In this document: positions 1 through 45,606 of the stretch, in pieces | Layout: each line of letters begins with the position of its first letter | Numbering within the stretch: position 1 is the first letter of the stretch | DNA from: Candidatus Mediterraneibacter intestinigallinarum | GTDB lineage: Bacteria; Bacillota; Clostridia; Lachnospirales; Lachnospiraceae | Assembly: GCA_019119265.1 (NCBI GenBank) | Contig: DWXI01000189.1 | Span: 1 to 45,606 of the forward strand | Length of the DNA stretch: 45,606 bases | Direction: 5' to 3' | Notes under the pieces: generated by a model | What the model saw: the letters and a program-made list of their open reading frames with translations, nothing else | What the model was told of the DNA's origin: nothing | The model's database searches: none | Position numbers and translations under genes: made by a program

Positions 1-1376
1 GCATGCCGGAGATGGACGGGCTGGAATTGAGCCGGTGTTTAAAAAGCACAGACAGCGAAGTTGATATTGTGATCATCACCGGATTCCGGGAGTTTGAGTA
101 TGCCCGGCAGGCCATTAGCATAGGAGTAGAGGAATTTCTGCTGAAACCGATCGATCAGGTGGAAGTAGAAAAATTGCTTCTTAAAATCAAAAATGAGATT
201 ATAAAGAAAAAGTCTGACAGAGAGATCCTCAATGAAAGTATTCCCCTCCTGGCAGAAGATTATGTCAGAAAACTCCTTATGGGAGACACGACGCAACAGA
301 CAGAGGAAAAGCTTCTGCAATACTGGGGAGATGTGAAAGAAAGCAATGGCATACAGGTATGTATTATAAAATATACGGGAAATGTGCTTACACAGAAAGG
401 GTATCAGCAGAGCATGCAGTTGTTTCGACGCATGTTCGGCGATTTTCACCATACACGTATCTATGAAAACGAAGCGGTTATTATATGTCCGGAACAGGAA
501 GAAAGTGTTTATAAAGAGTTTGAGCGGCGAATGCGGACGATGTCGGACGGATATTCTGTAATGATGGCGGTCAGCAATGTATACGGTAGTCTGAAAGAAG
601 CGGGAAAAGCTTATCAGGAAAGCCGGAAAGTGATATTGGGAAGTCTGAGGAATATGCGCCCGGTGGTATTTTACAGAGATTATGAAAAAATGGAACAGAA
701 TGTGGAACAGCTTTATTCAAAAAATTTTGACGAGTATGCTCTCGCGGTCAGAAACGGGCAGTTTGAAGATGCGGTGGACTTTATAGACGCCTGGCTGGGA
801 GAATATATCAAAAATGATATTGCACCGGTCGCCCAACTGAGAAATGTAGGAGTCATCCTGCTTTATAATACAGAAAAAGGGTTAAATGAATGGGGAAAAA
901 GTATTTCAGATATTATGGGCGGAGATGTTTATAAAAATATCGTGGAAATCGAAAGCCTGAAAGAATTTTGTACCCGTATGAACGAGATCCTGACAAAAGT
1001 TACAGACTATGTAACAATGTTGAAATCAAATACGGTAAGCAGCACTGTTCAGAAGTGCAGAAGGTATATTCTGGAGCATATGGATACGCCGGGGCTTTCT
1101 TTGAAACATGTTGCGGATACTTTATATTTGAATGAAAGTTATCTGAGCAGGATTTTTAAGCAAGCGACAGGAGAAAGCGTAAATCGCTTCCTGATGCGGT
1201 GCAGAATAGAGAAGAGCATGGAACTTTTGAACGCGACTTCGTTGAAAGCATACGAAGTGGGGGAGAAGGTAGGAATGCCGGACGCTCATTATTTCGGACT
1301 GGCCTTCAAAAAATATACGGGAAAGACAATTAATGAATTTAGAAATTTAAGCAGAAGTCAAAATCATGACATTTAG
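1..1376 (+). CDS. AraC-family response regulator, 5' truncated by window edge
   Basis: Cytoplasmic transcription factor of a two-component system, of the YesN type that commonly controls carbohydrate ABC importers. The visible part opens inside the receiver domain at MPEMDG. The phospho-acceptor Asp, which normally lies a few residues before this motif, is therefore just outside the window. The conserved Thr (ITG, about residue 25 of the visible part) and Lys (LLKP, about residue 48) are present. A long linker follows. The last 100 residues form a two-helix-turn-helix AraC domain (about 350-450, with SLKHVADTLYLNESYLSRIF and a terminal YTGKTINEFR). The gene ends 81 nt before a sugar-binding lipoprotein, so it probably regulates that importer, and its partner kinase is probably upstream of the window. 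The family call is firm; the inducing sugar is unknown. Confidence 0.9.
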   Translation, partial: MPEMDGLELSRCLKSTDSEVDIVIITGFREFEYARQAISIGVEEFLLKPIDQVEVEKLLLKIKNEIIKKKSDREILNESIPLLAEDYVRKLLMGDTTQQTEEKLLQYWGDVKESNGIQVCIIKYTGNVLTQKGYQQSMQLFRRMFGDFHHTRIYENEAVIICPEQEESVYKEFERRMRTMSDGYSVMMAVSNVYGSLKEAGKAYQESRKVILGSLRNMRPVVFYRDYEKMEQNVEQLYSKNFDEYALAVRNGQFEDAVDFIDAWLGEYIKNDIAPVAQLRNVGVILLYNTEKGLNEWGKSISDIMGGDVYKNIVEIESLKEFCTRMNEILTKVTDYVTMLKSNTVSSTVQKCRRYILEHMDTPGLSLKHVADTLYLNESYLSRIFKQATGESVNRFLMRCRIEKSMELLNATSLKAYEVGEKVGMPDAHYFGLAFKKYTGKTINEFRNLSRSQNHDI

Positions 1377-1457
1377 AGTGGAAGCAGTGAATTGAGAATA
1401 CGCAGACCGCACGCTATTATGTAATCACAGAAAAACAACAGAGGAGGATAAAGAACT

Positions 1458-2747
1458 ATGAAAAAAAGGATTCTGGCCGTTCTTTTAAGCGCGGCGATGT
1501 GTGTGGGCCTGCTTGCGGGCTGTGGAACAGGGAACAAAGACACGGCGGACGATGGACAGATCACGCTGGACGTATGGGATATCTGGACAGACCCGAGCAG
1601 TTCTCTGACGAAAGCCTTTGAAACTGCAGTGGCAGAATATGAGGAAGAGCATCCGGATATCAATATTGAACTTCATGGTCTGGACAGTGATGCCTACAAG
1701 ACGAAAATGTCTACGGAATTTGCAGGAAAAGCAGACGGGATTGATGTTTTCTATTACTGGGCACCGGGGATGATCAAGAAACTTATCGACGCAGATAAGG
1801 TTCTTCCGATTGACGAATACGTTACAGATGATCAGCTTGCGAGAGTAAAAGAGGGAAGCACACAGTCTTTCGAGTTTGACGGGAAACTGTACGGACTTCC
1901 GATTGACAGTTATATGGTGATCCTGTTTTGTAATCAGGAATTGTTTGACGAGGCCGGAGCCAAGATACCGACTACATATGATGAACTTCTGGACGCAGCC
2001 AAAAAACTCCAGAAGCTGGACGGCGTTACGCCGCTGGCACTTGGAGCAAAAGACGGATGGCTGGCAGGTTTCCTTTATGAATCCCTGGCGATGAGAGAAG
2101 TTGGAGCAGAGAAAGTCAATCAGGTCCTGCTCGGGAAAGAAGCATTCGACGATGAGGGATTTGTCTCAGCGGCGGAGAAGATGAATGAATTATATACGGC
2201 AGGAGTACTTGGAGAAAGTCCGCTGGAAGACGGAGAAGCAGAAGCTAACGCAAAGTTCCTTGGAGGAAGGGCGGCCATGCGTCTGACTGGAAGCTGGTTT
2301 GCGAGCGATATTGATTCATCGGAGGATAGCAACGTAAAAGATCATATTGCTGTTACTACGTTCCCGCTTACTAAGGAGGATGGAGCCGTGACAGATTACG
2401 GCGGAGGTTCCAATAGTTCGTTTTTTGTAAATAAATCAACTGATCATCCGAAGGAAGCAGCTGAGTTTGCAGCTTACATCTGTGAAGCCATGGGAAGTCA
2501 GGCCCTTGAACTTGGTTCAGGATTTACAGCATGGAATGTGGAGACGGACGAGAGCAAGATCAGCCCTACTTTTGTAAAAATGATGGATCTCTTTGAAAAT
2601 GTGGAAACAGGAGTGCTTGCATGGGATACGATACTTGATTCTAATCCTGCAGCGATACATCAGGAAGCGTGTCAGACTCTTCTGGCAGATCCGGCTGATG
2701 TAGACGGTTTCATTGCGGAACATCAGGATGTAATAGGAAAACAGTAA
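1458..2747 (+). CDS. Sugar ABC transporter substrate-binding lipoprotein
   Basis: Extracellular solute-binding protein (family 1, CUT1-type importers), 429 aa. The N-terminus is a lipoprotein signal peptide: KKR, a hydrophobic stretch, then the lipobox LLAGC with Cys22 as the lipidated residue. The mature protein has the usual two-lobe pattern, including FDGKLYGLPIDSY near 140 and GGRAAMRLTGSW near 270. The start follows an AGAGGAGG ribosome site. Two permease genes follow after an intergenic hairpin. No ATPase gene is present in the window, as is common in Firmicutes, where a shared MsmX-type ATPase serves several importers. The substrate cannot be told from sequence. Confidence 0.93.
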   Translation: MKKRILAVLLSAAMCVGLLAGCGTGNKDTADDGQITLDVWDIWTDPSSSLTKAFETAVAEYEEEHPDINIELHGLDSDAYKTKMSTEFAGKADGIDVFYYWAPGMIKKLIDADKVLPIDEYVTDDQLARVKEGSTQSFEFDGKLYGLPIDSYMVILFCNQELFDEAGAKIPTTYDELLDAAKKLQKLDGVTPLALGAKDGWLAGFLYESLAMREVGAEKVNQVLLGKEAFDDEGFVSAAEKMNELYTAGVLGESPLEDGEAEANAKFLGGRAAMRLTGSWFASDIDSSEDSNVKDHIAVTTFPLTKEDGAVTDYGGGSNSSFFVNKSTDHPKEAAEFAAYICEAMGSQALELGSGFTAWNVETDESKISPTFVKMMDLFENVETGVLAWDTILDSNPAAIHQEACQTLLADPADVDGFIAEHQDVIGKQ

Positions 2748-2770
2748 AGCAGGGAAAAGTCATACCACAG

Positions 2771-2806
2771 TATGCGGGAGAGATGTCATGGCATCTTTCC
2801 CGCATA
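2771..2806 (+). promoter_or_regulatory. Intercistronic stem-loop between binding protein and permeases
   Basis: A 15-bp inverted repeat (left arm TATGCGGGAGAGATG, right arm CATCTTTCCCGCATA, one G-U pair in RNA) with a 6-nt loop. There is no T-run after it, and the permease ribosome site AGAGGAG starts within a few bases. Hairpins at this place in binding-protein importer operons often block 3' decay, so that the binding protein is made in excess of the permeases; that role is inferred here. Confidence 0.7.
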
Positions 2807-2819
2807 GAGGAGAAATATC

Positions 2820-3707
2820 ATGCAGAAGTTATATAGTAATAAATTGTATATTGCGGTTTTTGTACTTCCCGCTTTTCTGGCATTTGTATGTATCGGAATC
2901 ATCCCGCTTTTTATAACGGGGTACTACGGACTGTTTGATTATGATGGAATAGGTGAAAAAACATTTCTGGGACTGCAGAATTATATCAATTTGTTTACAA
3001 ACGACCCGGAATTTATAAAAGCAATACTGAACTCTTTTATTCTTGCTGCAGCATCCCTTTTTATTCAGCTTCCCCTTTCTTTTATCCTGGCGGTAATACT
3101 CTCAAAAGGGGTAAAAGGAGAAGGTTTTTTCCGAACGATTTATTTTGTGCCGGTTGTCATATCCAGTATGGTTATAGGTCAGCTTTTCATAAGGATTTTT
3201 AACAGTGAAGGTCTTTTTAACGGGATTCTGGGGCTGGTTGGCATTCATACGACGCAGGCGTGGCTGGCAGATACATCGACAGCCTTTTTTGCGACAGTAG
3301 TTCCCGCTGTATGGCAGAGCATCGGCTACCATATGCTGATTATGTACGCAGGAATAAAAAATATATCTCCGGACTACTATGAGGCCGCCAGAATAGACGG
3401 AGCAACCGGTCTGAAGGCGACCATGAAGATTACACTCCCTCTGCTTGCACCGGTGATCAAAATGTGCGTGACATTTGCTCTTGTAGGATCACTTCGCGCA
3501 TTTGATCTGATCTATGTTATGACAGGAGGAGGACCAAATCACGCAAGTGAAGTTCCGGCAACATTGATGTACAGTAACCTTTTTACGAAGGGAATATACG
3601 GATACGGAAGTGCGCAGGCATTTTTCATTGTGTTTGAATGTCTTCTGTTCAGCCTGATCATAAACCGTATTTTTAAACGGGCAGAAGATAATGCGTCTAT
3701 GATATGA
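2820..3707 (+). CDS. Sugar ABC transporter permease, MalF-like
   Basis: Inner-membrane permease of a CUT1 sugar importer, 295 aa, six predicted membrane segments. The cytoplasmic EAA loop that contacts the ATPase is visible near residues 188-207 (YYEAARIDGATGLKATMKIT followed by LPLL). The gene follows the binding-protein gene after 72 nt and is followed by the second permease after 10 nt, so the three form one operon. The two permeases are expected to form a heterodimer. Family assignment is firm; substrate unknown. Confidence 0.93.
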   Translation: MQKLYSNKLYIAVFVLPAFLAFVCIGIIPLFITGYYGLFDYDGIGEKTFLGLQNYINLFTNDPEFIKAILNSFILAAASLFIQLPLSFILAVILSKGVKGEGFFRTIYFVPVVISSMVIGQLFIRIFNSEGLFNGILGLVGIHTTQAWLADTSTAFFATVVPAVWQSIGYHMLIMYAGIKNISPDYYEAARIDGATGLKATMKITLPLLAPVIKMCVTFALVGSLRAFDLIYVMTGGGPNHASEVPATLMYSNLFTKGIYGYGSAQAFFIVFECLLFSLIINRIFKRAEDNASMI

Positions 3708-3717
3708 GGTGACAGGA

Positions 3718-4557
3718 ATGAAAAAAGAGTTAAATACGATAAAATCGACAGGAAAGATGATAATTCTGATCCTGGTCGCGGTGGTCCAGTTATTCCCCTT
3801 TTTCTGGCTCATTCTGTTTTCGTTGAAAAGTAATACGGAAATTTTTGACCCGGAAAAAATCCTGAGCCTTCCAGAAGTGTGGCATTTTGAAAATTACAGT
3901 ATGGCATTGCAGGGCGGGAGCATCGTACGCTACTTTTTCAATTCTGTTCTGTATTCGGTAGTCACGGTCGTGGCTTCCGGACTCCTTGCTGCGATGGCTG
4001 CCTACGGACTTACCAGAATGGAGTGGAAACTGAAAGGAGTCGTGGCTGCAATATTCACTCTTGGAATTATGATGCCTGTTCAGGCAACGCTTTTGCCGTT
4101 ATTCCAGGTGTTAGATGCAACTGGGCTGCGCAACGGGTATCTTGGACTGATGATCCCTTACATTGTATTTGCGATACCTATGAGTATTATGGTGCTCAGT
4201 AGTTTTTACCGTTCTGTTCCAAGGGAGCTGGAAGAAGCCGCATGCATTGACGGATGCGGAATATTTAGGACCTTTTTCAGCATTATACTGCCTATAATAA
4301 GGCCGGCTCTTGCTACAGCTTCTATATTTGCATTTATGAATACCTGGAACGAACTGTTGTTTGCGAATACATTTGTTGACGATGAGGCTTATCGGACGCT
4401 CCCGGTGGGAATTATGACTTTTGTCGGAGAACACTCCACTAACTGGGGGCTTATCGGAGCCGGGCTTGTTATTGCAACGATCCCGATTGTAATTATCTAT
4501 TTTATTCTCAGCAGGCAGATACAGACGAGTATGACGGTGGGGGCTGTAAAAGGCTGA
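3718..4557 (+). CDS. Sugar ABC transporter permease, MalG-like
   Basis: Second permease of the CUT1 importer, 279 aa, with six membrane segments and an EAA loop (LEEAACIDGCGIFRTFFSII). I start it at the ATG at 3718, six bases after the GAGGTG ribosome site at 3706-3711. An in-frame GTG at 3709 overlaps that site and is less likely. It is the last gene of the operon: a strong hairpin plus T-run lies 76 nt past the stop. Confidence 0.92.
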   Translation: MKKELNTIKSTGKMIILILVAVVQLFPFFWLILFSLKSNTEIFDPEKILSLPEVWHFENYSMALQGGSIVRYFFNSVLYSVVTVVASGLLAAMAAYGLTRMEWKLKGVVAAIFTLGIMMPVQATLLPLFQVLDATGLRNGYLGLMIPYIVFAIPMSIMVLSSFYRSVPRELEEAACIDGCGIFRTFFSIILPIIRPALATASIFAFMNTWNELLFANTFVDDEAYRTLPVGIMTFVGEHSTNWGLIGAGLVIATIPIVIIYFILSRQIQTSMTVGAVKG

Positions 4558-4632
4558 CAAGAAAAGAAAGTGTCGCACTGATTTGAATAATTGTTACTTT
4601 TTAGATTTTCTGAATATTGTTAAATAATGTGT

Positions 4633-4661
4633 TGGGGCGATGATCATATCGCCCCATTTTT
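4633..4661 (+). terminator. Rho-independent terminator of the sugar importer operon
   Basis: Stem TGGGGCGAT / ATCGCCCCA (9 bp, 4633-4641 and 4648-4656) followed by TTTTT. The right arm and T-run are at the same time the last codons of aroB on the other strand, whose stop codon at 4644-4646 lies in the loop. It terminates plus-strand transcription; on the minus strand there is no T-run after the stem. Confidence 0.85.
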
Positions 4662-5699
4662 GTTGAAGAAAGAAATATCAGTCGGATATACATAGCTGTC
4701 GCCAATCTCTTTTAAGAGAACGACATTCAGATTCCCGTTCAGGTTTTTCTTATCAAGAGAGATCGCTTTTGTCAGATCAATAACGGGCAGTCCGCAAGAG
4801 GACGGCAGTCCGTATATATCGAGAGCTTTCTTTATCTGATCCGCGCACCCGGAGCCGGTAAGACCTTTCTCCTCCGCCATCAGGGTGATCTGATACATGC
4901 CGATTCCCACGGCTTCTCCGTGGCTTTCCCTCTTATAGTTATAATACTGTTCGATTGTATGCGCCAGTGTATGTCCGAAGTTTAAGAGCATGCGCTCGCC
5001 GGTATCAAACTGGTCTGCTTCTACTACAATTCTTTTAATGTCGACACAGCGGGCAATGATTTCCGGCAGCTCGGGCTTCAAGTCTTCAAAAGAACTGTGT
5101 GCACAGAGTCTGTCAAAAAGGGCGCTGTCTTTGATACAGCCGTATTTGATGACTTCGCCCATCCCGTCCTTTATGAAATGTTCCGGAAGGGTATTAAGAA
5201 CATCCGGATCGATGAGCACCATCTTCGGCTGGTAAAATGCCCCGACAAGATTTTTGCCCTGCGGCAGATCCACCGCTACCTTGCCGCCCACAGAAGAATC
5301 CACCTGGGCGAGCAGGGAAGTTGGAATCTGTACCAGCTTAATGCCCCGCAGATAACTTGCGGCGGCAAATCCTGCAAGATCACCGATCACACCGCCGCCA
5401 AGCGCGATGACAAGGTCGCTCCTCGTGAGCTTTGCGTCCAGCATGGCGGTATAAATTTTCGGTAAAGACTGAAAACTTTTAGTAGGCTCACCGTGCGGGA
5501 GTACAAGAGAGAAGCATTCATAATTCTTAAGAGAATCTATGATCTTCTGTCCATACAGCGGAAATACGCGGTCGTCGGAGACGACCATAATCTTCTGACC
5601 GCTGAAGATTTGGGAAATATGTTCGCCGCTTCTTTTGATAATACCGTTTTCAATAAAAATGGGATATGAATTTTCATCTAAATTAACTGTTAATTTCAT
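4644..5699 (-). CDS. aroB: 3-dehydroquinate synthase
   Basis: Converts DAHP to 3-dehydroquinate, step two of the shikimate pathway, using NAD and a divalent metal in the cytoplasm. 351 aa, normal for the family. The NAD-binding glycine-rich stretch GGGVIGDLAGFAAASYLRG (about 100-120), the IPTSLLAQVDSSVGGK active-site segment, and the metal-binding region with NFGHTLAHTIE (about 241-251) are all present. It is downstream of the DAHP synthase gene on the same strand, so steps one and two are likely co-transcribed, with a 49-nt palindrome between them. The C-terminal codons overlap the terminator of the convergent sugar importer operon. Confidence 0.96.
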   Translation of the reverse strand: MKLTVNLDENSYPIFIENGIIKRSGEHISQIFSGQKIMVVSDDRVFPLYGQKIIDSLKNYECFSLVLPHGEPTKSFQSLPKIYTAMLDAKLTRSDLVIALGGGVIGDLAGFAAASYLRGIKLVQIPTSLLAQVDSSVGGKVAVDLPQGKNLVGAFYQPKMVLIDPDVLNTLPEHFIKDGMGEVIKYGCIKDSALFDRLCAHSSFEDLKPELPEIIARCVDIKRIVVEADQFDTGERMLLNFGHTLAHTIEQYYNYKRESHGEAVGIGMYQITLMAEEKGLTGSGCADQIKKALDIYGLPSSCGLPVIDLTKAISLDKKNLNGNLNVVLLKEIGDSYVYPTDISFFNKNGAI

Positions 5700-5749
5700 G
5701 AGTTTTTACTCCTGTAGATACAATCGATTTAAAGGGGAACAGGTTCGTT

Positions 5750-5798
5750 TTGCTTCGGGGACGTAGTTAAACTCAGTTTAACTACGTCCCCGAAGCAA
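5750..5798. repeat. Perfect 49-nt palindrome, REP-like, between DAHP synthase gene and aroB
   Basis: Every base from 5750 to 5798 pairs around the central C at 5774, giving 24-bp arms that begin TTGCTTCGGGGACGTAGTTA on the left. It begins directly after the DAHP synthase stop codon (5799-5801 on the minus strand) and lies about 50 nt before aroB. There is no T-run, so a standard terminator is unlikely. The long perfect arms with a GGGGACG block resemble mobile REP-type palindromes. No second copy is in this window. Confidence 0.85.
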
Positions 5799-6812
5799 TT
5801 AAAGAATTTTTCCGACGACTTCTGCAATTTGTTTCACCTGTTGAAGCAGTCCGTCGTATTTCTCCGGTTTCAGTGATTGTGCTCCGTCGCAGAACGCACA
5901 TTCCGGATTGTTATGTACTTCAATCATGAGTCCGTCTGCTCCTGCAGCTATGGCAGCCTTTGCCATCGGCTCGACAAGCCACCATTTTCCGCCGGCGTGG
6001 CTTGGATCTACTACGACCGGTAAATGGGTTTTCTTACGGAGCACCGGAATGCTCTGAAGATCGAGGGTGTTGCGCGTATATGATTCGAAAGTGCGGATGC
6101 CTCTTTCGCAGAGTATAACGTTCTCATTTCCGGAAGCCATGATATATTCAGCAGACATGATCCACTCTTCATAAGTCGCGTTCAGTCCGCGTTTTAAGAG
6201 AATCGGACGGTCGAGCTGGCCAAGTTGCTTGAGCAGGTCAAAGTTTTGCATATTGCGCGCTCCGATCTGTATCAGATCTACTTTTTCATTAAAAATATCT
6301 AGATACTGCGGAGACATCAGTTCGGTAACGATGGGAAGTCCTACCTCCTCTCTGACCGCACAGAGAATATCGAGACCTTCAAGGCCAAGACCCTGGAAGG
6401 CGTACGGACTGGTTCTCGGTTTGAATGCACCTCCGCGGAGCACATTGGCTCCGGAGGCTTTTACAGCCTTAGCTACCTCCAGGACCTGTTCGAAAGATTC
6501 TACGGAGCACGGACCAGCGATCAGTCCGAGGTGTCCTCCTCCGAATTTCACTCCCGAGACATCGACTACAGAGTCCTCAGGGTGAAATGCACGGTTTGCC
6601 AGTTTGTACGGCTCCTGCACATGCATAACTTTATCAACAGAACTGTCTACTTCAAAGAGTCGGGGATCGATCAGCGTGGTATCACCGATACACCCGATGA
6701 TCGTCATCTCGGTACCGCGTACTACGTGGGTATCAAGACCTCTGTTTTTTACCAGATTTTCAACGCGCGTAATATTTTCTTCTGATGTATGTGGCTTTAA
6801 TACGATAATCAT
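5799..6812 (-). CDS. aroF: 3-deoxy-7-phosphoheptulonate (DAHP) synthase, type I-beta
   Basis: Condenses phosphoenolpyruvate and erythrose 4-phosphate, the first and controlled step of aromatic amino acid synthesis. 337 aa from the ATG at 6812, chosen because GGAGGAA sits 8 nt before it; a longer in-frame start at 6929 falls at the promoter. Residues 1-70 form the ferredoxin-like regulatory domain found in the beta subclass. The barrel carries LIAGPCSVES, RGGAFKPRTSPYAFQGLG, the DPSHAGG metal/phosphate motif and IEVHNNPECAFCDGAQSL. The regulatory domain suggests feedback control, but which amino acid inhibits it cannot be read. The subclass name varies between databases (aroF, aroG, aroA-like). 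Confidence 0.94.
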   Translation of the reverse strand: MIIVLKPHTSEENITRVENLVKNRGLDTHVVRGTEMTIIGCIGDTTLIDPRLFEVDSSVDKVMHVQEPYKLANRAFHPEDSVVDVSGVKFGGGHLGLIAGPCSVESFEQVLEVAKAVKASGANVLRGGAFKPRTSPYAFQGLGLEGLDILCAVREEVGLPIVTELMSPQYLDIFNEKVDLIQIGARNMQNFDLLKQLGQLDRPILLKRGLNATYEEWIMSAEYIMASGNENVILCERGIRTFESYTRNTLDLQSIPVLRKKTHLPVVVDPSHAGGKWWLVEPMAKAAIAAGADGLMIEVHNNPECAFCDGAQSLKPEKYDGLLQQVKQIAEVVGKIL

Positions 6813-6924
6813 TCTTGATTTTCCTCCGGTTTTATTTATAATAGAGAGGTATTTTTGATAAGCTGTTTTTTTACACAACTTCACACTGTAAAATTTTAGC
6901 TGTTTAAAGTGTGAAAACAATAGT

Positions 6925-6953
6925 ATCATAAATCATACAAATGGGAATGTCAA
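6925..6953 (-). promoter_or_regulatory. Sigma-A promoter of the DAHP synthase-aroB operon
   Basis: On the minus strand, TTGACA (6953-6948), a 17-nt spacer and TATGAT (6930-6925): a near-perfect housekeeping promoter. The start point is expected near 6918, leaving a leader of about 105 nt. Just downstream lies an 8-bp inverted repeat (TTCACACT ... AGTGTGAA), which could be an operator or leader hairpin. Confidence 0.8.
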
Positions 6954-6985
6954 CAGTTTTATATATAGAAAGGAAATAAGTTTAT

Positions 6986-7360
6986 ATGAAGATCATAAGA
7001 CAGATCGGGATTATTTTTACTGTGTGCTGGCTGAGCATTCTGGTGGAAAAGGTACTGCCGTTTGCTTTTCCTGCCAGCGTGATCGGTATGATCCTTTTGT
7101 TTATCTGCCTGCTCACAGGTGTGCTGAAGATTGAACACATCCAAGAGAAGGCGGATTTCCTCCTGGAGAATATGGCGTTTTTCTTTGTGCCTGCGGGAGT
7201 GAGTATTATTAATTATTTTGATGTGCTTGAGAGTACATGGATACAACTCGTCGTTATCTGTGTTATCTCTACGGTGGTCACATTTGCGGTGACGGCATGG
7301 AGTGTGAAACTGACCGTCCGGTTGTTGGGCCGTTTAAGGGAAAGGAGGGCGGAGAAATGA
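6986..7360 (+). CDS. lrgA: LrgA/CidA family membrane protein
   Basis: Small holin-like membrane protein, 124 aa, four predicted membrane segments, with the family pattern LPFAFPASVIGMILLFICLL near residues 25-45. LrgA/CidA proteins act with LrgB/CidB; in Bacillus and Streptococcus the pair has been linked to autolysis control and to pyruvate uptake. The start at 6986 has an AAAGGA site. The stop overlaps the next gene's start by four bases (ATGA), typical of translational coupling. No LytSR-type regulator is nearby. Confidence 0.88.
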   Translation: MKIIRQIGIIFTVCWLSILVEKVLPFAFPASVIGMILLFICLLTGVLKIEHIQEKADFLLENMAFFFVPAGVSIINYFDVLESTWIQLVVICVISTVVTFAVTAWSVKLTVRLLGRLRERRAEK

Positions 7361-8037
7361 ACGGGATATTTGCATCGCCTTATTTCGGGATCGGCTTAAG
7401 TGTGATTGCCTTTGGCATTGGTGTAAAGCTGAACCAGAAGTTTAAAACGCCGTTCTGTAATCCTCTGATCATTGCGATTGTGCTGGTGTCCGCTGTATTG
7501 CTTATTTTCAAGATACCTTATGAGGATTATAATAAAGGCGGCGAGATCATCAATATGTTCCTGGCGCCTGCCACCGCATGTCTGGCGGTCGCGGTTTATA
7601 CAAAACTTCAGATCCTGAAACAGTACTGGCTGCCGATCCTTGTCGGGTGCGCCGCCGGTTCCGCAGCATCTATGGGCAGCGTGTATTTGCTGTGCAGGCT
7701 TTTCGGATTAGAAAAAAACCTGACCGTTTCTTTGCTGCCGAAATCTGTGACCACGCCGATAGCGGTCAGTATTGCAGAACCGGCGGGCGGCATGGTGCCG
7801 ATCACAGTTGTGGCTGTGATATTTACGGGGATCCTTGGCGGAATCTTTGCACCGCTTCTCATCCGGCTGTTCCGTGTGGCAGATCCGGTTGCGGCGGGCC
7901 TTGCCATCGGGGCCTCAAGTCACGCGGTGGGAACTTCCAAGGCGATTGAACTGGGCGAGATAGAAGGTGCGATGAGCGGACTTGCTATCGGGATCTGCGG
8001 GATCATCACTGTATTGTTTTCGATGCTGGTGCTGTGA
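7357..8037 (+). CDS. lrgB: LrgB/CidB family membrane protein
   Basis: Partner of the preceding LrgA-like protein, 226 aa, hydrophobic throughout. Family signatures include LPKSVTTPIAVSIAEPAGG (about 127-145) and IGASSHAVGTSKAIELGE (about 185-202). Start chosen at 7357: AAAGGAGG lies about 8 nt before it and the ATG overlaps the lrgA stop. A longer in-frame ATG at 7237 lies deep inside lrgA. The two are probably a membrane complex for export, import or cell-lysis control; which of these is not decided by sequence. Confidence 0.9.
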   Translation: MNGIFASPYFGIGLSVIAFGIGVKLNQKFKTPFCNPLIIAIVLVSAVLLIFKIPYEDYNKGGEIINMFLAPATACLAVAVYTKLQILKQYWLPILVGCAAGSAASMGSVYLLCRLFGLEKNLTVSLLPKSVTTPIAVSIAEPAGGMVPITVVAVIFTGILGGIFAPLLIRLFRVADPVAAGLAIGASSHAVGTSKAIELGEIEGAMSGLAIGICGIITVLFSMLVL

Positions 8038-8091
8038 CAGAATTTATTGCAGGCTGCTTTGAGCGGATTTGGATATAAGGAGTGGGAGAAA

Positions 8092-9684
8092 ATGAAAAAA
8101 GATACGTCGCATACGTTGAAGCGGGCACAGAGATTTCCCGTTATCCTGATCGGAGAGGGACTGCTGGTAGGCGCTGTCTCAGGGCTGATCGTGATGCTCT
8201 ACCGGATCGCCCTTACTTTTGCAGGACAATGGCTCAATAAGATACTGGAATACATAAACGGCCATCCGATTCGGATCCTCGGATGGTTTGCGGCGCTGCT
8301 CCTGCTGGCGGTGCTGGTCGGTCGGCTGGTGAAATGGGAGCCGATGATCTCGGGCAGTGGTATCCCGCAGGTAGAGGGTGAAGTGCTGGGAAAGCTCAGC
8401 CAGAACTGGAAACGGGTCCTCCCGGCCAAATTTGCCGGCGGATTTCTCTGTCTGCTGGGCGGTCTTTCCCTCGGAAGAGAAGGCCCGTCCATCCAGCTGG
8501 GAGCTATGGGCGGACAGGGAGTTTCCCGTTTTTTTGACCGTGGAAAGACAGAGGAGAGATATCTTATGACCTGCGGGGCGAGTGCGGGGCTGGCAGCGGC
8601 GTTCCATGCGCCCCTGGCAGGTGTGATGTTTGCACTTGAGGAGATTCACAAAGGATTTTCCGTCAGCCTGCTTATTTCCGTGATGACGGCTTCTGTGACG
8701 GCGGATTATATCTGCTCCCATATTATGGGGATCGACCCGGTCTTTCAGTTTGAACTGGAACATGTGCTGCCTCAGAATTATTACTGGATGCTGCTCGTCC
8801 TTGGGGTGATCCTCGGACTTCTTGGTGCATTCTACAATAAGGTTATGTTAAAGGCACAGGAACTATATAAAAAACCGAAATTTTTAAATGAAACCACGAG
8901 ACTTGTGATCGCCTTTCTGGCAGCAGGCGTACTGGGACTTCTGATGCCTTCTGTACTGGGGAGCGGCGGCGGCCTGATCGTATCGCTCACAGACGGAGAG
9001 ATGGTACTGAGGCTTGTTATTTTGACATTTGTGGTGAAATTTTTGTTTTCCGCTGTCAGTTTCGGCTCCGGTGCTCCGGGCGGAATCTTTTTTCCGCTTC
9101 TTATCCTTGGCGCGCTGATCGGAGGCGCTTTTGCCATGACCGGAGTAGAGCTGTTCGGACTGGACCCGGTATATATCAATAATTTCGTATTGCTTGCCAT
9201 GGCAGGATTTTTTACCGCGATCGTCAGAGCACCGGTCACCGGTATCATCCTGCTCTTTGAAATGTCCGGCTCTGTGAGTCAGATGCTTTCTCTTGCGGTC
9301 GTTTCGGTCGTTGCTTATATTACAGCCACTCTGTTAAAATCGGAACCGATCTATGAGAGCCTGTTAAACCGCCTGCTGGACGGACAGAAAAAGAAAAGTG
9401 AGTCAGGTGAAAACAGCAGGAGACAAGGAGCTGGAGCGGGCAGACAGAAAGTCTTAAGCGAGTTTGTTATCATGAGCGGTTCAGTTCTTGAAGACCGCAC
9501 GGTCATGGAAATCCACTGGCCGAACAACTGCCTGCTTGTGGCTCTTGAGAGGAACGGAAAAGAGATGATCCCCCGCGGTAAGACAAGGCTTATGGCGGGC
9601 GACCGGCTGACGGTGATGACAGATGAGCGGGATGCAGGATATATACATGACAAATTGGAAAACTTATGTTATACTTCATTTTAG
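8092..9684 (+). CDS. ClC-family chloride channel/antiporter with TrkA-C domain
   Basis: Membrane protein moving chloride or another anion, 530 aa. The three anion-binding motifs are intact: GSGIP (88-92), GREGP (128-132, with gating Glu130) and GIFFP (331-335). An EE pair at 183-184 (FALEEI) matches the internal proton-transfer glutamate of exchangers, so proton-coupled exchange is more likely than a passive channel. The last 80 residues form a TrkA-C ligand-binding domain. The ATG at 8092 has AAGGAG 8 nt before it; an upstream in-frame TTG at 8047 has none. The 3' end contains the likely pyrH promoter. Confidence 0.92.
   Translation: MKKDTSHTLKRAQRFPVILIGEGLLVGAVSGLIVMLYRIALTFAGQWLNKILEYINGHPIRILGWFAALLLLAVLVGRLVKWEPMISGSGIPQVEGEVLGKLSQNWKRVLPAKFAGGFLCLLGGLSLGREGPSIQLGAMGGQGVSRFFDRGKTEERYLMTCGASAGLAAAFHAPLAGVMFALEEIHKGFSVSLLISVMTASVTADYICSHIMGIDPVFQFELEHVLPQNYYWMLLVLGVILGLLGAFYNKVMLKAQELYKKPKFLNETTRLVIAFLAAGVLGLLMPSVLGSGGGLIVSLTDGEMVLRLVILTFVVKFLFSAVSFGSGAPGGIFFPLLILGALIGGAFAMTGVELFGLDPVYINNFVLLAMAGFFTAIVRAPVTGIILLFEMSGSVSQMLSLAVVSVVAYITATLLKSEPIYESLLNRLLDGQKKKSESGENSRRQGAGAGRQKVLSEFVIMSGSVLEDRTVMEIHWPNNCLLVALERNGKEMIPRGKTRLMAGDRLTVMTDERDAGYIHDKLENLCYTSF
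9647..9675 (+). promoter_or_regulatory. Predicted sigma-A promoter for pyrH cluster
   Basis: ATGACA (9647-9652), 17-nt spacer, TATACT (9670-9675), lying in the last codons of the ClC gene. Each hexamer has one mismatch to consensus. It would start transcription near 9682, giving pyrH a leader of about 30 nt. Confidence 0.6.
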
Positions 9685-9710
9685 CAGACAAAACAAAGGA
9701 GTTTACTATA

Positions 9711-10406
9711 ATGAAAAGAGTATTACTTAAGCTGAGCGGGGAGGCCCTCGCAGGAGATAAAAAGACAGGTTTTGACGAGGCAACCTGCATCGGCGTTGCC
9801 AATCAGGTAAAGAAGCTTGTTGACGATGGCATTCAGGTGGCGATCGTGACAGGCGGCGGTAATTTCTGGAGAGGACGCACGAGCGAGACGATCGACCGTA
9901 CAAAGGCAGATCAGATCGGGATGCTCGCAACGGTGATGAACTGTATCTACGTATCAGATATTTTCAGACATGTAGGTATGAAGACAGCGGTGTTTACACC
10001 GTTTGTGTGCGGCTCTTTTACATCCCTGTTCTCAAAAGATGCGGCAGTGGAGGCTCTGAATGAAGGCAAGGTGATCTTCTTTGCAGGCGGCACAGGGCAC
10101 CCGTACTTTTCAACAGACACAGGGGCAGTCTTACGTGCGATTGAGATCGAGGCGGATGCAATGCTCCTTGCAAAAGCGATCGACGGAATCTATGACAGTG
10201 ATCCGAAGGTGAATCCGAATGCAGTCAAGTACGATGAGGTATCCATCCAGGAAGTGATCGATAAGAAACTGGCAGCAGTGGACCTTACAGCGTCGATCCT
10301 CTGTCTTGAAAACAAGATGCCGATGCTCGTGTTCGGGCTTAATGAAGAAAACAGCATCGTGGAAACGATGAGCGGTAATTTTACCGGAACAAAAGTAACA
10401 GTGTAG
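9711..10406 (+). CDS. pyrH: UMP kinase
   Basis: Phosphorylates UMP to UDP with ATP in the cytoplasm, feeding RNA, DNA and cell-wall sugar nucleotides. 231 aa, the usual length, amino-acid-kinase fold. Motifs include LKLSGEAL (5-12), TGGGNFWRGR (about 55-65), FFAGGTGHPYFSTDT (about 125-140) and YDSDPKVNPNA. The start at 9711 follows AAAGGAG, and no in-frame alternative has a ribosome site. In many bacteria the gene follows rpsB-tsf; here it follows a ClC gene instead. Confidence 0.97.
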   Translation: MKRVLLKLSGEALAGDKKTGFDEATCIGVANQVKKLVDDGIQVAIVTGGGNFWRGRTSETIDRTKADQIGMLATVMNCIYVSDIFRHVGMKTAVFTPFVCGSFTSLFSKDAAVEALNEGKVIFFAGGTGHPYFSTDTGAVLRAIEIEADAMLLAKAIDGIYDSDPKVNPNAVKYDEVSIQEVIDKKLAAVDLTASILCLENKMPMLVFGLNEENSIVETMSGNFTGTKVTV

Positions 10407-10418
10407 GAGGATTTCACT

Positions 10419-10970
10419 ATGAATGAGAAAGTGGCTGTGTATGACACAAAGATGACAAAGACGATCAACAACCTTGACAGCGAGCTGGCTACGATCCGTG
10501 CAGGACGCGCGAATCCACATGTGCTGGACAAGCTGGCTGTCGACTATTATGGAGCGCCGACTCCGATCCAGCAGGTGGCGAATGTGTCTGTTCCTGAGGC
10601 GAGGATGATTCAGATCCAGCCATGGGAAAAGAGTATGTTAAAGGCGATCGAGAAAGCAATCCTTACTTCTGATATCGGTATCAATCCGACGAATGACGGC
10701 GCATCTATCCGCCTTGTATTTCCAGAGCTTACAGAGGAACGAAGAAAAGAACTTGCTAAAGATGTGAAGAAAAAAGGCGAGGCGGCAAAAGTGGCTGTCC
10801 GTAATATTCGCCGAGACGGCAACGTGGCTTTTAAGAAGCTTAAAGGAACGGAGATATCTGAGGACGGGATCAAAGATCTTGAGGATGAACTTCAGAAGAT
10901 CACGGACAAATACATCACAAAGATCGATAAGATGGTCGATGCAAAATCAAAAGAAATTATGACAGTATAG
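10419..10970 (+). CDS. frr: Ribosome recycling factor
   Basis: Splits post-termination ribosomes together with EF-G. 183 aa, full length. It shows the family pattern [21 protein letters not shown] (about 28-48), [20 protein letters not shown] and [15 protein letters not shown]. The gene starts 13 nt after pyrH with an AGGAGG site, in the widely conserved pyrH-frr order. A GC-rich hairpin follows before uppS. Confidence 0.97.
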
Positions 10971-10980
10971 GGATATTAAG

Positions 10981-11010
10981 AAGGGGGCTTTGAAGATTAA
11001 GCCCCCTTTA
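10981..11010 (+). terminator. GC-rich hairpin after frr
   Basis: AAGGGGGCTT / AAGCCCCCTT, a 10-bp perfect stem with an 8-nt loop, followed only by TACAG. Without a clear T-run it may attenuate or partly terminate rather than stop transcription. A TATAAT at 11018-11023 lies just behind it, without a good -35, so uppS may also have its own weak promoter. Confidence 0.55.
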
Positions 11011-11045
11011 CAGCGTATATAATAGTAAAGTGAGAGGAAAAAGAT

Positions 11046-11753
11046 ATGAAAGTACCGCAGCATATTGCGATCATATTAGACGGGAACGGACGCTGGGCGA
11101 AGTCAAAGGGAATGCCGCGTAATTATGGTCATGCCCAGGGAAGTAAGAACGTGGAACGCATTTGTGAAGAAGCGTGGCGTATGGGGATCAAGTACCTGAC
11201 AGTCTACGCATTTTCTACGGAAAATTGGAACCGCCCGGACAGTGAAGTGTCAGCGCTCATGACTTTGTTACGTAATTATATGAAGACATGTTTAAAGACG
11301 GCGGCTAAAAATGATATGAAGATACGTGTCATCGGTGATATACAGCCGCTGGACGACGACATCAAGAACAGGATCAGAGAACTGGAATCAGCAACAGTGA
11401 ACAACGGAGGACTGAATTTTACCATAGCGCTTAATTACGGAAGCAGAGATGAACTTACGAGAGCGGCGCGGAAGATGGCCCAGGACTGCGCAGATGGAAA
11501 GCTGAAGGCAGATGATATCGACGAGGCAGTGTTTGAATCCTATATGGATACTCATGGGATTCCGGATCCGGATCTGCTGATCCGCACCAGCGGCGAACAG
11601 AGACTGTCCAATTACCTGCTGTGGCAGCTTGCTTATTCGGAGTTTTATTTTACTGATGTTCCATGGCCGGATTTTACGAAAGAAGAGCTGATGAAAGCAA
11701 TTGAGGAATATAACCACAGACACAGAAGATTCGGCGGAGTAGAGGAGGCGTAA
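11046..11753 (+). CDS. uppS: Undecaprenyl diphosphate synthase (isoprenyl transferase)
   Basis: Builds the C55 lipid carrier for peptidoglycan from farnesyl-PP and isopentenyl-PP at the inner face of the membrane. 235 aa. Signature residues: ILDGNGRWAKSKGMPRNYGH (about 8-27, with the catalytic Asp), TVYAFSTENWNRP, and RTSGEQRLSNYLLWQLAYSE near 180. Followed after 5 nt by cdsA. It shares the cluster with the lipid and isoprenoid genes cdsA and dxr. Confidence 0.97.
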   Translation: MKVPQHIAIILDGNGRWAKSKGMPRNYGHAQGSKNVERICEEAWRMGIKYLTVYAFSTENWNRPDSEVSALMTLLRNYMKTCLKTAAKNDMKIRVIGDIQPLDDDIKNRIRELESATVNNGGLNFTIALNYGSRDELTRAARKMAQDCADGKLKADDIDEAVFESYMDTHGIPDPDLLIRTSGEQRLSNYLLWQLAYSEFYFTDVPWPDFTKEELMKAIEEYNHRHRRFGGVEEA

Positions 11754-11758
11754 GGTTT

Positions 11759-12571
11759 ATGTTCAGAACAAGACTGTTGAGCGGAATCCTTTTGATGGTC
11801 ATCGCGCTTGTAACTCTGATCAGAGGAGGAAATCTACTTTTCTTTGTCCTGCTGATCATCAGTCTGATCGGCATGACAGAACTCTATAAAGTATTTGGAA
11901 TCGAGAAGAAACCGCCGGGGATGGCTGGCTATATCGCTGCAGTCGTATACTATGGACTTCTGTATTTTGAACAGCAGCTACCGGGAGACAAAATGATATG
12001 GTTTATGATGCTGTTCATGGCTTTTCTGATCTGCGAGATGGCAACACTGGTATTTGGATATCCTAAATATAATACGCAGCAGATATTTGCGGCATTTTTC
12101 GGACTTTTTTACGTGACAGTGATGCTGTCCTACATTTACCAGACAAGACTGCTGGAAGGCGGTATCTTCACGGTATGGCTCGTATTTGTATGTTCCTGGG
12201 GGTGCGATACCTGCGCATATTGTGTGGGCATGCTGATCGGGAAGCATAAGATGGCACCGGTCTTAAGTCCGAAGAAATCGATAGAAGGCGGTATCGGCGG
12301 GATTTTGGGTGCGGCTCTTATCGGCGTGCTCTATGCACTGGCGATCAATCACTGGGGCGGCGCAGAGTCAGAAGTATTTACCTATGCGGTCATCGGGGCT
12401 GTCGGCGGCGCGATATCCCAGATCGGCGATCTGGCGGCGTCCGCGATCAAACGGTACCACAATATCAAGGATTATGGCAGGCTGATCCCCGGACATGGCG
12501 GAATCCTGGACCGGTTTGACAGTGTCATTTTTACGGCGCCGATCATATACTATCTTGCCATCCTTCTGTAA
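11759..12571 (+). CDS. cdsA: Phosphatidate cytidylyltransferase
   Basis: Makes CDP-diacylglycerol from CTP and phosphatidic acid, the branch point of phospholipid synthesis. Integral membrane protein, 270 aa, with about seven hydrophobic segments. The C-terminal signature is intact (SAIKRYHNIKDYGRLIPGHG then GILDRFDS), and the substrate-binding LSPKKSIEGGIGG stretch is near 170. Tightly linked to uppS (5 nt) and followed by dxr after 46 nt. Confidence 0.96.
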   Translation: MFRTRLLSGILLMVIALVTLIRGGNLLFFVLLIISLIGMTELYKVFGIEKKPPGMAGYIAAVVYYGLLYFEQQLPGDKMIWFMMLFMAFLICEMATLVFGYPKYNTQQIFAAFFGLFYVTVMLSYIYQTRLLEGGIFTVWLVFVCSWGCDTCAYCVGMLIGKHKMAPVLSPKKSIEGGIGGILGAALIGVLYALAINHWGGAESEVFTYAVIGAVGGAISQIGDLAASAIKRYHNIKDYGRLIPGHGGILDRFDSVIFTAPIIYYLAILL

Positions 12572-12617
12572 ATGAAAATGGTACAACTGAACTGATACGA
12601 AAATGAGGTTAAAACAG

Positions 12618-13760
12618 ATGAAAAAAATCGCAATTCTGGGTTCCACGGGTTCCATCGGAACCCAGACACTTGAAATTGTAAGGACGAACAAAGATATCAA
12701 AGTGACGGCTCTTGCAGCAGGACGCAATATTGACCTCCTGGAAAAACAGATCCGTGAGTTTGAGCCGAAGCTGGCAGCAGTGTGGAGTGAAGAGCTGGCC
12801 TCCGAACTAAAGAGCCGCGTCCGGGATATGCAGGTGGAAATCCTTGCCGGCATGGACGGACTGCTGGCAGTTGCTTCTGAGCAGGAGTCAGAGATCCTTG
12901 TGACGGCTATTGTTGGTATGATCGGAATCCTTCCGACCATTGAAGCGATCAAAGCAGGAAAAAACATCGCGCTGGCAAATAAGGAAACACTCGTGACGGC
13001 AGGACATATCATTATGCCGCTGGCCGAGCAGTATCATGTGTCTATCCTTCCGGTGGACAGCGAGCACAGCGCGATCTTCCAGTCATTGCAGGGCGGACAG
13101 AGAAAGGCGCTGCACAAGATACTCTTAACCGCATCAGGCGGTCCGTTCCGTGGAAAGAAGAAAGAAGAGCTGGAGAATATACAGGTGGAAGACGCCTTGA
13201 AGCATCCGAATTGGGCGATGGGGCGCAAGATTACTATTGATTCATCCACCATGGTAAACAAAGGTCTGGAAGTGATCGAGGCAAAATGGCTCTTTGGAGT
13301 CACTGTGGACCAGATCCAGGTGGTCGTCCAGCCTCAGAGCATCATCCATTCTATGGTGGAATATGAAGACGGCGCTGTTATTGCACAGCTCGGGACGCCG
13401 GACATGAAGCTTCCGATCCAGTATGCGCTTTATTATCCTGAGAGAAGGTATCTGCCGGGGGACCGGCTGGATTTCGGACAGCTTTCCCAGATCACATTTG
13501 AGAAACCGGATATGGAGACCTTCTACGGATTGAAACTGGCGATCGAGGCGGGAAAAAAGGGGGGCTCTCTTCCGACAGTATTCAATGCTGCCAATGAAAA
13601 AGCGGTGGCACTGTTCCTTGACCGGAAGATCCGGTATCTCCAGATACCCGAGATCATCCGGGGGTGTATGGAAAACCATAAGAATATTGCCGACCCGAGT
13701 GTGGAAGAGATACTAAAGACAGAGCAGGAAACATATGAATTTATTAAAAACAGGTGGTAA
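12618..13760 (+). CDS. dxr: 1-deoxy-D-xylulose 5-phosphate reductoisomerase
   Basis: Second enzyme of the MEP isoprenoid pathway; NADPH-dependent, cytoplasmic, the target of fosmidomycin. 380 aa. Seen: NADPH fold LGSTGSIGTQTLEIVR (about 5-20), ALANKETLVTAG, PVDSEHSAIFQ with metal ligands, TASGGPF, and HPNWAMGRKITIDSSTMVNK. Start placed at the ATG at 12618, 8 nt after GAGGT, rather than at 12603, which lies before that site. It supplies isoprenoid precursors for the product of the neighbouring uppS. Confidence 0.96.
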   Translation: MKKIAILGSTGSIGTQTLEIVRTNKDIKVTALAAGRNIDLLEKQIREFEPKLAAVWSEELASELKSRVRDMQVEILAGMDGLLAVASEQESEILVTAIVGMIGILPTIEAIKAGKNIALANKETLVTAGHIIMPLAEQYHVSILPVDSEHSAIFQSLQGGQRKALHKILLTASGGPFRGKKKEELENIQVEDALKHPNWAMGRKITIDSSTMVNKGLEVIEAKWLFGVTVDQIQVVVQPQSIIHSMVEYEDGAVIAQLGTPDMKLPIQYALYYPERRYLPGDRLDFGQLSQITFEKPDMETFYGLKLAIEAGKKGGSLPTVFNAANEKAVALFLDRKIRYLQIPEIIRGCMENHKNIADPSVEEILKTEQETYEFIKNRW

Positions 13761-13763
13761 TAC

Positions 13764-14795
13764 ATGGGTATAATCATAGCAATCCTACTATTCAGTTTTA
13801 TAATCATCTTCCATGAACTGGGGCATTTCCTTCTCGCAAAGGCAAACGGCATCCGGGTGGATGAATTTTCCCTGGGGTTAGGGCCGACATTGTTTGGCAG
13901 GAAGATCGGAGAGACATTTTTCTGTATCAAGCTGCTCCCGTTCGGCGGCGCCTGCATGATGGGTGAGGACGATGCGGACGACATGTCTGAAGGAAGCTTT
14001 AACAGCAAATCTGTATGGGCGAGGATATCTGTTATTGCGGCGGGACCGCTTTTTAATCTTCTACTTGCCTGGATCTTCTGCGTGATCCTTGTGGGGGCGA
14101 CAGGTTACACGTCCACTGAGATCACTGCCGTAACGGACGGTTATTCCGCGCAGGAACAGGGGCTGCAGCCGGGAGATGTGATCAAAGAGATCAATGGACG
14201 TAATGTCCACATCTGGGAAGAAGTGCATCTCTATACTTTGACTCATCCAGATGATACACCTTACGAAGTTGTATATGAACGCGACGGGGAAGAGTATACA
14301 GCGCAGATCGAGCCTAGACAGCAGGAAGGAGACGCGTCTCCTATGCTGGGAGTGAACGGCGGCAGCCATGAGCGTCCGGGCTTTTTCGGAACTATGCAGT
14401 ACGGCTTCTACAGGCTGAAGTATTGGATGAATTATACGGCGGACAGTCTGCGTATGCTGGTCACGGGTCAGGTCGGGCTTCAGGATTTGTCCGGACCTGT
14501 GGGGATTGTTGCAGTCGTGGATGACGTTTATGAGTCGGCCGCGCCGTCGGGAATTCTGGCAATTGTCCTAAGTCTGATGAATTTTGGCACGTTGCTGTCG
14601 GCAAACCTGGGAGTGATGAATCTGCTTCCAATACCGGCGCTGGATGGCGGCAGACTTGTATTTCTGCTTGTGGAAGCCGTGCGCCGCAAGAGAGTTCCGC
14701 CTGAGAAAGAGGGAATGGTACATTTTGCGGGATTTGCACTTCTCATGCTGCTCATGGTGGTGGTTATGTTCAATGATATCATGAAGTTGTTCTAA
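13764..14795 (+). CDS. rseP: RIP site-2 zinc metalloprotease RseP
   Basis: Intramembrane protease that cleaves membrane-anchored regulators such as anti-sigma factors. 343 aa. The zinc motif HELGH is at 17-21 in the first membrane segment. A PDZ domain follows (about 110-180, with GLQPGDVIKEINGR), and the second active-site motif LLPIPALDGGR is near 290. Starts 3 nt after dxr. The usual next gene ispG (and often polC) is not here; a SleC-like gene follows instead. Substrate unknown. Confidence 0.95.
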   Translation: MGIIIAILLFSFIIIFHELGHFLLAKANGIRVDEFSLGLGPTLFGRKIGETFFCIKLLPFGGACMMGEDDADDMSEGSFNSKSVWARISVIAAGPLFNLLLAWIFCVILVGATGYTSTEITAVTDGYSAQEQGLQPGDVIKEINGRNVHIWEEVHLYTLTHPDDTPYEVVYERDGEEYTAQIEPRQQEGDASPMLGVNGGSHERPGFFGTMQYGFYRLKYWMNYTADSLRMLVTGQVGLQDLSGPVGIVAVVDDVYESAAPSGILAIVLSLMNFGTLLSANLGVMNLLPIPALDGGRLVFLLVEAVRRKRVPPEKEGMVHFAGFALLMLLMVVVMFNDIMKLF

Positions 14796-14852
14796 AGATT
14801 GTCTTCTGTATATATAATTAATAGATCATTTTTATTTATGTGGGAGACATTT

Positions 14853-16118
14853 ATGCAGTATATAAAAGCAATGCAGGAAGAGGCTTCCGGTAAGGGCGAA
14901 CTTCAGATCAATGTCACATCAACATTGGATTCACGTCCTATCGGAGCGGCGCGGATATCTATCTCCTATACAGGAGTGCCGGAACAGACACTGGAGCAGG
15001 TGACAACAGACTCATCCGGGCAGAGTGAAGTTCTGACGCTGGACGCACCGCCGGAAGAGTGGAGTCTGGATCCGAATAACGAAAGACAGCCATATTCCGA
15101 ATATACGCTGGATATCAGTGCTCCGGGTTTTGAGCCGGTAAGTATTGCCGGCACAGAGATACTTGCAAATGTAAAGGCCATCCAGAATGTCAGGATGCAG
15201 CCAAGCGAAACGGGCGGGGAAGAAGAGAAAGTGTTCGTCATCCCCGCCCATACTTTATATGGGGATTATCCGCCCAAGATCGCAGAGGATGAGATCAAAC
15301 CTACGAATGAGTCGGGGGAGATCGTTTTAAGCCGTGTGGTCGTGCCGGAATACATCGTCGTCCATGACGGGTCACCGAGAGATACTACGGCGACAAACTA
15401 TTATGTTAAATATAAAGACTACATCAAAAATGTGGCGTCCAGTGAGATATACGCCACATGGCCGGAAGATACGATACGGGCAAATGTGCTGGCTATCATG
15501 TCTTTTACGCTGAACCGGGTCTATACGGAGTGGTACAGAAACCGCGGGTATGATTTTACGATCACATCGTCCACGGCATTTGATCATAAGTGGATACCGG
15601 AGCGGAATTATTATGATACCATATCCGTGATCGTGGATGAACTGTTTGCTGCTTATCTGTCCCGGCCTAATGTGAGACAGCCGATCCTGACTCAGTACTG
15701 TGATGGAAGACGCGTAACTTGTCCGAACTGGATGACACAGTGGGGATCGAAGGAGCTGGGCGACCAGGGATATTCACCTATAGAGATATTGCGGTATTTC
15801 TATGGGGATGACATGTATATCAATACTGCTGAAGAAATTTCGGGAATACCTGCATCCTGGCCGGGGTATACTCTGGAAGAGGGTTCCAGCGGGGCAAAAG
15901 TGCGTCAGATGCAGGAACAGCTCAATGTGATCGCAGGGGCTTATCCGGCTCTGCCGAAGATCACTGCAGACGGGATATATGGACCTGCGACAGAAAATGC
16001 AGTGAGAGAATTCCAGTCCGTGTTCGGGCTTCCGGTGACGGGAAAAGTCGACTATCCTACATGGTATAAAATATCGGAGATTTATGTGGGAGTGTCGAGG
16101 ATTGCGGAACTGACATAG
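14853..16118 (+). CDS. sleC: SleC-like spore cortex-lytic enzyme
   Basis: Predicted germination enzyme that degrades spore cortex peptidoglycan. 421 aa, close to SleC of C. difficile and C. perfringens. Layout: N-terminal pro-region with a beta-rich fold (about 15-115), a SpoIID-like lytic transglycosylase domain (about 165-320, with WPEDTIRANV and candidate catalytic Glu205, and NWMTQWGSKELGDQGYSPIE), then a PG_binding_1 domain (about 345-410, GSSGAKVRQMQEQL and DGIYGPATENAVREFQ). No signal peptide is visible. The ATG at 14853 has a GGGAGA site; an upstream TTG at 14799 has none. SleC zymogens are activated by Csp proteases; none is seen here. Architecture is clear, orthology is likely rather than proven. 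Confidence 0.8.
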   Translation: MQYIKAMQEEASGKGELQINVTSTLDSRPIGAARISISYTGVPEQTLEQVTTDSSGQSEVLTLDAPPEEWSLDPNNERQPYSEYTLDISAPGFEPVSIAGTEILANVKAIQNVRMQPSETGGEEEKVFVIPAHTLYGDYPPKIAEDEIKPTNESGEIVLSRVVVPEYIVVHDGSPRDTTATNYYVKYKDYIKNVASSEIYATWPEDTIRANVLAIMSFTLNRVYTEWYRNRGYDFTITSSTAFDHKWIPERNYYDTISVIVDELFAAYLSRPNVRQPILTQYCDGRRVTCPNWMTQWGSKELGDQGYSPIEILRYFYGDDMYINTAEEISGIPASWPGYTLEEGSSGAKVRQMQEQLNVIAGAYPALPKITADGIYGPATENAVREFQSVFGLPVTGKVDYPTWYKISEIYVGVSRIAELT

Positions 16119-16126
16119 GGAAGCTG

Positions 16127-17446
16127 ATGAAGAAACTGTATGATGAGCAAAAAACTGACAGATACCAAAGATATGCGGGAATATCGGAGAGGAGTTCTAT
16201 GACACAAAGAAGAAGGCGAAGAGAAAGGAGAAAACGCAGGACAGGGTGTGCAGCTGCGCTTATTTTACTTGTACTGCTCGGTGCAGGGGCAGCATACGGA
16301 ATACCCTGGGTTATTGATCAGTTCGGCGGACAGGTGAGAGAAACTTTCGGCGAGACCGTAGAGAAGGCGGTGAATACGCTGTCAGCGGAACCGGCGGATT
16401 TCCCGGAGCTTACGATTTCGGAGGAGGAAGTAGAGGGAAACTTTTATTATGAACAGCTGAATGGGGAAGAACAGATCATATACCGTGAACTCCTGCAGGG
16501 GGTACAGGATATGGAAGACTGTATTACGATACATGCCGGAAGAGAGGACCATCCGGAAAAAGTATACGAGTATCTCCTGTATGACTGCCCGGAACTTTTC
16601 TGGTGTGTCGGAAGTTCGCAAATGACAGTTTACGAGGATCATACGGAGTTTTATCCCACATATTCATGTACGTCTGATGAACGGATACGGAGACAGGGTG
16701 AGATTGACGCGGCCGTATCAGACTGTATCGAGGGGAATGATCCTGTCGCCGGAGAATATGACAGGATCCGGTACGTATACGAATACCTTGTCAATACTGT
16801 CGATTATGATGAGGATGCGCCGGACAATCAAAATATCTACAGCGCCCTTGTGGGAAAAAGCTCTGTATGCGCCGGATATTCCAGAGCGGCTCAGTATCTT
16901 CTCAACCATATGGGGATTGAGTGCATCTATGTAGTGGGTACTGCGCAGGGTCAGGAGGCTCATGCCTGGAATATTGTGAACTGCGGAGGAAAATATTACC
17001 AGATGGATGTGACGTTTGGCGATCCGGTATTTCTCTCTTCGGAGAGCGGAGAAAATCTTCCGGGAAATATCATCTATTATGATTATCTGTGCTGCACAGA
17101 TACAGAGATTATGGCCGACCATACGCCGACAGATGAGGTCACATATCCGACCTGTGAATCAGACGATCTGAATTACTACAGAATGAACGGGATGTACTAC
17201 GAGTCCTATGATCCTCAGATCCTTCTGGGGGATATGAACGACAGTATTTATGAAAGACAGGAGATGTTTGTGTGCAAATTTTCATCTTCGAAAATTTATC
17301 AGAATGCCCGAGGCGCTGTGATCGAAGAACTGTTTCCGAAAGCGGCGCAGACACTTGGATCAGTGTACGGACTGGAGCAGGTAAAGTACACATATATTGA
17401 GGATGAGACCCATAATAAGATTATGGTTTTCTGGAATTATCAGTAA
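16127..17446 (+). CDS. Membrane-anchored transglutaminase-like protein
   Basis: 439 aa with a very basic N-terminus (RRRRRERRKRR, about 28-38), one membrane segment (about 41-60), and an extracytoplasmic part. A transglutaminase/cysteine-protease-like domain holds Cys248 (KSSVCAGYSRA), His279 (EAHAWNIV) and Asp294 (YYQMDVTFGDP), an intact catalytic triad. Such domains in Firmicutes act as proteases or amidases on wall or surface proteins; the substrate is unknown. It begins 8 nt after the sleC-like gene. An alternative start at 16199 has the stronger site GAGAGGAG and would remove the first 24 residues without affecting the domains. Confidence 0.82.
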   Translation: MKKLYDEQKTDRYQRYAGISERSSMTQRRRRRERRKRRTGCAAALILLVLLGAGAAYGIPWVIDQFGGQVRETFGETVEKAVNTLSAEPADFPELTISEEEVEGNFYYEQLNGEEQIIYRELLQGVQDMEDCITIHAGREDHPEKVYEYLLYDCPELFWCVGSSQMTVYEDHTEFYPTYSCTSDERIRRQGEIDAAVSDCIEGNDPVAGEYDRIRYVYEYLVNTVDYDEDAPDNQNIYSALVGKSSVCAGYSRAAQYLLNHMGIECIYVVGTAQGQEAHAWNIVNCGGKYYQMDVTFGDPVFLSSESGENLPGNIIYYDYLCCTDTEIMADHTPTDEVTYPTCESDDLNYYRMNGMYYESYDPQILLGDMNDSIYERQEMFVCKFSSSKIYQNARGAVIEELFPKAAQTLGSVYGLEQVKYTYIEDETHNKIMVFWNYQ

Positions 17447-17497
17447 TAGTTTTGAATATTTAGAAGTATTTCTGAATATTTTTGCAGGATTTATCAG

Positions 17498-17526
17498 TTG
17501 AATTATAAGCTCAGTTGTAGTATAAT
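17498..17526 (+). promoter_or_regulatory. Sigma-A promoter of carAB
   Basis: TTGAAT (17498-17503), 17-nt spacer, TATAAT (17521-17526). The start point is expected near 17533, giving a leader of about 118 nt before carA. Confidence 0.75.
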
Positions 17527-17544
17527 CTTTACAATTTGAGAAAG

Positions 17545-17581
17545 AGGGCGCTCTGGGATCAAAAGACTCCAAGAGTGCCTT
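17545..17581 (+). promoter_or_regulatory. Leader hairpin upstream of carA
   Basis: A stem of about 10 bp (AGGGCGCTCT with AGAGTGCCTT, two G-U pairs), with a further partly paired loop. It begins about 12 nt into the predicted transcript. Only TTT follows, so it is a weak terminator at best. It might be an attenuator for a pyrimidine signal, but no PyrR-type anti-terminator partner could be drawn with confidence. Confidence 0.4.
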
Positions 17582-17650
17582 TGCTATGTAACGACATGGC
17601 TCTTCTTGAATCAGCAGTTAATGAATTCTACAAAGGGAAAGGGTGAACAG

Positions 17651-18721
17651 ATGAAGGCGTTTCTAATATTGGAAGACGGTACGGTATTTGCAGGAACAAG
17701 CATTGGTTCCACTCGTGAATGTATCAGCGAGATCGTTTTTAATACTTCTATGACGGGTTATCTTGAGGTGCTGACAGATCCTTCTTACGCAGGACAGGCA
17801 GTTACCATGACATATCCCCTGATCGGAAATTACGGCGTTACGCCGGACATGGAGTCAAAGAAAGCATGGCCGGACGGATATATCGTGAGAGAGTTATCCC
17901 GTATGCCAAGCAATTTCCGTTGCGAGGGAACAATCCAGGAGTTCTTAAAAGAGCAGGACATTCCCGGTATCGCAGGAATCGATACACGTGCACTGACAAA
18001 GATCCTGAGGGAAAAAGGAACCATGAATGGTATGATCACAACAGATGAGGATTATGATCTGGATGAGATCATTCCGAAGTTGAAAGCATATACAGTCGGA
18101 GACGTGGTATCCAAAGTGACCTGCACGGAAAAATATGTTCTGAAAGGGAACGGACTTAAAGTTGCGCTTCTGGATCTGGGAGCCAAGAATAATATTGCCA
18201 AGTCTTTAAATGACCGCGGATGTGAGGTGACCGTATATCCGGCGCACACGACTGCAGAGGAGATCATCGCATCAAAGCCGGACGGCATTATGCTGTCCAA
18301 CGGACCTGGAGATCCGGCGGACTGTACTTCCATTATAGAAGAGATCCGGAAACTGTACAATACAGATATTCCGATCTTCGCCATCTGTCTTGGACATCAG
18401 CTTATGGCTCTTGCCACAGGCGCTACCACCCATAAATTGAAATACGGACACCGCGGCGGCAATCATCCGGTGAAAGATCTTGAGACCGGAAGAGTATATA
18501 TCTCTTCCCAGAATCATGGATACGTGGTGGATGAGGAGTCTGTTGATCCGAATGTAGCAGTTCCGGCATTTCGGAATGTAAACGACGGAACAAATGAAGG
18601 ACTTGCCTATATTGGAAAAAATATTTTCACTGTACAGTTCCATCCGGAGGCGTGCCCCGGGCCGCAGGATTCGGGTTACCTGTTTGACAGATTTATTGAG
18701 ATGATGAAAGGAGCGAAATAA
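17651..18721 (+). CDS. carA: Carbamoyl-phosphate synthase small subunit
   Basis: Glutamine amidotransferase subunit that hands ammonia to CarB for carbamoyl phosphate, used in pyrimidine and arginine synthesis. 356 aa. N-terminal domain with FNTSMTGYLEVLTDPSYAGQ; C-terminal class I amidotransferase domain with nucleophile Cys246 (AICLGHQLMALA) and the His/Glu pair in QFHPEACPGP. ATG 17651 follows a purine-rich AAAGGG site; in-frame TTG at 17606 is unlikely. The stop overlaps the carB start by one base (TAATG), so translation is coupled. Confidence 0.97.
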   Translation: MKAFLILEDGTVFAGTSIGSTRECISEIVFNTSMTGYLEVLTDPSYAGQAVTMTYPLIGNYGVTPDMESKKAWPDGYIVRELSRMPSNFRCEGTIQEFLKEQDIPGIAGIDTRALTKILREKGTMNGMITTDEDYDLDEIIPKLKAYTVGDVVSKVTCTEKYVLKGNGLKVALLDLGAKNNIAKSLNDRGCEVTVYPAHTTAEEIIASKPDGIMLSNGPGDPADCTSIIEEIRKLYNTDIPIFAICLGHQLMALATGATTHKLKYGHRGGNHPVKDLETGRVYISSQNHGYVVDEESVDPNVAVPAFRNVNDGTNEGLAYIGKNIFTVQFHPEACPGPQDSGYLFDRFIEMMKGAK

Positions 18722-21700
18722 TGCCAAGAGATTTAAGCATCAAAAAAGTACTGGTCATCGGTTCCGGTCCGATCGTCATCGGACAGGCGGCGGAGTTTGA
18801 TTATGCGGGAACTCAGGCATGCCGTTCCCTGAAAGAAGAAGGCATCGAGGTTGTTCTTTTAAACTCCAATCCGGCGACTATCATGACGGATAAAGACATT
18901 GCGGACAGTGTATATATCGAGCCTCTGACTGTAGAAGTAGTAGAGCAGCTTATCAAGAAAGAAAAGCCGGACAGTGTGCTCCCGACTCTGGGAGGTCAGG
19001 CAGGTCTGAACCTGGCCATGGAGCTTGAGGAGGCCGGTTTCTTAAAAGAGAACGGTGTGCGTCTGATCGGAACAACATCAGAGACGATCAAAAAGGCGGA
19101 GGACCGGCTTGAATTTAAGGCGACGATGGAGAAGATCGGCGAACCGGTTGCGGCTTCTCTTGTTGTGGAGAGCGTGGATGATGGTCTTGCATTTGCCAAT
19201 AAGATCGGCTATCCGGTGGTGCTCCGTCCTGCATACACACTGGGAGGAAGCGGTGGTGGTATCGCTCATGATTCCCACCAGCTCGTGGAAATCCTGGAGA
19301 ACGGTCTGCGTCTCTCCCGTGTGGGACAGGTGCTCGTAGAGCGCTGTATCGCCGGCTGGAAAGAGATTGAGTACGAGGTGATGCGTGACAGTGCAGGTAA
19401 CTGCATTACTGTATGTAACATGGAAAACATCGACCCTGTCGGCGTGCACACTGGAGACAGTATCGTTGTGGCTCCGTCACAGACACTGGGCGACAAGGAG
19501 TACCAGATGCTCCGTACTTCCGCGCTGAATATCATCAGTGAGCTGAATATCACAGGTGGATGTAACGTGCAGTACGCGCTGAACCCGGATACGTTTGAAT
19601 ACTGTGTGATCGAGGTAAATCCCCGAGTGAGCCGTTCTTCTGCTCTGGCATCCAAGGCAACGGGGTATCCGATCGCAAAGGTATCGGCAAAGATCGCGCT
19701 GGGCTACACGCTGGATGAGATCAAGAATGCGATCACCCAGAAAACATATGCCAGCTTTGAGCCGATGCTCGACTATGTTGTAGTCAAGCTGCCGCGTCTG
19801 CCATTTGATAAATTCATCAGCGCCAAGAGAACGCTGACGACGCAGATGAAGGCGACCGGAGAGGTCATGAGTATCTGCGATAATTTCGAGGGTGCGCTGA
19901 TGAAAGCAATCCGTTCTCTTGAGCAGCACGTGGACAGCCTTATGTCCTACGACTTTACAGGACTTTCTGAGGAGGACCTCTTAGAGCAGCTTGCTATCGT
20001 AGACGATATGCGTATGTGGAAGATCGCTGAGGCAATCCGCAGAGGCATTGACTACGATACGATCTACAATATCACAAAAGTAGATAAATGGTTTATTGAT
20101 AAATTCGCTATCATCGTGGAGATGGAGAATGCCCTGAAAACACAGGAACTGACTGTTGATCTTTTAAGAGAAGCAAAACGTATTGAGTTCCCGGACAATG
20201 TAATCGCCCGCCTGACAGGGAAGACAGAGCGTGAGATCCACGATATGCGCCATGCAAACGGCATTGTGGCAGCCTATAAGATCGTTGATACGTGTGCGGC
20301 GGAGTTTGCGGCCGAGACGCCGTATTACTACTCTGTATACGGAAGTGAGAACGAAGTGGAGAAGACAGAGGGCAAGAAGAAAGTTCTCGTACTCGGCTCA
20401 GGCCCGATCCGTATCGGACAGGGAATCGAATTCGACTTCTGTTCCGTGCACTGTACATGGGCATTTGCAAAGGAAGGCTATGAGACGATCATCGTCAACA
20501 ACAACCCGGAGACAGTAAGTACGGACTTTGATATTGCAGACAAACTGTATTTCGAGCCTCTTACTCCGGAAGATGTAGAGAGCATTGTTGATATCGAGAA
20601 ACCGGACGGCGCGGTTGTTCAGTTCGGCGGCCAGACAGCCATCAAGCTGACGGAAGCGCTCATGAAGATGGGCGTGCCGATCCTCGGAACCTCTGCGGAG
20701 AACGTGGACAAGGCAGAGGACAGGGAACTCTTTGACGAGATCCTTGAAGAATGCGAGATCCCGCGTCCGACCGGAGGAACTGTATTTACTGCCGAGGAGG
20801 CAAAAGAGGTCGCAAACCGTCTGGGGTATCCGGTACTTGTGCGCCCGTCCTACGTGCTTGGCGGACAGGGGATGCAGATTGCCATTAATGACAATGACAT
20901 CGACCAGTTCATCGGCATCATCAACCGCATTGCGCAGGATCACCCGATCCTCGTGGATAAATACCTGCAGGGCAAGGAGATCGAGGTCGACGCTGTATGC
21001 GACGGGACCGATATCCTGATCCCGGGTATCATGGAGCATATCGAGCGTGCAGGCATCCATTCCGGAGACAGTATCTCTGTATATCCGGCACAGAGCCTGA
21101 CAGAGGGAGCAAAAGCAAAGATCGCGGAGTACACGAGAAGACTTGCAAAATCCCTTCATGTCATCGGTATGATCAACATTCAGTTCATTGTCTGCGGTGA
21201 GGAGGATGTGTATGTGATCGAGGTCAATCCGAGATCCAGCCGTACCGTTCCGTACATCAGCAAGGTAACGGGGATCCCGATCGTGCCGCTGGCGACACAG
21301 GTGATCATCGGAAAGAAGATCAAAGATCTGGGTTACACACCGGGCCTGCAGCCTGAAGCAGATTATGTGGCAGTCAAGATGCCGGTATTCTCCTTTGAGA
21401 AGATCAGAGGCGCAGATATCAGCCTCGGACCTGAGATGAAGTCCACAGGCGAGTGCCTCGGAATCGCGAAGACATTCGACGAGGCCCTTTACAAGGCATT
21501 CATCGGCGCTGGAATCAAATTGCCAAAATTCAAGAACATGATCATGACTGTCCGTGATGAGGAACATCCGGCCGCAGTGGAGATCGGCCGCAGATTTGCA
21601 AATATTGGTTACCACATCTTCGCTACAAGCGGAACAGCGAGAGCTCTCAACGAGGCGGGCGTAAAGGCAACGCCTGTGCGTAAGATCGAGCAGGAGTCAC

Positions 21701-21921
21701 CGAACCTCCTCGACCTGATCTTAGGACATAAGATCGACCTTGTCATCGATATCCCGGCACAGGGAGCAGAGCACTCGAAAGATGGATTCGTTATCCGCAG
21801 AAACGCCATTGAGACAGGGGTGAACGTGCTGACGGCGATCGACACCGCGGAGGCGCTGATCACGAGCCTTGAGAATACAGATATCAAGAAACTGACGCTC
21901 ATTGATATTGCGACAGTATAG
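18721..21921 (+). CDS. carB: Carbamoyl-phosphate synthase large subunit
   Basis: Synthesises carbamoyl phosphate from bicarbonate, ammonia and two ATP. 1066 aa, full length. The two homologous ATP-grasp halves are visible, each opening with a glycine-rich motif (IGSGPIVIGQAAEFDYAGTQ near 14; GSGPIRIGQGIEFDFCSVH near 560). Each half contains an EVNPR motif (VIEVNPRVSRSSAL and VIEVNPRSSRTVPY). The last ~130 residues are the MGS-like allosteric domain (GYHIFATSGTARALNEAG), where UMP or related effectors bind. No other pyrimidine or arginine gene is adjacent. Confidence 0.98.
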   Translation: MPRDLSIKKVLVIGSGPIVIGQAAEFDYAGTQACRSLKEEGIEVVLLNSNPATIMTDKDIADSVYIEPLTVEVVEQLIKKEKPDSVLPTLGGQAGLNLAMELEEAGFLKENGVRLIGTTSETIKKAEDRLEFKATMEKIGEPVAASLVVESVDDGLAFANKIGYPVVLRPAYTLGGSGGGIAHDSHQLVEILENGLRLSRVGQVLVERCIAGWKEIEYEVMRDSAGNCITVCNMENIDPVGVHTGDSIVVAPSQTLGDKEYQMLRTSALNIISELNITGGCNVQYALNPDTFEYCVIEVNPRVSRSSALASKATGYPIAKVSAKIALGYTLDEIKNAITQKTYASFEPMLDYVVVKLPRLPFDKFISAKRTLTTQMKATGEVMSICDNFEGALMKAIRSLEQHVDSLMSYDFTGLSEEDLLEQLAIVDDMRMWKIAEAIRRGIDYDTIYNITKVDKWFIDKFAIIVEMENALKTQELTVDLLREAKRIEFPDNVIARLTGKTEREIHDMRHANGIVAAYKIVDTCAAEFAAETPYYYSVYGSENEVEKTEGKKKVLVLGSGPIRIGQGIEFDFCSVHCTWAFAKEGYETIIVNNNPETVSTDFDIADKLYFEPLTPEDVESIVDIEKPDGAVVQFGGQTAIKLTEALMKMGVPILGTSAENVDKAEDRELFDEILEECEIPRPTGGTVFTAEEAKEVANRLGYPVLVRPSYVLGGQGMQIAINDNDIDQFIGIINRIAQDHPILVDKYLQGKEIEVDAVCDGTDILIPGIMEHIERAGIHSGDSISVYPAQSLTEGAKAKIAEYTRRLAKSLHVIGMINIQFIVCGEEDVYVIEVNPRSSRTVPYISKVTGIPIVPLATQVIIGKKIKDLGYTPGLQPEADYVAVKMPVFSFEKIRGADISLGPEMKSTGECLGIAKTFDEALYKAFIGAGIKLPKFKNMIMTVRDEEHPAAVEIGRRFANIGYHIFATSGTARALNEAGVKATPVRKIEQESPNLLDLILGHKIDLVIDIPAQGAEHSKDGFVIRRNAIETGVNVLTAIDTAEALITSLENTDIKKLTLIDIATV

Positions 21922-21930
21922 GAATATAAT

Positions 21931-21996
21931 AAGAGCAGACACTTTCAGGAACTTTGAAAAATTCAGAGATTGCAGCCGGAAGGGTCTGCTCTTTTT
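21931..21996 (+). terminator. Terminator-like long hairpin after carB
   Basis: Arms AAGAGCAGAC (21931-21940) and GTCTGCTCTT (21984-21993) are perfect complements followed by further T residues. The 43-nt loop is unusually long for an intrinsic terminator. It lies between the carB stop and the exporter gene start at 22010. Confidence 0.55.
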
Positions 21997-22009
21997 AGCA
22001 GGTGACGAG

Positions 22010-22771
22010 ATGAAAGCAGATACAGAAAATGAGATCCTCCATCAGATTCTTGATATGGGGGAATTGCTCCTGAGTACAGGGGCAGAAGTGAAACGCGTGG
22101 AAAATACATTAAACCGTCTTGGAAAGGCTTACGGCGCCGTCAGGATGGATGTTCTTGCCATTACAGCAAGTATTGTTGTCACTATGACGTTTCCGGATGG
22201 AAGCGAGTTTACACAGACAAGAAGGATCGGGCAGATGTCGGGAACTGATCTGGATAAGCTGGAGAGGCTTAATGCCCTGAGCCGGAGGTGCTGTGAGAAC
22301 TGCCTTACTATACAGGAACTAAAGGAAGAGATCAGTAAGATACGCAGCGAAGATGTGCCCCGATGGTATGTTTATCTGGGATCTGTTATGGCGGCGGCAG
22401 CATTTTCGGTATTCTTCGGGGGAACATTGGGAGACGGGGCAGCCGCAGGAACATTTGCGGTATTTATCTGTTTCTGCCAGTATTATTTTATACCCCGCTG
22501 TCCGAACCGCCTGATCTTTAATCTCCTCTGTTCGATGGCGGCAGGAATCGGGATATACGGACTGACTGCGTTGCTGCCGGATCTTCAGGCGGACAAGATC
22601 ATCATAGGAGATATCATGCTGTTGATTCCGGGGATTGCTATTACCAACTCTGTGAAAGATATGCTTGTGGGCGATACGATCGCGGGAACGATGCGTTTCC
22701 TGGAATCCCTTCTGTGGGCGGGCGCGCTGGCAGGCGGGTTCATGGCTTCGATGTGGATCATGGGAGGTTGA
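22010..22771 (+). CDS. Threonine/serine exporter, large (YjjP/DUF1212) component
   Basis: 253-aa membrane protein matching the N-terminal half of ThrE-type exporters: a cytoplasmic leader with LLSTGAEVKRVENTLNRLGKAYG (about 20-42), then five hydrophobic segments with GIAITNSVKDMLVGDTIAG near 215. Start at 22010 has AGGTGA before it; the longer frame to 21902 runs back into carB. The C-terminal half of ThrE is supplied by the next gene, 2 nt downstream. Proposed role: export of small neutral amino acids or related metabolites by proton exchange. Confidence 0.85.
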   Translation: MKADTENEILHQILDMGELLLSTGAEVKRVENTLNRLGKAYGAVRMDVLAITASIVVTMTFPDGSEFTQTRRIGQMSGTDLDKLERLNALSRRCCENCLTIQELKEEISKIRSEDVPRWYVYLGSVMAAAAFSVFFGGTLGDGAAAGTFAVFICFCQYYFIPRCPNRLIFNLLCSMAAGIGIYGLTALLPDLQADKIIIGDIMLLIPGIAITNSVKDMLVGDTIAGTMRFLESLLWAGALAGGFMASMWIMGG

Positions 22772-22773
22772 GT

Positions 22774-23208
22774 ATGGAAACGATAGTGATTCAACTTATT
22801 GCCGCTTTTATCGGAAGTATGGGGTTCTGCATGATGTTCAGGCTCCGCCCCGGACTTCTCGTTCCGGCCTCTGCTGGCGGACTGCTCTGCTGGGGCGTGT
22901 ATCTGATGAGCATGCAGTGGTCGGACGGGATATTTGCAGCGGCATTTGCGGCAAGCGCTTTTGCCGCCATGTACGCGGAGATTCTGGCGCGGCTTCTGAA
23001 GGCGCCGGCGACGCTGTTCCTCATTCCGGCGGTGGTATCCCTTGTTCCGGGAGGAACGCTTTACTATGCAATGAGTTACGCTGTCCGGGGAGATTTTGAA
23101 ACGTCTGGTTCATACTGGGCTGAGACGGTACAGTACGTGCTGGGGATTGCCTGTGGTATGTGTATTATATGGGCGCTTTTTACGACGATAAGACCAAGGA
23201 AGAATTAA
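22774..23208 (+). CDS. Threonine/serine exporter, small (YjjB/DUF3815) component
   Basis: 144-aa protein with four to five membrane segments, matching the C-terminal half of ThrE (VPASAGGLLCWGVYLM, LIPAVVSLVPGGTLYYAM). Start 22774 has GGGAGG 8 nt before it. The two-gene layout is as in E. coli YjjP/YjjB, and both products are needed for a working exporter in that system. Confidence 0.85.
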   Translation: METIVIQLIAAFIGSMGFCMMFRLRPGLLVPASAGGLLCWGVYLMSMQWSDGIFAAAFAASAFAAMYAEILARLLKAPATLFLIPAVVSLVPGGTLYYAMSYAVRGDFETSGSYWAETVQYVLGIACGMCIIWALFTTIRPRKN

Positions 23209-23240
23209 AAAAGTCAGAAGAAATCTGGGAAGGCGGATAT

Positions 23241-23987
23241 ATGAGTTCGGATATACAACTATATTTTAGAGAAAGCGGAGAGGGATTCCCACTCATCCTG
23301 CTTCATGGCAATGGGGAAAACGGAGATTATTTTAAACATCAGATTGAGTATTTTAAGAACAGATATCGGGTGATCGCTCTGGATACCAGAGGGCACGGAC
23401 AATCGCCCCGCGGCGAGAAACCCTTTACGATCCGCCAGTTTGCGGAGGATCTGTATGACTTCATGGATGGACAGAGGATTGAGAAAGCACATATCCTGGG
23501 ATTCTCGGATGGAGGAAATATCGCGCTCGTCTTTGCACTAAAATATCCGGAGCGGGTGGATCATCTCATCCTAAACGGCGCCAATCTGGATGCGTCAGGA
23601 GTAAAACCTTCCACCCAGATTCCGATTGTTCTTGGATATCATACGGCATCTGCCATTGCACGGGCAGGGGAAGTGATCTTTGCAAAGAAATCTGTGCCAA
23701 AGTTTTTTAAAGAGGCGCAGAGGGAAGCGGAGATGCTCGGCCTGATGGTTCATGATCCTGATATCCGCCCGGAGGAACTGTCGGAAAATGAAAATCCTGA
23801 TTTTCAGAAGATAAAGAAGCTTGTCATTGCCGGGGATAACGACATGATAAAGGACGAGCATACGAGACTGATCTATGCCAGTCTTCCAAATGCACAGATC
23901 CGGGTATTGCACGGAAGTCATTTTATAGCAAAAGAAAATTACGGAGAGTTTGATCAGACAGTAGAAGAATTCCTGGAATTACATTGA
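23241..23987 (+). CDS. Alpha/beta hydrolase
   Basis: 248-aa cytoplasmic serine hydrolase. The nucleophile elbow is GFSDGG with Ser89; the oxyanion region LILLHGNGENG is at 18-28; an Asp in IAGDNDMI (about 205) and His227 (HGSHF) complete the triad. Start taken at ATG 23241 with GAAGGCGG before it; a longer frame reaches back into the exporter gene. Substrate unknown. Lies 32 nt after the exporter small subunit, probably in the same transcript. Confidence 0.85.
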   Translation: MSSDIQLYFRESGEGFPLILLHGNGENGDYFKHQIEYFKNRYRVIALDTRGHGQSPRGEKPFTIRQFAEDLYDFMDGQRIEKAHILGFSDGGNIALVFALKYPERVDHLILNGANLDASGVKPSTQIPIVLGYHTASAIARAGEVIFAKKSVPKFFKEAQREAEMLGLMVHDPDIRPEELSENENPDFQKIKKLVIAGDNDMIKDEHTRLIYASLPNAQIRVLHGSHFIAKENYGEFDQTVEEFLELH

Positions 23988-24016
23988 GGATCACAATGAA
24001 AAAGGAGGAATATGTC

Positions 24017-24565
24017 ATGTATGATATCTGTCATTATCAATCACCACTTGGCGGAATCACACTTGCTGCCGATGAAGAAGGACTTGCCGGCCTGTGGTTC
24101 GACGGGCAGAAGTATTTCGGTGGTGAGATACTGAAAGACGGAGCTGCGGGGAAAGAGACGATGCACGGAACGAAAATAGGAACAGAAAAGCCATCTATAC
24201 TGGAGCAGACAATAAAATGGCTGGACATCTATTTCTCCGGCAAAGAACCGGAATTTATCCCACCGCTTCATCTGACGGGCAGCGATTTCCGTCTGGCTGT
24301 GTGGAATATGCTTTTAAAGGTTCCTTATGGTGAGACTACTACATATAAAGAGCTGGCGGATAAAATAGCAGAACAGCGGGGGTTGAAGACGATGTCGGCG
24401 CAGGCTGTGGGCGGCGCGGTAGGACATAATCCCGTGTCGGTCATTGTACCGTGCCACCGGGTGCTGGGATCGGACGGGAGCCTGACCGGGTATGCGGGAG
24501 GGATTGAGAAAAAAAGAGACCTTCTCGTATTGGAGAAGGTCCTGTTTTTCAAACAGGAAAAATGA
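24017..24565 (+). CDS. ogt: Methylated-DNA--[protein]-cysteine S-methyltransferase
   Basis: Suicide DNA-repair protein that takes alkyl groups from O6-alkylguanine onto its own Cys. 182 aa. Active site PCHR with Cys146; DNA-binding helix region VPYGETTTYKELA (about 102-114); the asparagine hinge GHNPVSVIVPCHR is intact. ATG 24017 is chosen for the AAGGAGG site 8 nt before it; ATG 23996 lies upstream of that site. Convergent with proB; only 8 nt separate their stops. Confidence 0.95.
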   Translation: MYDICHYQSPLGGITLAADEEGLAGLWFDGQKYFGGEILKDGAAGKETMHGTKIGTEKPSILEQTIKWLDIYFSGKEPEFIPPLHLTGSDFRLAVWNMLLKVPYGETTTYKELADKIAEQRGLKTMSAQAVGGAVGHNPVSVIVPCHRVLGSDGSLTGYAGGIEKKRDLLVLEKVLFFKQEK

Positions 24566-24573
24566 TATAGATA

Positions 24574-25377
24574 TTATATCTTCCCGGTAAAGAGTGTTCC
24601 GGCTTTCACGCCCTTCACGATATCGTAAAGCGCCTCCGGACGTTTTCCGTTAGTTACGATCGTATCGATCCCGTTGGATGTGGCGAGCTGCGCAGCCTGA
24701 AGTTTCGTGCGCATGCCGCCGGTTCCTCTTCTGGAGCCGGCGCCCCCTGCCAGAGAGTAGACGCTCTCGTCGATGGTATCGATCTGCTCGATCAGCTTTG
24801 CGTTCGGGTGGAGACGCGGATCGCTGTCATAGAAGCCGTCGATATCGGATAAGATGATGAGACGCTTTGCCCTGCAGAGTACGGCTACTACAGAGGAGAG
24901 CATGTCATTATCTCCGAACAGCCTGTCCTCGGACTCGATTTCCGTGTAGCTGACGGAATCGTTTTCATTTACGATCGGAATAACGCCCATTTCAAGAAGC
25001 GCGTTAAATGTATTCGTAAGATTTTCTTTCTTTTCCTCCTGTTCGATATCCTCTGCATTCAGGAGGATCTGGGCTACCGTTTTATCATAATCCCCGAAAA
25101 ATTTGTCATAGAGGTACATCAGGCTGCACTGCCCAACGGCTGCTGCGGCCTGTTTCATTCTCATTGTGGTGCTGTCCGGTCTGCCGTGCATGTTCAGTTT
25201 GTTCCTGCCGACAGCGATTGCCCCGGATGATACCAGGATAACCTCATATCCCATATTGTGGATATCGGCCAGCGTACATACCAGACGGTCTGTGGCGCGC
25301 AGATCACTCTTGCCCGCGTCGTTTGTGAGTGTGGAAGTTCCTACTTTTACTACGATCCTGTTATTATAAAGTGCCAT
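24574..25377 (-). CDS. proB: Glutamate 5-kinase
   Basis: First enzyme of proline synthesis; phosphorylates glutamate. 267 aa: only the amino-acid-kinase domain, without the C-terminal PUA domain of the ~370-aa E. coli type. Motifs: VKVGTSTLTNDAGK (8-21), SSGAIAVGRNKL, VNENDSVSYTEIES, and DGFYDSDPRLHPNA. The gene proA that commonly follows is not here; the next gene is the convergent ogt. A good promoter and AAAGGAG site precede it. Confidence 0.95.
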   Translation of the reverse strand: MALYNNRIVVKVGTSTLTNDAGKSDLRATDRLVCTLADIHNMGYEVILVSSGAIAVGRNKLNMHGRPDSTTMRMKQAAAAVGQCSLMYLYDKFFGDYDKTVAQILLNAEDIEQEEKKENLTNTFNALLEMGVIPIVNENDSVSYTEIESEDRLFGDNDMLSSVVAVLCRAKRLIILSDIDGFYDSDPRLHPNAKLIEQIDTIDESVYSLAGGAGSRRGTGGMRTKLQAAQLATSNGIDTIVTNGKRPEALYDIVKGVKAGTLFTGKI

Positions 25378-25401
25378 TGTCTTACTCCTTTAGAACTGAT
25401 C

Positions 25402-25422
25402 TGTCCGCCTTGTGCGCGGACA
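25402..25422 (-). promoter_or_regulatory. Leader hairpin of proB
   Basis: TGTCCGC / GCGGACA, a 7-bp perfect GC-rich stem with a 7-nt loop, in the short proB leader about 25 nt before the start codon. It could tune initiation or mRNA life. It is too small for a T-box. Confidence 0.45.
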
Positions 25423-25433
25423 CTTACTGTGAT

Positions 25434-25461
25434 ATCGTAACACAGATATGACTTTTGTCAA
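25434..25461 (-). promoter_or_regulatory. Sigma-A promoter of proB
   Basis: Minus strand: TTGACA (25461-25456), 16-nt spacer, TACGAT (25439-25434). The end of the structured repeat lies 7 nt upstream of the -35 box. Confidence 0.7.
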
Positions 25462-25467
25462 GCGACA

Positions 25468-25620
25468 GTTCAGCCGTAAGAAGAGGAAGGGGATGATTTA
25501 TGCCTGCATAAGGATCAGCCCCTTCCTCTTCTGACGAGCTGAGCGCCAGTACATGAGGAAAACAGCGGCGAAGCCGCAGTAAGCACGACAGTGCGGTTTT
25601 CCGAATGGCGCGTGCTGAAC
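25468..25620 (+). repeat. Structured repeat, copy 1 (153 bp)
   Basis: Bounded by GTTCAGC (25468-25474) and GCTGAAC (25614-25620), which pair. Inside are a copy-specific hairpin (AAGAGGAAGGGG 25481-25492 with CCCCTTCCTCTT 25519-25530, apex stem TTATGC/GCATAA) and an 85-nt core (25536-25620) shared with copy 2 at 79 of 85 positions. The core folds as GCGCC/GGCGC, then GGAAAAC/GTTTTCC, enclosing two small hairpins (GCGGC-GAA-GCCGC and GCAC-GACA-GTGC). Nearly all differences between copies fall in predicted unpaired bases. No reading frame or transposase is associated. It fills much of the 371-nt gap between proB and the symporter gene. Confidence 0.88.
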
Positions 25621-25656
25621 GGTTACTATATCAAGAATAATGGAAATAAATATCTA

Positions 25657-25685
25657 TTGCCAGCACCGTACATATCAATTATAAT
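25657..25685 (+). promoter_or_regulatory. Sigma-A promoter of the symporter gene
   Basis: TTGCCA (25657-25662), 17-nt spacer, TATAAT (25680-25685), 63 nt before the start codon. A near-palindrome follows at 25696-25722. Confidence 0.7.
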
Positions 25686-25695
25686 AGGACGGCAC

Positions 25696-25722
25696 ATCAT
25701 GAATAGTAAACTATATCATGAT
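25696..25722 (+). promoter_or_regulatory. Possible operator or leader hairpin before the symporter gene
   Basis: ATCATGA-ATAGT, two-base loop, ACTAT-A-TCATGAT: 12 paired bases with one bulged A, starting about 4 nt after the expected transcription start. The position fits a repressor site or a 5' stabilising hairpin; no regulator gene is adjacent. Confidence 0.45.
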
Positions 25723-25748
25723 AAACTGAGAAAAAGAGAGGATTTCAA

Positions 25749-26966
25749 ATGAAAAAAATATTCACAAGTCTTCCGTTTAAACTGCTTGTAGGAGTAGTGA
25801 TCGGAATCATCGCAGGACAGTTTGCAGGATTTGAATCTGCCGGGACTGTCGGAGACGCCGTGATGAATGTTGTCGTAACTGTCAGATTTATATTGTCGGA
25901 GCTTATCAATTTCTGCGTGCCGCTGATCATTATAGGATTTATCGCGCCGTCGATCACAAGGCTCGGAAGAAATGCGTCCCGGATGCTTGGGGTGGCGCTG
26001 TTCTGCGCCTATACGTCGTCTATTCTGGCGGCGCTTCTGTCCATGGCTGCCGGATACGGGATCATTCCCAGGCTGTCCATCGTTTCTGAGGTGGAAGGAC
26101 TGAAAGAACTTCCGGAAGTGATATTCCAGTTAGAGATTCCGGAGATCATGTCGGTTATGAGCGCACTTGTACTGTCTGTGCTGCTTGGCCTTGCATGTAC
26201 GTGGACGAATGCAGTGACCATGACAAACCTGCTGGAAGAGTTCCAGAAGATTGTTCTGCAGGTCGTTACCAGAGTTGTGATTCCCGTCCTTCCGGTGTTT
26301 ATCGGATTTACTTTCTGTGCGCTTTCTTATGAAGGTACAATCACAAAACAGCTTCCGGTATTCATACAGATCGTACTGATCGTCATTGTGGGGCATTATC
26401 TCTGGATGGCAGTGCTCTATATCGCAGCAGGCATCTATTCGGGCAGTAACCCGCTGGACGTGATAAAGAACTACGGACCGGCATATATCACTGCTATCGG
26501 CACCATGTCTTCGGCAGCGACGCTGGCAGTGGCGCTGCGCTGCGCGAAGAAATCAGAGCCGCCTCTTCGGGATGACATGGTGGATTTCGGTATTCCGCTG
26601 TTTGCCAATATCCATCTGTGCGGTTCCGTGCTGACCGAAGTGTTCTTCGTTATGACCGTATCTCAGATTCTGTACGGGAAGATGCCGGATGTAGGAACGA
26701 TGATACTGTTCTGTCTGCTCCTGGGCGTCTTTGCCATCGGAGCGCCGGGAGTTCCGGGCGGAACGGTCATGGCTTCCCTGGGCCTGATAACAGGCATTCT
26801 TGGATTTGACGAGACAGGAACGGCGCTGATGCTTACCATCTTTGCGCTTCAGGATAGCTTCGGTACGGCCTGCAATATTACCGGGGACGGCGCGTTGACC
26901 ATGATCCTGTCAGGGTATGCCAACAGGCATAAAATCGGAAAACAGAATCTGAAGATCGATCTGTAA
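25749..26966 (+). CDS. Dicarboxylate/amino acid:cation symporter (DAACS/GltP family)
   Basis: Membrane transporter of the glutamate/aspartate/dicarboxylate family, 405 aa with about eight membrane segments plus two re-entrant loops. Visible family features: serine-rich hairpin IGTMSSAATL (about 255), FGIPLFANIH, GAPGVPGGTV (about 337) and the substrate/cation motif NITGDGALT (about 376). Uptake is driven by Na+ or H+. Substrate could be glutamate, aspartate, a C4-dicarboxylate or a neutral amino acid. It has its own promoter and stands between the two inverted copies of the structured repeat. Convergent with the CmpB-like gene. Confidence 0.9.
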   Translation: MKKIFTSLPFKLLVGVVIGIIAGQFAGFESAGTVGDAVMNVVVTVRFILSELINFCVPLIIIGFIAPSITRLGRNASRMLGVALFCAYTSSILAALLSMAAGYGIIPRLSIVSEVEGLKELPEVIFQLEIPEIMSVMSALVLSVLLGLACTWTNAVTMTNLLEEFQKIVLQVVTRVVIPVLPVFIGFTFCALSYEGTITKQLPVFIQIVLIVIVGHYLWMAVLYIAAGIYSGSNPLDVIKNYGPAYITAIGTMSSAATLAVALRCAKKSEPPLRDDMVDFGIPLFANIHLCGSVLTEVFFVMTVSQILYGKMPDVGTMILFCLLLGVFAIGAPGVPGGTVMASLGLITGILGFDETGTALMLTIFALQDSFGTACNITGDGALTMILSGYANRHKIGKQNLKIDL

Positions 26967-26967
26967 A

Positions 26968-26993
26968 CAAAGCAGTCGTTTATCTCTGCTTTG
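26968..26993. terminator. Hairpin between convergent symporter and CmpB-like genes
   Basis: CAAAGCAG / CTGCTTTG (8-bp stem, 10-nt loop) starting just after the symporter stop and covering the CmpB stop codon. The T-run is short (CGTTT), so it is at best a modest terminator. Confidence 0.4.
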
Positions 26994-28278
26994 CGTTTGG
27001 GTATATCTGCTGCATCCTGCTGTCATCAAAGGTCTCATCTATGATCTGCTCCCAGCCGCTGTTGGCAGCAGGTCCGCCCGCTCTCTGATCATATCGGATC
27101 AATGCTGCAGATGAGACAACGATGTCGGCAGTCATGAAGACGACCAGGATCCAGGTGGCTATATATCCTGCAAGTTTCGGAATTCGTTCGATCCATCCGG
27201 AGAACCTGGGATACAGAAGCTTGATCCAGACAACAGCGGCAATTCCCCAAAAAAAGCAGTATAGGAGATTCACTCTGCCGCCAAGGTTGAAGGGAATGCT
27301 GCTGTAATCCCAGAAAACTTTGCCGAATACAAGTTCCGTGAAAACGCTGCAGACATATTCGTAGGCACCGCCAAGAAATGTACCGATAAGAAAGATATGC
27401 CGGTCAGGTTTTTCCCTGTCTTTATAAAGAAGAGAAGTGGCAAGAGCGATGGCAAGGCCCCATACGATGCTGAAAGGGCCCCATACAAGACTGCTTCTGC
27501 TCATCCAGACACCGGCGGTAATGCGGCAGAAAATCGTTTCTGTGATATCTCCTAAGACAGCGCCAATAAGAAAGAGCCAGAATAGCTTATAGAAGCCGCA
27601 GCCTTCTGCAAACTTTCCGCCTTTTAAGATCTCTTCTGACTTTTCTTCGATGACGGGATATGCTTTGGCCATACGGCGCTCTACATAGCTGATGAGAGAA
27701 ATCGCAGCTCGAAATATGCCGGAGGAGAGCCTTCCGGTATGTTCTGGTGTTCCTTTTCTGCTTCTTCGCATATGCAATACTGCTGCAAGTGAGACTGCCG
27801 CGTCAAGGACCATATAACCTGTGAGAACCCATGTGATCACTGCGGGAACCGGTTCGGGAATAAGTTTATAGAGAAACAGGAAGAACGTATTCCCGTACCG
27901 CACGCTGACAGAGCCGAGGATGGCCCATAGTACTGTGTATTCCAGACAGATATATCCGTCAAAATTCCACTTCTTATTCGAATAATCCCACCATTTGCGG
28001 CGGTTTACCAGTTCCAGGAGCTTGCCGGCAAACCATTCGATGGCGGTGGCCTGTATTCCGCATCCGATAAACAGAAAAACAGGATTGTCCGTCAGATCAG
28101 CAAGAGTGATCTGCATGACGGCCGCTGCAATTCCGTATATCATACAGAAAGGACCGGTGGAAAATCCACGGTTCGTAAATCTTTTGTTCTTGATCGTTCC
28201 GACTACCGCCTCAAAGATCCATCCCAGGAAAGAATAGATGAGGAAGAGCCAGAATATTTCCGTAATTGTGTATTCCAT
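26980..28278 (-). CDS. CmpB-family (ABC_trans_CmpB) membrane protein, tandem-duplicated
   Basis: 432-aa polytopic membrane protein of the Clostridia family labelled 'putative ABC-transporter type IV' (CmpB); the actual function of the family is not established. Two halves repeat the same fold: IFWLFLIYSFLGWIFEAVVG with GFSTGPFCMIYG near the N-terminus, and LFWLFLIGAVLGDITETIFC with SSLVWGPFSIVWG from about residue 230. No ATP-binding partner is adjacent. The only clear ribosome site, AAGGAG, is 17 nt before the ATG, an unusually long gap, and no in-frame start lies between, so translation may be weak. Confidence 0.8.
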   Translation of the reverse strand: MEYTITEIFWLFLIYSFLGWIFEAVVGTIKNKRFTNRGFSTGPFCMIYGIAAAVMQITLADLTDNPVFLFIGCGIQATAIEWFAGKLLELVNRRKWWDYSNKKWNFDGYICLEYTVLWAILGSVSVRYGNTFFLFLYKLIPEPVPAVITWVLTGYMVLDAAVSLAAVLHMRRSRKGTPEHTGRLSSGIFRAAISLISYVERRMAKAYPVIEEKSEEILKGGKFAEGCGFYKLFWLFLIGAVLGDITETIFCRITAGVWMSRSSLVWGPFSIVWGLAIALATSLLYKDREKPDRHIFLIGTFLGGAYEYVCSVFTELVFGKVFWDYSSIPFNLGGRVNLLYCFFWGIAAVVWIKLLYPRFSGWIERIPKLAGYIATWILVVFMTADIVVSSAALIRYDQRAGGPAANSGWEQIIDETFDDSRMQQIYPNAKQR

Positions 28279-28728
28279 GGCGTATCTTTTGTAATCTCCT
28301 TTTAAAAATCAAACAGTATAGTCGGTATGATATCACATCTTCCGGCCGGATGGCAATATTGACGCGGCTACGCTCAGTTCAGCCCTTGTCAGTTCAGCCC
28401 GCGCCATTCGGAAAACCGCACTGTCGTGCTTACTGCGGCTGCGCCGCTGTTTTCCTCATATGCCGGCGCTCAACTCATGGAACTGACCGCTCGAAAAATC
28501 ATGCGAGCATGATTTTCTCTCCCGTACAGTTCCATGGCTGAACTGTTTAAAGAAAATCTTAATAATTCTATATACTAAATCATCATGTTTTCATTAAAAA
28601 TCATTAATCCCGCACTGATATCATTTTCTTATCGATCGGTAAGGTGCTGCCAGGAACAGACAGCAGTCAGACACATAGCAACAGAGCGGCTCCAGGTAGT
28701 CCGTTTTGGGGAAAAGGAGAGAAAGAAA
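28279..28728. other. 450-nt gap between divergent CmpB-like gene and vanG-type ligase gene
   Basis: It holds the second structured repeat (28392-28543), an extra copy of the repeat's end sequence (CAGTTCAGCCC at 28375-28385 and again at 28390-28400), and on the minus strand a weak possible CmpB promoter (TTGCCA, 18 nt, TATCAT). On the plus strand a TATACT at 28571-28576 without a good -35 is the only promoter candidate for the van genes. No coding region is convincing here. Confidence 0.6.
28392..28543 (-). repeat. Structured repeat, copy 2 (152 bp), inverted relative to copy 1
   Basis: Bounded by GTTCAGC (28392-28398) and GCTGAAC (28537-28543); with neighbours the ends form a 10-bp perfect inverted repeat (CAGTTCAGCC/GGCTGAACTG). 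The shared core is 28392-28476. The copy-specific part is a different long hairpin: CATGGAACTG (28476-28485) with CAGTTCCATG (28527-28536), and at its apex AAAATCATGC/GCATGATTTT with a two-base loop. It lies between the CmpB-like gene and the van-type cluster. Confidence 0.88.
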
Positions 28729-29811
28729 ATGAATGACAACAGAATAACAGAGGCAGGAAACATAAGGAAGAGAATCGCTGTTCTTTTCGGCGGATGCTCT
28801 ACAGAATATGAAGTGTCGCTCCAGTCAGCACATGCAGTGATAGAAAATATGGATACAGACCGTTATGAACAGATCCTGATCGGCATCAGCCGTCAGACCG
28901 GACAGTGGTATCTGTACCAGGGGAGTATCGATGATATACCCGAAGATAAATGGTTCAATGATAAGAACTGTACTCCTGTATGGGTATCAACGGATAAGAC
29001 GGTACACGGTATCTGTTACCAGGGAGCGGAAGAAATCCGTTCAATCTCGCTGGATGCGGCTTTCCCAATCCTTCACGGGAAGAACGGAGAAGACGGAACC
29101 GTACAGGGGATGCTGGAGCTGGCCGGGATACCGGTCGTGGGCTGTGGAATGCTCAGCTCTGCTGTAGGGATGGACAAAGAGCTCTCACACAGGGTTGCCG
29201 CGGCGGCGGGCGTACCGGTGGCGGAGACTGTAACAGTTATGAAACCGTATGATGGACGCGAGATGAAAAAATGCGCCCTCAGACTGGGATATCCGCTGTT
29301 TGTAAAGCCGGTTCGCGCAGGCTCATCATTCGGTATTACGAGGGTCTGCAGAGAGGAGGATCTTATTCCTGCAGTGGAACTTGCATTTGAACATGATTCC
29401 GAGGTGATCCTGGAAGAACAGATCAGGGGATTCGAAGTGGGCTGCGCGGTCCTTGGAAACGGAGACCTTTTTATCGGAGAGGTGGATGAGATCGAACTGT
29501 CGGAGGGATTCTTCAATTATGAGGAAAAATATACCCTCAAGACATCCAATATCTATGTGCCGGCCAGGATTCCTCATGAGAAAGCGGAAGAAATCCGCCA
29601 TATGGCAGGGCTTATCTACCGCGCTTTAAAATGCAGGGATTTTGCAAGGGTAGATATGTTCCTGACACCTGAAGGGAAGATTTACTTTAACGAAGTAAAT
29701 ACGATCCCGGGATTTACAGCGCACAGCCGATATCCGGGTATGATGAAGGCGGCAGGCATTTCTTTTCGTGAACTGATCGGTCGGCTGATTGAGATGGAGG
29801 TGGGAGCATGA
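28729..29811 (+). CDS. vanG: VanG-type D-alanine--D-serine ligase
   Basis: ATP-grasp ligase predicted to make D-Ala-D-Ser for peptidoglycan precursors with low vancomycin affinity. 360 aa. Family motifs: FGGCSTEYEVSLQSA (20-34), HGKNGEDGT (116-124), and NEVNTIPGFTAHSRYPGMM near the C-terminus. The omega-loop region reads GFFNYEEKYTLKTS (EKYTLKTS at 266-273), as in VanG/VanC-type D-Ser ligases, without the His-containing loop of D-Lac ligases. Start 28729 has AAGGAG 9 nt before it; an in-frame ATG at 28585 lacks one. The next three overlapping genes complete the pathway, which supports this over a housekeeping Ddl. Confidence 0.88.
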   Translation: MNDNRITEAGNIRKRIAVLFGGCSTEYEVSLQSAHAVIENMDTDRYEQILIGISRQTGQWYLYQGSIDDIPEDKWFNDKNCTPVWVSTDKTVHGICYQGAEEIRSISLDAAFPILHGKNGEDGTVQGMLELAGIPVVGCGMLSSAVGMDKELSHRVAAAAGVPVAETVTVMKPYDGREMKKCALRLGYPLFVKPVRAGSSFGITRVCREEDLIPAVELAFEHDSEVILEEQIRGFEVGCAVLGNGDLFIGEVDEIELSEGFFNYEEKYTLKTSNIYVPARIPHEKAEEIRHMAGLIYRALKCRDFARVDMFLTPEGKIYFNEVNTIPGFTAHSRYPGMMKAAGISFRELIGRLIEMEVGA

Positions 29812-30386
29812 TGGAAGATTACCTTGTCCTTGTAAATGCAGAACATCCGCTCAGAGTGCAGATGGACAAAACGGATCTTGTATGTGCTTTTGACGACCAT
29901 CCGGGCGTTCTGTTGGAGAGGACGGCGGCAAAAGCCCTGCGGGCGCTGCTGACAGATATCGGCAACAGAGACTCTATCGTTCCTGTGAGCGGCTGGCGCT
30001 CACGGGAAGAACAGAAAAAGATATGGGAAGATACAGTGGCGGAGAAAGGGATCGCATTTGCAAGAAAGTATGTGGCTCTTCCGGCATGTAGCGAACACGA
30101 GACGGGGCTTGCCATTGACCTTGCGGCCAACGCACAAGACATAGATTTTATCTGCCCCGAGTTTCCGCGATCGGGAATCTGTCAGAAATTCCGGGAAGCA
30201 GCGCCTTACTACGGGTTTGTTGAGCGGTATGCGAAGGAGAAAGAACCGGTCACCGGAATTAGTGGGGAACCGTGGCATTTCCGCTATGTGGGCACGCCCC
30301 ATTCCGAGATCATGGCAAGGAAAGGAATGTGCCTTGAGGAATATGTCGAGCGCAGACGGTATTGTGAAGAAAGGAAGACAAGATGA
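29808..30386 (+). CDS. vanXY: VanXY-type D,D-dipeptidase/D,D-carboxypeptidase
   Basis: Zinc peptidase expected to destroy D-Ala-D-Ala dipeptide and trim pentapeptide ends, leaving only D-Ala-D-Ser precursors. 192 aa, no signal peptide, so cytoplasmic as in VanXY. Zinc and catalytic residues: His97 and Asp104 (SEHETGLAIDL), Glu154 and His157 (EPWHFRYVG), and Arg64 (SGWRS). The start overlaps the ligase stop by four bases (ATGA); ATG 29811 is an equal alternative. The bifunctional VanXY label is by similarity; a plain VanY-type enzyme is possible. Confidence 0.85.
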   Translation: MMEDYLVLVNAEHPLRVQMDKTDLVCAFDDHPGVLLERTAAKALRALLTDIGNRDSIVPVSGWRSREEQKKIWEDTVAEKGIAFARKYVALPACSEHETGLAIDLAANAQDIDFICPEFPRSGICQKFREAAPYYGFVERYAKEKEPVTGISGEPWHFRYVGTPHSEIMARKGMCLEEYVERRRYCEERKTR

Positions 30387-31456
30387 AGGAAAAAGGGCGT
30401 ACGCAGGCTGTAAACTATGCCGGGATTGATGATTTCCGCATCCTTGCTGCCGTCATGGTGATCGCCATCCACACGGCTCCTTTTTCGGGAGTGAGTCAAA
30501 GCCTTGATTTCCTTCTGACTTACTGTGTGGGTAGGGTGGCGGTTCCTTTCTTCCTGATGACGACGGGGTTCTTTGTGCTGGGTTCGTGGAAGAAGAGCGT
30601 GTATGCAGATAATAGTAAAGTGATCCGTTTTATAAAGAAGACATTGTTTTTATACGCGGTATCAGTGGTGCTCTATCTTCCGGTCAATTTCTATTCGGGA
30701 GAGCTTCCCCGGAGCGCGGGCGGATTCATCAGCATGCTTTTCTTTGACGGAACCTTTTATCATCTCTGGTACTTCCCGGCAGTGATCCTTGGGTGTCTGG
30801 CGGTTATCGTGCTGCTGAGATACTTTTCGGAGCGCACAGTTCTGGTGATCACGGTTCTGCTTTATCTGGCCGGAACAGGGGGCGACAGCTATTTCGGACT
30901 TGCCAGCCGTATCCCTGCGCTGAAAGCAGTATATGAGGCAATGTTTACTGTGAGCAGTTATACGCGGAACGGTATTTTTTATGCGCCTGTATTCCTTCTT
31001 ATGGGGATGCTGATCCGGGGAAGGATGAGGCAGAGGGGAGAAGATGCTGACGGAGGAGTCGGGAGAATGACGGGGAATATTGTCTGTCTGGCTGTCAGTC
31101 TGGTACTGATGCTTGGGGAAGGATATCTGACGTTCAGCATGAATCTCCAGCGTCATAACAGTATGTACCTGTTCCTTATACCGGTCATGTACTTCTTGTT
31201 CCGATTGCTGTTGTGTGTTCCGGGAAATGCACCGGTTTGGACACGGAATGTTTCCATGATCGTATATGTAATCCACCCGGCAGTTCTCATTGTTCTTCGA
31301 GGGGTTGCAGGAGTGGCAGGACTGACTCCGCTGCTTGTGGAAAATGCACTGGTACAGTTTATAAGTGTTGCGATCCTGTCGTTTGCCCTTGCGGCGCTGC
31401 TTGAACGGATGTACTTCCGGCTGCGCAGAAGAAAGGAGGCGCACGAAAATGGGTGA
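30383..31456 (+). CDS. VanT membrane half: acyltransferase_3-type integral membrane protein
   Basis: 357 aa, about ten membrane segments, matching the N-terminal membrane domain of VanT serine racemases (acyltransferase 3 fold; GIDDFRILAAVMVIAIHTAP near 15-34 and VAVPFFLMTTGFF near 55). In VanT proteins this domain is thought to bring in L-serine and is fused to the racemase. Here it ends alone (RRRKEAHENG, stop at 31456) and the racemase is a separate gene starting 8 nt before that stop. It overlaps vanXY by four bases. Confidence 0.82.
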   Translation: MKEKGRTQAVNYAGIDDFRILAAVMVIAIHTAPFSGVSQSLDFLLTYCVGRVAVPFFLMTTGFFVLGSWKKSVYADNSKVIRFIKKTLFLYAVSVVLYLPVNFYSGELPRSAGGFISMLFFDGTFYHLWYFPAVILGCLAVIVLLRYFSERTVLVITVLLYLAGTGGDSYFGLASRIPALKAVYEAMFTVSSYTRNGIFYAPVFLLMGMLIRGRMRQRGEDADGGVGRMTGNIVCLAVSLVLMLGEGYLTFSMNLQRHNSMYLFLIPVMYFLFRLLLCVPGNAPVWTRNVSMIVYVIHPAVLIVLRGVAGVAGLTPLLVENALVQFISVAILSFALAALLERMYFRLRRRKEAHENG

Positions 31457-32606
31457 GACTGATGAATATGGAAAGACGGAGAGAGCCGGCAGGACAGATA
31501 GAGCGTGGATCGAGGTGGACAGGGGAAATCTGCTCCATAACGTAAGCGAGCTGCAGAGAATCTGCGGCGGGAAATGCGCGCTTATGCCGGCGGTAAAGGC
31601 GAACGCTTACGGTCACGGGGATGTTATCGTATCCCGTATCCTGCAGGAAGCCGGAATACAGGACTACTGCGTGGCGTCCGTGGATGAGGGGATAAGGCTT
31701 CGCAGGGCCGGAATATCCGGGCAGATCCTTATTCTTGGATATACCCATCCGGATGCATTCCCAGAGCTGAAAGATTACCGGCTGACGCAGACAGCCGTGG
31801 ATCTCGATTATGCCGGGAAAATATCGGCGTACTATGGCAATTCGATCGCTGTGCACGTGGGAGTGGATACCGGAATGCACCGGCTGGGGATTCCTTACGA
31901 CAGGACAGACCTTGTGGAAAAGGTATGGGCTCTGCCGGGAATCCGGGTGACAGGCGTTTTTTCTCATCTGTGTGTCTCAGATGGGCTGACAGAAGCAGAA
32001 GACAGGTACACAAGAGAGCAGATTAAAAGATTTGATCATGTCACGGAATATCTGCGGGCAAAGGGAATAGCAGGATTCCAGACCCATATCCAGGGAAGCT
32101 ACGGGATCCTGAACTATCCGGAATATTCCTATAACCTGGCCAGACCGGGGATTGCGCTCTACGGGTGCCTGAGCTCTGCCGCGGACAGGGTGCGCGCAGA
32201 AGTCAGTCTGAAGCCTGTGCTGTCGCTGAAAGCGAGAGTGGCATGCGTAAAGGATCTGCCAGCAGGGGAGGCCGCCGGTTACGGGCTTACGTATACCGCG
32301 GAAACTGTACGTAGGACGGCCATTGTTACTGCCGGATATGCAGACGGAATTCCCCGCAGTCTGTCAAACCGCGGACAGGCTATTGTAAGAGGAAGGAAAG
32401 TTCCTGTCATCGGACGCATCTGTATGGATCAACTTACTCTGGATGTGACGGATGCACCCGGGGTTTCCTCTGGAGATGAGGTTATATTTATAGGAGAGGA
32501 GGGAGGCAACAGACTTACGGCAGAAGATATGGCGGAGGCGGCGGGAACCATTACAAATGAGATACTGAGCAGACTGGGAAACAGGCCGGGGCGTCTGGAA
32601 GTGTGA
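31449..32606 (+). CDS. vanT: VanT-type serine/alanine racemase (separate soluble protein)
   Basis: PLP racemase, 385 aa, predicted to turn L-Ser into D-Ser for the adjacent ligase. PLP lysine Lys50 (VKANAYGHG), catalytic Tyr278 (GYGLTY), AGYADGIPR and GRICMDQLTLDVT are intact. In TITNEILSRLG, Asn370 takes the place of the Tyr of alanine racemases (TISYR); this Asn is known from VanT and favours serine. Start 31449 has AAAGGAGG 9 nt before it. The frame differs from that of the membrane half, so they are two proteins. Alanine racemisation probably remains as a side activity. Confidence 0.85.
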   Translation: MGETDEYGKTERAGRTDRAWIEVDRGNLLHNVSELQRICGGKCALMPAVKANAYGHGDVIVSRILQEAGIQDYCVASVDEGIRLRRAGISGQILILGYTHPDAFPELKDYRLTQTAVDLDYAGKISAYYGNSIAVHVGVDTGMHRLGIPYDRTDLVEKVWALPGIRVTGVFSHLCVSDGLTEAEDRYTREQIKRFDHVTEYLRAKGIAGFQTHIQGSYGILNYPEYSYNLARPGIALYGCLSSAADRVRAEVSLKPVLSLKARVACVKDLPAGEAAGYGLTYTAETVRRTAIVTAGYADGIPRSLSNRGQAIVRGRKVPVIGRICMDQLTLDVTDAPGVSSGDEVIFIGEEGGNRLTAEDMAEAAGTITNEILSRLGNRPGRLEV

Positions 32607-32641
32607 CAGCCCGGTTACAGGAAAATGCATAAGGATATATA

Positions 32642-32686
32642 AAAGACGTCGGATTTTGTAGCTTTATTACAAAATCCGACGTCTTT
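32642..32686 (+). terminator. Long perfect hairpin after the van-type operon
   Basis: 19-bp perfect stem (AAAGACGTCGGATTTTGTA, 32642-32660, and its complement at 32668-32686) with a 7-nt loop. The right arm ends CTTT and then ACTTAC, so the T-run is short. It probably ends the van transcript and separates it from the PhoH-like gene. The A-rich start of the left arm would allow some function in both directions. Confidence 0.7.
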
Positions 32687-32777
32687 ACTTACATTTAACA
32701 TTTTTATCATCCCAACGCTTCGTACTTTATTATAAAATAGACTACATATAAAAATTAAAAACTTGAGAGGAAACTGT

Positions 32778-34151
32778 ATGGTAAAGATTTATGTAGTAGA
32801 CACAAATATTCTTCTGCAGGCGCCTTATGCGATCGACAGCTTTGAAGACAATCTTGTCGTGCTTCCAATGGTCGTACTGGAGGAACTGGATCACTTTAAG
32901 AAAGCGGAAGGCGAGACGGGAGCCAATGCCCGCAGGGTGATCCGTTATCTGGAACAGTTCCGCCAGAAAGGGGATCTTCTGGAAGGCGTACCTCTGGAAG
33001 GCGGTGGAACGCTTTATGTAGAGAAGAATTTTGTCAATGTAAAGCTGCCGGAAGACCTGTCAGATGAAGCGGCGGATAACCGGATCTTAAGGGTCTGTCT
33101 CGGACTGGCCGGATCCCGCGACGAGCAGGTTATTCTTGTGACGAAAGATCTTCTCCTGCGGATCAAAGCACAGATCCTTGGAATCTGTGCGGAAGATTTC
33201 ACTACAGACCAGGTGCTGGAACATGAGAATCAGTACAGCGGCAGGTGCGAGCTATACGTGCCGGAAGAATTATTTAAGGAATTCAAGAAAAAAGGAGTGC
33301 CGGCGGATCAGACGTATGTGCTCGGCGAAGACGGGGAAAGCTATGTACCGAAACTGGAGGAAAATCAGTTCGTCATTTTAAAGGCGGATCAGTCGGCGAA
33401 AAAGACCCAGCTTGGACGGGTGGTAAACGGGATGATCCGAAAGCTTGAGTTCCGTAAGAGCGCTCCGTACGGCATCTCTCCTAGAAATGCCGGACAATAT
33501 TTTCTGCAGGAGGCTCTGATGCAGCCTGCGGAGAAAGCGCCGCTGGTTATTGTGAAAGGAATGGCGGGAACCAGTAAGACATTTTATTCTCTTGCGGTAG
33601 GGCTGGAGAAACTTCTGAACCATCCGACAGGGGAGTATCGGCGGATTCTGATCTGCCGTCCGAATGCTCAGTTTGATGACGACATCGGATTTCTGCCGGG
33701 AGACGAGCAGGAGAAGATTTCTCCGCTGATGAGACCTGTCATCGACAATCTGGAGCAGCTCATCGATTCCAGCGAGGAAGAACGGTATCAGGATGAAGAG
33801 GAACTGAAAGGAAAAGTTGACGAGATATTTGAAAGAGGTATTATCCAGGCTGAAGCGCTCAACTACATAAGAGGCAGATCTATAGTGAAAACATACCTGA
33901 TCATTGATGAAGCGCAGAATACAACGCCGGATCAGATAAAAGGGATTATTACGAGGGCGGGGAAAGATACAAAGATTATTCTGCTCGGAGATCCGAACCA
34001 GATCGACCGCCCGTTTCTTGATGAGAGGACAAACGGGCTGAGTTATGCATCTGAACATATGAAAGGCAGTCCTCTATGCTGGCAGATCACCATGACCGCG
34101 CAGGAATGTGAGAGATCAGCCCTGGCTATGGAGGCGGTGAGAAGACTGTAA
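32778..34151 (+). CDS. PIN-PhoH fusion protein (YlaK-like)
   Basis: 457 aa: N-terminal PIN nuclease domain (about 1-140; YVVDTNILLQ with Asp7, LEELD, and DNRILR) and C-terminal PhoH ATPase domain (about 230-457). The P-loop reads GMAGTSKT (261-268), with Ser266 where the Walker A consensus has Gly; Walker B is LIIDEAQN (Asp377-Gln380). Such proteins are thought to act as RNA helicase/nucleases, though their role in Clostridia is unproven. ATG 32778 has GAGAGG before it; in-frame TTG 32763 overlaps that site. Overlaps the HD gene by one base (TAATG). Confidence 0.88.
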   Translation: MVKIYVVDTNILLQAPYAIDSFEDNLVVLPMVVLEELDHFKKAEGETGANARRVIRYLEQFRQKGDLLEGVPLEGGGTLYVEKNFVNVKLPEDLSDEAADNRILRVCLGLAGSRDEQVILVTKDLLLRIKAQILGICAEDFTTDQVLEHENQYSGRCELYVPEELFKEFKKKGVPADQTYVLGEDGESYVPKLEENQFVILKADQSAKKTQLGRVVNGMIRKLEFRKSAPYGISPRNAGQYFLQEALMQPAEKAPLVIVKGMAGTSKTFYSLAVGLEKLLNHPTGEYRRILICRPNAQFDDDIGFLPGDEQEKISPLMRPVIDNLEQLIDSSEEERYQDEEELKGKVDEIFERGIIQAEALNYIRGRSIVKTYLIIDEAQNTTPDQIKGIITRAGKDTKIILLGDPNQIDRPFLDERTNGLSYASEHMKGSPLCWQITMTAQECERSALAMEAVRRL

Positions 34152-34813
34152 TGAAGACGGACTACAAACAGATCAGGGCGAATGAGGAGATCAATCTCCT
34201 GATCGAGAAAGGTAATACTACGCTCAACGAGCTGGGGTATACGGAACATTCAAAAAAGCATGCTTCAAAGACCGCGGAGACCGCAGGGAAGATCTTAAAG
34301 GAGCTGGGGTGCGGCAAACATAAGACAGAGCTTGCAAAGATCGCAGGATATATGCACGACATCGGCAACAGTATCAACAGGCACGATCATGCCCACAGTG
34401 GGGCGATCCTTGCATATCAGATTCTGAAAGATACGGATATGCCTCTCAAAGACATCCTTGTCGTGACCACAGCTATAGGACATCACGACGAGGCTACGGG
34501 AGCGGCTGTGGACGACGTGTCCGCGGCGCTGATTCTGGCAGATAAGACGGATGTGCGGCGCAACAGAGTGCAGAACAGAAATAAGGCGACATTTGATATC
34601 CATGACCGGGTAAACTATGCGGCTCTATCTTCGAAGTTGATTATTTACAAAGAAAAGCGTATTATACAAATGGAGCTTGAACTGGATGATTCCATCTGTA
34701 CAGTGATGGATTATTTTGAGATATTTTTGAAACGTATGATGATGTGCAGGAGAGCTGCGGAACGGCTGAACTGTAAGTTTAAACTGGTGGCCAACGGAAA
34801 TAAACTGTGCTGA
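34151..34813 (+). CDS. HD-domain phosphohydrolase
   Basis: 220-aa cytoplasmic protein with metal-binding HD residues spread as usual: HSKKHA (about 36), MHDIGN (about 73), HDHAHSG, GHHDE (about 117) and ADKTD (about 136). The family hydrolyses nucleotides or phosphate esters; the substrate is unknown. Coupled to the PhoH-like gene by TAATG and followed after 23 nt by polyphosphate kinase, which hints at a role in phosphate or nucleotide signalling, but that is inference from position. Confidence 0.85.
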   Translation: MKTDYKQIRANEEINLLIEKGNTTLNELGYTEHSKKHASKTAETAGKILKELGCGKHKTELAKIAGYMHDIGNSINRHDHAHSGAILAYQILKDTDMPLKDILVVTTAIGHHDEATGAAVDDVSAALILADKTDVRRNRVQNRNKATFDIHDRVNYAALSSKLIIYKEKRIIQMELELDDSICTVMDYFEIFLKRMMMCRRAAERLNCKFKLVANGNKLC

Positions 34814-34836
34814 TCACAAAGGAGGAAAACAAAGAT

Positions 34837-36921
34837 ATGGAAAATATTTATATGAACAGAGAGCTGTCATGGCTGAAATTTAACGAGAGAGTACTGGAAG
34901 AAGCAGAAAATCAGGCGGTGCCGCTTTGCGAGCGGATGAATTTTGTCTCCATTTATCAGAGTAATCTGGACGAATTTTTCCGGGTGAGAGTCGGTTCCCT
35001 TCAGGATCAGATGCTTGTCAATAAGAAGATCAAAGATAATAAGACAAATATGACCTCTGAGGAGCAGATCAAAGCAATATTAAAAGTTGTAAAAAAACTC
35101 AATAAGAGGAAAGACGCCGCATATAAGAATCTGATGGATAAAGTTGCAGAATATGGCATTATATTGATCGATTTCACAACAGCTAAGCCTGAAGAAAAGA
35201 AATTCCTGGAGCAGTATTTTAATCACGAGATCGTACCGCTGAGTTCTCCGACTATCGTCGGGAAGAGACAGCCGTTCCCGTTCCTTAGAAATCAGGAAAT
35301 CTATGCGGTCGTCGTCCTTGAGACAAGAAGCGGAAAAGAAAGGATCGGAATCATTCCGTGTACAAACAATATGCTGGAACGTCTGATCGAGATTCCGGGA
35401 GGAAAGGGAAGATATATCCTGTCCGAAAACCTGATTCTGCACTATATCGGAAAAGTGTTCAAGGGATATAAGGTGATAGGAAAATCGTTGATCCGCGTCG
35501 TGAGAAATGCGGATATTGACGCGGACGCGCTCTATGATGAGGATCTGGATTACCGTGAATTCATGGCGGATCTGATGAAAGAGCGGAAGAAACTCTCACC
35601 GGTGCGTCTGGATATGTCCAGGGAAATTGACGGCTCTGTGGTAGAGACGCTTTGCAGATATCTGGACGTGGCCCCGGAGCGCGTTTTCCGCAGCGATGCT
35701 CCGCTGGATCTCTCGTTTGTATTTCAGATTGAAGATCTCCTGCGCATGAATCCGGAACTGTTCTACGAGAGGAGAGTACCACAGAAATCTGCGTCTTTCC
35801 GGGATGGAGAAAGTATCTTAAAACAGATCAAAGAGGGGGATAAGCTCCTTTCCTATCCGTATGAATCGATCCGTCCTTTCCTGCGCATGCTGAATGAAGC
35901 GGCAGAGGATGACAGCGTAATCTCCATCAAGATGACACTCTACCGTCTGGCAAAGCAAAGCAAGATTGTAGAGGCTCTCTGTGAAGCTGCTGAGAACGGT
36001 AAGGAGGTCGTTGTGCTCGTAGAGTTGCGCGCACGTTTCGACGAGGAAAACAATATCCGCTGGTCGCGTATGCTGGAGAAGGCAGGCTGTCAGATTATCT
36101 ATGGACTGGAGGGATTCAAAGTTCACTCCAAGCTCTGTCTGATCACAAGAAAGGGCAAGAATGGTATCGAGTATATCACGCAGATTGGTACCGGAAACTA
36201 TAATGAGAAGACGGCGAGACTTTATACGGATCTGTCTCTTATGACGGCAAACGAGCAGATCGGTATGGATGCGGCAAGAGTGTTCCAGGCTCTGACCAAA
36301 GGCGAGACGGTGGAAGAATCCGATCATCTTCTCGTAGCGCCCAAGTGCCTGCAGAACCGCGTCATCGATATGATTGAAGAAGAGATAGAACACAAGAAAA
36401 ACGGTGAGGAGGCTTATATCGGCCTGAAACTGAACTCACTTACCGATAAGAAGATCATCGATAAGCTGGCTGAGGCGTCTCAGGCAGGAGTTCACATCGA
36501 TATGATCATCCGGGGAATCAGCTGCCTGATCCCGGGTGTGAAAGGGCAGACAGACAATATCCGGATCATCAGCATTGTCGGACGTTTCCTTGAACATTCC
36601 AGGATTTATATTTTCGGATGCGGAGAAAGGAGAAAATATTATATTTCCTCTGCCGACTTTATGACAAGAAATACAGTAAAGAGAGTGGAAGTCGCAGCTC
36701 CTGTATATGATCCGGCGATCAGGGAGACAATTCAGGGAATTTTCAGCCTGATGCTCAGTGATAATCAGAAAGCCAGGGAAGAGGATGCCGACGGAAAGTA
36801 TACTCTCGTTAAACGCGAGGGAGAGCCGGTTAATTCCCAGGAAGCCCTCTATCAGGAAGCATATGACAAAGCCGCACAGAGAAATGCAGGCCAGGCTTCG
36901 GACGGGGTTGAAGAAGAGTGA
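34837..36921 (+). CDS. ppk: Polyphosphate kinase 1
   Basis: Makes polyphosphate from ATP, reversibly. 694 aa, full length. Begins with the conserved MNRELSWLKFNERVLEEA (6-23). The autophosphorylated histidine is His430 (FKVHSKL) and the second active-site histidine is His587 (FLEHSRIYIF); IGTGNYNEKTARLYTDL follows the first. Start 34837 has AAAGGAGG about 11 nt before it; an earlier GTG at 34807 has none. Lies in one run with the PhoH-like, HD and CorA genes. Confidence 0.96.
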   Translation: MENIYMNRELSWLKFNERVLEEAENQAVPLCERMNFVSIYQSNLDEFFRVRVGSLQDQMLVNKKIKDNKTNMTSEEQIKAILKVVKKLNKRKDAAYKNLMDKVAEYGIILIDFTTAKPEEKKFLEQYFNHEIVPLSSPTIVGKRQPFPFLRNQEIYAVVVLETRSGKERIGIIPCTNNMLERLIEIPGGKGRYILSENLILHYIGKVFKGYKVIGKSLIRVVRNADIDADALYDEDLDYREFMADLMKERKKLSPVRLDMSREIDGSVVETLCRYLDVAPERVFRSDAPLDLSFVFQIEDLLRMNPELFYERRVPQKSASFRDGESILKQIKEGDKLLSYPYESIRPFLRMLNEAAEDDSVISIKMTLYRLAKQSKIVEALCEAAENGKEVVVLVELRARFDEENNIRWSRMLEKAGCQIIYGLEGFKVHSKLCLITRKGKNGIEYITQIGTGNYNEKTARLYTDLSLMTANEQIGMDAARVFQALTKGETVEESDHLLVAPKCLQNRVIDMIEEEIEHKKNGEEAYIGLKLNSLTDKKIIDKLAEASQAGVHIDMIIRGISCLIPGVKGQTDNIRIISIVGRFLEHSRIYIFGCGERRKYYISSADFMTRNTVKRVEVAAPVYDPAIRETIQGIFSLMLSDNQKAREEDADGKYTLVKREGEPVNSQEALYQEAYDKAAQRNAGQASDGVEEE

Positions 36922-36953
36922 TCGGGGAAAAATAGAAACGAACAGGTGATAGA

Positions 36954-37865
36954 ATGATTTACAGATTTGGCGAGCAGCTTATTCCTGTGACAATGGAAGA
37001 GTGGGAGGAGGACCAGGTACCGGCGGTCTTCCTTACCGATTCCAGACATGCTGACGCGATCCTTGCAAGGGCGGGGATCATATATGAAAACGAGATTCAG
37101 GTGGCTAAGATCGGGTTCTGCAGGCTTGAAAACCAGCAGGACTGTGTAGTGGGAACATTGTGCATTCCCAAGCTTCTGGATGTTCTCGGAAGCAGATACA
37201 GGATGTATTTCTTTGTTAACCGCAGCAATGTGGTGATCGTGGATGACGAGGATTTCTCCGAGCGGCTTATCCGTCGGATCCAGCAGAAAAAGACGCATCA
37301 GGGCGAGACAAAGGAGCGGTTCCTCTATAACTATATTTCAGAATTTATCAGCAGAGATCTGGAAATGCTGGTCGCATATGAGCGGAGACTGTTGCGGATG
37401 GAAGAGGATGTCAGTCAGGAACATATCGCCAACTTTCAGACAAAACTGATGCCAATTCGCAGAGAACTGTTAAATCTCCGCAGCTATTATGACGAAATCA
37501 TGGATCTGACAAAAGAGCTGGAAGAGAACGAGAACGGTTTCTTCCTGAAAAAACATCTGAAATACTTCGGTACACTGACTGACCGGGCGGACCGACTCAT
37601 GAGCCGGACAAGCCATTTGCTGGAGTACGCGCAGCAGGTAAAAGAAGCATATCAGGCTCAGATTGATGCAAAACAGAACAGCAACATGCAGTTTCTGACA
37701 GTTATATCTACGATTTTCTTCCCTCTGACCCTGATCACCGGGTGGTATGGGATGAATTTTAAAGACATGCCGGGGCTGGAAGACGGATTTCCTTTTGTTG
37801 TGGTACTGAGCGTGGTGGTCATCGTCGGGTGTATTGTGATCTTTAAAAAGAAGCATATATTGTAA
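36954..37865 (+). CDS. CorA-family magnesium/divalent metal transporter
   Basis: 303 aa: a long cytoplasmic N-terminal domain rich in charged helices, then two membrane segments at the C-terminus. The pore signature GMN (266-268, in WYGMNFKDMPG) is intact, after STIFFPLTLITG. Expected to form a pentamer carrying Mg2+ or a similar ion. Starts 32 nt after ppk, an attractive pairing since polyphosphate is a Mg2+ chelate. Ends 7 nt from the convergent deacetylase, with no terminator hairpin between. Confidence 0.92.
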   Translation: MIYRFGEQLIPVTMEEWEEDQVPAVFLTDSRHADAILARAGIIYENEIQVAKIGFCRLENQQDCVVGTLCIPKLLDVLGSRYRMYFFVNRSNVVIVDDEDFSERLIRRIQQKKTHQGETKERFLYNYISEFISRDLEMLVAYERRLLRMEEDVSQEHIANFQTKLMPIRRELLNLRSYYDEIMDLTKELEENENGFFLKKHLKYFGTLTDRADRLMSRTSHLLEYAQQVKEAYQAQIDAKQNSNMQFLTVISTIFFPLTLITGWYGMNFKDMPGLEDGFPFVVVLSVVVIVGCIVIFKKKHIL

Positions 37866-37872
37866 ACTCATA

Positions 37873-38697
37873 TTACACCACGAGTTCTCCCAAAGGCAGT
37901 ATCTGATACCCCATTTCCGTCCATTTTGTAATTAGTTCATCAAGAATAGCTGCGTTTGTGGAGGAGGTACTGTGGAGTAACACAATGGCTCCCGGATGAA
38001 TCCGGTTGATCAGCTTATCGAAAGCCTCCTCTTTTGTAGGTTGATCGTCCTCATACCAGTCTACATATGCCAGGCTCCAGAAAAAAGTCTTATATCCCAG
38101 CTCTTTCGCCATCTGGAGATTTTTTTCATTATATTTGCCCTGAGGAGGCCGGTAGTATCTGGTCATTTCCTGTCCGGTCGCCTCGCGGAAAGCGTCTTCT
38201 ACTGTTATCATTTCTTTTTTAAAAGAATCCATGTCGGCTATCTGTGACATATCAGGATGATGCCACGTATGGTTTCCTACGACATGCCCTTCTTCTGTCA
38301 TTCTGCGGATCAGTTCAGGTTCAGATTCGATATAAGTTCCAACGACGAAAAACGTAGCCGATACGTTATGCTTTTTTAAGGTATCCAGTATGGCTGCGGT
38401 GTTTCCGTTTTCATATCCTGCATCAAAAGTGAGATAGATGACCTTTTCGTCGGTATCCTGGGCATAATAAGCGTCATATCGGGCCAGCTCTTCCATGGTC
38501 GCATTGCCTGTGGGAGCCTGCCCGTCTTCCTGGAAACTCAATCCCCAGTTCCCTTCCGCTGATGCGGAAACAGTTTCTGCCAGGAAAGCAGCTCCGGTTC
38601 CTATCAGGTATGCGCCGGTGAAGAGCAGTACAAAAGAAAGAATCTTGATTATCAGCGATTTGTTCATAGGCAGTGTGCACAGTACGTTTTTTGACAT
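37873..38697 (-). CDS. pdaA: Polysaccharide deacetylase, PdaA-like
   Basis: 274 aa with an N-terminal membrane anchor or signal (about 15-40) and a NodB deacetylase domain. Catalytic and metal residues: Asp92 (TFDAGYENG), His143 and His147 (NHTWHH), Arg183 (RPPQG) and His243 (LLHS). The pattern TFDAGYENG, FFWSLAYVDW and HPGAIVLLH is that of PdaA, which deacetylates N-acetylmuramate to allow muramic delta-lactam formation in spore cortex. With the SleC-like gene it supports a spore former. Neither ATG 38697 nor 38667 has a clear ribosome site, so the exact start is uncertain. Confidence 0.85.
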   Translation of the reverse strand: MSKNVLCTLPMNKSLIIKILSFVLLFTGAYLIGTGAAFLAETVSASAEGNWGLSFQEDGQAPTGNATMEELARYDAYYAQDTDEKVIYLTFDAGYENGNTAAILDTLKKHNVSATFFVVGTYIESEPELIRRMTEEGHVVGNHTWHHPDMSQIADMDSFKKEMITVEDAFREATGQEMTRYYRPPQGKYNEKNLQMAKELGYKTFFWSLAYVDWYEDDQPTKEEAFDKLINRIHPGAIVLLHSTSSTNAAILDELITKWTEMGYQILPLGELVV

Positions 38698-38840
38698 TAT
38701 ATGAGATGTGATGAGGATTTAGAACCGGCTGTTTAATAATATACAGCGTGCTTTCTGATGATGCTGATGCAGTAGACATTTCTCGGAAAGAATAGTAGAA
38801 TGTTAACTGGAATTTAGAAAAGAATAGAATGGAGACTGTC

Positions 38841-39632
38841 ATGGAAAAATCAGTTTTATTTTTTGATATTGATGGTACTTTGCTGAGCGAAAAGACAAAG
38901 GTGATTCCGGAGAGTGCGATGGGAGCGCTTGATAAGGCAAAAAAGGAGGGGCACCTTTTGTTTATCAATACGGGGCGGACGGTCTGCAGCATACCGGCGG
39001 AGCTTGGCAGATACCCTTTTGACGGATATCTGTGCGGGTGCGGAACCCATTTATTCTTCCATGATGAGGAGCTTCTGGCACATTCATTGCCGAAAGAGAG
39101 AGGGAGGGCGATCCTTGATATGATGCTTGAGTGTGATCTGGGAGGAATTGCAGAAGGTCCTGAAGACGTCTATTTTCCGAGTCGTATCTCCAGGTTTGAT
39201 CCTCTGGAATCATCGAGACGTTATTTCCGTGAGAAGGGGATGGGAATCGAATGCTCTATCGAGAGGAACGAGTTCATCTATGACAAGCTTTTTGTATATG
39301 CGGATGAGAAAAGCGATCTGAAGAAATTTCTTGATTTTATCGACACGGATATGGAGGCGCTGGATCGGGGAGGCAATGCATACGAGGTGGTACAGAAGGG
39401 GTATTCAAAGGCGACGGCATGCGAGTTTATGCTGGACAGGCTTGGAATGACGAAAGAACAGGCGTATGTGTTCGGAGACAGCAGTAATGATCTGGCCATG
39501 TTTGAATTTGCGGTTCATGCCGTGGCGATGGGAGAGCATGATCCGGTACTTGATCCATATACAGAATTTGTGACGAAGACGGTGGAAGAAGACGGAATCG
39601 CTTATGCTTTGCAGCATTACGGTCTGACATAA
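38841..39632 (+). CDS. HAD-superfamily phosphatase, Cof type
   Basis: 263-aa cytoplasmic phosphatase. HAD motif I FFDIDGTLL (7-15, nucleophile Asp), motif II INTGR, Lys region and motif IV VFGDSSNDLAMFEFA near 215. The cap domain is of the IIB type found in sugar-phosphate and flavin-phosphate phosphatases; the substrate is not predictable. ATG 38841 is preceded by GGAG at 38832-38835; ATG 38829 is a possible start four codons upstream. Confidence 0.88.
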   Translation: MEKSVLFFDIDGTLLSEKTKVIPESAMGALDKAKKEGHLLFINTGRTVCSIPAELGRYPFDGYLCGCGTHLFFHDEELLAHSLPKERGRAILDMMLECDLGGIAEGPEDVYFPSRISRFDPLESSRRYFREKGMGIECSIERNEFIYDKLFVYADEKSDLKKFLDFIDTDMEALDRGGNAYEVVQKGYSKATACEFMLDRLGMTKEQAYVFGDSSNDLAMFEFAVHAVAMGEHDPVLDPYTEFVTKTVEEDGIAYALQHYGLT

Positions 39633-39699
39633 GTGAGAAGTCTGCCGTCAATATTAATAACAGCGTCGTAAAGTGAAATCAGAAGAGGTGGGAAAGACA

Positions 39700-40683
39700 G
39701 TGAAGATTTTTGTGTACAATTACAGAGAATTCGATGAGGCGGAGTATTTTCAGAAGTTTTCAAAGGAATATGGAGTGGAGCTTGGAATCACTACGGATGC
39801 TCCCACGATGGAAAATGCACACCTTGCCGAAGGGTATGAGTATGTGAGCATCATTACGACGAAGATTGACGCGGAACTCATGGAGAGATTTTACGAGCTG
39901 GGCGTAAAAATGATCTCTACCCGCACGATCGGATATGATCATGTGGACATTGCATCGGCGAAGCGTCTGGGCATGCATGTGAGCAATGTATCCTATTCAC
40001 CAGAGTGTGTGGCGGATTATACGGTCATGCTGATGCTTATGTCCATCCGCAAGATGAAGAGGATTATGCAGAGAGAGGAAATCAACGATTTTTCACTTCC
40101 GGGCATACAGGGGAGAGAACTGCCGAACTTTACAGTGGGGGTTTTGGGAACAGGCAGGATTGGGCGCGCTGTGATCCGTGATTTGTCGGGATTCGGCTGT
40201 AAGATCTATGCTTATGACAAATATGAAAACGATTCGGTGAAAGAACATGCACAATATGCGGATCTGGATACGATCTACAGGGAGTGTGATCTTATTACAC
40301 TGCACATGCCTTTGCTTGATGATAACTTCCATCTGATCGACGGAGATGCCATCGCGAAGATGAAAGACGGCGTTGTCATCGTCAATACGGCAAGAGGCGG
40401 GCTGATCGATACGAAAGCGCTGATCGAAGGCATTGAATCGGGCAAGATCGGTGCTGCAGGTCTGGATGTGATCGAGGATGAGTTCGGAATGTATTATTAT
40501 GACAGAAAGTCTGACATACTGAGCAAGCGTGATCTGTATATTTTGAGAGGATTCCCGAATGTGATCGTTACGCCGCATATGGCGTTTTACACAGACCAGG
40601 CGGTGAGCGATATGGTGAAAAATTCCATTCTCAGCTGTATTTACCATGCAGAGGGAAAAGAAGATCCCTGGGCGGTTGTCTGA
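39700..40683 (+). CDS. D-lactate dehydrogenase (D-2-hydroxyacid dehydrogenase family)
   Basis: Reduces pyruvate to D-lactate with NADH, a fermentation end step. 327 aa from GTG 39700, which has AGAGGTGGG before it; earlier GTG 39673 has none. Motifs: NAD fold GVLGTGRIGRAV (about 147), TLHMPLLDDNFHLI, NTARGGLIDTKAL (catalytic Arg region), DVIEDEFGMYYYD and TPHMAFYTDQAV with the catalytic His. The long acidic loop is typical of D-LDH/VanH-like enzymes. About 7 kb from the van-type cluster and not co-transcribed, so ordinary fermentation is the simplest role. Confidence 0.9.
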   Translation: MKIFVYNYREFDEAEYFQKFSKEYGVELGITTDAPTMENAHLAEGYEYVSIITTKIDAELMERFYELGVKMISTRTIGYDHVDIASAKRLGMHVSNVSYSPECVADYTVMLMLMSIRKMKRIMQREEINDFSLPGIQGRELPNFTVGVLGTGRIGRAVIRDLSGFGCKIYAYDKYENDSVKEHAQYADLDTIYRECDLITLHMPLLDDNFHLIDGDAIAKMKDGVVIVNTARGGLIDTKALIEGIESGKIGAAGLDVIEDEFGMYYYDRKSDILSKRDLYILRGFPNVIVTPHMAFYTDQAVSDMVKNSILSCIYHAEGKEDPWAVV

Positions 40684-40719
40684 TCTGCAACTTATAAGAT
40701 TTTCAATCATTCGTGTGAG

Positions 40720-40746
40720 CTGTGTTCAGCGCGAAAGCGCATAACA
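40720..40746 (+). other. Small hairpin with GAAA tetraloop
   Basis: GCGC-GAAA-GCGC inside a weaker outer stem (CTGTGTT with AACAG). It lies 37 nt past the D-lactate dehydrogenase stop and before the terminator at 40773. It could protect the 3' end of the transcript. Confidence 0.4.
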
Positions 40747-40772
40747 GAAAATGAGACAGGATCAGATTTGGT

Positions 40773-40797
40773 AAAAGGGCAGGTAACTGCTCTTTTT
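40773..40797 (+). terminator. Rho-independent terminator after D-lactate dehydrogenase gene
   Basis: AAAAGGGCAG, GTAA tetraloop, CTGCTCTTTTT: a 10-bp stem (one G-U pair) running into five T residues. Confidence 0.8.
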
Positions 40798-40876
40798 CTA
40801 TAGGCGACAGGATTCTTCCTTTTTTTTAATTTGTCAGTGGTATACTGTGGCAAACGTGCGAAAAAGGAGGAATATG

Positions 40877-41575
40877 ATGACAAAAAAGAAAAAGATCGTT
40901 CTTATTACAGTAATATTGGCTGCTATTCTTGCAGTTGGAGCTTTTACAGGTGGTTATCTGTACATAAACAGGTTTGACGCAGGGGAATACGTTCAGGCGG
41001 TGCTTGATGTATCCTACAAAAACAAGACAGATCAGTATGTGGAGATAACAGGTATATCAGAGGAAGAAGCCGAGAAAATCTTTGAAGATAATCTGGACGC
41101 TACGATGGAGGGATTTGAAAGTTCGCAGATGCCGGAGCATATGCTGCCAAAGTACAGAGAATTGTTCCGTGACATTGCCGGCAGGGTCAGCTATACGATC
41201 GGAGAACCTGAGAAGCAGGAAAACGGAATATATGAGGTGCCTGTGATAATCAAGCCGATCACGCTTTTCAGTGATACCTATGAGACATTTCAGACTCGGG
41301 CCCAGGAATATGCGCAGGAAGTGACGGACAGTGTGATGAACGGCGAGGAGATGCCTGCAGATGAAGAGATGCAGGAACATATTTATCAAATATACTATGA
41401 TGTACTCAAAGAACGCGTGGATTCCGGGATGCTCTATGGCGGCGCGAGAAATGTGACGATTCGCGTGACAAAAGATGCTGCCAGAGAATTTACTGTTGAT
41501 CAGGAGGATATGGATAAGCTGGATTCTATACTGATCGAGAGCGTGGATGCGGGAGCAGAAGACCCATTGTCATGA
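40877..41575 (+). CDS. Unknown membrane-anchored extracytoplasmic protein
   Basis: I do not recognise this family. 232 aa: a lysine-rich start (MTKKKKIV), one membrane segment or uncleaved signal (about 6-29), then an acidic soluble domain predicted outside the cell. No lipobox Cys. The soluble part has a helical acidic stretch with EEEAEKIFEDNLDATMEGFE, a beta-rich middle (YEVPVIIKPITLF), and a C-terminal IRVTKDAAREFTVDQEDMDKLD. Start 40877 is 6 nt after AAGGAGG; the adjacent ATG 40874 is too close to it. It is a single gene between two terminated or promoted units. Confidence 0.75.
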   Translation: MTKKKKIVLITVILAAILAVGAFTGGYLYINRFDAGEYVQAVLDVSYKNKTDQYVEITGISEEEAEKIFEDNLDATMEGFESSQMPEHMLPKYRELFRDIAGRVSYTIGEPEKQENGIYEVPVIIKPITLFSDTYETFQTRAQEYAQEVTDSVMNGEEMPADEEMQEHIYQIYYDVLKERVDSGMLYGGARNVTIRVTKDAAREFTVDQEDMDKLDSILIESVDAGAEDPLS

Positions 41576-41601
41576 TTCGTGCTAAGAAAGCGCTAAGATT
41601 A

Positions 41602-41630
41602 TTGTGCTTTATATCCGAAGATGCTATAAT
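41602..41630 (+). promoter_or_regulatory. Sigma-A promoter of trkA-trkH
   Basis: TTGTGC (41602-41607), 17-nt spacer, TATAAT (41625-41630). The leader of about 70 nt is too short for the large c-di-AMP riboswitch often found before potassium genes in Firmicutes. Confidence 0.65.
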
Positions 41631-41705
41631 TGCTCTATTGCGTATACATAAAATCAGCGTTTTTATATACAGAACATACTATTAATACAACAGAGGAAGA
41701 GAGTA

Positions 41706-43064
41706 ATGAAGATTGTTATCATTGGAGATGGAAAAGTGGGTTATAAACTCGCAAAACAGCTTTCTGTCGAAAACTATGATGTGGTGATGATCGACAGCAA
41801 TGAGAAGAAACTGAAATATGCTGTGGACCGACTGGATATCGCCTGCGTGATAGGCGACGCGGCAGATGCCGAAGTGCAGAGACAGGCGGATGTTCCTCAT
41901 GCGGATCTTGTGATTGCATGTACGTCAGCGGATGAATGCAATATGTTAAGCTGTCTGATCGCAAGACGGCTCGGTGCAAGGCATACGATCGCACGTGTGC
42001 GCAATCCGATCTATTATAAACAGATCGGACTTCTCAAGGAAGATCTGCATCTGAGTATGGCGGTAAACCCGGAACTTATCGTAGCGGATGAAATCAGCAG
42101 ACTTCTGTTATTCCCTGACGCAAGCAAGATTGAGACATTTGCGAGAGGAAGAGTTGAGCTGATCGAATATCTGATACAGAAGGAGAGCAAACTCGCCGGC
42201 ATGTCGCTTGCAGACATGTATGATAAGTTCCAGATCAAGCTCCTTGTCTGCGCCGTGGAGCATTGCGGAGATGTATTGATTCCGGATGGAGATTATGAGA
42301 TACGGGAAGGCGACAGACTTCACATTGCTGTTTCGCACAGTGAGATGGAACGGTTTTTCCGTATGTTCGGAAAGCATAAGGGAAAGATAAGAAAGGTTAT
42401 TATATGCGGCGGGGGCAGGGTGGCTTACTATCTTGCAATACAGCTTTGTAAACTCGGAATGCAGATCAAGATCATCGAGCGTGATGTAAACAGATGCGAG
42501 GAACTGTGTGAGCTGCTCCCGAAAGCGACGATCATTAACGGCGACGCTACGGATCACGATCTCCTGATCGAGGAAGGAATCGAGGAGGCGGATGCGTTTG
42601 TCGGACTGACGGGGATGGATGAGGAGAACATCATTACGGCGCTGTTTGCCAAGAGTCAGGGAGCGTCCAAGATTATTGCAAAGATCAATGAAGACCGGCG
42701 CGCCAGCATGGTAGAGGACTTCGGAATTGACAGTATTGTTTCTGCAAAGACGGCGACGGCAGACTCGATCTTAAGCTATGTGAGGGCGCGAAAAAATTCA
42801 CAGGGGAGTTCAAACGTAGAGACGCTCTACCAACTTGTCGATGATAAGATTGAAGCGCTGGAATTTATTATAAAATCCGAAACCAGATACACGGGAATAC
42901 CACTTAAAGATCTGACACTCAGATCAAACAACCTGATCGCATGCATTTCAAGAAAAAGACAGATCATTATCCCTGGTGGAGATGACAGTATGGAAGTGGG
43001 CGACAGTGTGATCGTGGTCACGATGGATACACATATAGAAGATCTTGAGGATATTTTGGTGTAG
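41706..43064 (+). CDS. trkA: Trk potassium uptake system, TrkA regulatory subunit
   Basis: Cytoplasmic gating subunit of the Trk K+ transporter, 452 aa. Two tandem RCK units: N-terminal NAD-binding fold IIGDGKVGYKLAKQL (about 4-18) with acidic partner, and a second IICGGGRVAYYLAIQL near 235, each followed by a TrkA-C ligand domain (about 140-225 and 370-450). Start 41706 follows AGAGGAAGAG. The channel gene trkH starts 10 nt after the stop. Nucleotides such as NADH, ATP or c-di-AMP are known to act on this family; which one applies here is not visible. Confidence 0.96.
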   Translation: MKIVIIGDGKVGYKLAKQLSVENYDVVMIDSNEKKLKYAVDRLDIACVIGDAADAEVQRQADVPHADLVIACTSADECNMLSCLIARRLGARHTIARVRNPIYYKQIGLLKEDLHLSMAVNPELIVADEISRLLLFPDASKIETFARGRVELIEYLIQKESKLAGMSLADMYDKFQIKLLVCAVEHCGDVLIPDGDYEIREGDRLHIAVSHSEMERFFRMFGKHKGKIRKVIICGGGRVAYYLAIQLCKLGMQIKIIERDVNRCEELCELLPKATIINGDATDHDLLIEEGIEEADAFVGLTGMDEENIITALFAKSQGASKIIAKINEDRRASMVEDFGIDSIVSAKTATADSILSYVRARKNSQGSSNVETLYQLVDDKIEALEFIIKSETRYTGIPLKDLTLRSNNLIACISRKRQIIIPGGDDSMEVGDSVIVVTMDTHIEDLEDILV

Positions 43065-43074
43065 GGGCAGCGAA

Positions 43075-44520
43075 ATGAATAAAAGAATGATTGTATACAT
43101 ACTGGGAAAGATGCTGGGAGTAGAAGGCGCCGTACTTTTGATTCCTGCGCTCGTCTCCCTTATTTATCAGGAGAAGAGCGGATTTTCTTTCCTGATAGTT
43201 AGCGTAATCCTTGGCGCTGTTTTTCTCCTACTTGGAAGAAAGAGACCGAAGTCTACAAGGATATACGGCAAAGAAAGTTTTGCCATCGTAGCGCTGGCCT
43301 GGCTTCTGTGGTCGATTTTCGGGGCGCTTCCGTTTGTGATATCGGGAAGCATCCCGAATTATATTGACGCTTTTTTTGAAACTGTGTCGGGATTCACGAC
43401 AACAGGCTCTACAATTCTTCAGGAGATTGAGAGCCTTCCTATGGGGATTAATTTCTGGCGGTGTCTGACTCACTGGATCGGCGGTATGGGAGTGCTTGTT
43501 TTTGTCCTGATGATCACTTCATTGGACGATGAAAATTCCATGCCGCTCATGCGTGCGGAAATGCCCGGACCGGAATCAGATAAGCTGGTTCCGAAGGCAA
43601 GAAATACAGCTGCGATTCTTTACGGGATGTATTTTGTGCTGACAGCGATGGAAGTGATACTGCTTATGCTGGGCGGGATGAATCTTTATGATGCTTTGGT
43701 TCATTCGTTCAGTACAGCGGGAACCGGAGGGTTTAACAACAGGAATACAAGTGTGGCATTCTATGACAGTGCATATATAGACGGTGTGATCACTGTATTT
43801 ATGATCCTTTTTGGCGTGAATTTCAATCTGTATTTCCTGCTTCTCTTAAAAGACTGGAAAAGTGTGCTCAAGAATGAGGAGCTCCGTGCATACCTTGGAA
43901 TTATAGCTGCATCCATCACAGTGATAACGGTTAATATCCTGAATATATACGAGAATGTGTTCCATGCATTCCGCTATGCGGCGTTCCAGGTGGCGTCCAT
44001 CATTACGACGACAGGATTTTATACGGCGGATTATGAGTTGTGGCCCGAACTGTCGAAAACCGTACTTCTGGCAATTATGTTTATCGGTGCAAGCGCCGGG
44101 TCAACAGGAGGGGGCATTAAGGTTTGCAGGTTCGTGATTCTGCTTAAATCGATCAGGCAGGAGATCCATAAAGTTCTGCATCCTAATGCCGTGACGGTCG
44201 TGAAACTGAACGGTAAAAAAGTTGGTCAGGATACACTCAGAGGGATCAATGTGTATTTTGCCGCATATGTATTTATATTAGTTGCATCCGTGCTGATCGT
44301 TTCCATAGATAATTTTGATTTTGCTACATCTTTCAGCGGCGTTTTGACAACAATAAATAACGTGGGACCGGGTATTTCCAAAGTAGGGCCTGTAGAGAAC
44401 TTCCATATGTTCTCGCCCCTTTCCAAAATTGTGTTCTGTTTTGACATGCTGGTGGGAAGGCTGGAGATTATTCCGTTCCTGCTTCTCTTGTCGCCGGCAC
44501 TCTGGAGGAAGAAGTTCTGA
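43075..44520 (+). CDS. trkH: Trk potassium uptake system, TrkH/KtrB-type channel subunit
   Basis: Ion-conducting membrane subunit, 481 aa, with four pore-loop repeats visible: SGFTTTGSTIL (about 106), STAGTGGFNNRN (about 217), TTTGFYTADYELW (about 311) and NNVGPGISKVGP (about 425). The selectivity glycine is present in each. Start 43075 lies 10 nt after trkA with only a weak GGGGCAG site, so translation is probably coupled. A strong terminator follows. Confidence 0.95.
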   Translation: MNKRMIVYILGKMLGVEGAVLLIPALVSLIYQEKSGFSFLIVSVILGAVFLLLGRKRPKSTRIYGKESFAIVALAWLLWSIFGALPFVISGSIPNYIDAFFETVSGFTTTGSTILQEIESLPMGINFWRCLTHWIGGMGVLVFVLMITSLDDENSMPLMRAEMPGPESDKLVPKARNTAAILYGMYFVLTAMEVILLMLGGMNLYDALVHSFSTAGTGGFNNRNTSVAFYDSAYIDGVITVFMILFGVNFNLYFLLLLKDWKSVLKNEELRAYLGIIAASITVITVNILNIYENVFHAFRYAAFQVASIITTTGFYTADYELWPELSKTVLLAIMFIGASAGSTGGGIKVCRFVILLKSIRQEIHKVLHPNAVTVVKLNGKKVGQDTLRGINVYFAAYVFILVASVLIVSIDNFDFATSFSGVLTTINNVGPGISKVGPVENFHMFSPLSKIVFCFDMLVGRLEIIPFLLLLSPALWRKKF

Positions 44521-44552
44521 CAGGGCGCCTGGTTGAAATATCAGCAAACGAT

Positions 44553-44582
44553 GCCCCGCAGGAATTGCTGCGGGGCTTTTTT
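44553..44582 (+). terminator. Rho-independent terminator of trkA-trkH
   Basis: GCCCCGCAG / CTGCGGGGC, a 9-bp GC-rich stem with a 6-nt loop and six T residues. The next gene starts 17 nt later, so that gene probably depends on readthrough or a promoter overlapping this region. Confidence 0.9.
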
Positions 44583-44598
44583 AAAGAAAGGGGAAAGC

Positions 44599-45606
44599 AT
44601 GAAAAATATCAGACGAAATATTATCATTACAGTGATCGTGATCCTTTTGCTGGGAATCTACTATTATGCGGCTTTGCCGGCAATCAATATCCATTCCACG
44701 GAAGTCTGGATTTTCCTCGGTGTTATCATCCTGCTGATCGCGGCACTGTTTGCGAAGAGAAAAGGGTTGAGAAGGTATGAGCTCAAAGAGTCAAAAGGGT
44801 TGAAAGTTATTCTTGGACTGTTTGCAGTGGTGGTCATAGTGTACCTGGCAGGTGCTCTTCTGTCTTCGCCTGTTATAAATGCAGATAAATACCAGAAGCT
44901 TATGACAGTAGAAACAGGGGAGTTTGCCAGAGATATCGAGGAACTTTCGTTCGACCAGATTCCGCTTCTGGATCGGGATTCTGCCACCCTTCTCGGCAAC
45001 AGAGAAATGGGAAGTATGGTGGATATGGTCTCTCAGTTCGAGGTTGATGACCTTTATTCACAGATTAACTATCAGGATCGCCCTGTTCGGGTTTCACCGC
45101 TGAAATATGCAAGTATTATTAAGTGGCTGACAAACAACAGTGAAGGAATACCTGCGTATATGAAGATTGATATGGCAACTCAGGATACGGAACTTGTCAA
45201 GCTGGACGAAGGGATGAAATATACTACCAGCGATCATTTTAACCGGAATATCTATCGACATCTGAGATTTCGCTATCCGACCTATATTTTTAATGACCTG
45301 AGCTTTGAGGTGGATGAAGAGGGAACCCCATACTGGATATGTCCGGTTAAAAAGTATAATATCGGTCTGTTCGGAGGCGTGACCATCGGCAGAGTCGTGC
45401 TTTGTAATGCCATTACGGGAGAGACGGAAGACTATGCTGTCGAGGATGCCCCGCAGTGGATTGACCGGGCATATTCCGCGGATCTTCTTGTAGAACTTTA
45501 TGATTACCACGGAACCCTGCAGCATGGTTTTATCAACAGTGTGTTCGGGCAGAAAGATTGTCTGGTGACTACGGACGGATATAACTATCTGGCCATTGAT
45601 GACGAT
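44599..45606 (+). CDS. Unknown membrane protein, 3' truncated by window edge
   Basis: Open for 336 codons to the window end. ATG 44599 follows AAAGGGGAAAG. It begins MKNIRRNIIITVIVILLLGI; three membrane segments (about 8-24, 37-52, 68-87) are followed by a soluble domain of at least 240 residues, likely outside the cell, with FDQIPLLDRDSATLLGNREMG (about 115-135), YWICPVKKYNIGLFGG (about 252-267) and IDRAYSADLLVELYDYHG. I do not recognise the family. The C-terminus is missing, so length and final domains are unknown. Confidence 0.75.
   Translation, partial: MKNIRRNIIITVIVILLLGIYYYAALPAINIHSTEVWIFLGVIILLIAALFAKRKGLRRYELKESKGLKVILGLFAVVVIVYLAGALLSSPVINADKYQKLMTVETGEFARDIEELSFDQIPLLDRDSATLLGNREMGSMVDMVSQFEVDDLYSQINYQDRPVRVSPLKYASIIKWLTNNSEGIPAYMKIDMATQDTELVKLDEGMKYTTSDHFNRNIYRHLRFRYPTYIFNDLSFEVDEEGTPYWICPVKKYNIGLFGGVTIGRVVLCNAITGETEDYAVEDAPQWIDRAYSADLLVELYDYHGTLQHGFINSVFGQKDCLVTTDGYNYLAIDDD

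Follow-up and report, generated by a model that had tools for sequence, protein, structure and literature searches.

The two structured elements in the window (the whole analysed stretch of 45,606 nucleotides of contig DWXI01000189.1) belong to a family of non-coding miniature transposons (MITEs) with ends GTAACAGTTCAGCC. The family is a small mobile DNA element, dispersed through its own genome and most of the sampled relatives in the genus, and its copies exchange one hairpin arm for another. As a fuller explanation, we consider it probable that this is a ~164-bp non-autonomous, IS66-ended MITE, moved in trans, which bears a module related to the Rfam motif Clostridiales-1, kept for the fold of its + strand and fitted with exchangeable arms.

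Two inverted copies of a dispersed element

Copy 1 on the + strand and copy 2 on the − strand were both confirmed in the window, where they form an inverted pair. The core similarity claimed in the original prediction was recovered, with 94% identity across 80 nt and 5 further nt added by eye to give 79/85. The folds predicted for arm and core were likewise obtained in both copies; indeed, none of 200 shuffles folded as well as the arm of either copy, and only 1 of 200 as well as each core. The position given for the element was right, but its limits were too short by ~6 nt at each end according to the family model. The features are as follows.

25462..25626, + strand: MITE copy 1, whole (R1 family model, 158.7 bits; the core query was taken from it)
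25462..25475, + strand: left terminal inverted repeat of copy 1, GTAACAGTTCAGCC in its family form (sequence; repeat set by duplications at fixed offset)
25475..25536, + strand: long hairpin of copy 1, an exchangeable arm (folded as RNA, −36.7 kcal/mol, z −6.6)
25541..25613, + strand: branched core of copy 1 (fold −31.5 kcal/mol, z −3.9; covariation)
25565..25577, − strand: terminator-like hairpin and TGTTTT, antisense to copy 1 (consensus match only)
25613..25626, + strand: right terminal inverted repeat of copy 1, degraded (sequence; family model)
28373..28384, + strand: additional partial terminal-repeat sequence, directly outside copy 2 (by eye)
28386..28549, − strand: MITE copy 2, whole, inverted relative to copy 1 (R1, 170.1 bits; 94% core match)
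28399..28471, − strand: branched core of copy 2 (fold −30.8 kcal/mol, z −2.7)
28435..28447, + strand: terminator-like hairpin and TGTTTT, antisense to copy 2 (consensus match only)
28476..28536, − strand: long hairpin of copy 2, an exchangeable arm from the other arm group (fold −30.3 kcal/mol, z −5.7)

The core of copy 1 consists of an outer stem, an ATGAG/CGAAT internal loop, a GNAAAAC/GTTTTNC stem and two short hairpins. The terminal tips of copy 1 are degraded (GCGACA / GGTTAC), and its target-duplication slots, TTTGTCAA / TATATCAA, agree by eye at 6 of 8 positions; no duplication was found by eye for copy 2.

The description as a two-copy element did not hold, as the core gives 44 matches, some of them partial, in its own draft genome. 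Family matches occur in 48 of the 58 genomes of the genus, tandem and partial copies among them. The core search returned 179 matches in 153 loci, some overlapping, with a recognised 5' end in 111. Alignment A2 holds 102 distinct full copies with flanks, from which 101 were used in strand tests after removal of misaligned L049; duplications were tested on 95 distinct pairs of flanks. Because loci L041-L153 were gathered by a pattern in which parts of the 3' core were fixed, the near-invariance of those columns partly reflects selection by the search; the pattern left columns 144 and 148 free and did not extend to hairpin columns 108-121. As to carriage, the exact pattern had no match among viral contigs, two partial matches were seen in unannotated phage records, and a search with one copy gave no plasmid match.

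Transposon ends and a candidate partner transposase

The GTTCAGC/GCTGAAC pairs, formed in 99.0% of cells, turned out to be part of terminal inverted repeats whose GTAACA tip is intact at both ends in 25 of the 95 copies. Target duplications of constant length, 8 bp, agree at 7/8 or better in 22 of these copies (17 exactly), as against a mean of 0.58 and a maximum of 4 in 2000 shufflings, and a count of 0 or 1 at each of the six neighbouring offsets tested. That the other 73 of 95 show no duplication at 7/8 counts against the assignment. An empty orthologous site was found by comparing the second copy of L008 with L141. It is the sole such case: eight rows spanned a junction, four hitting their own locus (tandem/partial copies) and one being L098/L151 (a tandem copy), and three were aligned. 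L021/L098 (78%) was rejected since its alignment is poor exactly at the junction, as was L051 as the empty L009 site, since a core fragment is present there; for L005, no ortholog was found in the 58 genomes. REP/RAYT and IS200/IS605-type elements lack both target duplications and terminal inverted repeats. Both are present here, and we therefore rejected these identities.

A candidate source of mobility was found in genome G047, where L168 encodes a 485-aa IS66-type transposase between ends GTAACAGTTCAGCC / GTAACAGTTCACCC, with duplication CGAAAAAA. It scores 145.6 with the IS66 NCBIfam model, below the cut-off of 180, and 75.5 with Pfam PF03050, above the cut-off of 23.1. Its terminal repeat begins GTAAC, its duplication is 8 bp long and its transposase is a single ORF, all as in the ISBst12 group of IS66. 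In the excerpted text of PMC12898284, ISDge4 of that group has the terminal repeat GTAACTGCTCAGCA, one ORF and an 8-bp repeat. The MITE shares with the single-ORF ISBst12 group, ISDge4 for example, GTAACnGnTCAGC-type terminal repeats and the 8-bp target duplication (same excerpt); unlike these elements, it has no transposase, spans ~164 bp and is structured inside.

When terminal repeats were searched in 20 PF03050 loci (of 41 places listed), L168 was the only close match. Related transposases in G051 (L167, L246) and G005 (L247) have ends beginning GTTACTGTTCA and 8-bp duplications, and no ends with duplication were found for the relatives in G001 (L245) and G045 (L166, L248). The exact partner is present in 1 of the 58 genus genomes, and no IS66 transposase was found in the element's own draft genome, which is 88.5% complete. 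Nor did any of 299 family genomes yield the exact partner at E ≤ 1e-60; relatives of 32% identity would likewise be missed at this threshold. The transposase gave four plasmid records, each below 30% identity. These matches in ends and duplication length suggest that an IS66-type transposase of the ISBst12 group would act in trans on the ends of the MITE and so move it.

A probably folded + strand and exchanged arms

The interior covaries strongly. Across the alignment 98.3% of cells are paired and 17 of 35 pairs show double changes, neither value being reached in any of 500 shuffles; column pair 100-148, for instance, is CG in 42 copies, UA in 36 and GC in 20. Short, widely separated stems of the core covary as well. 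The + strand gives the better fold in 93 of 101 copies, and in the same copies G-U pairs outnumber A-C mismatches by 59 to 16, an excess which favours a folded + strand. The ratio is 30:9 in the 58 rows left when close relatives are removed, and is weaker for core pairs alone (20:11) and for distinct pair positions (24:14). Covariation and asymmetry together back the selection on structure that had been proposed. Folding of single-stranded DNA would account for the asymmetry too; RNA is the form that we infer.

One may ask whether an ordinary MITE with a palindromic interior would suffice, its covariation being a functionless product of template switching within imperfect hairpins and of gene conversion among the copies. 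Arms are indeed replaced at orthologous sites, tandem and partial copies exist, and MITE ends with duplications are enough to explain spread. However, the short, far-apart core stems covary too, and a strand-neutral mechanism would not be expected to leave more G-U than A-C, so that we hold this explanation to be unlikely.

The arms are indeed exchanged. In 4 of 13 orthologous-site groups, the arms are at most 51% identical while the cores are 79.5-100% and the flanks 79-99% identical; five pairs with one alignable flank only (L044/L052, L052/L117, L052/L111, L088/L091 and L098/L151) were left out of these groups. Arm exchange, with the terminal repeats, target duplications and empty site, bears out the suggestion of a mobile element acquiring new arms. 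The two arms of the window had been said to share no sequence. The arm middle does vary freely in sequence over 102 aligned copies, with pairing kept, but the cap, ATGC(T/C)(T/C)GCAT, and the base, CAT..ATG, are near-constant. The alternative suggestion of a variable recognition arm found no support, since the constant parts are cap and base and both of the large groups of arms occur with the same variants of the core. We propose instead that the arm would be recognised by its shape and cap and not by its sequence, presumably by a host or element factor reading cap and loop, which would make arms swappable between dispersed copies. The exchange itself would probably take place between copies, some of them in tandem, through recombination or gene conversion.

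Gene context bears on transcription. Where the neighbouring genes lie in tandem, the + strand usually runs antisense to them (39 vs 17, or 28 vs 16 when only ORFs of ≥200 aa are counted, p 0.10), so that read-through would mainly give the − strand. Such a bias might fit a transcription terminator or insulator, in which the core hairpin and the TGTTTT after it, read antisense, would stop transcription from the gene that has its 3' end next to the element. Both window copies carry terminator-like matches on the antisense strand, and a neighbouring stop codon lies within 10 bases of the element end in 15 of the 45 copies listed, some of these stops being supplied by the terminal repeat itself. 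Yet the T run pairs with the A run of the core and does not feature in the RF01699 consensus, and the more stable fold is that of the + strand, not the −. The scan was limited to the two window copies, whose region holds 6 consensus matches against a shuffled mean of 3.0 (sd 1.6). A terminator role thus seems to us quite improbable.

Relation to Clostridiales-1 and other mobile elements

The original prediction had counted an existing Rfam entry as an argument against itself. Clostridiales-1 (RF01699) does match the element over its full length, but under the gathering score of 48 bits: the window copies score 30 and 16.8 bits and the best copy 45.3, and none of the 20 loci scanned held a MITE copy at gathering level. 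The match to L107 is full-length (E 5.5e-7), and the RF01699 and MITE models match reciprocally, with L230 (104 bits) and L227 (49 bits) as intermediates. The order of a capped long hairpin followed by the AUGAG..CGAAU domain was found in alignments and in a pattern search with a reversed control; the third, 3' hairpin of RF01699 is absent, and the four MITE alignments examined each pass over ~34 model positions. Clostridiales-1 (Weinberg et al. 2010, PMC2864571) shares the outer stem, the UGCUUGCA-capped long hairpin and the AUGAG..CGAAU domain, whereas it has one hairpin inside the core domain where the MITE has two, ends GATGCCAGGGTCAAAAG instead of GTAACAGTTCAGCC, and duplications of 7-8 bp instead of 8 bp. 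By sequence and model comparison, the studied MITE is a distant, below-threshold relative of Clostridiales-1.

In the single-contig genome G017, Clostridiales-1 itself occurs at high copy number with MITE-type ends and duplications, the latter found at a fixed end in 17 of 20 copies; a further locus, L194, had no match. Its terminal repeats are unrelated to those of the studied MITE, and a pattern search found no parent for it, the four matching places each falling inside the ends of a copy already known. Elements with different ends thereby share both the cap and the ATGAG/CGAAT loop, which also weighs against an ordinary MITE with a functionless interior. A literature search covering article listings and excerpted text of PMC2864571, PMC12898284, PMC8040213 and PMC3189936 found no report tying the RF01699 'sRNA' to MITEs.

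Rfam's classing of Clostridiales-1 as an sRNA, like the favoured + strand fold, might speak for a small-RNA gene present at dispersed sites, with the arm as its variable recognition element. This we regard as very improbable: the element has terminal repeats and target duplications, its conserved parts are cap and base and not the variable middle, it lies mostly antisense to its neighbours, and no promoter-like site was found inside either of the two window copies scanned. Hammerhead and k-turn readings of ATGAG/CGAAT, also weighed, were unsupported, and no hammerhead family appeared among the Rfam matches at E ≤ 5 over 25400-28600.

ERIC, NEMIS and BOX are short non-coding bacterial MITEs that carry terminal inverted repeats and are presumably mobilised in trans. 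MITEPsy1 is likewise described in the excerpted text of PMC3189936. Compared with MITEPsy1, the studied MITE stands out by its strong covariation, by a core common to a MITE family with different ends, and by arms exchanged at fixed sites.

We thus favour an IS66-ended MITE whose interior module comprises a long capped hairpin and a three-way domain closed by the conserved ATGAG/CGAAT internal loop, and would be kept because the + strand folds single-stranded, most likely as RNA. More tentatively, and with less than even confidence, the Clostridia may harbour a superfamily of mobile structured RNAs, in which one fold-selected, arm-swapping module, a capped hairpin of free sequence with an AUGAG/CGAAU domain, rides in MITEs whose ends fall into two or more unrelated sets. 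SINEs and retrozymes are mobile non-coding RNAs; if true, the superfamily would be their counterpart among bacterial DNA transposons. In at least one single-contig genome, an Rfam 'sRNA' of unassigned role is a transposable element and a related fold occurs in a sister family whose ends differ, which affects how such RNA motifs are annotated and counted in gut Clostridia. Sites where the same core carries a different arm offer natural experiments on why a transposon keeps an RNA-like fold.

Inverted copies of a dispersed element

The original prediction of a pair of related elements held in the window sequence: both copies are present and mutually inverted. The family covariance model placed them as follows, the + strand being the orientation of copy 1.

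25462-25626, +, copy 1
28386-28549, -, copy 2

The core search gave 94% identity between the two cores across 80 nt, and fold computation found the arms (long hairpins in the 5' part) and the branched cores as described in both copies. The element is real in both places but not limited to two: the 80-nt core of copy 1 had 44 matches, some partial, in the same genome, a draft of 3.11 Mb in 258 contigs with 88.5% completeness. Read by eye, copy 1 carries a target duplication of only 6/8 and the flanks of copy 2 carry none, so both window copies look old. Both sit between divergent genes. On either side of copy 1, promoter-like sites (25434-25461, -, and 25657-25685, +; consensus matches only) point toward the divergent proB and symporter genes. 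Elsewhere in the window (28729-31456, +), three adjacent genes resemble a VanG-type set: a D-Ala-D-Ser ligase scoring above the VanG model cut-off, and a VanXY-like peptidase and a VanT membrane part, each below its own model cut-off.

The core query matched 48 of the 58 genomes of the genus; at most 15 candidates were scored per genome, and copy numbers are therefore lower bounds. In named genomes, at least 113 stretches matched the exact pattern. Among 80 of the matches listed, 36 were Mediterraneibacter, the remainder being filed under Lachnospiraceae, Blautia, Dorea, Claveliimonas, Lachnoclostridium, Ruminococcus, Lacrimispora and Eubacteriales/Clostridiales. In a sample of 196 genomes of the class, the family model matched two, including the genome of the window; filters were strict, and scoring covered 14 candidates in each genome. 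Thus, the family looks narrow and belongs mainly to one genus.

Transposon ends and a likely transposase

Full copies start with GTAACAGTTCAGCC and finish with its inverted form. The 8 bp on either side agreed at ≥7/8 in 22 of 95 copies (17 exactly), as compared with a mean of 0.58 copies and a maximum of 4 in 2000 shuffles of partners, and six other offsets gave 0 or 1 copies each. Both tips were intact in 25 copies, 13 of which had a duplication at ≥7/8. An empty orthologous site was also found, the second copy of locus L008 being absent at the matching site in L141. The identity of the family as a miniature transposon (MITE) is well supported. We also observed internal-deletion derivatives that keep both ends, as short as 41 nt in total (L015 1731; L032; L035; L038), and tandem or partial additional cores adjoining full copies (L008 1501-1690; L029; L042; L006), several of the partial ones beginning TGTGGACGCA. 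The terminal repeat G-TAA-CAG appears to give the adjacent ORF an in-frame TAA stop, the ORF terminating 3 bases within the element (e.g. L016, L017, L045).

An IS66 transposase was present in 20 of the 58 genus genomes and not detectable in the genome of the window, an 88.5% complete draft. In genome G047, a 485-aa IS66-type gene lies between GTAACAGTTCAGCCTTCCGGCT and GTAACAGTTCACCCTTCCGACT (span 1820 bp), with CGAAAAAA on either flank. This element (locus L168) directly adjoins a MITE copy (L168 1-149), and its duplication overlaps the final base of the copy. According to the passages describing it in PMC12898284, ISDge4 of the ISBst12 group has ends GTGACTACTCAGCA / GTAACTGCTCAGCA, a single ORF and an 8-bp repeat. 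The genus holds four remoter relatives of the G047 transposase (29-32% protein identity); those in G051 and G005 have ends GTTACTGTTCA.. and 8-bp duplications, and no ends were found for those in G001 and G045. The exact partner occurred in one of 58 genus genomes. A search of 299 genomes of the family at E≤1e-60 did not find it, and there was no match of any sort at that limit. An IS66-type transposase such as the G047 enzyme is a likely mover of the MITE.

A constrained interior with an exchangeable arm

In 102 aligned copies, 98.3% of the cells in 35 consensus pairs were standard pairs, and double changes occurred at 17 of the 35. None of 500 shuffles equaled either value. Shifting the partner by 1-3 columns lowered pairing to 28-41%. 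The stem adjoining ATGAG read CG in 42 copies, UA in 36 and GC in 20. Around the arm cap, we counted 53 double-change cells vs 16 in shuffles (0/500 as high) and three pairs with double changes, a number matched or exceeded in 83/500 shuffles. Structural constraint on the interior is well supported.

Of 101 copies, 93 folded better as the + strand (arm 81/96, core 100/100, ties excluded). Consensus pairs held 59 G-U vs 16 A-C: 20 vs 11 in core pairs alone, 30 vs 9 without close relatives (58 rows), and 24 vs 14 by distinct pair positions. At unpaired columns, mutation biases roughly cancel (C>T 61/605 vs G>A 77/1289; T>C 67/705 vs A>G 69/1412). The better fold and the G-U excess favor the + strand as the folded form, as RNA or single-stranded DNA alike. 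Kinship among the copies makes the p-values optimistic.

A fixed scaffold with a replaceable hairpin had been proposed, and same-site comparisons bore this out. In 13 groups, full copies have a common insertion site with both flanks alignable. Arms were 83-100% identical in eight groups and 73% in one (L027/L112). In the four others, arms were ≤51% identical, yet cores were 79.5-100% and flanks 79-99% identical:

L008/L141
L010 and L073 vs L068 (L010/L068: arm 42%, core 100%)
L013/L085
L066/L121

Single linkage at 70% sorted 101 arms into 13 groups. The two large ones (53 and 35 arms) occurred with the same core variants, and core identity was barely higher within arm groups (0.836) than between them (0.810). 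Point mutation is a less likely source of the arm differences than replacement from another copy, whether by recombination, by conversion or by re-insertion into a tandem.

Kinship with Clostridiales-1

The original prediction had no name for the element, and the window gave nothing against Rfam at gathering level. Below that level, in a relaxed search, a full-length match of RF01699 (Clostridiales-1 RNA) to copy 1 scored 30 bits (E 6.4e-4; the gathering score is 48), and the match to copy 2 scored 16.8 bits (E 2.2). We scanned seven further loci. Five held MITE copies that scored 27 to 45.3 bits, with L107 at the top (45.3 bits, E 5.5e-7), and at E≤1 the MITE copies of L002 and L098 had no match of this kind. 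Clostridiales-1 shares with the MITE the cap UGCUUGCA and the letters AUGAGCA..UGCGAAU, but these MITE scores stay below gathering. In the reverse search over 23 loci, the family model placed first L230 (104 bits), an element with similar ends from a different genus, then L227 (49), L243 (31), L233 (29.4) and L241 (21.6 bits, E 9e-4). L233 and L241 contain elements above the RF01699 gathering score; the other Clostridiales-1 loci matched at E 0.02 or worse, or not at all. Among 146 genomes searched from the order, 22 contained the cap + ATGAG + CGAAT pattern, vs one match overall in the reversed control. By eye, 13 of these genomes had element-like matches and nine chance-like ones only, indicating that the control underestimates chance; 10 of the 13 exceeded the RF01699 cut-off. 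We conclude that the MITE family and Clostridiales-1 are distant relatives and separate families. Clostridiales-1-like matches also form tandem arrays (five in L233, 149-nt period; two in L214, 152 nt apart).

Clostridiales-1 appears in Weinberg et al. 2010 (PMC2864571) as a motif of Clostridiales and human gut, rated probable as an RNA and unlikely to be cis-regulatory, and main-text passages on it do not mention mobility. In G017, a single-contig genome, 40 copies were scored from 152 candidates. The 20 copies that we read have ends GATGCCAGGGTCAAAAG..CTTTTGACCCCGACATC and span ~194 bp. When 19 of them were taken together with L224, which comes from a different genome, the 7 bp on either side agreed at ≥6/7 in 17 of 20 (shuffles 2.1, maximum 8 in 5000), and the other three had an exact 8-bp match one base off register. 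No parent transposon was found for this Clostridiales-1 MITE of G017.

With neighbor genes taken from simple ORF calls, the + strand of the MITE was antisense to both neighbors in 39 tandem gene settings and sense in 17 (p 0.005), or 28 vs 16 with ORFs ≥200 aa (p 0.10). The 40 scored G017 copies (L258-L297) gave 19 antisense vs 6 sense in such settings; 32 of the 40 point alike relative to chromosome halves (14:4, 18:4), the origin being assumed near the record start and gene and replication direction being confounded. The element is a new MITE family, combining IS66-type ends with a Clostridiales-1-like module that carries an exchangeable arm. We infer an RNA function for the module.
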